Of a stretch of DNA of 39,124 bases, positions 1-39,124 are shown piece after piece. The DNA is taken from NCBI GenBank assembly GCA_013791935.1, contig VMSV01000044.1, positions 1 to 39,124 of the forward strand, read 5' to 3'. Source of the DNA: Desulfobacteraceae bacterium. Its GTDB lineage: Bacteria; Desulfobacterota; Desulfobacteria; Desulfobacterales; UBA5616. The position numbers and the translations under genes were made by a program. The notes below the pieces were generated by a model. That model was not told the DNA's origin, did not search any database, and worked only from the letters and a program-made list of their open reading frames with translations. The first letter of the stretch is position 1. Every line of letters starts with the position of its first letter.

Positions 1-1017
1 AACGGGACCGGCGAGTTGCCCCCCAAACAACCACCCACCGGTAAAAGAGTGGCGGTGGTGGGGTCCGGGCCCTCGGGCTTGACCGTGGCCGGAGACCTTA
101 TCATCAAAGGTCATGAGGTGACTTTGTTTGAAGCCTTTCACCGGCCCGGCGGAGTGCTGGTTTACGGAATTCCGGAATTCAGGCTGCCCAAGGACATTGT
201 CTTCTCCGAAGTGGGGTTTCTGGAAAAGCTGGGGGTTAAACTGGAATGCAATGCCGTGGTGGGCAGAACCGTGTCCCTGGATGAGCTGTTTGAAGAGGGG
301 TTTGACGCCATCTTCTTAGGGGTTGGTGCAGGGCTTCCCAAATTTTTAGACGTTCCCGGTGAAAACGCCATCGGAATTTTAAGCGCCAATGAATATCTCA
401 CCCGGGCCAACCTCATGAAGGCCTACCGATACCCCGAATACGACACCCCCATTCCCAGAGCCAAAGATGTGGTGGTTTTGGGCGCGGGCAATGTGGCCAT
501 GGACTCGGCGAGAACCGCCATGCGCATGGGCGCGGGTCGCGTCCGGATCGTCTATCGAAGATCCCGGGAAGAAATGCCGGCCAGGGCTGCTGAAATTCAT
601 CATGCGGAAGAAGAGGGCATTGAACTTTTCCTGCTTACCAATCCCACAAAGTTTTTAAGCAATGAAAAGGGACGTCTTACGGGAATGGAATGCCTGAAAA
701 TGGAGCTGGGAGAACCGGATGATTCCGGCCGGAGAAGACCGGTGGCCATCAAAGGGTCCGAGTTCATCATGGATTGCGATATGGCCGTGGTGGCCGTGGG
801 ATCCGGAGCCAACCCCCTGTTGACCCAGACCACGGAAGATCTGGCCCTGAACAAATGGGGTTATATCGTGGCGGATGAGGCCACGGGCAAAACCACCAAA
901 AAAGGAGTCTGGGCAGGGGGAGATATCGTCACCGGTTCCGCCACGGTGATTCTGGCCATGGGCGCGGGAAGGAAAGCCGCGGATTCCATCCATGATTACC
1001 TGACTCTGGGGTGGTAG
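1..1017 (+). CDS. NfnB/SudA/GltD-like FAD-NAD(P) oxidoreductase, 5' partial
   Basis: This is the C-terminal part of an NAD(P)-dependent flavoprotein of the glutamate-synthase small-subunit family (GltD, NfnB, SudA). The frame is open from base 1, so the N-terminal Fe-S region lies outside the window and the TTG at 16 is not a credible start. Visible are an FAD Rossmann motif (VVGSGPSGLTVAG), the GGVLVYGIPEFRLP stretch typical of NfnB/SudA, a second nucleotide-binding motif (VVLGAGNVAMDSARTA) and the C-terminal FAD motif (GVWAGGDIVTGSATVILAMG). In anaerobes such subunits pair with an NfnA-like Fe-S flavoprotein for NADH-dependent ferredoxin:NADP oxidoreduction or polysulfide reduction. The partner would lie upstream, so Nfn versus Sud cannot be decided here. 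A terminator follows at 1094. Confidence 0.85.
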   Translation, partial: NGTGELPPKQPPTGKRVAVVGSGPSGLTVAGDLIIKGHEVTLFEAFHRPGGVLVYGIPEFRLPKDIVFSEVGFLEKLGVKLECNAVVGRTVSLDELFEEGFDAIFLGVGAGLPKFLDVPGENAIGILSANEYLTRANLMKAYRYPEYDTPIPRAKDVVVLGAGNVAMDSARTAMRMGAGRVRIVYRRSREEMPARAAEIHHAEEEGIELFLLTNPTKFLSNEKGRLTGMECLKMELGEPDDSGRRRPVAIKGSEFIMDCDMAVVAVGSGANPLLTQTTEDLALNKWGYIVADEATGKTTKKGVWAGGDIVTGSATVILAMGAGRKAADSIHDYLTLGW

Positions 1018-1093
1018 GGAAGAGATTGATGAGGGTGTAAAATCTTTTTTTCACGCGGAGCCGCAAAGAGCGCAGAGAAAGAAAAAAAGAATC

Positions 1094-1132
1094 AACGGGT
1101 GGCCGAAAAAACCGGCCGCCCGTTAAATTTTT
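1094..1132 (+). terminator. rho-independent terminator after the NfnB-like gene
   Basis: Two 12-base arms (AACGGGTGGCCG at 1094-1105 and CGGCCGCCCGTT at 1113-1124) pair fully with one G-U, around a 7-base A-rich loop, followed by AAATTTTTA. It ends transcription of the NfnB-like operon. The stretch 1018-1224 otherwise holds only a CACGCGGAGCCGCAAAG-type interspersed repeat near 1052-1080 and the leader of the next gene. Confidence 0.8.
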
Positions 1133-1224
1133 ATCGTGGATGATCTTGCAAACTCAATTGACCCCGGAAGGTACGACTGAAAGTGGATCAGGATTGAAAT
1201 TCCCCCCTCGAAAAAGAGGCACAA

Positions 1225-3530
1225 ATGAGAATACTCTTTGTTTTTTTATGTTTGCTTGTTTCAATGCCTTTGGCCTTTGGTGCTGCGCCCAAGGACAAAG
1301 AAAACAATGATTATGTTTCCTTGCGGATATCCGCACGGGTGTTCGGCCAGTTTACAGGGCGATACAGCGAGGCTTCCGAAGAGCTGTCCATCAACAAGGT
1401 ACATCTCGATTCCTATACCACGTCCTATACAACGGTCACAAAATGGAAAGTCATTGATCTGGATCAGCCGGATGATGTAGCCGTCCTTGAACTGGTTTCC
1501 GACCGCCCCCAGGTATGGGGGCCGGGCAGGGAATGATGAAGGAGGTCACCCGGCGTACGGTGACGGATCCCGGCAACAAGAAGCGAAAGACCAAAGACAT
1601 TGCCGATTCCAGCTGGACCTACCGCTTCCCCCGGGAGAATCATCCGTTTCCGGCCCGGGTAATCCTTCATAAAAAAGCCAAAACCTTCCGCATCGAGATA
1701 AATGCCGTAGGGCCTGAAATACCTGAATTGATAGGGCATACGACATTATCTATGGACGGCAAAAGTCGATCGATAGACAGCCCCATCGCTTCCACCATAG
1801 GCATGGCCTTGAGTATGATTGCCCAGACAGCCGCCATACCCCAAGGGGACTCAGACAAGCGACTCACGGGCAAATTTGATCCGGAAAAACCCTTTGCCGT
1901 ATCTGGAATGGCTGTGTATAACGCTTCGGAAATCCCCAGCTTTAAAATGATGCTGGACGGCATGGCCCAGTCCCTGGGGCCTGGTGCTGTTGCCAATGGG
2001 GACGGCAAACTCCATGTGTCCTATACCCTGGCATGGAACTGTGAACCCTCTGACATAGAAGCTGTGATTGTGCCCAAGGCTGACTATGAATCATGGCTCC
2101 CGGCTGCATCCAAATCAGGAAGCGACCCTGGAAACGCCATCCTGTTTGAAGTAAAACTCATTGACAAAAAAACCGGTAAAGAACCCAAGGACTATACTGC
2201 CTATTTCCAGTGCGATCTTTCCGACGTTTCAAAAGAACCCGGTACCTGCATGAACAGCCCTTCAAAAGGAACCGAACCGGACTTGAAAATCCTTCCCACG
2301 GACAACCCGGACATGGAAACCGTGTCCTCGGACGGGCAGAGTGCAACCAGCAAGAAAAAATTGAAAAAATGTGCCCTCAGCGTCAGCTCCTTTGACGGAG
2401 CAGCTTACGGCAGGATGAAAATCGTTGCCCACCTGAATGACGGCCGCGCAGTCCTGGCCCATCTGGAAGGCAAATCCGAAGGAATGAATATCACCCTGCC
2501 CTTTGACGAAGACGAAAACCATATTGCCGATGCCTGGGAAGATGCCAAAGGCGTCAAAGGCAAGGCCCCGTCCGTGGATGATGATACCGAGCCTTTTAGG
2601 GACCGCAACAACGGTGACGGCTTGACCATCTGGGAAGAATACCGGGGCTTTCTGGAGGACGGGACCCATTTCAGGACCGATCCCAGGAAAAAAGACCTCT
2701 TCATCTGCGATCAGATCGGCGGCCGGAGCAAGAAAGGGATCAACCGGTTTGCCGCTCTGACCAAACTGGATGTCCACCATAAACTGACCGTGGATGAATT
2801 GGATTACACCCGCATCATTAACCGGAACCGGAGCAAGGGTGCCCCCCATGTGGTGGATCAGCATGGACTGCTCATCGAAAAATTTGATCGAAAAGATGAA
2901 GATTATATCGGCTGGACTGTAGGTGGCCCTGGTACGCCAAAATCAATTGACCGGATTGTGCTGGCCCATAATATCCCTGATACTGTCACAAGGACCATCA
3001 GCAAGGGCACCACCAAGACCTACGACTACTATTCCCCAACAGCAGCTCACGAATTACTCCATGCCTGCAATGTCTGGCATCATGGAGAGAGAGATACAAT
3101 AGTTTACTGGAAAGTAAAGGAAGTTGATGGGAAAAAGAAGCTCTTTGAATACGAAAACGAGGCGGATTGCAGCAAGCCTGAAAAAGGTTACTTAATGTGG
3201 GTATACACCGAAGCACAAGAGAGAATTCTTCCTGAACATTCACTTTGGGCCACACCCCAACCCATATACCGTGGCAAGGATCAAGGACAGCACAGCGGGG
3301 ATGAGGACTGCGTGATGCGATACGATTGTTCCGAATCTTACTACGGTTATACCACTCACTTTTGGTTATCCTTACAGGACGAGGAGCCTGTGGGCCAGGG
3401 ATTATGTGTGGGTTCGTCCGGAACCGGGGTTAATAAAGCCGGCCGAAAGCCCTATTCCAGATATGGGGATGCCGATGCAGGCAAAGGCGCGTGCGCGGAT
3501 CAGATATGTGTCAACGATTTGTATCATTAA
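1225..3530 (+). pseudogene. exported metzincin-like metalloprotease, paralogue A, frameshifted
   Basis: Two frames together encode about 768 residues homologous to the intact 735-residue gene at 4543. The first frame (1225-1536) gives a signal peptide (MRILFVFLCLLVSMPLAFGA) and the N-terminal domain. The second (1515-3530) gives the rest. The frames join if one G is added to the GGGGG run at 1517-1521, so this is a 1-base deletion or a sequencing error. Visible in order are beta-rich N-terminal domains, Asp-rich EF-hand-like loops (DEDENHIADAWE, RNNGDGLTIWEEY), a zinc motif HELLHACNVWH encoded at 3048-3080 and a Met-turn candidate CVMRY near 3309-3323. The HExxHxxNxxH pattern is that of metzincins with Asn in place of Gly. 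The C-terminus (DQICVNDLYH) matches paralogue B. Substrate unknown. Confidence 0.75.
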
Positions 3531-3544
3531 AAGGAAACCACAAG

Positions 3545-4501
3545 ATGATGAAAATTAAATGCATTAAACATTTATTATCCATTTTTATGCTGATATTGAT
3601 GGCGGCGGTATTATGGTCCTGCACCTGCCGGGATGAAAACAAAACCCCCGGATCAACATCCAAAACTGACGCAACAGCTCCCGGGCCTGGGCCCGCGGAA
3701 GAAACACCATCGGATATCCAGCCAAAAGAGGAACCGGGGCAGCTTGTGATTTCTTCCTCAGCCGAAACCGGGGCACAGTTGTATACTTCCTGGCCCCTCA
3801 TCATCAGCGCCAATGTGTGGCGGAAAATACCGGTCCCGGATGATCAGGGACAAACGCCTGCGGTTTCTTCTATCACGCTCAAGGCAAAAAGCGGCTCATG
3901 GCGGGAGGCCCTGGTATTGGAGGTGAAAAACGCATCCGGTGAGAACGTGGTCTGGCCTTTTCATCTTGTGAGCCGACCCGATGAAAGCACTTCTCTCGGG
4001 GTGGAGGATTCAGTAACCGCCCATTGGTGGCTGGACCCCTCCGAGACCCAGGCCCTTTCCGAAGGCACCTATAGCGTCATGGTTTCGTTTAAACCGGAAA
4101 TGATGGAAGGGCTTCCGGCGTATATTGCCCAGGACCGGTTTTATTTGACCATCAAAAAAGAACCCAGCCCCCTTGATCCGGCCCTATCGTCGGCAAAGCA
4201 ATATCAGATGGCCGATTTCTTCCTGTTCAAAGGCGATGCCAAGGCCGCAGGTGAGCGGGTGGACAAACTTCTGGCTGCTGAACCGGAAAACCTCGGGGGA
4301 TTGAGTTTAAAATCAAAACTTCTGGCGAGTGAAGGAAAAAATCTGGAGGCGGTAAATGTATTAGGAGATGCGTTAAGCCTCTATTACCGGAAATATCCCA
4401 ATGCCGACCCGCCCCTGGGGCTTCTCCATCAGCGCTCCGAAGTGTTAAAGAATTTAGCACCCGAACCCGTAACAGTTGACGGCAGCAGCCCCTCCAATTA
4501 A
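3545..4501 (+). CDS. lipoprotein between the two metzincin-like paralogues
   Basis: This predicted outer-envelope lipoprotein has 318 residues. The double ATG at 3545/3548 is chosen because it opens a signal peptide with a lipobox (AAVLWSC, lipidated Cys26) and follows AAGGAAACCACAAG; the reading frame itself is open further upstream, into the end of the preceding gene. After a Pro/Thr/Gly-rich linker comes a beta-rich domain (about 60-215). The C-terminal helical section (about 220-300) looks TPR-like (FKGDAKAAGERVDKLLA, ENLEAVNVLGDAL). It lies 14 bases after paralogue A and 41 before paralogue B, so co-transcription is likely. I infer it anchors or accompanies the proteases. I do not recognise the family. 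Confidence 0.75.
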   Translation: MMKIKCIKHLLSIFMLILMAAVLWSCTCRDENKTPGSTSKTDATAPGPGPAEETPSDIQPKEEPGQLVISSSAETGAQLYTSWPLIISANVWRKIPVPDDQGQTPAVSSITLKAKSGSWREALVLEVKNASGENVVWPFHLVSRPDESTSLGVEDSVTAHWWLDPSETQALSEGTYSVMVSFKPEMMEGLPAYIAQDRFYLTIKKEPSPLDPALSSAKQYQMADFFLFKGDAKAAGERVDKLLAAEPENLGGLSLKSKLLASEGKNLEAVNVLGDALSLYYRKYPNADPPLGLLHQRSEVLKNLAPEPVTVDGSSPSN

Positions 4502-4542
4502 GGGAGCGTGCATATCTATATATTTAGGCCAAGGAGATTCAA

Positions 4543-6750
4543 ATGAGACTGTTTCTGATGTGTATTGCCCTGATTTTTTCTGCGTCTTCGGCATGTTGTG
4601 CTGCACCGGACGATGATAAGGTCACGCTCACCATCAACACCACCTGCGTGGCCGATTCGACAATGAACACAACCGATGCCTTTCTTAAAGAAAAAGTAAC
4701 CGGCACCCTCCGTGAAAGGGCCGTCTATCGTATTGTCTCTTCCGAAGGAGGACGGTTGGAACTGGAGCTTATCGACCACAAGAACAGTATCGAAATATCG
4801 GGCGGCGGCACCTATAAATCTCCTATCGAGTCTGCTTCGTGGACATTAAAAACAGGCCACCCCGCGATACGGGTTCAAGGGGGTGTCGATATCAACACCA
4901 TGGACGGGACCGGCAACATCATCATCGGTAATTTCATGCAAGAAGCCGAGATCAAGGCCAGCCCGGAGGATGCGCCAGGTGGCAGGTTTGCGGTTGATAT
5001 GGCAGAAATAGCGATTGACTCTGCAAAACTTTCTGGATTTTTTGGATCAAACGAGAGTTTTCTCAAAGGGTTAAACTTCACTTTTGACCCGAAATCAAAA
5101 CGGATTTCAGCCGGTGGCCAGGCGAATTATCAAGGGACCTTGAAGGACGAATCCGCCAATATTACCAGTACCAGCAGTCTCAGCGTCACCTACACCGTGA
5201 CCTCCGGAGTGCCGGTAGAGTTGCGTGCCGTACTGATCCCCAAAGGAGATTACAAAAAATGGCTGCCCAGGGCCAAGGGGCCGGACACTCCGGGAAACAC
5301 CATCACCTTTGATGTCGAACTCCGAGATCCTGAGGGCGGGAAGGCCAAGGAGAAGACTGCACAGTTCGAGATTGAGCTGCTCGAAACTTCCCGACACCCC
5401 GGCACCACCATGAACAGCCCCTGGACGGGTGTCGCCCCTGATTTAAAGATCCTGAAGGCCAATAATCCGAAGTTGGCAGAGGTCTCACCCGATGGCCAGA
5501 CAGCCAAAACCGCCAAGGGCCTCAAATCGGCCAGCATCACCGTCAGCAGTTTTGACGGGGCAGCCATGGGCAAACTCACCGTTCTGGCGCGCATTGATGG
5601 TGAAGACACGGTGCTCACCGCTCAACTGGACTCCCATGTCACCGAAGTGAGCATCCCCTACGACCTGGACGGCAACACCATTGCCGATGCCTGGGAAGAA
5701 GCGAACGACGTCCTGGGCAAGCCCCTCAACACCGATGAAGACGCCGAGCCCATGGGGGATCGCAATAATGGTGACGGCCTGACCACTTGGGAGGAATACC
5801 GGGGATTTCTCGAGGACGGAAAACATATCCGGACCGATCCAAAGAAAAAAGACCTCTTTATCTGCGACACCTACGGCGGCCGCAGCAAGAAGGGGATCAA
5901 CCGGTTCGCCGCCCTCACCAAACTGGATGTCCACCATAACCTGACCGTGGATGAATTGGATTATACCCGCATCATTAACCGGAATCGGAGCAAAGATGCT
6001 CCCCATGTGGTGGATCAGCACGGCCTGCTCATGGAAAAATTCACCAGAGACAAAGAAGATTATGACGGTTGGGCAGTTGAAGCACCAGGGACACCAGGGG
6101 CCCCGGGTGAAATGGGGACTCCAAAATCAACTGCCCGGATTATCATAGCCCATAATATTCCTGATAAAGTCACAAGAAACATTGGCAATAGCATCGGCAT
6201 CACCAAAACCTATGATTACTATGCCCCGAAAGTAGCCCATGAATTGCTTCATGCCTGCAATGTCAGGCATCATGGGGAGAGAGACGAAATGGTTTACTGG
6301 AAATCAAAAACCGTTGACGGGAAAAAGGAGCTGTTTGAGTATGATAATGAGGCTGATTGCAACGATCCTGGAAAAGGAAGGCTGATAACGGCTTATTGGG
6401 GTGAAGATGTCACCCTGATTTATGGTGCGGACCTTCCGATCTGGGAAAAGCCCTTTCCCATCTACATGGGTCAGAACTGGGGCCAGCACAGCGGCAATGA
6501 GGATTGCGTCATGCGGTATGATTGCTCCCAGGCTTATGACGGCTTATTCTCTATCATAGGCCCTGACGGTCGGTTTTGCCTTTATAAAACGAGCCAGGAA
6601 CCCGTGGGACAGGGGCTGTGCACAAGCTCGGACGGGACAGGGGTGAATAAGATCGGCAGAAAACCGAAATCCCGGTATCACGAAGCATGGGCCATCCAAG
6701 GCCGAGGCGCCTGCGCAGACAAAATCTGCGTCAACGATTTGTATCATTAG
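4543..6750 (+). CDS. exported metzincin-like metalloprotease, paralogue B
   Basis: A 735-residue exported protein with a signal peptide (MRLFLMCIALIFSASSACCA) after AAGGAGATTCAA. The N-terminal half is beta-rich. The middle has EF-hand-like acidic loops (DLDGNTIADAWE, RNNGDGLTTWEEY) that could bind calcium, as in thrombospondin type-3 regions. The catalytic part has HELLHACNVRH (His566, Glu567, His570, His576) followed by HGERD. The sequence EDCVMRYDC places Met657 in a Met-turn-like context 81 residues later. These are metzincin hallmarks, but Asn replaces the usual Gly and I know no named family with this arrangement. The region encoding residues 370-520 is nearly identical to paralogue A, indicating recent duplication or gene conversion. 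A short collagen-like stretch (GTPGAPGEMGTP) just before the catalytic domain is absent from paralogue A. Confidence 0.8.
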   Translation: MRLFLMCIALIFSASSACCAAPDDDKVTLTINTTCVADSTMNTTDAFLKEKVTGTLRERAVYRIVSSEGGRLELELIDHKNSIEISGGGTYKSPIESASWTLKTGHPAIRVQGGVDINTMDGTGNIIIGNFMQEAEIKASPEDAPGGRFAVDMAEIAIDSAKLSGFFGSNESFLKGLNFTFDPKSKRISAGGQANYQGTLKDESANITSTSSLSVTYTVTSGVPVELRAVLIPKGDYKKWLPRAKGPDTPGNTITFDVELRDPEGGKAKEKTAQFEIELLETSRHPGTTMNSPWTGVAPDLKILKANNPKLAEVSPDGQTAKTAKGLKSASITVSSFDGAAMGKLTVLARIDGEDTVLTAQLDSHVTEVSIPYDLDGNTIADAWEEANDVLGKPLNTDEDAEPMGDRNNGDGLTTWEEYRGFLEDGKHIRTDPKKKDLFICDTYGGRSKKGINRFAALTKLDVHHNLTVDELDYTRIINRNRSKDAPHVVDQHGLLMEKFTRDKEDYDGWAVEAPGTPGAPGEMGTPKSTARIIIAHNIPDKVTRNIGNSIGITKTYDYYAPKVAHELLHACNVRHHGERDEMVYWKSKTVDGKKELFEYDNEADCNDPGKGRLITAYWGEDVTLIYGADLPIWEKPFPIYMGQNWGQHSGNEDCVMRYDCSQAYDGLFSIIGPDGRFCLYKTSQEPVGQGLCTSSDGTGVNKIGRKPKSRYHEAWAIQGRGACADKICVNDLYH

Positions 6751-6778
6751 GATGAAAAACCGAAAAGGAAATAAAAAA

Positions 6779-7312
6779 ATGAAAAATACCATCCTGCGCC
6801 TGTTGTTTAAACAGGCACTCTTTGCAGGGCTTATTGTCATGCTTTTGATTTTCAATACAGGGGAGGCTTCAGGAGCGGATATCTAAACGCCGGAGGGATA
6901 TACCCGCTCGAATACCCTGCCGGCGAGCTTTTTGACCTTGGTGCCGAAGGGATATACTGTTGAATCACCACAAATGGTCAAGCATGGCCCCATGGGCAAT
7001 GTGACCTTCTTTGCCCAGAAAAAGATTACAGGCCGTCATTCAATTTACACCAGCGAATATCATTTTGATCTCAACATAAAAGAGGCCCCAAGCCAACTGA
7101 TCAAAATTCAGGGGCCAATGTATCGGACACAACTGGAACAAAGCATTGAAAAAGAAATGAGCGGCCGCCGCAAAGATGACTCGGACCCCATAACCGGCTA
7201 TGATCAACCCCGGTTAACCCGGTATGCCTGGGGGGCGGGGATCACTCAGCGGATTATTCACAAATATATGGGAGTAGTGAAGAGTCCGAATTTGAAACCC
7301 CTTGCTGAATAA
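6779..7312 (+). pseudogene. small exported protein, interrupted by in-frame TAA
   Basis: The ATG at 6779 opens a 35-codon piece with a signal peptide (LFAGLIVMLLIFNTGEASGA) that ends in TAA at 6884-6886. The same frame then stays open to 7312 and encodes a soluble domain of about 140 residues (TPEGYTRSNTLPASF..., GPMGNVTFFAQKK). The stop falls right after the predicted signal-peptidase site, where an intact gene would continue. A nonsense change is the simplest reading; TAA is not a selenocysteine codon. The 3' end may also be shifted: one frame over, the sequence continues LLNKINGLKKRLKK to a later stop. The gene follows protease B by 28 bases and probably belongs to the same unit. The family is not recognised. 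Confidence 0.6.
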
Positions 7313-7379
7313 AATCAATGGGCTGAAAAAGCGGCTGAAAAAATAAGCAGGACCGGACTTGCAGATTTAAGCGATAAAT

Positions 7380-7415
7380 AAAGGGAGCCCCCCTTCCAAT
7401 AGAGAGGCTTCCTTT
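7380..7415 (-). terminator. terminator-like hairpin downstream of the OmpA-like gene
   Basis: Arms AAAGGGAGCC (7380-7389) and GGCTTCCTTT (7406-7415) pair with one mismatch around a 16-base loop. Read on the minus strand the hairpin is followed by ATTTATCG, so it best serves the leftward OmpA-like gene. It sits between convergent genes; the rest of 7313-7440 holds nothing else I can identify. Confidence 0.45.
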
Positions 7416-7440
7416 ACAACAGCCAAATTCTTTATTCGGG

Positions 7441-8292
7441 CTACTGGCCCACCAGTTCCACCCTACGGTTTTTGGCCTTGCCCTCATCGGTCTTGTTGGA
7501 AGCCACGGGTGATGTGGGACCGGCACCAAAGGGGGAGAGCCGGGCCGCGGCTATCCCGTGTTTACCCACCAGGGCATTCACCACTGAGGCAGCCCGGTCC
7601 TGGGACAATTTGACATTATTGGCAAACTGGCCGACATTGTCGGTATGACCTACCACATAGACTTTGAGGTTGGCATCGGCTTTGAGCATTTTCACGATCT
7701 CGGCCAGGGCCGGGTCGGACGCAGGTTTCAAATCAGCCTTTCCGGTATCAAAATAAATACCGTAAACCGCCACGCGCCCTGTTTCCTTGATGCTGCCGGA
7801 CAGGGCATCGGCATTGGCCACCACATCCTGTTTCATGAGCTGCTTTTCAACCATTTGGACATTGTACATCCCGTTGTTGGCGCCGGACACCTCGACCCAG
7901 ATTTCTTTATCCTCTTTGATGACCCGGATAATGGAATACTCCGTTCCCCCGTCTTCAAAGGCATAGATCTCTTCTCCGCCCACGGCCTTGGCGGCATTGA
8001 CGTAATTGCGAGTAATCTGCAGGCCGCTGGGATGGTCCATGCCTTCATTGGCATAATAGACCACAACAGTATGATACCCTTCTACTTTTTCCATTTTGCC
8101 CGGTTCGACCTGGAATTCATGCCGGTCAAATTCCAGGGCCTCGTAACTGTAAATGTGAAATCCGGGCATGCGGGAAAAAAGGTCCGGGTCCTTGCTGCCT
8201 GGACTGTCATTCGGATCACTGGCTGCAAAAGCGAATGGGACCTGGATCAGACACAGGATGACAATCAAAATGGTTAAAATACAATGTCGCAT
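7441..8292 (-). CDS. OmpA-family peptidoglycan-binding outer-envelope protein
   Basis: A 283-residue exported protein. I chose the ATG at 8292 because GGAGAACCC sits directly before it and it opens a clean signal peptide (MRHCILTILIVILCLIQVPF, ending AFA). Residues about 30-165 form an N-terminal domain resembling DUF4892-type regions (IYSYEALEFDRHEF, VVVYYANEG). Residues about 170-283 are a canonical OmpA/MotB C-terminal domain (YFDTGKADLKPAS, VVGHTDNVG, LSQDRAASVVNAL, KNRRVELV) that anchors such proteins to peptidoglycan in the periplasm. It is transcribed alone and divergently from the MBOAT gene. Its role beyond envelope anchoring is not evident. Confidence 0.85.
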   Translation of the reverse strand: MRHCILTILIVILCLIQVPFAFAASDPNDSPGSKDPDLFSRMPGFHIYSYEALEFDRHEFQVEPGKMEKVEGYHTVVVYYANEGMDHPSGLQITRNYVNAAKAVGGEEIYAFEDGGTEYSIIRVIKEDKEIWVEVSGANNGMYNVQMVEKQLMKQDVVANADALSGSIKETGRVAVYGIYFDTGKADLKPASDPALAEIVKMLKADANLKVYVVGHTDNVGQFANNVKLSQDRAASVVNALVGKHGIAAARLSPFGAGPTSPVASNKTDEGKAKNRRVELVGQ

Positions 8293-8548
8293 GGGTTCTC
8301 CTTGGGTTGTTTTCATGTTGGGTTGTTTTTTCGAATGGGTCGGACAAATCAAAAAGGGTTCAAGGCAGACACAAAATGGACGTACTACTACAGGATATCC
8401 TGTGGAAAGTCAAAGAGGGATTCATGTCCAGCCGGCAGCCTGCAGGACAACCGCATTGGATTCAAAAACCATGGATTGAACGGAATGTAGGGTTGATTAT
8501 GGAATTGACAACCGGGTGAGCCCGGCTTAATATTCCGATCGTTTGTTT

Positions 8549-8578
8549 GGCGGAACCGGGTTTCCCCGGCATGCCGCC
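8549..8578 (+). other. nested hairpin in the leader of the MBOAT gene
   Basis: An outer stem GGCGG/CCGCC (8549-8553 with 8574-8578) encloses an inner stem CCGGG/CCCGG with a TTTC loop (8556-8569), ending 48 bases before the MBOAT start. A second similar hairpin (CCGGGTGAGCCCGG) lies near 8510-8523. There is no T-run, so neither is a good terminator. The 334-base gap 8293-8626 between divergent genes otherwise shows no gene; both promoters must be there, but I cannot place them. Confidence 0.35.
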
Positions 8579-8626
8579 AACCCTTTGGCATTTATTTTGA
8601 ACTGTTGGCGTCACTCCATTGAAATT

Positions 8627-10057
8627 ATGATTTTCAATTCCTTTGAATTTGCGGGCTTTTTTGCGGCTGTCTTCGGACTCTGCATCCTTTTGCCCCATAA
8701 ATGGCAGAACCGCATGCTCCTGGGCGCAAGCTACTATTTCTACGGCTCCTGGGACTGGCGGTTTCTTATCCTCATATGGATCACCACTCTTTTGGATTAT
8801 TTTTGCGGGCTCGGCATCCAGAATGCCACGGAAAAAACCACCCGACGGCGATTTCTGGCATTAAGCATCTGTACGAATTTAACCATTCTGGGGTTTTTCA
8901 AATACTACAATTTTTTTACCCAAAGTCTTTTCGATCTGTTGGGGTTCTGGGGACTGTCCTTAAATCCCTTTTTATTGCACGTGGTTCTTCCCGTGGGGAT
9001 TTCCTTCTATACGTTCAAGTCCATGAGCTATACCGTGGACATCTACAGGAACCAATTCCAAGCCACCCGGAATCTGGAAGACTACGCGCTTTTTGTGGGA
9101 TTTTTCCCCCAGCTTTTGGCCGGGCCCATTGAAAGGGCCAAGGATTTGCTCACCCAGATCAGCAGACCCAGGACCCTGAGCCTTGATCAGGTGTATGAAG
9201 GGGGTTTTCTGATTTTCTGGGGCCTGTTCCAGAAAGTCTTCATTGCGGACAATCTCGCCCGAATCGTGGACCCGGTGTTTTCGGGTAAACCTCCGTATCC
9301 GGACGGAATGAGTGTCGTCATCGCCGCCTATGCCTTCACCTTTCAGATTTACTGCGACTTTGCCGGATATTCCAACATGGCCAAGGGCATCGGCCGATGC
9401 CTGGGCTTTGACATCATGACCAATTTCAACCTTCCGTATTTTTCCGAAAACCCCAGGGAGTTCTGGCGGCGCTGGCATATCAGCCTGTCCCAGTGGCTCA
9501 GGGATTATCTGTATGTATCCATGGGGGGAAACCGAAAGGGGGTCGTCAAGCTCTACCGGAATCTGTTCCTCACCATGGTGCTGGGCGGGTTGTGGCACGG
9601 GGCCGCCTGGACCTTTGTCATCTGGGGAGCCTACCACGGTTTGCTTCTGGTGATCCATCGACTGATCGAACCTTTTTTAAAGGCGAAAATCGTTTTTAAC
9701 CGACTTTTTTCGGAAAAAGCCTGGTGGCTGATCCGGGTGGTTTTCTGTTTTCACCTGGTCTGTTTCGGATGGGTGATCTTCCGGGCCGAGTCCATGGCTC
9801 AGGTTTTTGCCATGGCCAAAATTGTTGCGACCCAGCCTTTCACCTTCAACAGCGAAACCCTGATGGCCGGAAAAAGGCTTCTCTTCGGGCTCTGGCCCCT
9901 GGTTCTGGTTCAGATTTACCAATACCGGAAAAATGACCTCATGGCCGTTTATCAATCTTCCGCGCTTGTGCGGTCGGTTTTTTATTTGATCTGCATTTAT
10001 CTCATGGTGGTTTGCGGGGCGGAAAGTGGGAAGGATTTCATCTATTTTCAATTTTAA
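8627..10057 (+). CDS. MBOAT-family O-acyltransferase (AlgI-like)
   Basis: A 476-residue polytopic inner-membrane protein of the membrane-bound O-acyltransferase family, AlgI/DltB branch. These enzymes pass acyl groups (usually acetyl) across the membrane to an exported polysaccharide or other polymer. The ATG at 8627 is chosen because the protein then starts with the family's typical FNSFEFAGFF segment; no strong ribosome site precedes it. Family landmarks are NFFTQ, LPVGISFYTFKSMSYTVDIYR, FFPQLLAGPIERAK, FAGYSNMAKGIGR, FWRRWHISLSQWLRDYLY and GGLWHGAAWTFVIWG with the conserved histidine at 324. It overlaps the next gene, an SGNH protein, by 32 bases. That pairing is the usual one for O-acetylation. 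No polymer synthase is nearby. Confidence 0.92.
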   Translation: MIFNSFEFAGFFAAVFGLCILLPHKWQNRMLLGASYYFYGSWDWRFLILIWITTLLDYFCGLGIQNATEKTTRRRFLALSICTNLTILGFFKYYNFFTQSLFDLLGFWGLSLNPFLLHVVLPVGISFYTFKSMSYTVDIYRNQFQATRNLEDYALFVGFFPQLLAGPIERAKDLLTQISRPRTLSLDQVYEGGFLIFWGLFQKVFIADNLARIVDPVFSGKPPYPDGMSVVIAAYAFTFQIYCDFAGYSNMAKGIGRCLGFDIMTNFNLPYFSENPREFWRRWHISLSQWLRDYLYVSMGGNRKGVVKLYRNLFLTMVLGGLWHGAAWTFVIWGAYHGLLLVIHRLIEPFLKAKIVFNRLFSEKAWWLIRVVFCFHLVCFGWVIFRAESMAQVFAMAKIVATQPFTFNSETLMAGKRLLFGLWPLVLVQIYQYRKNDLMAVYQSSALVRSVFYLICIYLMVVCGAESGKDFIYFQF

Positions 10058-11060
10058 AAAGATTCCATGGGGAATCGCGGGGGCTGGAGCGCTTTTTCTT
10101 CTGCTGGAACTCGCGGCCCGCATGCTCTGGACTCCGGCTTTCGTGGGGGAAAAAACCTATAGCCGCTTTGAGCCCAACTACCGCTATGGGTATTCGGAGC
10201 AGATGCCTCTTTTTGAAAGCATCGGAAACCAGTTGGTTTGTATGCAGACCCAATACACCCAGTTTCACCGGCAAACCCTGTCCAAAACCAAAGCAAAAAA
10301 CGAGATCCGGATTTTCACCCTGGGCGGATCGGTTTCCAGGGGATCTTTGGAAACCAGCTATTCAGGCCGTCTTGAAAAAATGCTCAGGCTTGCTGCCCCC
10401 CAATACGAATGGCATATCATCAACCTCTCCTGCGGCGGCTACGGGACCTCCCGAATGAGGGTTCTGATGAAAAAAACCCTGGCGTATGAACCGGACCTCT
10501 TTATCCTTCACCCCCACGGATCCAATGAATATGAAGACGAGCGGGATTTCAACTACCAGGAGAAGCTCCATGCAGGGATGAACCGCCTGTTTTTCTCTTC
10601 CCACTTTCTGGTGCTTTCCAAAAAAAAATATGACGAGCTGAACTCCAACGCTCTGCCCCAGTCCGACGCGGAGAGTGAGCTCAAGGCCAGTGCGGTTCCC
10701 GAGAATGTGGCCCGGTGGAATGCCACCATGGACAAAAACCTTCAGGCCATGATGGACGTGGCAAAATCAAGGCACGCCGGGGTGGTTCTGGTGGGCAGGG
10801 CGGATAGGAATGACGGGGCCGAATACTACGCAAACAAGGAGACCCTGGAGATCAACCGGATCATCAAGGAGCATTCCAAGACCTTTTCCCCTTGTTTTTA
10901 TCTGGACATGGCGGGCCTCATGGCTTCAACCTATCCGGATATGGAAAGCAAGGAATTCCTCTTTGAGGACACCACCCACTGGAGGGAAATCGGGCATAAA
11001 ATGGCGGCGGAACACCTGCTTGGGCCTGTCCTTGCCATGGTGAAAGCCTCAAGACCTTAA
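10026..11060 (+). CDS. membrane-anchored SGNH-fold hydrolase/acyltransferase, partner of the MBOAT protein
   Basis: A 344-residue protein starting at a GTG inside the end of the MBOAT gene, suggesting translational coupling. A single N-terminal membrane segment (about 13-33) leaves the rest periplasmic. SGNH blocks are visible: LGGSVSRG with nucleophile Ser102, a block-II glycine in GGYGTSR, GSNE (165-168) and the catalytic dyad motif DTTH (Asp315, His318). In AlgI/AlgJ-type systems the SGNH protein finishes or assists acetyl transfer to the polymer. I infer the same role here; an esterase role is the alternative. Its stop codon overlaps the end of the convergent meaB gene by 12 bases. Confidence 0.8.
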   Translation: MGRISSIFNFKKIPWGIAGAGALFLLLELAARMLWTPAFVGEKTYSRFEPNYRYGYSEQMPLFESIGNQLVCMQTQYTQFHRQTLSKTKAKNEIRIFTLGGSVSRGSLETSYSGRLEKMLRLAAPQYEWHIINLSCGGYGTSRMRVLMKKTLAYEPDLFILHPHGSNEYEDERDFNYQEKLHAGMNRLFFSSHFLVLSKKKYDELNSNALPQSDAESELKASAVPENVARWNATMDKNLQAMMDVAKSRHAGVVLVGRADRNDGAEYYANKETLEINRIIKEHSKTFSPCFYLDMAGLMASTYPDMESKEFLFEDTTHWREIGHKMAAEHLLGPVLAMVKASRP

Positions 11061-12050
11061 AGAGGCTTGTATGTTGTCCAGGTATTTCCGGGTGATCTCC
11101 CGGCTTGCCCTGTGGGGGTCTGTCTCTTTTTTCATGATCCGAATGGCAATCCTTTCCATTTCCCCGCTTTCCGCCAAATCGTTGAGGACAGGGTCCAGGA
11201 GGATATGATGAAGGGCTTCCCGGAGTTCCATTTTGGCCTTGCGCTGCATCCGTTCATCCATAAGCTTTGTGTTCAGAAGCATTTGAAAATGCTGCTCTGC
11301 GGCCCCGGCCAGGTTTTCAACCCCCCGGGCAAAAGCTTCCTCATCCCCGGCGTTCCCGATTTTGATAATGGGAGGGCGCCAATGGCCAGGGAATTCTGAA
11401 ACCATGTTGAGCATGGACGTCAGTTCATTTTCCAGCCTTCCGGCCCCTTCGCGGTCCGCTTTGTTGATGACAAAGATATCGGCAATTTCCATGACTCCGG
11501 CCTTTATGGCCTGGATTTCATCCCCCATGCCGGGGGTGAGCACCAGGATGACCGTATGGGAATGGTTGATGATATCCACTTCCTGCTGGCCTGCACCCAC
11601 GGTTTCCACCAGAATGAGGTCTTTGCCCATGGCATCCATGACATGAACGGCATCCCCCACCGCAGCGGAAAGCCCGCCCAATGCACCTCGTGTGGCCAGA
11701 CTCCGGACAAACACATCCGGGTCCTCCCCGTGGCTTTTCATCCGGACCCGGTCCCCCAAAATCGCGCCTCCGGTAAACGGCGAGGTGGGGTCCACGGCCA
11801 GGACCCCCACCGTTTTGGACTGTTTTCGGGAAACGGAAATCATCCGATCCACAAGCGTGCTTTTGCCCGCACCCGGGGCCCCGGTGAGTCCGACAATGCG
11901 GGCTCTTCCCGTGTGGGGGAAAAGCGCCATGACCGAAGCTTTGGCGCCGGGCAGTTTGTCTTCCAGATTCCTGATCAGGCGGGAGGCGGCTCGAACCTCT
12001 CCGGCCAGGATTTTTAGTATAACATCCGTTGCATCCAATGGATTGACCAT
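11049..12050 (-). CDS. meaB: MeaB/ArgK-type GTPase, chaperone of B12-dependent mutase
   Basis: A 333-residue G3E-family P-loop GTPase. MeaB loads adenosylcobalamin onto acyl-CoA mutases and protects or repairs them. The sequence shows the Walker A motif GAPGAGKS (57-64), the diagnostic MeaB stretch VDPTSPFTGGAILGDRVRM, the switch region ETVGAGQQEVDI and the guanine-specificity motif NKAD. It is the last gene of the leftward mutase island, 18 bases after the B12-binding subunit, so it is dedicated to that mutase. Length and motif order are normal for the family. Confidence 0.93.
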   Translation of the reverse strand: MVNPLDATDVILKILAGEVRAASRLIRNLEDKLPGAKASVMALFPHTGRARIVGLTGAPGAGKSTLVDRMISVSRKQSKTVGVLAVDPTSPFTGGAILGDRVRMKSHGEDPDVFVRSLATRGALGGLSAAVGDAVHVMDAMGKDLILVETVGAGQQEVDIINHSHTVILVLTPGMGDEIQAIKAGVMEIADIFVINKADREGAGRLENELTSMLNMVSEFPGHWRPPIIKIGNAGDEEAFARGVENLAGAAEQHFQMLLNTKLMDERMQRKAKMELREALHHILLDPVLNDLAESGEMERIAIRIMKKETDPHRASREITRKYLDNIQASLRS

Positions 12051-12068
12051 GCTGTATGGTTTTTCATT

Positions 12069-12461
12069 TCAGTTCGGGAAAGCATCATTCAGGTAGGTGA
12101 CCACGTCCGAAACGCTGGTCCCGGGAAGAAAAATTTTTGCCACCCCCTGATTTTTCAAAGCAGTGATGTCATCCCGGTTGATGATGCCGCCCCCGAAGAC
12201 CATAATATCCTTGGCCCCCTTTTCGTCAAGCAGGCGGACCACCTTGGGGAAAATGGTCATGTGGGCTCCGGACAGACTGCTGATACCGATGGCGTCCACA
12301 TCCTCCTGAATGGCGATGGAAACCACCGACTCCGCGGTCTGGCGAATCCCGGTATAAATCACTTCCATGCCCGCATCCCGGAGACCGACAGCAATGACTT
12401 TGGCCCCCCGGTCGTGCCCGTCCAACCCAACTTTGGCAATGAGTATGCGTTTTTTTCTCAT
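12069..12461 (-). CDS. B12-binding subunit of an acyl-CoA mutase
   Basis: A 130-residue stand-alone cobalamin-binding domain, equivalent to the C-terminal domain of methylmalonyl-CoA mutase. The lower-ligand motif is [12 protein letters not shown] (Asp14-x-His16-x-x-Gly19). It is followed by the GISSLSGAH loop and FGGGII and PGTSV segments that hold the nucleotide tail of B12. The start follows AAAGGGGT. It must work with the large subunit encoded at 15605, from which it is separated by the acyl-CoA ligase and MmgE/PrpD genes. That split two-subunit form is typical of isobutyryl-CoA-type and archaeal mutases rather than of the fused bacterial methylmalonyl-CoA mutase. Confidence 0.92.
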
Positions 12462-12487
12462 GTCTCTTACCCCTTTATTTTCAACAG

Positions 12488-14092
12488 CTATCTAGTTATT
12501 TTTTCCCGGTCCCAGGTTGTTGCCGTCACTCCCCGCTTCACCAGTTTATACTTCTCCGTGCGGAAGGTGGGGGTTTTGGGCAGTTCTTCCAGAAACTCCA
12601 CATACCGGGGCACCATGAACCGGGCCATGTTTTTCTGGCAATATTCAATCAGTTGTTCCGGAGAAAGGGCCTGCCCGGGTTTCAGCACCACGGCGGCCAT
12701 GATGTCTTCCTCGGACAGTTCCGAAGGCACGCCGAAAACCGAGCTCTCCATCACCGCCGGATGCCGGTCGATGACCATCTCCACTTCCTGGGCCGATACG
12801 TTTTCCCCCCGCCTTCGAATCGCGTCCTTTTTCCGGCCCTTGAAGAAGAAGAACCCGTCCTCATCCACCATGGCCAGGTCCCCGGACCGGAACCACCCGT
12901 CCTTCATCTTCTCATCCGTGGCATCGGGTTCCTTGTAGTATTCCACCCAAATTTCCGTGGGGTCCGTGGGACGGATGATCATTTCTCCCACGTTTCCCGC
13001 CGGAAGATCGTTGTCGTCGTCATCCACCACTTTGGCTTCATTGTAGTAAGGCGGTCTTCCCATGGATCCGATCTTCCGGTCTCCGGGCCGGTTGTTGATG
13101 GACCCGCCTTCGGTGGTGCCGTAGGATTCCACGATTTCCAAGTTGAACCGCCTTTCAAAATCAGGAATGAGGTCCGCCGGCGCTCCGGCCCCACGGGCAA
13201 ACCGCACATGATGGTTTTTTCCGTCCTGGTTCGTGGGGGGCGCTTTGTAAAGAATGGCGATCATGGCCCCGATGTAGTTAAAGGTCGTTGCCTTGTGCTT
13301 CCGGATATCCTCCCAGAACTGGCTGGCGGAAAACCGCACGCCCAGGGCCATTTTTCCGTTGATGAACAGGGCGGGCAACGTGGTGAGGTTCTGGGCATTG
13401 CCGTGGTACATGGGCAGGGCCGTGTAAAAAATATCCTCGGGCGTGTACCCGAACACCCTCAAGGCTCTCAGGGCTCTAAGCATCACATATTCATGGGACC
13501 GCAGCACGCCTTTGGATCGGCCCGTGGTCCCCGAGGTGTACATGATCTGAAACGGATCCTCCGGGGCAATGGCCGGGGAGGTGAAGGTGTCCGGACCCAT
13601 GAAAAAATCCTTTAAATCCCTGGTTCCGTCAGGCACCGGGGCGTTGCCGTCGGACTTGACCACATAAAAATCCAGATCCCGGCCGGCCAGGGCCTCTTTC
13701 AGCTGGGGCATAAGATCCTGCTGGACAATGGCCCCCCGGGTGTCCGAATGGGTGAGGATATAGGAGAGAATTTCCCCCTTCCATTCGATGTTAAAGGGCA
13801 CCATCACGGCCCCGATCTTGGAGATGGCAAACCACACAAACAAGTATTCCGGGCAGTTGGCCAGCAGGACCCCGATCTTATCTCCCTTTTTAATGCCCAG
13901 GGCCGTCAGGGCATGGGCCGCCTGGTTGGCCTTTGATTCGAATTCATCAAAGGTAATGGCCTGGTCCTTGAACAGGAGAAAGGTTTTGCCCTTGTTCCGT
14001 TTCGCCTTTTCTGCCAACAGATTCCCCAGGGTCCATTGGTCACGGGGCAGGCTGATGAGGTCCGCTCCCCAATCTTTTTCATTTTCCAGCAT
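12488..14092 (-). CDS. AMP-forming acyl-CoA ligase, CaiC-like
   Basis: A 534-residue member of the adenylate-forming (ANL) superfamily. It activates a carboxylic acid with ATP and joins it to CoA. I place the start at the ATG at 14092, after a GGAGG site eight bases upstream. The P-loop [12 protein letters not shown] begins near residue 184. A5-type YGTTEGG, A7 [21 protein letters not shown] and A8 [13 protein letters not shown] follow. The usual final-loop PRTxTGK is replaced by [11 protein letters not shown], which still offers a lysine. The overall pattern resembles crotonobetaine/carnitine-CoA ligases, but the substrate is unknown. Its place between the mutase subunits suggests it makes the CoA ester that enters the mutase pathway. 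Confidence 0.88.
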
Positions 14093-14133
14093 TCGCAATT
14101 CCTCCGCACATATATTTTGGTTGGGCCATTGCC

Positions 14134-14200
14134 GGGCAGACACATAGGTCTGCCCCTACGCCTACACCCAAATCCTATGGGCGGACCTATGTGTCCGCCC
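14134..14200. repeat. inverted REP doublet between the MmgE/PrpD and ligase genes
   Basis: Two copies of the window's REP element point in opposite directions: 14134-14160 in reverse orientation (GGGCAGAC stem, GTCTGCCC, then CCTACG) and 14179-14200 forward with a degenerate GTAG foot. Each folds into an 8-bp stem with a 5-6 base loop. They fill the 130-base gap inside the operon and may act as an mRNA-stabilising or attenuating structure between the prpD-like gene and the ligase gene. Confidence 0.8.
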
Positions 14201-14222
14201 TTGATGTTCGGTTCCGATATAT

Positions 14223-15578
14223 TTACCTGTTAGATGTTTCCTTCACAATCGTATTAAAAAAAGGAACCAAGTTCTTCTGATATTCCAGGTTCTGTAAGAA
14301 ATCATATATAAAACCAATCTTGTCCGAGGGCAAAATGCCGGACAAGGATTTTTTAAACTTCTTTCCCACAACTTCTGTGGAAAGCGGATTTTCCGGCTCT
14401 CCCAAGGGGAACCGCAACTGCCGGTGTATGGTACGACCGTCCTTTAATTTTATGTTTACGATTGCACCCCTTTCAGCCGGGAAGTTAACGTCCAAGGCCG
14501 GGTCCACCACAACCCTGGTTTTTGTGCACAGCGCCTTTATGGTTTTATCGGCCAGGAGGGCTTCGGTGATCTGCTCATCCGATACTTCCCCTTCCTTTAA
14601 GGCCACTGCCACGAGAAACGGGGTGTTGAACCGGGCATCCGTATGATTTCCGGCATTTTCCCGTTCCATGGCATGGGCCGCCGAGGTGATGCCGACGAAA
14701 ATTTCCGCGACGTTTTCCGGTTTGACGGCGTCCGTTGCCCGCATGTCCAGGACCGCATCAATGGCCGGATGGATGTGGCGGCACCCCCCGTGGAGTTTCA
14801 AATAACTCTCCCCCACGAGGAATCGTGACCCCAAATCGTTAAGGTCGAGGGTTTGGGCGTTCCCGTATGCTTTTAAAAACCCCTCTTCCAGGGCCCGGGC
14901 CGGACCGGGCATTCCCTTTTTGGCCAGCAGGGCCGCTTCAAACCCGCCTTTCACGGCCCTGGCGATCTGGTAGCATTTGGCAGGATAGGCATCAAAGGCA
15001 CACACCAGACCACCCGATGACAAACAGGCCAGGGACAGGGCCGAAGAGAGTTCATGGGCATCCAGGCCCATGAGTTTGCCAACCGCCGTGGCCGCCCCCG
15101 GGGGCGCTAAAATGGCCGATGAATGAAATCCCCGCTGCAATACATAGGGATAGATGGCGTAACCGATACGCAGGTGAACCTCATAGGCCAGGATGATGGC
15201 GGCAATCAATGCCTCACCGGATGCCCCGGTGATCTGGGCCGCAGCCAGAGCCGGCGGAATAATTCCCGACGAGGGATGGGCCCCGGCATACCGGCTGCCG
15301 TCTTCCATGCCCGAGGATGTGGCAATATAGCTGTTGCAGGCTGCGGCATCGGCCGCCGGCAGAAGTTTCCCGGAAAACAGGACCATGGCTTCGGGCGAAG
15401 AGGGAATGCAGGGGGCGTTGAGAACAAAATTTTCCACCCCGGACCCCATGCCCATGGCCAGGGCCGCCAGAAAGTCCATAATCCGGATTTTGGCTTTTTC
15501 CTTCACATCGGATGGAATCTTTTCAGCCGTTGTTTCATTAACAAACAAAGCCAGGTGTTCAATCAAGGTCCGGGTCAC
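14223..15578 (-). CDS. MmgE/PrpD-family protein
   Basis: A 451-residue member of the MmgE/PrpD family, which includes 2-methylcitrate dehydratase, cis-aconitate decarboxylase and iminodisuccinate epimerase. A GTG at 15578, preceded six bases earlier by GGGAGG, is a better start than the TTG at 15608. Family features are the helical N-terminal repeat domain (AKIRIMDFLAALAMG, NSYIATSSGMEDGSRYAGAHPSSGIIPPALA), the GFHSSAILAPPGAA segment and LKLHGGCRHIHPAID. The gene starts 26 bases after the mutase large-subunit stop, so the two are co-translated. This suggests dehydration, decarboxylation or isomerisation of a branched di- or tricarboxylic acid made or used by the mutase; the exact reaction cannot be read from sequence. 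Confidence 0.85.
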   Translation of the reverse strand: MTRTLIEHLALFVNETTAEKIPSDVKEKAKIRIMDFLAALAMGMGSGVENFVLNAPCIPSSPEAMVLFSGKLLPAADAAACNSYIATSSGMEDGSRYAGAHPSSGIIPPALAAAQITGASGEALIAAIILAYEVHLRIGYAIYPYVLQRGFHSSAILAPPGAATAVGKLMGLDAHELSSALSLACLSSGGLVCAFDAYPAKCYQIARAVKGGFEAALLAKKGMPGPARALEEGFLKAYGNAQTLDLNDLGSRFLVGESYLKLHGGCRHIHPAIDAVLDMRATDAVKPENVAEIFVGITSAAHAMERENAGNHTDARFNTPFLVAVALKEGEVSDEQITEALLADKTIKALCTKTRVVVDPALDVNFPAERGAIVNIKLKDGRTIHRQLRFPLGEPENPLSTEVVGKKFKKSLSGILPSDKIGFIYDFLQNLEYQKNLVPFFNTIVKETSNR

Positions 15579-15604
15579 GGAAAGCCTCCCTTCCTTTTGT
15601 ATAA

Positions 15605-17248
15605 TCAAAGAAATGCCAGGGGTTCCTTGAATTCACCATAGAGATCCCGCAGTACATCGCAGATTTCACCGATGGTGGCATAGGCTTTAACGGCTTCAAT
15701 CATGGACGGCACAAGATTCTCGTTTTTCTGCCCGGCCCCGCGAATGGCCGCAAGGCCCCGTTGCACCGCCTGGTTGTCCCGTTCCTTTTTCAATTGGGCC
15801 AGATTGGCCAACTGCTCCTTTTCCACAGCCGGGTTGACCAGAAAACTGGGCATTTCGATTTCCTCCCCGGTTTCAAACCGGTTCACTCCCACCACCACCT
15901 GCTTGCCCGAGTCGATCTCCTTTTGAGCTTCCCAGGCCGACTGCATAAGTTCCTGCTGGTAAAAGCCTTCCTGGATGCACTGCACCGCTCCGCCCTTTTT
16001 CTCAATTTGGGCCAAGACTTCCCACACATCCTTTTCAATGGTATTGGTGAGCTGTTCAATGAAATAAGACCCGCCCAGAGGATCCGCGATGTTGGAAACT
16101 CCGGTCTCATGGGCGATGATCTGTTGGGTACGCAGGGCAATGGTTACGGCATCTTCCGCCGGCAGCGACAACGCTTCATCATGGGAGGAGGTGGCCAGGT
16201 ATTGCACCCCGCCCAGAACCGCGGCCATGGCCTGGAGGGCCACTCGGGTGACGTTGTTCAAGGGCTGCTGGGCCGTCAGGGTCACACCGGCCGTGTAGGC
16301 GCTGATGTGCATTTTCTGGGATTCCACATGGTCCGATCCGTAGCGGGTCTTAACCAGTTTGGCCCAGATCCTCCGGGCTGCCCGGAACTTGGCGATCTCC
16401 TCGAAAAAATCTTTATGGATCAGGAAGTGAAAGGTCAGGGTTGGGGCAAATTCCTCCATTTTCAGGCCTCTGGAAATGGCCTCGTCCGAATAGGCAATGG
16501 CATTGGCCAGGGCAAACCCAAGCTCATGCTTCACCTTGCCCCCGGCCTGGCGCATGTGGCTGCCGCAGGCGGTTAAGGGAAGCCAATTGGACGCATGATG
16601 GGCGCAATGCTCCAGGGCATCGATGCACAGCTTCACCGAGGGTCCGGGTGGAAAGATATGGGTGCCCCGGGCCACGAATTCCTTTAATACGTCATTTTGC
16701 AGCCTCACCTTGAAACTTGACGGCGGATACCCGCGCTTTTCCCCGAGCGCCAGAAGCCAGGCCAGGGCAATGGGACCAATGGCATTGGCCGTGGTGCGGA
16801 TAATGCCCACCTTGTCCAGGGGAATGCCGTCCAGCATGATCTCCACATCCCGCAGGGAATCAATGGCCACGCCGGTGCGCCCCACTTCGCCTTCGGCCTG
16901 GGGATGGTCCGAATCCATGCCCAGCTGGGTGGGAAGATCCAGGGCGATTCCCACCCCGGAACCCCCCTTGGCAATGAGGTATTTAAACCGCTCGTTGGAT
17001 TCCCTGGCTGTGCCGAATCCCGAATACTGGCTCATCACCCAGTGCTTTTCCCGGTACATCTCCGGGTCAATGCCACGGGTGTAGGGATACTGGCCGGGAA
17101 GCCCCAGTTCTTGAGCCGGATTAAAATCCTTTAGATCCTCGGCCGTATAAACATTGGGCAAAATATATCCGGAGAGGGTCCGATTGTTTTTTTTGTCTTC
17201 ATGGAGTGTTCCGGATGCTGATTCCTTTTGGGTGGGGTTGGTGGACAT
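15605..17248 (-). CDS. divergent B12-dependent acyl-CoA mutase, large subunit
   Basis: A 547-residue TIM-barrel subunit of the methylmalonyl-CoA mutase family; the ATG at 17248 follows AAGGAGAC. Landmarks are PGQYPYTRG, SQYSGFGTARESN, ALDLPTQLGMDSDHP, LQNDVLKEF, GSHMRQAG and NIADPLGGSYFIE. Compared with my recollection of the P. shermanii enzyme, the catalytic positions Tyr89, Arg207 and His244 are kept (Tyr75, Arg194, His231 here). Most cofactor-A contacts differ: Tyr75 to Asp61, Thr77 to Glu63, Arg82 to Lys68, Arg87 to Ser73, Ser114 to Gly100, Ser164 to Ile150, Thr195 to Arg182, Tyr243 to Ser230, Arg283 to Thr270. It should therefore rearrange a carbon skeleton, but on an unusual substrate or thioester. 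The B12 subunit is at 12069. Confidence 0.85.
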   Translation of the reverse strand: MSTNPTQKESASGTLHEDKKNNRTLSGYILPNVYTAEDLKDFNPAQELGLPGQYPYTRGIDPEMYREKHWVMSQYSGFGTARESNERFKYLIAKGGSGVGIALDLPTQLGMDSDHPQAEGEVGRTGVAIDSLRDVEIMLDGIPLDKVGIIRTTANAIGPIALAWLLALGEKRGYPPSSFKVRLQNDVLKEFVARGTHIFPPGPSVKLCIDALEHCAHHASNWLPLTACGSHMRQAGGKVKHELGFALANAIAYSDEAISRGLKMEEFAPTLTFHFLIHKDFFEEIAKFRAARRIWAKLVKTRYGSDHVESQKMHISAYTAGVTLTAQQPLNNVTRVALQAMAAVLGGVQYLATSSHDEALSLPAEDAVTIALRTQQIIAHETGVSNIADPLGGSYFIEQLTNTIEKDVWEVLAQIEKKGGAVQCIQEGFYQQELMQSAWEAQKEIDSGKQVVVGVNRFETGEEIEMPSFLVNPAVEKEQLANLAQLKKERDNQAVQRGLAAIRGAGQKNENLVPSMIEAVKAYATIGEICDVLRDLYGEFKEPLAFL

Positions 17249-17308
17249 ATCCTTGGTCTCCTTGTGGCTGTGGGAAAATTCATAGAGGTGCACCACCGTG
17301 GCATCGGA

Positions 17309-17338
17309 CCTTGCCATCTGCCGTCCGGCATGGCAAGG
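17309..17338. other. 9-bp stem-loop upstream of the mutase gene
   Basis: CCTTGCCAT (17309-17317) and ATGGCAAGG (17330-17338) pair perfectly around a 12-base loop that can itself form GCC/GGC. It lies 61 bases before the mutase start, in the 163-base gap after the M29-like gene. No T-run follows on either strand. It may be an operator or an mRNA leader structure. Confidence 0.4.
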
Positions 17339-17375
17339 CCCGTTGTGGTACCCCTGATTCCTGTTGATTCAAGAA

Positions 17376-17403
17376 CTTTGTATGCGGTGTTGCCGCATGA
17401 AAG
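17376..17403 (-). terminator. weak terminator-like hairpin after the M29-like gene
   Basis: ATGCGG/CCGCAT with a 5-base loop, extended by CTTT/AAAG across a small bulge. It begins nine bases after the M29-like stop codon when read leftward. The following TTCTTGAATC is only mildly T-rich, so termination would be partial and the mutase genes may still be read through. Confidence 0.4.
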
Positions 17404-17411
17404 ATCGGGGC

Positions 17412-18374
17412 TTAAATCTGGATTTCCCCGTCCTTCATCACGCACTTATCATCAAGATAAATCGTGGGGCGATCAATGAGTATATCCTGGTGAACTTTGC
17501 TCATGGTTTTGCCGCCGATGTCATTGTTTCTGCCAATGGCCAGATGGGCGGTTCCGTAGCGAGCAAAGTCCAGTGACGTTCCGGCCAACGGATAGGGAAG
17601 AAAGTGACAGGTACCAATGCCCAGTTCCGCAATATTGGAGGCACCCTCATCGGTGGTAGCGATCCCCCATAAAATATCGTAATCTTTTTTAGCACCTTCC
17701 ATTTTTACGGCATGACCGTCTTTCACCGTGATGACCAATGGTTCTTTCAAAAGATAATTACGGTTCCGAATCGCCAGGTCCACAACGATGGTGCCTTGGG
17801 CGGTTCCTTCTATGGGTGTTGTGGCGGATTCCGCATAAAACGGAATCGTACCGTTATTGGGATTGCTGGGATAAACTTCCAGCGCTGCTCTGGAAACAAT
17901 ATCAAAAGTGATGTCCGTGCCTGCCGGTGTGGTGACCTTGGCGGTTTTGGAAGTTCTTAAGGCATGGGACAATTTTTTCGTACGCTCCGCCACCAGCTCG
18001 AGATCTTCAGCTTTGAGCTCATATTTCGACAGCATGCTTTCCGAAGCGGTGATGAGATGCCACCTTACGCCCAAGGCACTGGATTCTTTGCGGGCGGTGG
18101 TGTGGGAGATGGTGGCTCCTTCAGCAATGGAGTATATGGCATCAACTGCCTTCATGGCTGCTGCTACGGCTGCCGGGGGTTCCGCTCCATCGACCAGTCT
18201 TGGCGGGAAAAGTGCCAGTGTGGCGTCAAGGCCCATTTCCAGCAAGGTCTCCAAAAGCGTCTGGCCCAAATGCGCGGGTCGCGGTGTGCTGTCACAGACA
18301 ACTAACACTTTCTCCCCTGGGTTGGTTGCATTACACGCCACGAGCATGGTTTTAATATTTTCTTTTACATCCAT
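17412..18374 (-). CDS. M29/NicX-like metalloenzyme (aminopeptidase T superfamily)
   Basis: A 320-residue protein; the ATG at 18374 is chosen over the one at 18407 because AAAAAGGAG precedes it. It resembles the COG2309 superfamily, which holds M29 aminopeptidases and the non-haem iron 2,5-dihydroxypyridine dioxygenase NicX. Supporting segments are PAGTDITFDI, EGASNIAELGIG, AHLAIGRNNDIGGKTMSKVHQD and a C-terminal metal-ligand pair His295/Asp297. An oxygenase role is unlikely in a strict anaerobe, so a hydrolase or lyase on an acyl or amide substrate is more plausible. It lies just upstream of the mutase genes on the same strand and has its own palindromic control site. The function is unassigned. 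Confidence 0.65.
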   Translation of the reverse strand: MDVKENIKTMLVACNATNPGEKVLVVCDSTPRPAHLGQTLLETLLEMGLDATLALFPPRLVDGAEPPAAVAAAMKAVDAIYSIAEGATISHTTARKESSALGVRWHLITASESMLSKYELKAEDLELVAERTKKLSHALRTSKTAKVTTPAGTDITFDIVSRAALEVYPSNPNNGTIPFYAESATTPIEGTAQGTIVVDLAIRNRNYLLKEPLVITVKDGHAVKMEGAKKDYDILWGIATTDEGASNIAELGIGTCHFLPYPLAGTSLDFARYGTAHLAIGRNNDIGGKTMSKVHQDILIDRPTIYLDDKCVMKDGEIQI

Positions 18375-18426
18375 GGCATTCTCCTTTTTGAGGTGATGGC
18401 TTTGCATCGATAATAGATGGCTTTTA

Positions 18427-18446
18427 TATAAAGTTATAACTTTATA
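18427..18446. promoter_or_regulatory. perfect 20-bp palindrome, probable operator
   Basis: TATAAAGTTATAACTTTATA reads identically on both strands and lies 53 bases upstream of the M29-like start, in an AT-rich patch within GC-rich surroundings. The size and position fit a dimeric repressor (TetR, MarR or GntR type) overlapping the promoter of the mutase island. No regulator gene lies beside it, so the protein that binds is unknown. Confidence 0.65.
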
Positions 18447-18465
18447 ATGATTGTCGCGCCATCCG

Positions 18466-18597
18466 TCAACCCAAAAGATTTTTGGTAAATAACGGGCTGA
18501 ACCGGTCCTTGGGTTTTTTGCCTTCGTAATGCACCGATGCTTCGCTGGGGTATAATTTGCTCGGTTTTGTTGGGCAGGGGAACAACCAGCGCCGGAT
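18466..18597 (-). other. possible gene remnant (43-codon open tail without start)
   Basis: Most of the 340-base gap 18375-18714 is empty, but on the minus strand a frame open from 18597 to a stop at 18466 reads like a real protein end (KLYPSEASVHYEGKKPK, then RFSPLFTKNLLG). It has no start codon and I do not recognise it. It may be the 3' stump of a deleted gene. Confidence 0.25.
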
Positions 18598-18714
18598 TCA
18601 AGGGAATAGGATTTATGCTGTTATCATTTCAGTGGGTCACGCATTCCCGGAGACTGTAACTCGTGAGCCTTCTGTTTTTCAGGATCTTCCATTGTCTGAT
18701 CGACCGGCTTATCC

Positions 18715-19281
18715 CTAGGATCTTTTTCCCAGGTCATAGGCTCTTCCGATCAGTGTTCCCACCCCATGATACCTTCCCGCATCCGGACTGAACAGGATGG
18801 GACGAATTTTTTCCATATCCGCCTTGCCGTCTTCCATCAGCATCCCGTCCTCTATTTTTACGTCCAGAACCTCCCCGATAAACTGAGTGTGCAGGCCGAT
18901 TTCATAGGTATGAATCACCCTGCATTCTAGAATCATGGGGAATTCAGCCACATAAGGAGCATCCACAAGATCCGATTTTACCGGGGTGAGGCCGGTTTCC
19001 TTGAACTTGTCCACCTCCCGGCCGGAAACCATGCCAAAATAGTCCGCCTCCCGAGCAAAGGTTTCCGAAGGAACACTGAGGGTATAGGCTTGTTTTTCCA
19101 TGATATTGCCATAGGTATAGGTGGCCTTTCGAAGGGAAATGGTCACACAGGGCGGCTTGGAGCAACAGATACCGCCCCAGGCAATGGTCATCACATTGGG
19201 TTTGCCGTTTGGGCCAAAGGAGCCGACACACCAAACCGGAGCCGGAAAGATAAGGGTTTTTGCGCCAAATGATTTTTTCAT
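18715..19281 (-). CDS. flavoredoxin / flavin reductase-like FMN-binding protein
   Basis: A 188-residue protein of the flavin-reductase-like family, of which Desulfovibrio flavoredoxin is the best-known anaerobic member. Typical segments are PAPVWCVGSFGPNGKPNVMTIAW near the start, CVTISLRKATYTYGNI and the C-terminal RYHGVGTLIGRAYDLG. It would carry electrons through bound FMN in the cytoplasm. Its ATG overlaps the enoyl-CoA hydratase stop (ATGA), so the two are translationally coupled. It may supply electrons for a redox step on the acyl-CoA handled by that hydratase; this is inference. Confidence 0.85.
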   Translation of the reverse strand: MKKSFGAKTLIFPAPVWCVGSFGPNGKPNVMTIAWGGICCSKPPCVTISLRKATYTYGNIMEKQAYTLSVPSETFAREADYFGMVSGREVDKFKETGLTPVKSDLVDAPYVAEFPMILECRVIHTYEIGLHTQFIGEVLDVKIEDGMLMEDGKADMEKIRPILFSPDAGRYHGVGTLIGRAYDLGKRS

Positions 19282-20045
19282 GATGGTTTTCCCTTTTTCA
19301 TGCTGGCGAGCAGCGCATCGATTTTTTCATGGTTGTCCTCGGACCCGATGTAACTTCGGAAGAGCCATTCCTGGGTCCGCATGGCGGTGTCCACATCCTG
19401 ATTCAGCAGTGAATGGCCCAACTGCTTGGTTTCCTTCAAGCATCCCCGATCATAGGTGGCCATGGTGCGGGCAATTTCCATCACATTGGACAGGAGTTCT
19501 CCTTCGGGGAACACCTTGCTCACATAGCCCATGCGTTCGGCTTCATGGGCATCGTAGATCCTGCCGGTCAGGGCTACTTCTTTGGCCCGTCCCAAACCGA
19601 TGATTCGCCACAGGGGGTCCAAAACGGGCGTCAGGGACAGGGCAATTTCACGCTGTCCGAATTTTGCCCGTGTTGATGCGTAACGAATATCGCACATCAA
19701 GGTCAGGTCAAAACCACCGGCAATGGCAGCCCCACCTACGGCGGCAATCACGGGTTGTTCGCAGAACATGATGGCCCGGTAAGCCCGGTGGAACATGGCC
19801 GTATAGGCCTCGTTCGAACCTTTTTCCAGTTTCCGAATGATGTTCAGATCAAACCCAGCGGAAAAGATCTTCTCTCCTCCCGTCAGAATGATCACATGGA
19901 CATCCGTTCTCCCGGTCAGTTCCGTAAAAAGACCTTGAATCTCTTGCAGTACATCCGGGGCCAGGGCGTTTCCTTTTTCCGGCCGGTTGATCGTAACCGT
20001 TGCCACTTTGTCTTCAATGGTAAGTTTTAAATATTGTGTGTCCAT
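19278..20045 (-). CDS. enoyl-CoA hydratase/isomerase family protein
   Basis: A 255-residue crotonase-fold protein; the ATG at 20045 follows AAGGAG. The CoA-binding and oxyanion segments are present (SAGFDLNII, AAVGGAAIAGGFDLTLMCDI). Of the two catalytic glutamates of classical hydratases, the second is kept (Glu133 in GQREI) while the first is aspartate (Asp113, same 20-residue spacing). The usual PGAGG stretch after it is replaced by LTPVLDPLW. A hydration role is therefore uncertain; isomerase, thioesterase or C-C hydrolase activity is possible. It is first in the leftward transcript and is coupled to the flavoredoxin gene. Confidence 0.85.
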   Translation of the reverse strand: MDTQYLKLTIEDKVATVTINRPEKGNALAPDVLQEIQGLFTELTGRTDVHVIILTGGEKIFSAGFDLNIIRKLEKGSNEAYTAMFHRAYRAIMFCEQPVIAAVGGAAIAGGFDLTLMCDIRYASTRAKFGQREIALSLTPVLDPLWRIIGLGRAKEVALTGRIYDAHEAERMGYVSKVFPEGELLSNVMEIARTMATYDRGCLKETKQLGHSLLNQDVDTAMRTQEWLFRSYIGSEDNHEKIDALLASMKKGKPS

Positions 20046-20234
20046 GGAATGATTTCTCCTTAAAAGTCCTGATAATGATGGTCCAACCATACCGGCTTTC
20101 CCTAGGGTTGGTCAAGATTGAAAAGGAGATAGAAGGCGGCCAAGCACGATTTTTCCAGGCTCAAAATAACTCCCGGGACAAATCCTTGCCTTGGTTTAAA
20201 AAAAAGGCTAATCTCTCTTGAACAGGAGGTGACG

Positions 20235-20906
20235 GTGGAAAATTTAATCCATGAAAAATATTGGCTGAATCGTTTGAACAGGCTCAAAAAAGCCTTGGAG
20301 AAAAATAATTTCGAGGTGTTTCTGGCAAGCACCCCATCAGAAGCAAAGGACGTGGTCTTAAAGGAAATCATCCCCCGGACCCAAGCGAAAACCATTTCCA
20401 TGGGGGATTCCTTGACGGCCATCAGCACGGGAATATTCGCTGAGATTAAAAATCAGCCGAATCTGAATTTTTTAGATACGTTTGAGCCGGGAATCCCCTT
20501 TGAGGTAGCCTTTGAACGGCGAAGACAAGCCCTGCTGGTGGATTTGTTCATTACAGGAACCAACGCCGTGACCCAGAAAGGGCAACTGGTCAATCTGGAT
20601 ATGATCGGCAACCGTGTGGGAGGCATCACCTTCGGCCCCAAAAACGTCATCATTCTCGTGGGTCGGAATAAGTTGGTTCCAGACCTGGAAACCGCCATGG
20701 ACCGGGTGCGAACCTATGCTGCGCCGGTCAATGCCATCCGGCACCAGGCTGAGCACCCCGAGCTTGATCCCCCCTGCACCCAAACCGGGATCTGCGCCAA
20801 TTGCACCCATCCCTTAAGAATCTGCAACACCTGGACAATCACGGAAAAATCCTTTCCTCCAGGGCGGATCAAAATCGTTCTCATCAATGAGGATATGGGT
20901 CTATGA
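20235..20906 (+). CDS. LUD-domain (LutC/DUF162-type) protein
   Basis: A 223-residue protein of the LUD family, found in L-lactate oxidation (LutC) and in many anaerobe redox clusters. The GTG at 20235 is preferred since AGGAGG ends five bases before it. Landmarks are FEVFLASTPSEAKDVVL, GDSLTAISTGIF, LFITGTNAVTQKGQLVNLD and the C-terminal Cys motif TGICANCTHPLRICNTW, which may bind a metal or Fe-S centre. It is a lone plus-strand gene that ends 18 bases from the convergent mvhD stop. The partner Fe-S proteins LutA/LutB are absent from the window, so its substrate is unknown. Confidence 0.8.
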   Translation: MENLIHEKYWLNRLNRLKKALEKNNFEVFLASTPSEAKDVVLKEIIPRTQAKTISMGDSLTAISTGIFAEIKNQPNLNFLDTFEPGIPFEVAFERRRQALLVDLFITGTNAVTQKGQLVNLDMIGNRVGGITFGPKNVIILVGRNKLVPDLETAMDRVRTYAAPVNAIRHQAEHPELDPPCTQTGICANCTHPLRICNTWTITEKSFPPGRIKIVLINEDMGL

Positions 20907-20924
20907 AATTGAGAGAATGACTGA

Positions 20925-21401
20925 TTAAGCCAAACTGCTTCGACCTGCCTCCAACGTTGTTTTTTCAAAAGCTTTGTTTTCTCTCATCAGCCGGATGTGG
21001 CTGGGACCCAACCCCCTGACCCGCTCGGTTATTTCCGTGGCCAGCTCGGCGAACCGGCCCCCCATGGCGGATGAAAGATTGACCATGCCGATGCGCTCCG
21101 GGTCAACCCCCACGGCAGCAAGGATTTCCCGGGCATAGGCGATACGTTTTTTGGCTTTTAGATTTCCTTCCAGGAAATGGCATTCCCCTTCCAGTCACCC
21201 GGCCACAAAAACGCCGTCCACCCCGCTTTCCAAGGCTTTGAGCATGTGAAGCACATCCACCCGGCCGGTGCAAGGCAATTGAACGATCTTGATGTTTCCG
21301 GGATAGGAAAGCCGCATGGACCCGGCCAGATCCGCAGCCGCGTAGGCGCAGTAGCGGCAGCAGAAGGCGATGATCTGGGGCTCGAAATCATTATTTGGCA
21401 T
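20925..21401 (-). CDS. mvhD: MvhD-like hydrogenase/heterodisulfide reductase delta subunit, selenoprotein
   Basis: A 158-residue protein read through one TGA (21195-21197) as selenocysteine at residue 69. Upstream are IIAFCCRYCAYAAADLAG and QLPCTGRVDVLHMLKALE. The codon falls in VFVAG-U-LEGECHFLEGN, where MvhD proteins have Cys, followed by KKRIAYAREIL and NLSSAMGGRFAELATEITERV. Translation is fully conserved on both sides of the TGA, so it is not a random stop. A SECIS-like hairpin sits at 21162-21178. The ATG at 21401 is chosen because AAGGAGGAAACC precedes it. MvhD carries a [2Fe-2S] cluster and passes electrons to HdrA. The gene starts 16 bases after the hdrA stop. Confidence 0.92.
21162..21178 (-). 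promoter_or_regulatory. SECIS-like hairpin in mvhD
   Basis: On the minus strand ATTTCC-TGGAA-GGAAAT forms a perfect 6-bp stem with a 5-base loop. The loop begins 22 bases after the in-frame TGA, inside the coding sequence, which is the expected place for a bacterial SelB-binding element. The loop sequence and distance are identical to those in the hdrCB gene at 26403. Confidence 0.8.
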
Positions 21402-21417
21402 GGTTTCCTCCTTCATG

Positions 21418-24400
21418 TTAAGCCTCCATCAGGGAACAAACCTTTGAAATCAGCTGATCGTCTGTAAAATTCTGGAGGGTAATCACTTTGGCCGGGCATT
21501 CGGCAGCGCAGATACCGCAACCCTGGCACTTGACGCTTTCGATTACCACAATGCCTTCTTTTCCGATCCTGGGGGCTCCAAAAGGACAACTTCTCAGGCA
21601 CACCAGGCATCCGGCGCAACTGGCGGAATGCTGCATGACGGCCACCACCCCGCCCACCATGATGGTATCCCGGGCCAGCAGGGTCATGGCCCTGGATGCG
21701 GCGGCCTTGGCCTGGGCGATGGTTTCCTCCACGGGTTTGGGGTAATGGGCCAGACCGGCCATGAAAATTCCTTCGGAAGCAAAATCCACGGGCCGGAGTT
21801 TGGCATGGGCCTCCACCAGAAAACCCTCCGGGTTTACCGGCACCTTGAACATTTCAAAAAGTCCGGCATTTTCATTGGGGAGAACTGCGCTGGCCAGTAC
21901 GACCACATCAGGATGCAGGCTCACCGGAACCCCCATGACATGGTCCAGAACCGTGAGCTGAAGACGGCCGTCAGGGTCCAGATCCACTTCCGGCAGAAGA
22001 TCCATGTCGTAGCGGATGAACAGGACGCCTCTCTGCCGGGCTTCCTGGTAAAGATCTTCACGGAAACCGTAGGAGCGGATATCCCGGTAGATGATGAAGA
22101 CTTTCATGGACGGATTCTCCACCTTCATCCGGATGGCGCTTTTCAAGCTGTGAGTGCAGCAGATCCGGCTGCAGTATGGCCTCTCAGGGGTTCGGGACCC
22201 CACGCACTGGATGAAGGCCACTGCTTTCATTTTCTTTAAATCCACTTTTCCACGCAGGAGCGCCGTATCAAGATCCAGGTGGGTCATGACCCCGGCATGC
22301 TTGCCGTACAGGTATTCTTCCGGCTGGTATTCTCTTCCGCCGGTGGTAAGGATGGTGGCCCCGTGTTCGATGGTGAAGGGCTGTGCGACGTCTTTTTGCT
22401 GGATGGTGGTTGAAAAATTACCCGGAATACCGGCCGTTCGCTGGATCTTGGCTGAAAGAATCACCTCAATGTTGGGATGGTTCATGAGGATGGTGATGAT
22501 ATCCGCAAGATAGGCCTGGATATCCTCCCCCTGCCAGGTGTTGCGAAGCAGGCGTGCGTTGCCCCCCAGTTCATCGTTTTGCTCCACCAGATGCACCTTG
22601 CATCCCTGTTCGGCCAGGCTGAGTGCTGCTTCCATACCGGCCACCCCGCCCCCCACCACCAGGGCCGCCCGGATCACGCCGATGGGCACTCGAAACAGGG
22701 GCTCATTCCAGGCCACTTTGGCTACTGCCATGCGCACAAGATCCCTGGCCTTGGCTGTTGCAAGATCCGGGTTGTTCATATGCACCCAGGTATTCTGATC
22801 CCGAATATTGGCCATTTCAAAGAGATAGGGGTTCAGACCCGCTTCCCGAATGGTATCCTGAAAGATCGACTCGTGGGTCCGGGGGGAACAGGAAGCCACC
22901 ACCACCCGGTTAATCTGTTTTTCTTCAATAACGGCTTTGATGTGGTCCTGGGAATCCTGGGAACAGGTGAACAGGTTGTCTTCCACATGCACCACATGGG
23001 GGAGGCTTCGGGCATAATCCCTCACCGCTGGCACATCGGCAATGCCTCCGATATTGATCCCGCAGTTGCACACAAAAACCCCGATGCGGGGCTCTTCTCC
23101 TTGAATATTCCTTTCCGGAGGCAAGCTCCGGGTAAGGACCTCCGTTCCTCGAACGTCTGATAAGATTTCTGCCGCTGCGGAAGCTGCCGCTGAAGCTTCC
23201 ATGACCGATTGGGGAATATCCTTGGGCCCCTGAAAAGCACCGCAAACGAATATGCCTTCCCGGCTGGAGGAAACCGGCGTCAGGTTCCGGGTGGCGGCAA
23301 AACCGTGTTGGTTGAGATCGATTCCCAGCTTTTGAGCGGTTTCCTTCATGTCCTCTGCCGGAGACATGCCCACGGACAGGACCACCAGATCGAAAACCTC
23401 GTCCTTAATTTTGCCGTCCTCGGTTCCGAATCGAATGTGAAGCTGATCATTGGGCAGGGGGTCCACGGAATGGATGCGTGACCGGATGAAATTGACCTGC
23501 TTTTCCTCCCTGGCCCGATCGTAGTATTTTTCAAAATCCTTGCCGTAGGTGCGCATATCCATAAAGAAAATGGTGGTATCCAGTTCCCCGTGGCTGTGTT
23601 CCTTGGCAATGACCGCCTGCTTGATGGCATACATACAGCAGACTCCGGAACAATAGGAATGATCGCAGGCATTGATATCCCTGGACCCCACGCATTGGAC
23701 CCATGCGATTCTTTTCGGCTCCCGCTGATCCGACGGCCTCACCATGTGCCCCTTGAACGGGCCGGAGGCCGAAAGGATGCGCTCAAACTCCAGGCTGGTC
23801 ACCACATTGGGATGCCCGGCATAACTGTAGGTCGGGTATGCGCCGGGGTCAAAAGGCACGAATCCCGGTGCCAGGATCACCGCTCCCACCCGGATGGATT
23901 TTTGCTTCGTTAAAGTTTCATGTTCAACAGCGCCCGGAAGGCATGCTTTCACGCATTGGTAGCACTCGGAACAGATCCCGCATTGCAGGCACCGCTCGGC
24001 CTCCAGGCGAACCCTTATTTCATCCAAACCCAGTTGGACTTCATTGAAGTTCTTCATGCGCCGCCGGGCCGCCAGGTGGGGCATTTTCTGCCGGGGAATG
24101 GACTTGCCCCGGGTTTCAGGATCAAGAACCACGTTTGTAAACTCTCGGGATCGGCCCTGCTGGAGATCTTCTCCTTGGATAAAACGATGGATGGATATGG
24201 CCGCTTGTTTGCCGGCCTCAATGGCTTCCACCACCGTGGCCGGGCCCGTGATGGCATCACCCCCTGCGAAGATATCCGGATCTTCGCTCTGGAGGGTGGC
24301 GCTATCGACTTTCATGGTTCCCCAGTCACTCAAGGTGCAGGCGCATTCGTCGGTCAGGCAGGCCCAATCACTTTCCTGGCCGATGGCCGGAATCACCGCA

Positions 24401-25851
24401 TCCACTTCAATGATGAACTCCGAGCCCGGCAGGGGTTCAGGACGCCTTCTGCCACTTTCATCCGGCTCCCCCAGAACCATTTTGATGCATTCAATGGCCC
24501 TGACCTTTCCGTTTTCCGCCAGAATCCTCACCGGATGGGTGAGGGTCATAATCCGGATCTGTTCATCCAGGCATTCGGCGATTTCTTCTTTTGCAGCCGG
24601 CATCTCCTCCATACTTCTGCGGTATATGATAAAAGGTTCGGCAGATCCCAGGCGCAGGGCCGTTCGCACGGAATCCATGGCCACATTGCCGCCACCGATC
24701 ACTGCCACCCGGTCCCCCAGTTTCACCTTGTGCCCGGTATTGACCTTGAGAAGAAAATCAACCCCCGGATAAACCCCTTCCAGGTCCTCGCCTTCAATCC
24801 CCAGGGACTTGCAAGCCTGTGCGCCGATGCCAATGAAAAAGGCGGCAAAATCCTGTTTTCTCAATTGGCCGACGGTGAAATCCTTACCGATCTCAACCCC
24901 CGTTCGAAAGGTCACGCCCATGTTCCGGATGATCTGAATCTCCGCCTCCACCACATGACGGGGCAGCCGGTAAGCCGGAATCCCCAGGGTGAGCATGCCG
25001 CCCAGAATGGCCTGTTTTTCAAAGACCGTGACCTGGTAACCTTCCTTGGCCAGAAAATAGGCACAGGTGAGGCCGGCGGGACCCGAGCCCACAATGGCGA
25101 CTTTTTCATCCCGTAGAGACTTTTGTTCCGGCATAAAAGGTTTTCCGGAAGAGAAATCGTGGTCCGCCAGAAACCGGTGCAGGTATTGAATGCTCAAGGG
25201 CTGATCCACATCCTTCCGGTTGCAGGCCCCTTCGCAGGGATGATGGCAAACCCGCCCGCAGACTCCCGGAAAGGGATGTTCCTGCTTGAAAAGCTCAAGG
25301 GCTTCCCGGTATCTGCCCTTGTTCGCCAGGGCGATGAAACCCTGAACGCTCACATGGGCCGGACAGGTGGCCTTGCAGGGTGCGGTGCCTTTTTTCTCTA
25401 TGGCATAGCCGCTGGGCATGCCCTGGGGATAGAGTTTGTAGGCGGCCTGACGCTGGGCCAGTCCCGCATCAAAGGTGTTTTTGATATCCATGGGACAAAC
25501 CTTCTGACATTCCCCGCAAGCCGTGCATTTTTCAAGATTCACATGCCGGGGAAACTCCTTCAGCGCTACTTCGAAATTCCCTGAAGCACCTGAAATCTTA
25601 TCAATTTCAGTCAGGGTCATGAGTTCGATATTGAGATGCCTGCCGCATTCCACCAGTTTCGGGGAAATGATGCACATGGAACAATCGTTGGTGGGAAAGG
25701 TCTTGTCCAGCTGGGCCATGGTTCCGCCAATGGCGGACTGCCGTTCCACCAGATAAACATAAAACCCTGAATTGGCCAGATCGAGAGCTGCCTGAATTCC
25801 CGCTATGCCCCCGCCTGCAACCAGGACCGATCCTTTTTGTTCTTCTGACAT
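21418..25851 (-). CDS. hdrA: giant HdrA-NfnB-HdrA fusion protein
   Basis: A 1477-residue cytoplasmic iron-sulfur flavoprotein. The first HdrA FAD motif is at 13-18, followed by the HdrA cysteine segment NDCSMCIISPKLVECGRH and a ferredoxin motif (CTACGECQKVCP). An inserted NfnB/GltD module (about 155-570) has CKATCPAHVS, VCGRVCHHPCEGACNR, an FAD site (VGSGPAGLTCAYF), an NAD(P) site (VIGGGNVAMDSVRTA) and FAGGDAITGPATV. The HdrA part resumes with CLQCGICSECYQC and WVQCVGSRDINACDHSYC. A second HdrA unit follows from about 940 (VFVCNCGINIGGI, VVGGGVAGMEAALSLAEQ). Two [4Fe-4S] motifs end the protein (1412-1453). HdrA is the bifurcating flavin subunit. Here it carries its own NAD(P)H module, so it could link NAD(P)H, ferredoxin, HdrCB and MvhD. 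Confidence 0.92.
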   Translation of the reverse strand: MSEEQKGSVLVAGGGIAGIQAALDLANSGFYVYLVERQSAIGGTMAQLDKTFPTNDCSMCIISPKLVECGRHLNIELMTLTEIDKISGASGNFEVALKEFPRHVNLEKCTACGECQKVCPMDIKNTFDAGLAQRQAAYKLYPQGMPSGYAIEKKGTAPCKATCPAHVSVQGFIALANKGRYREALELFKQEHPFPGVCGRVCHHPCEGACNRKDVDQPLSIQYLHRFLADHDFSSGKPFMPEQKSLRDEKVAIVGSGPAGLTCAYFLAKEGYQVTVFEKQAILGGMLTLGIPAYRLPRHVVEAEIQIIRNMGVTFRTGVEIGKDFTVGQLRKQDFAAFFIGIGAQACKSLGIEGEDLEGVYPGVDFLLKVNTGHKVKLGDRVAVIGGGNVAMDSVRTALRLGSAEPFIIYRRSMEEMPAAKEEIAECLDEQIRIMTLTHPVRILAENGKVRAIECIKMVLGEPDESGRRRPEPLPGSEFIIEVDAVIPAIGQESDWACLTDECACTLSDWGTMKVDSATLQSEDPDIFAGGDAITGPATVVEAIEAGKQAAISIHRFIQGEDLQQGRSREFTNVVLDPETRGKSIPRQKMPHLAARRRMKNFNEVQLGLDEIRVRLEAERCLQCGICSECYQCVKACLPGAVEHETLTKQKSIRVGAVILAPGFVPFDPGAYPTYSYAGHPNVVTSLEFERILSASGPFKGHMVRPSDQREPKRIAWVQCVGSRDINACDHSYCSGVCCMYAIKQAVIAKEHSHGELDTTIFFMDMRTYGKDFEKYYDRAREEKQVNFIRSRIHSVDPLPNDQLHIRFGTEDGKIKDEVFDLVVLSVGMSPAEDMKETAQKLGIDLNQHGFAATRNLTPVSSSREGIFVCGAFQGPKDIPQSVMEASAAASAAAEILSDVRGTEVLTRSLPPERNIQGEEPRIGVFVCNCGINIGGIADVPAVRDYARSLPHVVHVEDNLFTCSQDSQDHIKAVIEEKQINRVVVASCSPRTHESIFQDTIREAGLNPYLFEMANIRDQNTWVHMNNPDLATAKARDLVRMAVAKVAWNEPLFRVPIGVIRAALVVGGGVAGMEAALSLAEQGCKVHLVEQNDELGGNARLLRNTWQGEDIQAYLADIITILMNHPNIEVILSAKIQRTAGIPGNFSTTIQQKDVAQPFTIEHGATILTTGGREYQPEEYLYGKHAGVMTHLDLDTALLRGKVDLKKMKAVAFIQCVGSRTPERPYCSRICCTHSLKSAIRMKVENPSMKVFIIYRDIRSYGFREDLYQEARQRGVLFIRYDMDLLPEVDLDPDGRLQLTVLDHVMGVPVSLHPDVVVLASAVLPNENAGLFEMFKVPVNPEGFLVEAHAKLRPVDFASEGIFMAGLAHYPKPVEETIAQAKAAASRAMTLLARDTIMVGGVVAVMQHSASCAGCLVCLRSCPFGAPRIGKEGIVVIESVKCQGCGICAAECPAKVITLQNFTDDQLISKVCSLMEA

Positions 25852-25869
25852 GGACCACCTCTCATTCTT

Positions 25870-27156
25870 TTATAGACCGTAATCCGCCAAATCCGGACCA
25901 AGGTAGGACCGTTCGTTTTTCCCGAGAATCCCCAGGGACAGGCAGATAATGGTCCAGATATGGGCCGTATGGTAACTCCCCCCGTAGTGTTCACAGATGT
26001 CTTCAATCTGGGCATGGCAGTTGTGGCAGGGCGCCAGAACGTAATGGGCGCCTGTGTCCATGATCTGGTCGAATTTCAATTTCCCATAACGCCGACGGTC
26101 CTTGGGGAACCCGGCTTGAAGGGCCCCACCCCCGCCGCCGCAACAGAAATTGTTGGACTTGTTGGGGATCATGTCCACAAAATTTTGCTCACCCACCAGG
26201 ACGCGAAGAAACTCCCGGATGTCCTCTGCCACCTTATCCCCCAGGGTTTTGCGAACAATATTGCAGGGGTCCTGCAGGGTGAATTTGATTTTCAGGTCCC
26301 GGTTCCAGTCTGAATTGATTTTCAGTTTGCCTTGCCGGAACCATTCCACGTAGAGTTCCAAAATGCTTTTGACTTCAAATTTGTGGGGAATTTTGTACTT
26401 TCGCAATCCTTCCAGGATTGCATAAAAGGAGTGCCCTCACTCTGTGTTGACCACCTGTTTACACCCCAGGGTGTTGTCGATGTGATCGGCGAAACGCTCG
26501 ATGATATGGCGCCAGCCGTCATCATCCCCGAGAAACATGCAGTAATTTTCCCCGGCCCACATGACCGAAGGGTAGGTCCAGTCCGCCTCCACCAGGTGGA
26601 GAATCTTCCACAGAGGCGCCATTTCATCCGGTTCCGTCACCGGTTCCCTGGAATTCTGGTTCACGGCCATGAACGCCCCAGGCCGATCCACGGTGACCTC
26701 CATATCGGCAAACAGGGGCTGGGTTTGGCGGATTTCTTCCACCACGTCCTCCACGGTCCAGATGAAATCCTCGGTGGGAACCCCCATGGCATTGCCGGAT
26801 TTCACATGCTGCTCGCAGGAACCCCGAATCCCCTTGGGCCGGGTTTCCATGGGCCAGCTTTTGCGGGTGTTGTAGATGAGTTTGGGAATGTTGATTTTCA
26901 TGGGGCAGACATACATGCACCGGCCACACATGGTGCAGACCCAGGCCCATTCCGTGGCCTTGACCTGGTCATCCAGACCCAGATTGACCATTCGAAGGAA
27001 TTTCCGGGGGTCCAGCCCCATGAGCTCCGAAGCCGGGCAACCGCCGGTGCAGGTGCCGCAGGTCAGACAGAGATCCAGGTTGGCGTCGGGCACCTGGTCC
27101 AGAACCTGTTGTTTGAAATCGGCACTGAGATCGGTCAAATCGATATTGTTGGACAT
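25870..27156 (-). CDS. HdrCB/HdrD-like iron-sulfur protein, selenoprotein
   Basis: A 428-residue protein read through one TGA (26437-26439) as selenocysteine 240. The N-terminal HdrC part has two [4Fe-4S] motifs (Cys30-Cys40 and Cys74-Cys84). The C-terminal HdrB part has a complete CCG motif (Cys298, Cys338-Cys339, Cys377-x-x-Cys380) of the type that holds a non-cubane cluster. The Sec lies in QVVNTE-U-GHSF, where relatives have ECGH, as the first ligand of the N-terminal CCG repeat. Coding similarity continues on both sides of the TGA and a perfect hairpin follows it. The ATG at 27156 follows AAAGGAGC. The gene lies between metF and hdrA; it probably passes electrons between MetF and HdrA. 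Confidence 0.9.
26403..26421 (-). promoter_or_regulatory. SECIS-like hairpin in the hdrCB gene
   Basis: On the minus strand GCAATCC-TGGAA-GGATTGC is a perfect 7-bp stem with a 5-base loop. The loop starts 22 bases after the in-frame TGA. The loop bases and distance match the mvhD element exactly, while the stems differ in sequence, which is what a structural signal would show. Confidence 0.85.
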
Positions 27157-27182
27157 ACACCTTGCTCCTTTCCGGTTCCCCG

Positions 27183-28058
27183 TCAAACCAGTTTGGCGGC
27201 ATCCAGATAATGCCTGAGCTTGTCCTCTCCGCCGATACTGATGATGTGAACCCCCTGGCTGATATCTTTCAACCCCGACACAATATCCGAAAACAGCTCA
27301 ATGCTTGCCTTTTGCTTGTCCGGTGCCTGGGCCAGTTTTTTGATGATCCAGTCCGGAACCAGACCGGATTTTAAATGACGGTTCAGAAACTGGGCCATGC
27401 CCGCGGTTCTCAGGATTAAAACTTCCGCAATAACCGGAACGCCGAAGGTTTGGGCTTTCTGCATGAATTTTGCGAATTTCTCTACATCAAACACCGGCGT
27501 GGTGAGGAAGTAACCAGCTCCGATGCGGGTCATCTCCTCCATTTCCTTCAGTTCCAGGTCGGGAACATTTTTCCCCCAGCCGGATTCGATGCCAGAACCC
27601 AGGGTAAAATCCGCCTTAAAGGGCAGTTCCTCGCCCTCCACGGTGGAGCCGGTTTTAAGATGTCCGAGAACGGATTCCAGCTTGCCCGAATCCACATGAA
27701 AAAACATCATCTCCTGAAGGCTGTCCCCGGTGATCCGGTAGTCCTCGGTGAAAACCAGGAGATTTTCAACACCGGCGTCGTGGGCTTTGAGGAGATCCCG
27801 CTGGAGATCCAGGCGGTTTTTTTCCCGTGTGGTGGTCTGGAAAATGGGTTCGAAGCGGTTTTCCTTGAGGGTGACGCAGGTTTGAAGGGAATTGCCCACC
27901 ACCCCTTCCATCTCCGCCTCCGAGATGGAAAAGCCGTCCACCCGGCCCCGGATCATTTTAAGGCTTTCCACGAGGGAATGGGATTCACCTTCCATGGGTG
28001 CCTGAATCTCCGTGGTCACCACGAACCGTTTTTTTTCAAAAGCCTCCGCCAGTTTCAT
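27183..28058 (-). CDS. metF: methylenetetrahydrofolate reductase (MetF family)
   Basis: A 291-residue TIM-barrel flavoprotein that interconverts methylene-THF and methyl-THF in the Wood-Ljungdahl methyl branch. A strong AAGGAGG site precedes the ATG at 28058. Family features are VVTTEIQAPMEGESHSLVESL at the start, ISEAEMEG, a central QTTTREKNRLDLQRDLL, LLVFTEDYRITGD, and MTRIGAGYFLTTPVFD with VPVIAEV in the barrel. It is first in the operon with hdrCB, hdrA and mvhD. The MetV zinc-finger partner of acetogens is not in the window. In a sulfate reducer the enzyme probably runs in the oxidative direction during acetate or acetyl-CoA oxidation, with the Hdr proteins taking the electrons. Confidence 0.85.
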   Translation of the reverse strand: MKLAEAFEKKRFVVTTEIQAPMEGESHSLVESLKMIRGRVDGFSISEAEMEGVVGNSLQTCVTLKENRFEPIFQTTTREKNRLDLQRDLLKAHDAGVENLLVFTEDYRITGDSLQEMMFFHVDSGKLESVLGHLKTGSTVEGEELPFKADFTLGSGIESGWGKNVPDLELKEMEEMTRIGAGYFLTTPVFDVEKFAKFMQKAQTFGVPVIAEVLILRTAGMAQFLNRHLKSGLVPDWIIKKLAQAPDKQKASIELFSDIVSGLKDISQGVHIISIGGEDKLRHYLDAAKLV

Positions 28059-28136
28059 ACCCCACCTCCTTAATGGATTAAAGCCGGGCTCTTTTCAGAA
28101 CCGGTAATGGATATTGCATGACGCGAAACCAATGGG

Positions 28137-28709
28137 TCAGACAGGATTCAGCAACCGGGCAACTTCTTCTTTCAACTGGGGCAGGGGCAGTGGTTTCGAA
28201 AAACAAAGATCAGCGCCATTTCGTTTCATCTCTTCAAATTTTTCTTCATCCAGATAAGCCGAGAGGACAATAATTTGGGTGTTTTTGGTTTCCTCTTCGG
28301 ATTTGATTTTCCGGCAGACCTCTGTTCCCTTGATATCCGGCATCATGATGTCCAGAATGATCAAATGGGGTTTGAAATGGGAGACCTGAAGCCCGGCTTC
28401 AAAACCATCCGAAGCGGAAATCACTTCGTAATCGTGCTCATCCTCCTCCAGGGCCTGAACGATGGTTTCCACAATAATGGGATCATCGTCCACCACCAGA
28501 ATCCGCTTGCGCACGTCCGGAACGAACTGGGTGGGAATGGGAATCCCCTTTTCTTTCATAAAGGATTCAAGATCCGCCATATTAATCCGGCGGTGGCCGC
28601 CTACGGTCTTGTAGGCCTTGATATATCCGGCCTCCACCCAATTGATGATGGTTTTCGGGGAAACGTTACAATACTCACTCGCCTTGTAAACGGTTAAAAT
28701 TTGCTCCAT
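28137..28709 (-). CDS. MerR-type HTH plus response-regulator receiver protein
   Basis: A 190-residue regulator with unusual order: an excisionase/MerR-like winged helix (1-54, YKASEYCNVSPKTIINWVEAG, GGHRRI) followed by a receiver domain (about 68-190). The receiver has the acidic pair at Asp74-Asp76, phospho-acceptor Asp120 in LIILDIMMPDIKG, and a conserved lysine in CFSKPLP. GGAGG lies upstream of the ATG. No histidine kinase is adjacent, so it is an orphan. It lies next to metF on the same strand (78 bases before it), and its leader carries a repeated CTATAAT motif, so it may control itself and the metF-hdr operon. Confidence 0.85.
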   Translation of the reverse strand: MEQILTVYKASEYCNVSPKTIINWVEAGYIKAYKTVGGHRRINMADLESFMKEKGIPIPTQFVPDVRKRILVVDDDPIIVETIVQALEEDEHDYEVISASDGFEAGLQVSHFKPHLIILDIMMPDIKGTEVCRKIKSEEETKNTQIIVLSAYLDEEKFEEMKRNGADLCFSKPLPLPQLKEEVARLLNPV

Positions 28710-28748
28710 AACGCCCCTCCTTTTACATTAATTTTAGGTATTATATGA

Positions 28749-28811
28749 ATTATAGAATTTTATTTGTCAATAAAAAAATATAAATTCTATAATAACTATA
28801 ATAACTATAAT
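28749..28811. promoter_or_regulatory. CTATAAT repeat array, probable operator
   Basis: The motif occurs once in reverse (ATTATAG, 28749-28755) and three times forward at exact 9-base steps (28787-28793, 28796-28802, 28805-28811). The first two copies form a 12-bp inverted repeat (ATTATAGAATTT at 28749-28760 with AAATTCTATAAT at 28782-28793). It lies 40-100 bases upstream of the MerR/receiver gene and in the leader of the divergent lipoprotein gene, so it may serve both. Confidence 0.6.
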
Positions 28812-28838
28812 TTCGAGAGGGAAAGGAGCCCTCGAAAT
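28810..28838. other. stable hairpin in the divergent intergenic region
   Basis: ATTTCGAGAGGG and CCCTCGAAAT pair across a two-base bulge around an AAAGGAG loop. It directly follows the CTATAAT array. There is no T-run. The rest of 28710-29011 is AT-rich leader with no gene or riboswitch class that I recognise. Confidence 0.4.
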
Positions 28839-29011
28839 AGGACAAGGGCTCGGCGGTTCCTTCTTCGTGGAAGGCCGTCGGGAATTGCAGAAACCCGGCA
28901 TCAGGGAATTGGAACTCCCATTTATAAGTTGCATGCTTCGATGGTTTGTTTTATACAACCCATTGATTTGAACCATATACTACTAATTTTATTGTTTAAA
29001 GGAGGTTTTAC

Positions 29012-30358
29012 ATGAATGTGATTTTCCGCTTCTTTCTTTTTATGGCGTTATTGTCATTGTTTGGCTGCGGTGACAACGGTTGCCGTGTCATTTTTCAGGA
29101 AACGTCCGCCTGGAATACTCCTGTGACATTATCAGCGGACCAGGATTCTTCGGGTGGGCAGGCCGTCATGGATGGAGAGGGCAATGGCCTTGTGGTATGG
29201 GGTTCCGATTCAAGGCTCTATGCAAAAAAGTATTCCGTCTCCCAAGGCTGGGATTCGGATATGACGCGTTTCGACAATGCTGTTCTGCGGGCCGGAGCCC
29301 TTAAAATCGCTATGAATGAGAATGGAGAGGGAGTGGCGGTGTGGCGTTTGGAAGAAACCGGGGGAGACTTTTTTTATGCCCGGAGGTTCGATATGACGTC
29401 CGGATGGGATGATGATGCTCAAAGGTTGTGCGACAACTCCTATGATGGTCAGCGTCCGGACGTGTCGATCAATTCCGGCGGAAATATCTTGACCGTATTT
29501 TCCAAGTACACCACCAATGATGTCTATGCCAGAAGCTATACCCCCGGTTCGGATTGGGATGCCGGGCCCACGGTAATTGATTCATTAAACAGGATTTCAA
29601 ATTACCCCAAGGTGGCTCTGGACGAAACCGGCAATGGCGTCGCGGTTTGGGAGCAGTATGACGGCACCTATACCAATGCTCATGCCACCTATTTTTCAAA
29701 GGATACCGGTTGGGATGGGACGGTTACCATGATTGACGACCCGGCGGTCGACGGCACCGTCGGCCAGGCCTATGTCCTTCTGAATGCGGATGGTTCCGGT
29801 GCCGCCTTCTGGGATCAGCAGAATGGGGCCTCCTACGAAATTTACGCCAGGACATTTGAAACCGGCTCCACGATCCAATGGGATACGGGAGTTTTCCAGG
29901 TGACGTCATCAACGGGATATACCCACGGGGCAAGAGGCGCTATTGCACCTGATGGCACCATCCTCATTTCCTGGATGGTCATGGATGGCACCAGATACCA
30001 GATGTATGCACGGTCCTACTCCCCGGCCACCGGATGGGCAGCTTCGGCGCAATTGGTGAGCGACGACTCCCTGGATCTCAACGTGGAGGCGGCATTTGTG
30101 GCCTTTGACAAGGATGGCAAAGGGCTTGCCGTCTGGTCCCAGGATCGGGAAACGGAACCTGCGGTATATGCAAGGGACTACACGATAGGAACGGGCTGGT
30201 CTTCGGAAATACAGAAGGTTTACGAGTATCCTGATGGATTCGGGGGATTGGTGACTTCCCTGTCCATGGGACCTGGGGGCAAGACCCTGATTACGATAGA
30301 TTATTTTGACATGCCTGATTACAATTCCGGTCAAACAATGGCGATTTTTTCCAAATAG
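29012..30358 (+). CDS. repeat-rich surface lipoprotein (beta-propeller-like)
   Basis: A 448-residue lipoprotein with strong AAAGGAGG ribosome site, a signal peptide and lipobox ending LFGC (Cys19). The rest consists of about seven imperfect repeats of 45-60 residues. Each has a core like GNGVAVW, GSGAAFW or GKGLAVW, an aromatic YARSY/YARDY strand and a GWD turn. This suggests a beta-propeller such as those with Kelch- or sialidase-like blades. It should be exposed on the outer membrane. The ligand is unknown; carbohydrate or protein binding is possible. It is transcribed alone and ends at a strong terminator. Confidence 0.75.
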   Translation: MNVIFRFFLFMALLSLFGCGDNGCRVIFQETSAWNTPVTLSADQDSSGGQAVMDGEGNGLVVWGSDSRLYAKKYSVSQGWDSDMTRFDNAVLRAGALKIAMNENGEGVAVWRLEETGGDFFYARRFDMTSGWDDDAQRLCDNSYDGQRPDVSINSGGNILTVFSKYTTNDVYARSYTPGSDWDAGPTVIDSLNRISNYPKVALDETGNGVAVWEQYDGTYTNAHATYFSKDTGWDGTVTMIDDPAVDGTVGQAYVLLNADGSGAAFWDQQNGASYEIYARTFETGSTIQWDTGVFQVTSSTGYTHGARGAIAPDGTILISWMVMDGTRYQMYARSYSPATGWAASAQLVSDDSLDLNVEAAFVAFDKDGKGLAVWSQDRETEPAVYARDYTIGTGWSSEIQKVYEYPDGFGGLVTSLSMGPGGKTLITIDYFDMPDYNSGQTMAIFSK

Positions 30359-30410
30359 AGCGCCAACCCGCCTGCCAATTAGAAAAGCAGGTCGAAGAGA
30401 AATAAAGAAA

Positions 30411-30447
30411 CAAGGGGAGAAGCTGGAAAAATTCTCCCCTTGCTTTT
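30411..30447 (+). terminator. rho-independent terminator after the lipoprotein gene
   Basis: CAAGGGGAGAA (30411-30421) and TTCTCCCCTTG (30432-30442) form a perfect 11-bp stem with a 10-base loop, followed by CTTTTA. The remaining gap to 30612 shows no convincing gene. Confidence 0.88.
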
Positions 30448-30612
30448 ACGGAAAATCTTTCCGCAACTTGTCCGGTGATTCAATTGCTCCGTTTTTGCAG
30501 GAATTCCGATCCTGGCTTGCCAGACTGGATCACCTTAAAACCTTGATGTGGTCTCCCTTTATCGCATTTTCAGCTTTTCTTTGAGGCACTGAAGAACCGC
30601 GGGAGTGGAAAC

Positions 30613-31296
30613 ATGACCTTCAAGTACAATGAAATCGTTCCCTGGGGACGAAATTTTGATGAATACAAACGCATGTTCAACCTCACGGAGGATGAGCTGA
30701 AACTGAAAATCCTCGGTTGCGGCGACGGGCCCGCCAGTTTCAATGTGGAGTGCAACCAGGCCGGAGGAAACGTCATCTCCATCGATCCCGTCTACAACAT
30801 GACCAAGGAACAGATCCAGCAGCGGATTGATGAAACCTGTATGGATGTGTTAAGCCAGACCGCAAGCAACCGGGAAAAGTTTGTGTGGAACGCCATCCGA
30901 TCCGTGGAGGATTTAGGACGCATCCGCATGGGAGCCATGAAAATTTTTCTGGAATCCTACGACCGGGGCAAAGCGACCAAGAAATACATCCCCGGAGGGT
31001 TTCCGGACCTGCCTTTCGAAAACCACACCTTTGACCTGGCCCTGAGCTCCCATTTCTTATTCCTTTACACGGACAATCTGACCTATGACTTCCATGTGCA
31101 AGCCATGTCCGAAATGCTCCGGGTGGCCAAAGAAGCCCGGATATTCCCTTTACTGGATTTCAATGCCAAACGATCTTCTTATGTGGAAGGCATTCTGAGG
31201 GATTTTAAAGACAGGGATATTGAGATCCGCAAGGTGGATTATGAGTTTCAGGTGGGGGGGAATGAGGTGTTGATCATAAGAAATAAAACCCTTTAA
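30613..31296 (+). CDS. class I SAM-dependent methyltransferase-like protein
   Basis: A 227-residue protein. Motif I is LKILGCGDGPASFN, followed by an acidic end of strand 2 (VISIDPVY). A post-motif segment (LPFENHTFDLALSSHFLFLY) matches the usual substrate side, and the end carries FQVGGNEVLIIR. This fits a Rossmann-fold methyltransferase of about normal length. The long insertion between strands 2 and 3 is typical of a little-studied bacterial group. It is a single gene; the substrate is unknown. A REP doublet follows it. Confidence 0.7.
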   Translation: MTFKYNEIVPWGRNFDEYKRMFNLTEDELKLKILGCGDGPASFNVECNQAGGNVISIDPVYNMTKEQIQQRIDETCMDVLSQTASNREKFVWNAIRSVEDLGRIRMGAMKIFLESYDRGKATKKYIPGGFPDLPFENHTFDLALSSHFLFLYTDNLTYDFHVQAMSEMLRVAKEARIFPLLDFNAKRSSYVEGILRDFKDRDIEIRKVDYEFQVGGNEVLIIRNKTL

Positions 31297-31353
31297 AAAA
31301 AAATAAGTCGATGGAGAAAAATAAAACCATGTCTGCTGTTCCTGATTTAGCCT

Positions 31354-31406
31354 CGTAGGGGCAGACCTGCGTGTCTGCCCGGGCGAACACATGGGTTCGC
31401 CCCTAG
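31354..31406. repeat. REP doublet, outward-facing GTAG feet
   Basis: A forward copy at 31354-31380 (CGTAGGGGCAGACC, loop, GTCTGCCC) abuts a reverse copy at 31381-31406 (GGGCGAAC, loop, GTTCGCCCCTAG). Stems are 8 bp and the GTAG tetranucleotide sits at the stem foot as in classical REP sequences. The stem bases differ between the copies but are compensated. It fills the gap between the methyltransferase and nucleotidyltransferase genes. Confidence 0.85.
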
Positions 31407-31472
31407 GAAGGACGGGAAAAGTTGATCACAATATCCACCTGATTCTGAAACCTGAAATCTAAGAATTTAACC

Positions 31473-32063
31473 ATGCAAAACCAATCAGATCTATTGCCCC
31501 GGACCGCATTGATTCAAAACATCCTTTTGCAGAACCCTGCCATTCAAAAGGTTTTGGAACGGGCCTCCGGACTGGATCTACCCAACTGGTACCTTGGCGC
31601 GGGATGCATTGCCCAAACCGTCTGGAATTATTATTCCAAAAGGCCCCTGCTGGATCATATTTCGGACATGGACCTGGTGTATTTTGATGATCAGGACCCG
31701 GGGTTTGAGGCGGAAGATGAAAGGGTTAAAAAAGTTCGGGATGCATTTTCAGACATCCCGGTTCAAATCGATCTGAAAAACCAGGCCAGGGTTCATCTTT
31801 GGTATGAGAAGCATTTCGGGTATGCCATCAACCCCTATAAATCTGTTGAGGAAGCCATAGACACCTGGCCCACGACGGGGACAGCGGTGGGGGTGAAATA
31901 CGATGAAGCGGGTAAATTTAAAGTTTATGCGCCATTCGGACTGGACGACTTGCTGGACAGGGTGGTCCGGCCCAACAAAATCCAGATCACCGAAGAAATA
32001 TACCTGAAAAAAGTAATCCGTTGGAAAGCTTGTTGGCCGGAGCTAACGATCATTCCCTGGTAA
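31473..32063 (+). CDS. nucleotidyltransferase-family protein (COG3575-like), copy 1
   Basis: A 196-residue protein of the small nucleotidyltransferase family seen beside housekeeping genes in many bacteria. It shows LPNWYLGAGCIAQTVWN, an acidic pair in HISDMDLVYFDD that would hold the catalytic metals, and KNQARVHLWYEKHFG. The end is KAYAPFGLDDL-type (KVYAPFGLDDLLDRVVRPN). The reaction is not known; a transfer of NMP to an unknown acceptor is inferred. Its paralogue is at 35784. Nineteen bases separate it from the dCTP deaminase gene, so the two may be co-transcribed. Confidence 0.75.
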   Translation: MQNQSDLLPRTALIQNILLQNPAIQKVLERASGLDLPNWYLGAGCIAQTVWNYYSKRPLLDHISDMDLVYFDDQDPGFEAEDERVKKVRDAFSDIPVQIDLKNQARVHLWYEKHFGYAINPYKSVEEAIDTWPTTGTAVGVKYDEAGKFKVYAPFGLDDLLDRVVRPNKIQITEEIYLKKVIRWKACWPELTIIPW

Positions 32064-32081
32064 CAGAATTAGGAAAAACCT

Positions 32082-32606
32082 ATGATACTCTCAGGACTGG
32101 AAATTGAATCAAGAATCGGTGGTGATATCCTCATCGACCCCTATGATAAAAACAAGATCAATCCAAACAGCTATAACCTGGCCTTGCATGATGAGCTGCT
32201 GGTCTACAGAAATCCGCTCCTGGACATGAAAATGGAGAATGAGGTTGAAAAACTCACCATTCCCGGGGAAGGGCTGATCATAGAGCCCCACAGACTATAC
32301 CTGGGCCGTACCATTGAATTCACGGAGACCCAAAATCTGGTTCCCATGCTGGAAGGACGATCCTCCATCGGAAGGCTCGGCATCTTTGTCCATGTGACCG
32401 CAGGCTTCGGAGATGTGGGCTTCAAGGGCTTCTGGACCCTGGAAATTTTCTGCATCCAGCCTGTTCGAATCTATGCGGGGGTGGATGTGTGCCAGATCTA
32501 TTACCACACCCTTGAGGGGAAGCATGAAAACTATTCCAGCGGCAAGTATCAGAACAATACGGGGATTCAGCCGAGCCTGCTGTTTAAGGATTTCAATATA
32601 AAGTAA
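32082..32606 (+). CDS. dcd: dCTP deaminase
   Basis: A 174-residue trimeric dUTPase-fold enzyme that deaminates dCTP to dUTP. Characteristic blocks are MILSGLEIESRI at the start, INPNSYNLALHDEL, the central EGRSSIGRLGIFVHVTAGFGD and the catalytic region GFKGFWTLEI with its glutamate, then a C-terminal Gln/Tyr-rich tail (YSSGKYQNNTGIQPS). AGGAAAAACCT precedes the ATG. The length is normal for the family. It could be bifunctional (dCTP deaminase/dUTPase), which cannot be settled by eye. Confidence 0.92.
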   Translation: MILSGLEIESRIGGDILIDPYDKNKINPNSYNLALHDELLVYRNPLLDMKMENEVEKLTIPGEGLIIEPHRLYLGRTIEFTETQNLVPMLEGRSSIGRLGIFVHVTAGFGDVGFKGFWTLEIFCIQPVRIYAGVDVCQIYYHTLEGKHENYSSGKYQNNTGIQPSLLFKDFNIK

Positions 32607-32616
32607 AGCTGGTTAA

Positions 32617-32694
32617 ATTTTACGATTCTCCCCGGATGCAAAGGCGGCTTTTGATGCTTTGGTGGAGAAGGTCCGTAGAATGGAAAAGAGATAA
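32617..32694 (+). other. possible 3' gene remnant
   Basis: The 91-base gap before the SDR gene has an open 25-codon tail with no start (FSPDAKAAFDALVEKVRRM), ending at TAA. It is amphipathic and reads like the end of a real protein. It may be the remains of a deleted gene. I do not recognise it. Confidence 0.2.
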
Positions 32695-32697
32695 GCC

Positions 32698-33417
32698 ATG
32701 AAATCATCGAAACTATCATTGATCACAGGCGGTTCCGGGGGACTTGGAAAAGCTCTTGTGGAGAAGTACAATCAGGAAGACTTCAAAGTATATGAGTTTT
32801 CAAGATCCGGAAAATCAGCCCATCATATAGGCTGTGATTTCAGCTCTCCAAGTGAGGCGTCGCAAATTCTTGAGAACACCATATCGAACCTTTCCAGGAA
32901 AGAATATTCCGAAATTGTGCTGATCAACAATGCCGGAACGATTCATCCCATCGGCCCGATTTTAGGGTTCGATCCTGAAACCTGGATCGACAATATGAAT
33001 ATCAATTTGAATTCAGCCATTATTGCATCCGGACTTTTCATCAAATATTTTCAAAATCATTCCGGAAAAAAAGTCATTACAAGCATTTCTTCCGGGGCGG
33101 CCATTCGGGCCAAGCATGGCTGGGCCTTATACTGTGCCGCGAAAGCCGGCCTGGATCATTTTTGCAGAGCCCTTGCGCTGGAACAGAAGGCTCAGCAATA
33201 CCCCATCCATGTGGTGCTGATGGATCCCGGCGTCATGGATACGGATATGCAGGCCAAGATCCGGGGTGCGAAAGAGTCTCAATTCCCTGAGCTCCAGCGG
33301 TTTGTAAAGATGAAGGAAGAGGGGCTGCTTTTAACCCCTGAATCCGTGGCACAAAAGATTTTCGATGTTGTTTCAGGCGAAATTGAGAATGGGGTTAAAT
33401 ATTCCGTTGAAGATTGA
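32698..33417 (+). CDS. short-chain dehydrogenase/reductase
   Basis: A 239-residue classical SDR that uses NAD(P)(H). The cofactor motif is TGGSGGLG (10-17). NNAG follows near residue 77. The catalytic Ser is in SISSGAAIRA and the Tyr/Lys pair is YCAAK. The order and length resemble sepiapterin reductase or benzil reductase types (GVMDTDMQAKIRG near the end). Substrate unknown. It is a single gene, with repeat family 2 downstream. Confidence 0.88.
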   Translation: MKSSKLSLITGGSGGLGKALVEKYNQEDFKVYEFSRSGKSAHHIGCDFSSPSEASQILENTISNLSRKEYSEIVLINNAGTIHPIGPILGFDPETWIDNMNINLNSAIIASGLFIKYFQNHSGKKVITSISSGAAIRAKHGWALYCAAKAGLDHFCRALALEQKAQQYPIHVVLMDPGVMDTDMQAKIRGAKESQFPELQRFVKMKEEGLLLTPESVAQKIFDVVSGEIENGVKYSVED

Positions 33418-33464
33418 AGCTTTTTAACCTCTGAACACACGAAATACACGGAAATAGGATTATC

Positions 33465-33560
33465 TCGCACAAAGACACAAAGCCGCGAAGAAAGACAAAA
33501 TCATTGCCCCGCCGTCGGCAAAAATAAAATTATTCTTTGTGGCTCCGTGGCTCCGTGCGA
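33465..33560. repeat. long imperfect inverted repeat, interspersed family 2
   Basis: TCGCACAAAGACACAAAGCC begins a 29-base arm (33465-33493), and the opposite arm (33532-33560) ends GGCTCCGTGCGA. The arms match at about three quarters of positions and are separated by 38 bases. Related single arms occur at 34404-34433 and near 1052-1080. It is probably a non-autonomous, MITE-like or REP-like element. It lies directly before the MtfA-like gene. Confidence 0.6.
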
Positions 33561-33579
33561 AAAAAATAAGGAGTTTTCA

Positions 33580-34398
33580 ATGTCTTTGGTGGTTTTCTTT
33601 TTATCTCTTGGTGCTGTCTGGGCAGGGTATATAGGGATATCTCGACTGCGCCAAAATGCCCGTCGGCAAAAAGCACTGGATCAGCCTTTTCCGGATGCCT
33701 GGGTTGAAATTCTCAAACAAAACCTGCCGCCCTACGGGAAGCTTTCCGAGGATCTGCGCCAGCAACTGCACCAGGATATTCAATTATTTCTTGCTGAAAA
33801 GTCGTTTGAAGGGTGTGGTGGGTTGATAATAACCGATGAGATCCGGGTGACCATCGCCGCGGAAGCCTGCCTGCTGCTTTTAAACCGAAAAGATACCAAC
33901 TATCCCAAATTGATTTCGATACTGGTGTATCCCAGCACCTATGTAGACAGCAACGAAGGCCTGTTCATCGACAAATCCAAATCCAAAACCGCGAGATTGG
34001 GGGAATCCTGGGCGCTTGGCACCGTGGTTTTGGCCTGGGACAGCGTCAAACGGGGGGCATTGAATTTCCACGACGGCCACAATGTAGTGCTTCATGAGTT
34101 CGCCCATCAGTTGGACCAGGAGGACGGTTCTTCCGATGGTGCGCCGATTTTAGAAAAGCGCTCCGCCTACGGAGCCTGGGCAAAGATCTTTTCCCGAGAG
34201 TTCGCCGAGCTTCAGGAGGAAAAACAAAAACGGAAACCCAGTATGTTTGACAAATACGGGGCGACCAACCCTGCGGAGTTTTTTGCCGTGGTCACAGAGG
34301 CCTTTTATGAAAAACCGGAGCGGTTTCAAAAAAAACATCCGGAGTTGTATGAAGAGTTGCGGGAGTATTATAAAGTAGATCCCATTGAATGGATTTAA
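33580..34398 (+). CDS. MtfA-like zinc peptidase (M90 family)
   Basis: A 272-residue protein starting at the ATG at 33580 after AAGGAG. An N-terminal membrane segment (MSLVVFFLSLGAVWAGYIGI) precedes a cytoplasmic peptidase domain. The zinc motif HEFAHQLD starts at His172. Other family segments are YPSTYVDSN, SWALGTVVLAWDSVKRGALNFHDGHNVV, and NPAEFFAVVTEAFYEKP, whose acidic residue supplies the third ligand in this family. In E. coli MtfA binds the repressor Mlc and affects glucose uptake; this relation is only by family. It is transcribed alone. Confidence 0.88.
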   Translation: MSLVVFFLSLGAVWAGYIGISRLRQNARRQKALDQPFPDAWVEILKQNLPPYGKLSEDLRQQLHQDIQLFLAEKSFEGCGGLIITDEIRVTIAAEACLLLLNRKDTNYPKLISILVYPSTYVDSNEGLFIDKSKSKTARLGESWALGTVVLAWDSVKRGALNFHDGHNVVLHEFAHQLDQEDGSSDGAPILEKRSAYGAWAKIFSREFAELQEEKQKRKPSMFDKYGATNPAEFFAVVTEAFYEKPERFQKKHPELYEELREYYKVDPIEWI

Positions 34399-34517
34399 AG
34401 TAACCTCGCACAAAGACACGAAGGCACAAAGAAAACCAGACCGGATAAAAGCAACTGACCTTCTGAACTTGATTTACGTCCGTTATAATGATCCGGCAAG
34501 AGAATGCATAGCCTTTT

Positions 34518-34543
34518 GTAGGGGCAGACCTGTGTGTCTGTCC
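34518..34543 (+). repeat. single REP element
   Basis: A forward copy GTAGGGGCAGACC, loop, GTCTGTCC with one stem mismatch. It lies between an isolated family-2 arm (34404-34433) and a gene remnant at 34591. Confidence 0.75.
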
Positions 34544-34590
34544 TGGCAGAACCAACAGGACTGTGGACTGACGAGATAAGGAGTGATGCG

Positions 34591-34778
34591 ATGAAAATCT
34601 TCAGGATTGCAGCAATCTATTTTATTTTTAGTTTGGTTTTGGGATGCAAATAGTAATCGGCGCGATAGGGTTTCTTACGGAAAAGTTTTCCCTGAAAGGG
34701 ACCGAGGGCGAAAAACGGTTTGGGCCGGATCTTTTAAGCGATGATCCATCCGGGGCTAAATCTTTAAACAATCCATAG
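34591..34778 (+). pseudogene. lipoprotein start fused out of frame to a DUF805-like tail
   Basis: The ATG at 34591, preceded by AAGGAGTGATGCG, encodes a 20-residue lipoprotein signal (IAAIYFIFSLVLGC) that stops at TAG right after the lipobox Cys. In another frame 34644-34778 encodes 44 residues with a C-terminus like that of DUF805 membrane proteins (KGTEGEKRFGPDLL, ending SLNNP). The simplest reading is a deletion joining two genes, leaving neither functional. No intact gene lies in 34399-34806. Confidence 0.5.
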
Positions 34779-34806
34779 AATCGGGGGTACTAAAAAGGGG
34801 GAGCTT

Positions 34807-35709
34807 ATGAGCTGGGCATGTCCTATGTGTGGTTTTGGAAACAATGATGACGGGATGGTGAGATGTATTTGTGGTCATGAAATGATGGATACACCTTCTT
34901 CAGGGGGAGGCACTGCGGTTTTGAGCCTTCCGAATGAAATGCAAAGCATTACAGGTTCGGAAGCTATTACGCCCCAAGATGTGTTCGAATTAGAAAATCC
35001 AAACGAGGCTGATTTGGATGGTCTAAAAGCCCAAAAAGACTGGTTTATTGAAATCGACCAAGCGGATGGTAGCAAGCACTTTTTTGGCAAGGAAGAGATC
35101 TCCACCAGGATGCGGACTGAAATCTTTGAGGGAAAATATCAGAAGAATCATTCGGTGAGCGTTCATTCAAAGGACAAGGATGGCAAATGGACCCAGAAAG
35201 ATTCCCCTTTGTTTGAATTTTCAAAGAGCTATTTTTCTCTTCGCACTCTATACCAGCCCGTGTGGAGCCATGCTCTGGAAGGGCTTAAATGGGGCGCTTT
35301 GGCGGGAATCGGATTAAAGCTTCTTGACACGTTGGTCCTACTGGGGACGGTGGACCCTGCCTTGGCCTTCATGTTTCTTGTGGCCATCGTCGTTTGTTGC
35401 ATTCCTCGCTTTGGAATGATTGGCGTGATCGGCATTTCGATTTTTATGATGAAATACAGCAAGGCAAATTTCTTCCTAATGGGCCTATCCGCAGGGCTTG
35501 TCGGTGCAATTCTCGGTTGCCTGCCCGGTATGGCGGTGGGTGGATTAATAGGATTGGCAAGAAAGAATTCATTGTCGGTTACCCGTGATGGGAGTTCTGA
35601 TCCTGAAGGGTTGTTCTTGAAGGCTGTAGTATTACCGGCAATTGGAGGATGCGCTTTGTGGATTTTTTATATCTTTGTATTTAATCCCTGGCTGACCAAC
35701 GTTTTGTAA
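34807..35709 (+). CDS. zinc-ribbon membrane protein of unknown function
   Basis: A 300-residue protein with an N-terminal zinc-ribbon-like motif (CPMCGFGN ... CICGHE, Cys5-Cys8 and the second pair near 19-21). An acidic, hydrophilic region follows (about 30-140). Three or four membrane segments make up the C-terminal half (WGALAGIGLKLLDTLVLLG, AFMFLVAIVVCCIP, GMIGVIGISIFMM, AVVLPAIGGCALWIFYIFVF). A Gly-rich stretch (GLSAGLVGAILGCLPGMAVGG) lies between them. The pattern is common among uncharacterised bacterial membrane proteins; I do not recognise a family. The ATG follows AAAGGGGGAGC. Confidence 0.7.
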   Translation: MSWACPMCGFGNNDDGMVRCICGHEMMDTPSSGGGTAVLSLPNEMQSITGSEAITPQDVFELENPNEADLDGLKAQKDWFIEIDQADGSKHFFGKEEISTRMRTEIFEGKYQKNHSVSVHSKDKDGKWTQKDSPLFEFSKSYFSLRTLYQPVWSHALEGLKWGALAGIGLKLLDTLVLLGTVDPALAFMFLVAIVVCCIPRFGMIGVIGISIFMMKYSKANFFLMGLSAGLVGAILGCLPGMAVGGLIGLARKNSLSVTRDGSSDPEGLFLKAVVLPAIGGCALWIFYIFVFNPWLTNVL

Positions 35710-35783
35710 TCAAAGCATTGGTGAAATTTTAGCCGCGGAACCCATAAAATACACGAAAAAAAATTTATAAATACACTAAACCA

Positions 35784-36374
35784 ATGAACCAAAAATTAAT
35801 TGAACTCCTGAAGCAAAGCCCCTCCATCGGCACAATATTGCGATATGGGGATTTGATCAAATTGCCCAACTGGTATCTTGCTGCCGGGGCCATCCCCACG
35901 GTTGTGTGGAATAGCATTGTTTCAAATGAGCCTGAAAAATTCCTGCATGATATTGATATCGTCTATTATGATGACCGGGATATTTCGGAAAAGGCTGAAG
36001 CGCAGGCAGAAAAGCAGGTGAGAGCCATTTTTCCTGAAATTCCCCATAAAATCGATGTGAAAAATCAAGCCCGGGTTCACACCTGGTATCGGGATAAAAC
36101 CGGAAAGTCCATCCTTCAATACCCTTCTGTTGAAGCCGCAATGGATATGTGGCTGTCTGTTACGGCCGTTGGTATAAAACCCATGCGCGGCAGATATAAG
36201 GTTTATGCGCCATATGGTTTGGATGACCTGTTTTCAATGGAAGTAAAGCCCAATCGGCGAATCATCTCTGCCGAGCATTACAGAAAAAAGGCAGCAAAGT
36301 GGAAATCCCAATGGCCGGAGCTCGCGGTTTTTGATTATGAATTCGGCGGGGGCGGCACGAGAAAGGGGCAATGA
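35784..36374 (+). CDS. nucleotidyltransferase-family protein (COG3575-like), copy 2
   Basis: A 196-residue paralogue of the protein encoded at 31473, about half identical by eye. It keeps LPNWYLAAGAIPTVVWN, the metal pair in LHDIDIVYYDDRD, KNQARVHTWYRDKTG and KVYAPYGLDDL. The last nine residues (GGGGTRKGQ) do not align with copy 1 and are encoded by DNA of a decayed RAYT gene in another frame. The original stop was therefore lost and replaced by a chance one. The function is probably kept, since the catalytic part is complete. The 75 bases before it contain an AT-rich repeat-like stretch but no good ribosome site. Confidence 0.75.
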   Translation: MNQKLIELLKQSPSIGTILRYGDLIKLPNWYLAAGAIPTVVWNSIVSNEPEKFLHDIDIVYYDDRDISEKAEAQAEKQVRAIFPEIPHKIDVKNQARVHTWYRDKTGKSILQYPSVEAAMDMWLSVTAVGIKPMRGRYKVYAPYGLDDLFSMEVKPNRRIISAEHYRKKAAKWKSQWPELAVFDYEFGGGGTRKGQ

Positions 36375-36715
36375 TTTTGAATGAAGCGGGGAATATGGTT
36401 CAACGTCAATGGATGGCCTTGCCCCATCGTTTTCAGAACATCCAATTGCATGAATGTATGGTCATGCCGAATCATTTTCATGGCATTGTAGGGGTGCCCC
36501 TTGTGGGTACCCGGAAGGATGCACCAACACAAGATGTGGAAATGGCCTATGATCGTACGACCCGAAAAAATGGGCAACCACAAGGGATTGCCCCTACGGC
36601 GCATGCCCCAAATATTGAACAGCAACCCAGAGCAGGTAAACGGCGGCAAATACCGGATAACCCAAAACCGGCAAACAAACAGGTTTGCCTCTGCAAAACC
36701 AACAGCACCTTATGA
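36350..36715 (+). pseudogene. decayed RAYT (REP-associated tyrosine transposase)
   Basis: The frame (open to 36715; first ATG 36371) gives EKGAMILNEAGNMVQ and then the HUH motif MPNHFHGI, matching the intact RAYT gene downstream. About 50 N-terminal residues and the whole tyrosine region are missing. After the HUH motif the frame runs through three degenerate REP copies and ends. It abuts the nucleotidyltransferase gene on one side and the intact RAYT on the other, as in a tandem duplication with deletion. Confidence 0.7.
36488..36694. repeat. three REP copies in the decayed RAYT
   Basis: Forward 36488-36511 (GTAGGGGTGCCCC...GGGTACCC), reverse 36572-36598 (GGGCAACC...GGATTGCCCCTACG) and a degenerate reverse copy 36670-36694 (GGCAAAC...GTTTGCCTCTGC). 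Stems vary but keep pairing. They are spaced roughly every 85-100 bases, in the same order (forward, reverse, reverse) as in the intact RAYT downstream. Confidence 0.75.
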
Positions 36716-37383
36716 CATACGATCCGAAAATCCATCACCGCCGTTCCATCCGATTAAAGGGATATGATTATTCCAGGGCTGGACTGTATTTTATAACCGT
36801 TTGTTCCCAGGATCGTTTGTGTTTATTCGGTCGAATTGGGAAAGGGGAGATGAAAATCAACGATGCCGGGAATATAGTCCTTTATTGGTGGGGCGAAATG
36901 CAAAACAAATACCGGAATATTGAATTGCACGAACGGGTTATCATGCCGAATCATTTTCATGGCATCATTGAAATAAAATCCGGCTCCGAATTCGTAGGGG
37001 CGAACCTGCGTGTTCGCCCAAATGAATCCCGTCCGAATTTGGAATCGGATAAAGGGCAGACACACAGGTCTGCCCCTACGGCAAAACCGGATGAACAAAT
37101 TTTGAATCAATCCCAAAATGGGCAAACACACAGGTTTGCCCCTACAGGTTCATCCGCCTCAAATCCGTCCGTAGATACCATGGTACAATGGTTTAAAACC
37201 ATGACCACCAATGGCTATATTCGGGGGGTTAAAGAACATCGTTGGTCCAGATTTAATGAAAAATTATGGCAGCGCAACTACTATGAGCACATCATCCGGG
37301 ATGAAAAATCCTACCTTGAAATATCCGAATACATTCAAACCAATCCCGCAAAATGGCAGGATGATAAATACTTTGTGATATAG
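36712..37383 (+). CDS. REP-associated tyrosine transposase (RAYT, Y1/IS200-like)
   Basis: A 223-residue HUH single-strand nuclease that mobilises REP elements. The ATG at 36712 gives the family start (MTYDPKIHHRRSIRLKGYDY, SRAGLYFITVC). The HUH pair is His81/His83 in MPNHFHGI. The catalytic Tyr is in RNYYEHIIRDE (Tyr190/191), followed by ISEYIQTNPAKW. The HUH and Tyr regions are separated by a long segment coded by three REP copies read in frame (GANLRVRP, GQTHRSAPT, GQTHRFAPT). All key residues are present, so the enzyme may be active. It sits beside a decayed copy of itself. Confidence 0.88.
   Translation: MTYDPKIHHRRSIRLKGYDYSRAGLYFITVCSQDRLCLFGRIGKGEMKINDAGNIVLYWWGEMQNKYRNIELHERVIMPNHFHGIIEIKSGSEFVGANLRVRPNESRPNLESDKGQTHRSAPTAKPDEQILNQSQNGQTHRFAPTGSSASNPSVDTMVQWFKTMTTNGYIRGVKEHRWSRFNEKLWQRNYYEHIIRDEKSYLEISEYIQTNPAKWQDDKYFVI
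36994..37145. repeat. three REP copies inside the RAYT coding sequence
   Basis: Forward 36994-37019 (GTAGGGGCGAACC...GTTCGCCC), reverse 37054-37080 (GGGCAGAC...GTCTGCCCCTACG) and reverse 37120-37145 (GGGCAAAC...GTTTGCCCCTAC). All are multiples compatible with the reading frame and none introduces a stop. They lie in the spacer between the HUH and Tyr regions. Confidence 0.85.
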
Positions 37384-37400
37384 ATGCAAAGGAAGGATCT

Positions 37401-37631
37401 ATGAACGCAGAAGAAAGTGTGATTCAATTCAAACGGCTGCATCAGCGAACCTGGCGGGATAAACCGGACTGGTTCTGGCTGGTGGGTTTGCTGAAGGAAG
37501 TATGGGAACTGGCGCTGTCCCTGGCAGGATGGCATCATCATACGCCCGAGGTGGAACTCAGGCAAATATCGGCAATCACCATGAACTGGCTTGAAAAGCG
37601 GGTGTCCGATCATGTTGAAACCAATCCTTAA
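37401..37631 (+). CDS. small helical protein, MazG/DUF550-like
   Basis: A 76-residue protein with AAGGAAGG before its ATG. Its sequence (FWLVGLLKEVWELALSLAGWHHH, ELRQISAITMNWLEK) has the helical pattern of small MazG-like nucleotide pyrophosphatases, but the usual ExxE metal motif is not clear. It overlaps the HAD gene by 20 bases. The role is unassigned. Confidence 0.5.
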   Translation: MNAEESVIQFKRLHQRTWRDKPDWFWLVGLLKEVWELALSLAGWHHHTPEVELRQISAITMNWLEKRVSDHVETNP

Positions 37632-38223
37632 AGGGATCCTCTTTGATCTTGTGGGTGTACTTCTGGAATTCTGCGGTCCCGAAAAAATCTCTGAACTCAC
37701 CCGGGGCAGGGTCGGGGTTGACCTGTTCAGCAGGTTCTGGAACGAATCCGAATACGCCCTGGACTTTTCCAAAGGGATTTGCTCGCCCAAGGAATTCGCA
37801 AGGGGGGCCATTGATTATTTTGAATTGGAAATCGGCCCTGAGGAATTCCTCGAAAACTATCAATCCTGGTATGTGGGTCCTTATCCGGGTGCAATCTCCC
37901 TTGTCAGGGAATTGAAAAATCGTTTCAAGGTCGGTTGCCTGAGCAACATAAATGAAATCTATACATCCAGATTCATTCAGGAATTGCAATTGAACCAGAT
38001 CATGAACGATTGTATATTTTCCAATGAAGTCAGGATGGTTAAACCCGATTTGGAAATATTTTATCTTGCGGCACGAAGAATAAACCTTGAGATGGGTCAG
38101 ATTCTGTTTTTTGACGACAGCCAGACCAACGTGGATGCGGCGATTGAATCCGGGATGCAGGCGAGAAGAGTCGATGGCCCCCGGGAAGTTCAGAAGGTTT
38201 TAACGGAGTTCGGGATTTGGTAA
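37612..38223 (+). CDS. HAD-superfamily protein with altered motif I
   Basis: A 203-residue HAD subfamily IA protein. I use the ATG at 37612, which gives the normal N-terminus (MLKPILKGILFDLVGVLLEF). The nucleophile Asp12 is present but the second motif-I aspartate is Val14 (DLV instead of DxD). Motif II is LSNIN, motif III has the lysine in MVKPDLEIF, and motif IV is FFDDS. Loss of the acid/base Asp is seen in HAD members that are not standard phosphatases, such as the DxG-type. Activity may be reduced or different. It overlaps the previous gene by 20 bases and is followed by a GNAT gene after 3 bases. Confidence 0.8.
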   Translation: MLKPILKGILFDLVGVLLEFCGPEKISELTRGRVGVDLFSRFWNESEYALDFSKGICSPKEFARGAIDYFELEIGPEEFLENYQSWYVGPYPGAISLVRELKNRFKVGCLSNINEIYTSRFIQELQLNQIMNDCIFSNEVRMVKPDLEIFYLAARRINLEMGQILFFDDSQTNVDAAIESGMQARRVDGPREVQKVLTEFGIW

Positions 38224-38226
38224 ATA

Positions 38227-38673
38227 ATGGAACTTATGGAACTCAAGAAATATTTAGACCAAATTGTGGATCTCAAAATGGCGATGTTCCGGGAGGCGGG
38301 AAGAATACACCTGCTGGCCGACGACGCAAGGGAAATCGTCAAGAGAACCTATCAACAGATGTATGAAGAGGATAAGGCCAGCCATTTTCTGGAATTTGAC
38401 CGGAATGAAATCATTGCCATGGCCGGGGTCTTCATCAAGGAGGATCTTCCCTATTGTTATTACAAAGGCCATGCATACGGGTTTATCGGGGATGTGTATG
38501 TCAGGCCGGATTTTCGCAAAAGAGGTATTGCAACCCTGCTGAGTCAATCCTGTTTGGACTGGTTCAGGAAGAAAAATATCACCGTGGTTCGTCTGCTTTC
38601 TACAGAAGCCGCCAAGCCGGTATACGAAAAGATGGGGTTTAAACCCACGGATGAGATGATGTTGAATCTTTAA
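38227..38673 (+). CDS. GNAT-family N-acetyltransferase
   Basis: A 148-residue acetyl-CoA-dependent acetyltransferase. The central strand and pyrophosphate loop are DVYVRPDFRKRGIATLL, followed by the C-terminal KPVYEKMGFKP typical of small-molecule or protein N-acetyltransferases. It starts three bases after the HAD stop, so translation is coupled. The substrate is unknown. The 3' flank has a short GGGGCC-A-GGCCCC palindrome near 38676-38688. Confidence 0.85.
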   Translation: MELMELKKYLDQIVDLKMAMFREAGRIHLLADDAREIVKRTYQQMYEEDKASHFLEFDRNEIIAMAGVFIKEDLPYCYYKGHAYGFIGDVYVRPDFRKRGIATLLSQSCLDWFRKKNITVVRLLSTEAAKPVYEKMGFKPTDEMMLNL

Positions 38674-38703
38674 AGGGGCCAGGCCCCGACAGGAATTGAA
38701 ACC

Positions 38704-39124
38704 ATGCTCAAGGATTATCATATTCACACCAAACGCTGCAACCATGCCGTGGGTGAAATGGCCCGGTATGTAGAGAGAGCCATTGCGCTTGGGTTGCCTG
38801 AAATCGCCTTCACCGATCATCTTCCCCTGCCAAACGATTTTGATGCCGTCCACCGCATGGCTTTTCATGAACTGGATGATTATATGAGGGACATTGACCG
38901 GCTTCGGAAAGAATACCCGGAAATTTCCATACGTTCGGGGATCGAGGCCGATTACTATGAAGGTTTTGAAGAATACCTGTATCGGACCCTTCGTGAATTC
39001 AGGTTTGACATTACGATCCTGTCGGTTCATTTTATCAAAGGTTGGCCGGGAGACAACATGGTATTCAGGTATTCGTTTCCCGGTAAGCCGATTCGGGATG
39101 TTTATTCCGACTATCTTTCCGCCT
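38704..39124 (+). CDS. PHP-domain phosphatase (HisK-like), 3' partial
   Basis: The first 140 residues of a PHP-domain protein that runs off the window. The metal motif is HIH (His6, His8) in DYHIHTKRCNHA, with EMARYVERAIALGLPEIAFTDH next. GIEADYY and DITILSVHFIKGW are the following metal-binding blocks. These match the HisK-type histidinol-phosphatase family and its relatives. AGGAATTG lies before the ATG at 38704. It is the fourth gene of the operon that starts at 37401. The product could be histidinol phosphatase or a related phosphoesterase; no other his gene is nearby. Confidence 0.8.
   Translation, partial: MLKDYHIHTKRCNHAVGEMARYVERAIALGLPEIAFTDHLPLPNDFDAVHRMAFHELDDYMRDIDRLRKEYPEISIRSGIEADYYEGFEEYLYRTLREFRFDITILSVHFIKGWPGDNMVFRYSFPGKPIRDVYSDYLSA

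Follow-up and report, generated by a model that had tools for sequence, protein, structure and literature searches.

Probable selenocysteine in MvhD, encoded in a Desulfobacterales hdrA operon, and its two alternative positions among homologues

The mvhD gene of a sulphate-reducer-like Desulfobacteraceae bacterium, coding for a small [2Fe-2S] electron-transfer subunit of the FlpD/FrhD/VhuD type, very probably decodes an in-frame UGA as selenocysteine (Sec) at residue 69, which would make its product a bacterial selenoprotein MvhD of the VhuD/FrhD family. The gene was located at 20925–21401 on the minus strand of the window, i.e., the whole analysed stretch of 39,124 nucleotides. Its frame runs from 21401 to 20925, comprises 158 codons with a single TGA (21197–21195) and a terminal TAA, and is preceded by a Shine-Dalgarno sequence, AAGGAGG, at 21407–21413 ahead of the ATG at 21401. 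The original prediction of one frame split by this TGA was corroborated by an FlpD domain spanning the TGA; its frame was real, but the strand, left unstated, is minus, and a plus-strand reading of the same positions was rejected as not coding. As had also been anticipated, an ORF finder breaks the gene: no single ORF was listed and neither half appeared among ORFs of at least 80 aa. A LUD-domain gene (20229–20906, plus strand) is convergent with mvhD and ends 18 bases from its stop codon.

The entire FlpD model (PF02662 in Pfam, positions 1–123 of 123) was matched over residues 10–132 with E=1.4e-46 and 157.9 bits against a cut-off of 22.3, and the similarity therefore does not break off at the TGA. 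MvhD/VhuD chains of known structure likewise align through it (best E=6e-38) and cover the FlpD domain at about 45% identity. The VhuD model NF045873, an exception model of NCBIfam, gave 142.5 bits, below the required 215, and by its sequence the protein is a relative within the VhuD family, not VhuD proper. For comparison 206 homologues were counted, 205 of them distinct, the remaining one being another copy of the window mvhD. The claim that the TGA replaces a conserved Cys of MvhD held: residue 69 is Cys in 171 of the 205, and apart from Sec only Cys was found there. It belongs to a set of C15, C18, C44, U69 and C74, which is the complete set of conserved Cys if Sec is counted as Cys, and residues 15, 44 and 74 are Cys in 186/186 homologues. 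Coding conservation extends to both sides of the UGA, and the residues C74, H75, G79, N80 and S110 on its 3' side are invariant.

The strongest evidence for Sec is a putative bacterial SECIS hairpin, AUUUCCU-GGA-AGGAAAU (21162–21178, minus strand), because its codons, synonymous sites included, are kept in genes with UGA at residue 69 and vary in those with Cys. According to the bSECISearch rule, a SECIS reportedly has a stem and an apical loop, the first two bases of which include a G, 16–37 nt from the UGA; the mvhD hairpin, with its loop GGA at UGA+23, conforms to this rule. The codons CAT TTC CTG GAA GGA AAT are identical in 33 distinct UGA69 genes, with one single-base exception, at GAA, in spite of only 54–68% identity of their proteins to the window MvhD, while there is free variation in the codon for Gly, third after the UGA, and in that for Leu behind the hairpin. 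Where Cys69 homologues have identical residues, they use these codons, in this order, in 70/119, 33/74, 9/32, 22/34, 34/119 and 68/119 cases. This conservation at codon level behind the UGA makes chance a very unlikely origin of the latter. The free energy of the hairpin was unexceptional against shuffled sequences (z +0.7) and as such uninformative, and therefore Sec and Cys homologues were compared at codon level. The best rule-obeying hairpin had a median of −4.3 kcal/mol in Sec69 and of 0 in Cys69 genes (Mann-Whitney p=1.5e-21, nominal, as the sequences are related); at residue 18 this comparison separated Sec from Cys genes less cleanly (p 0.0014, and not by total minimum free energy). 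Rfam yielded no SECIS match, either in the whole window at gathering threshold or around both UGAs at permissive E-values. A genome-wide search for the pattern UGA-N16-22-CCUGGNAGG gave 46 matches, mostly without evident Sec gene context, and revealed one more Sec69 MvhD, on contig C9.

A second gene of the same operon, beyond the scope of the original prediction as were the strand, the SECIS and the alternative Sec positions treated below, appears to contain Sec as well. It is located at 25870–27156 (minus strand) and codes for an HdrCB/GlpC-like Fe-S protein of the HmcF/TmcB/DsrK type, which were its best-scoring matches, with a CCG domain and one UGA (26437–26439) in the motif 'NTEUGHS', where Cys-type relatives have Cys. 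The ORF finder cuts this gene, too, into two (26437–27186 and 25870–26406). Its predicted SECIS, UGCAAUCCU-GGA-AGGAUUGCG (26402–26422, minus strand, loop 23 nt after the UGA), shares the GGA loop and the UGA+23 spacing with that of mvhD; it was kept in 22 Sec-type genes and missing from 18 Cys-type homologues, and covarying pairs were seen in locus L054 (GUCCU-GGC-AGGAC). The distant homologue in L112 shows another well-formed stem, GCGCUUCA-GUU-UGAAGCGC. In the more distant loci L092, L105 and L112 a GlpC-like gene at another place near hdrA-mvhD was likewise observed with UGA in 'EUGHA', and hairpins of these genes differ yet pair well (ACCA-GGCU-UGGU; GCGCUUCA-GUU-UGAAGCGC).

The window's genome (G000), a draft assembly of 4.7 Mb in 270 contigs, 98% complete and with 5.8% estimated contamination, possesses the Sec machinery for which a search had been proposed: selA (612.7 bits), selB (389.6 bits), selD (363.5 bits) and tRNA-Sec (selC, 74.7 bits) all exceeded their curated cut-offs. 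They sit on contigs other than that of the window, which, like the estimated contamination, is a point against the case for Sec. The selD gene (L010, contig C2) is itself UGA-coded, with an in-frame UGA in the motif GSGUGSKL. Since selA was matched in 96/96 good-quality genomes, and exceeded the cut-off in 138 of the 146 searched, its co-distribution with Sec forms is uninformative. Elsewhere in the window TGA is a normal stop, ending 3/18 ORFs of at least 280 aa; five single-TGA readthrough candidates besides mvhD were obtained by a length filter alone. In relatives that keep the TGA, the downstream coding sequence, which the original prediction had named as a check, is kept as well, and so is the SECIS. 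SelB and Sec-tRNA-Sec would thus bind the hairpin, which starts 16 nt behind the UGA, and we infer from these sequence features that Sec is inserted at residue 69.

Three other explanations of the TGA were weighed, each of them very improbable. A sequencing or assembly error for TGC or TGT in an ordinary Cys-type MvhD would take a single base change in one contig of a 270-contig draft, and the nearest relatives in the tree are Cys forms; nevertheless, the UGA69-type SECIS is complete here down to synonymous sites that are not conserved in Cys relatives, and another UGA, with the same element behind it, interrupts the neighbouring operon gene, which leaves such an error with a very small residual probability. 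Slightly less probable still is that the gene decayed recently into a pseudogene through a premature stop, or yields a truncated product of 68 aa, for which the in-frame stop codon as such and the weak free-energy signal of the hairpin could be adduced, but the invariant C74, H75, G79, N80 and S110 lie downstream of the UGA, and the UGA persists in 33 distinct genes, in which the sequence behind it is conserved as coding. Least credible is a reading as another amino acid such as Trp, by reassignment or plain readthrough, as nothing specific favours it, UGA terminates normal genes here, the site is otherwise occupied by Cys only and the genome has dedicated Sec machinery.

The two Sec genes belong to an operon of five on the minus strand, in the order response regulator (28137–28709, with an N-terminal MerR/excisionase-type HTH), metF-like methylene-THF reductase gene (27183–28058, directly upstream of the GlpC-like gene), glpC-like gene, hdrA (21418–25851) and mvhD, and about 20 Desulfobacterales loci have kept this order. 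The HdrA of 1477 aa includes an inserted GltD/NAD(P)-binding domain (approximately residues 151–653) and a further C-terminal flavin/ferredoxin part. At 11049–17317 (minus strand) adjacent genes for methylmalonyl-CoA mutase, MmgE/PrpD, acyl-CoA synthetase and MeaB were found, which suggests a cluster of propionate/methylmalonyl-CoA genes in the neighbourhood of the Hdr operon.

Residues 15, 18, 44, 69 and 74 are the five positions with conserved Cys or Sec, which presumably bind the [2Fe-2S] cluster or lie beside it, and ligation of the cluster by residue 69 is inferred. A [2Fe-2S] cluster, present in MvhD as in its homologue ElpC, supplies the bifurcating FAD of HdrA (PMC12350162, PMC6019823), and MetVF-HdrBCA-MvhD sets are known in Moorella and Sporomusa, where MetF of Sporomusa ovata interacts with both Hdr and MvhD proteins (PMC9430772). 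From these roles and the operon itself it was deduced, with a probability somewhat above even, that the operon encodes a methylene-THF reductase of Hdr type, in which MvhD would serve as electron connector. In this complex of the Wood-Ljungdahl pathway, MvhD would carry electrons between HdrA and a partner, and NAD(P)H-derived electrons would be bifurcated or confurcated with ferredoxin. Like the sets of Moorella thermoacetica and Sporomusa ovata (PMC9430772), the window, as well as its approximately 20 relatives, unites metF with hdr and mvhD genes in a single operon, and its HdrA is comparable to the 162.8-kDa HdrA of Moorella (PMC9430772). It differs from them in that one HdrCB/GlpC-like protein, with HdrC-like and CCG parts, takes the place of separate HdrB and HdrC, that no MetV gene was found alongside and that Sec would occur in two subunits.

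The reductase role is the weakest step of this reading, because the scan of the operon genes found no MetV and because MetF, a remote family member, scored under the NCBIfam cut-off. Both facts also speak for a competing view, which concerns the functional step and not Sec decoding, namely that MvhD, HdrA and GlpC serve another process, e.g., as thiol/disulfide or membrane-complex partner of the HmcF/TmcB/DsrK kind, MetF being merely co-regulated. The best matches of the GlpC-like protein to HmcF/TmcB/DsrK fit this view, as does the existence of other hdrA-mvhD copies without a glpC-like gene or a close metF; against it stand the position of metF immediately 5' of the GlpC-like gene, kept in those Desulfobacterales loci, and the MetF interactions in Sporomusa ovata (PMC9430772). 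It was considered the less probable of the two, though a serious competitor to the methylene-THF reductase.

Sec-containing MvhD is not novel, as the selenoprotein family has been known since 2005–2006 and Sec-containing FrhD/MvhD were described in deltaproteobacteria (Zhang & Gladyshev, 2006, PMC1794560; review PMC13188914). Published Sec FrhD/MvhD/VhuD share with the window the PF02662 domain, Sec in place of a conserved Cys, a deltaproteobacterial host and clustering with hdrA and a Sec glpC. For its FrhD/MvhD/VhuD example the review lists a CxxU motif and the number 2, taken here to mean two Sec (PMC13188914); the window MvhD, in contrast, has Sec at 69 only, and among the relatives fetched Sec occurs more often at position 18 (CxxU). 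Clusters of Sec glpC, hdrA and frhD were reported together with hydrogenase genes in Syntrophobacter and Desulfotalea (PMC1794560). The order glpC (Sec), hdrA, frhD (Sec) is identical in the window, whose operon, unlike those clusters, is without hydrogenase genes, has metF and the response regulator ahead of glpC, and encodes an HdrA without in-frame UGA and with a GltD-like insertion. Sec-containing VhuD-type homologues, to which the original prediction had pointed, are exemplified by the solved VhuD chain 9sfi_K of an Hdr complex, which is homologous to the window MvhD over 131 residues and has X, presumably Sec, at the equivalent of residue 69. Unlike the window MvhD it has a second X, at the counterpart of residue 18; the chain is taken to be archaeal, and hence a different SECIS system would apply.

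Concerning these two residues, the 205 distinct homologues (residue 18/residue 69) were distributed as C/C in 86, U/C in 85, C/U in 34 and U/U in none (Fisher p 1e-7 for exclusion, calculated for the first 186 homologues and ignoring ancestry). Genes with U18 have a hairpin of their own, GGACCU-GGC-AGGUUC, kept in nearly all of 67. Among cultured relatives, Desulfosarcina alkanivorans and D. cetonica possess mvhD genes of the U69 type. The window's genome has both kinds, with U69 in the window and on contig C9 (L212) and U18 on contig C183 (L066). L212, near position 12068, is an MvhD paralogue with UGA at residue 69, the canonical 'GUHPGDCHYLEG' and a CCUGGAAGG apex, and L066 (60406–60840) is a third paralogue with UGA at residue 18, not 69, beside its own hdrA. 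In the MvhD tree the window gene stands alone, nearest to Cys forms, in a placement which is not firm; AU tests did not reject its union with the syntenic U18 clade (p 0.36), and a single clade of all U69 genes in a reduced set was not rejected either (p 0.20). The HdrA tree puts the window together with loci encoding CC, CU and UC forms of MvhD (residues 18/69), and the Sec site therefore differs between close relatives of the operon, by a switch in place or, alternatively, by mvhD replacement, either of which may have occurred. It is proposed tentatively, and with rather more doubt than confidence, that bacterial MvhD has Sec at 18 or 69 but never at both, that the site has moved within a syntenic operon and that each site is accompanied by its own near-invariant SECIS. 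The mutual exclusion, which was not found stated in a limited literature search and is possibly novel, is regarded as a modest lead.

For the bacterium itself, the analysis corrects the annotation of two genes broken by standard ORF calling and places predicted Sec in two subunits of one energy-metabolism operon. If the alternation is true, one selenolate at either site would suffice to tune the same redox centre, and the Sec site could switch in evolution, unlike in the archaeal enzyme with Sec apparently at both. The alternation between residues 18 and 69 would then offer a natural set of variants, in which the role of selenium at an electron-transfer [2Fe-2S] centre may be compared with that at a catalytic thiol site.
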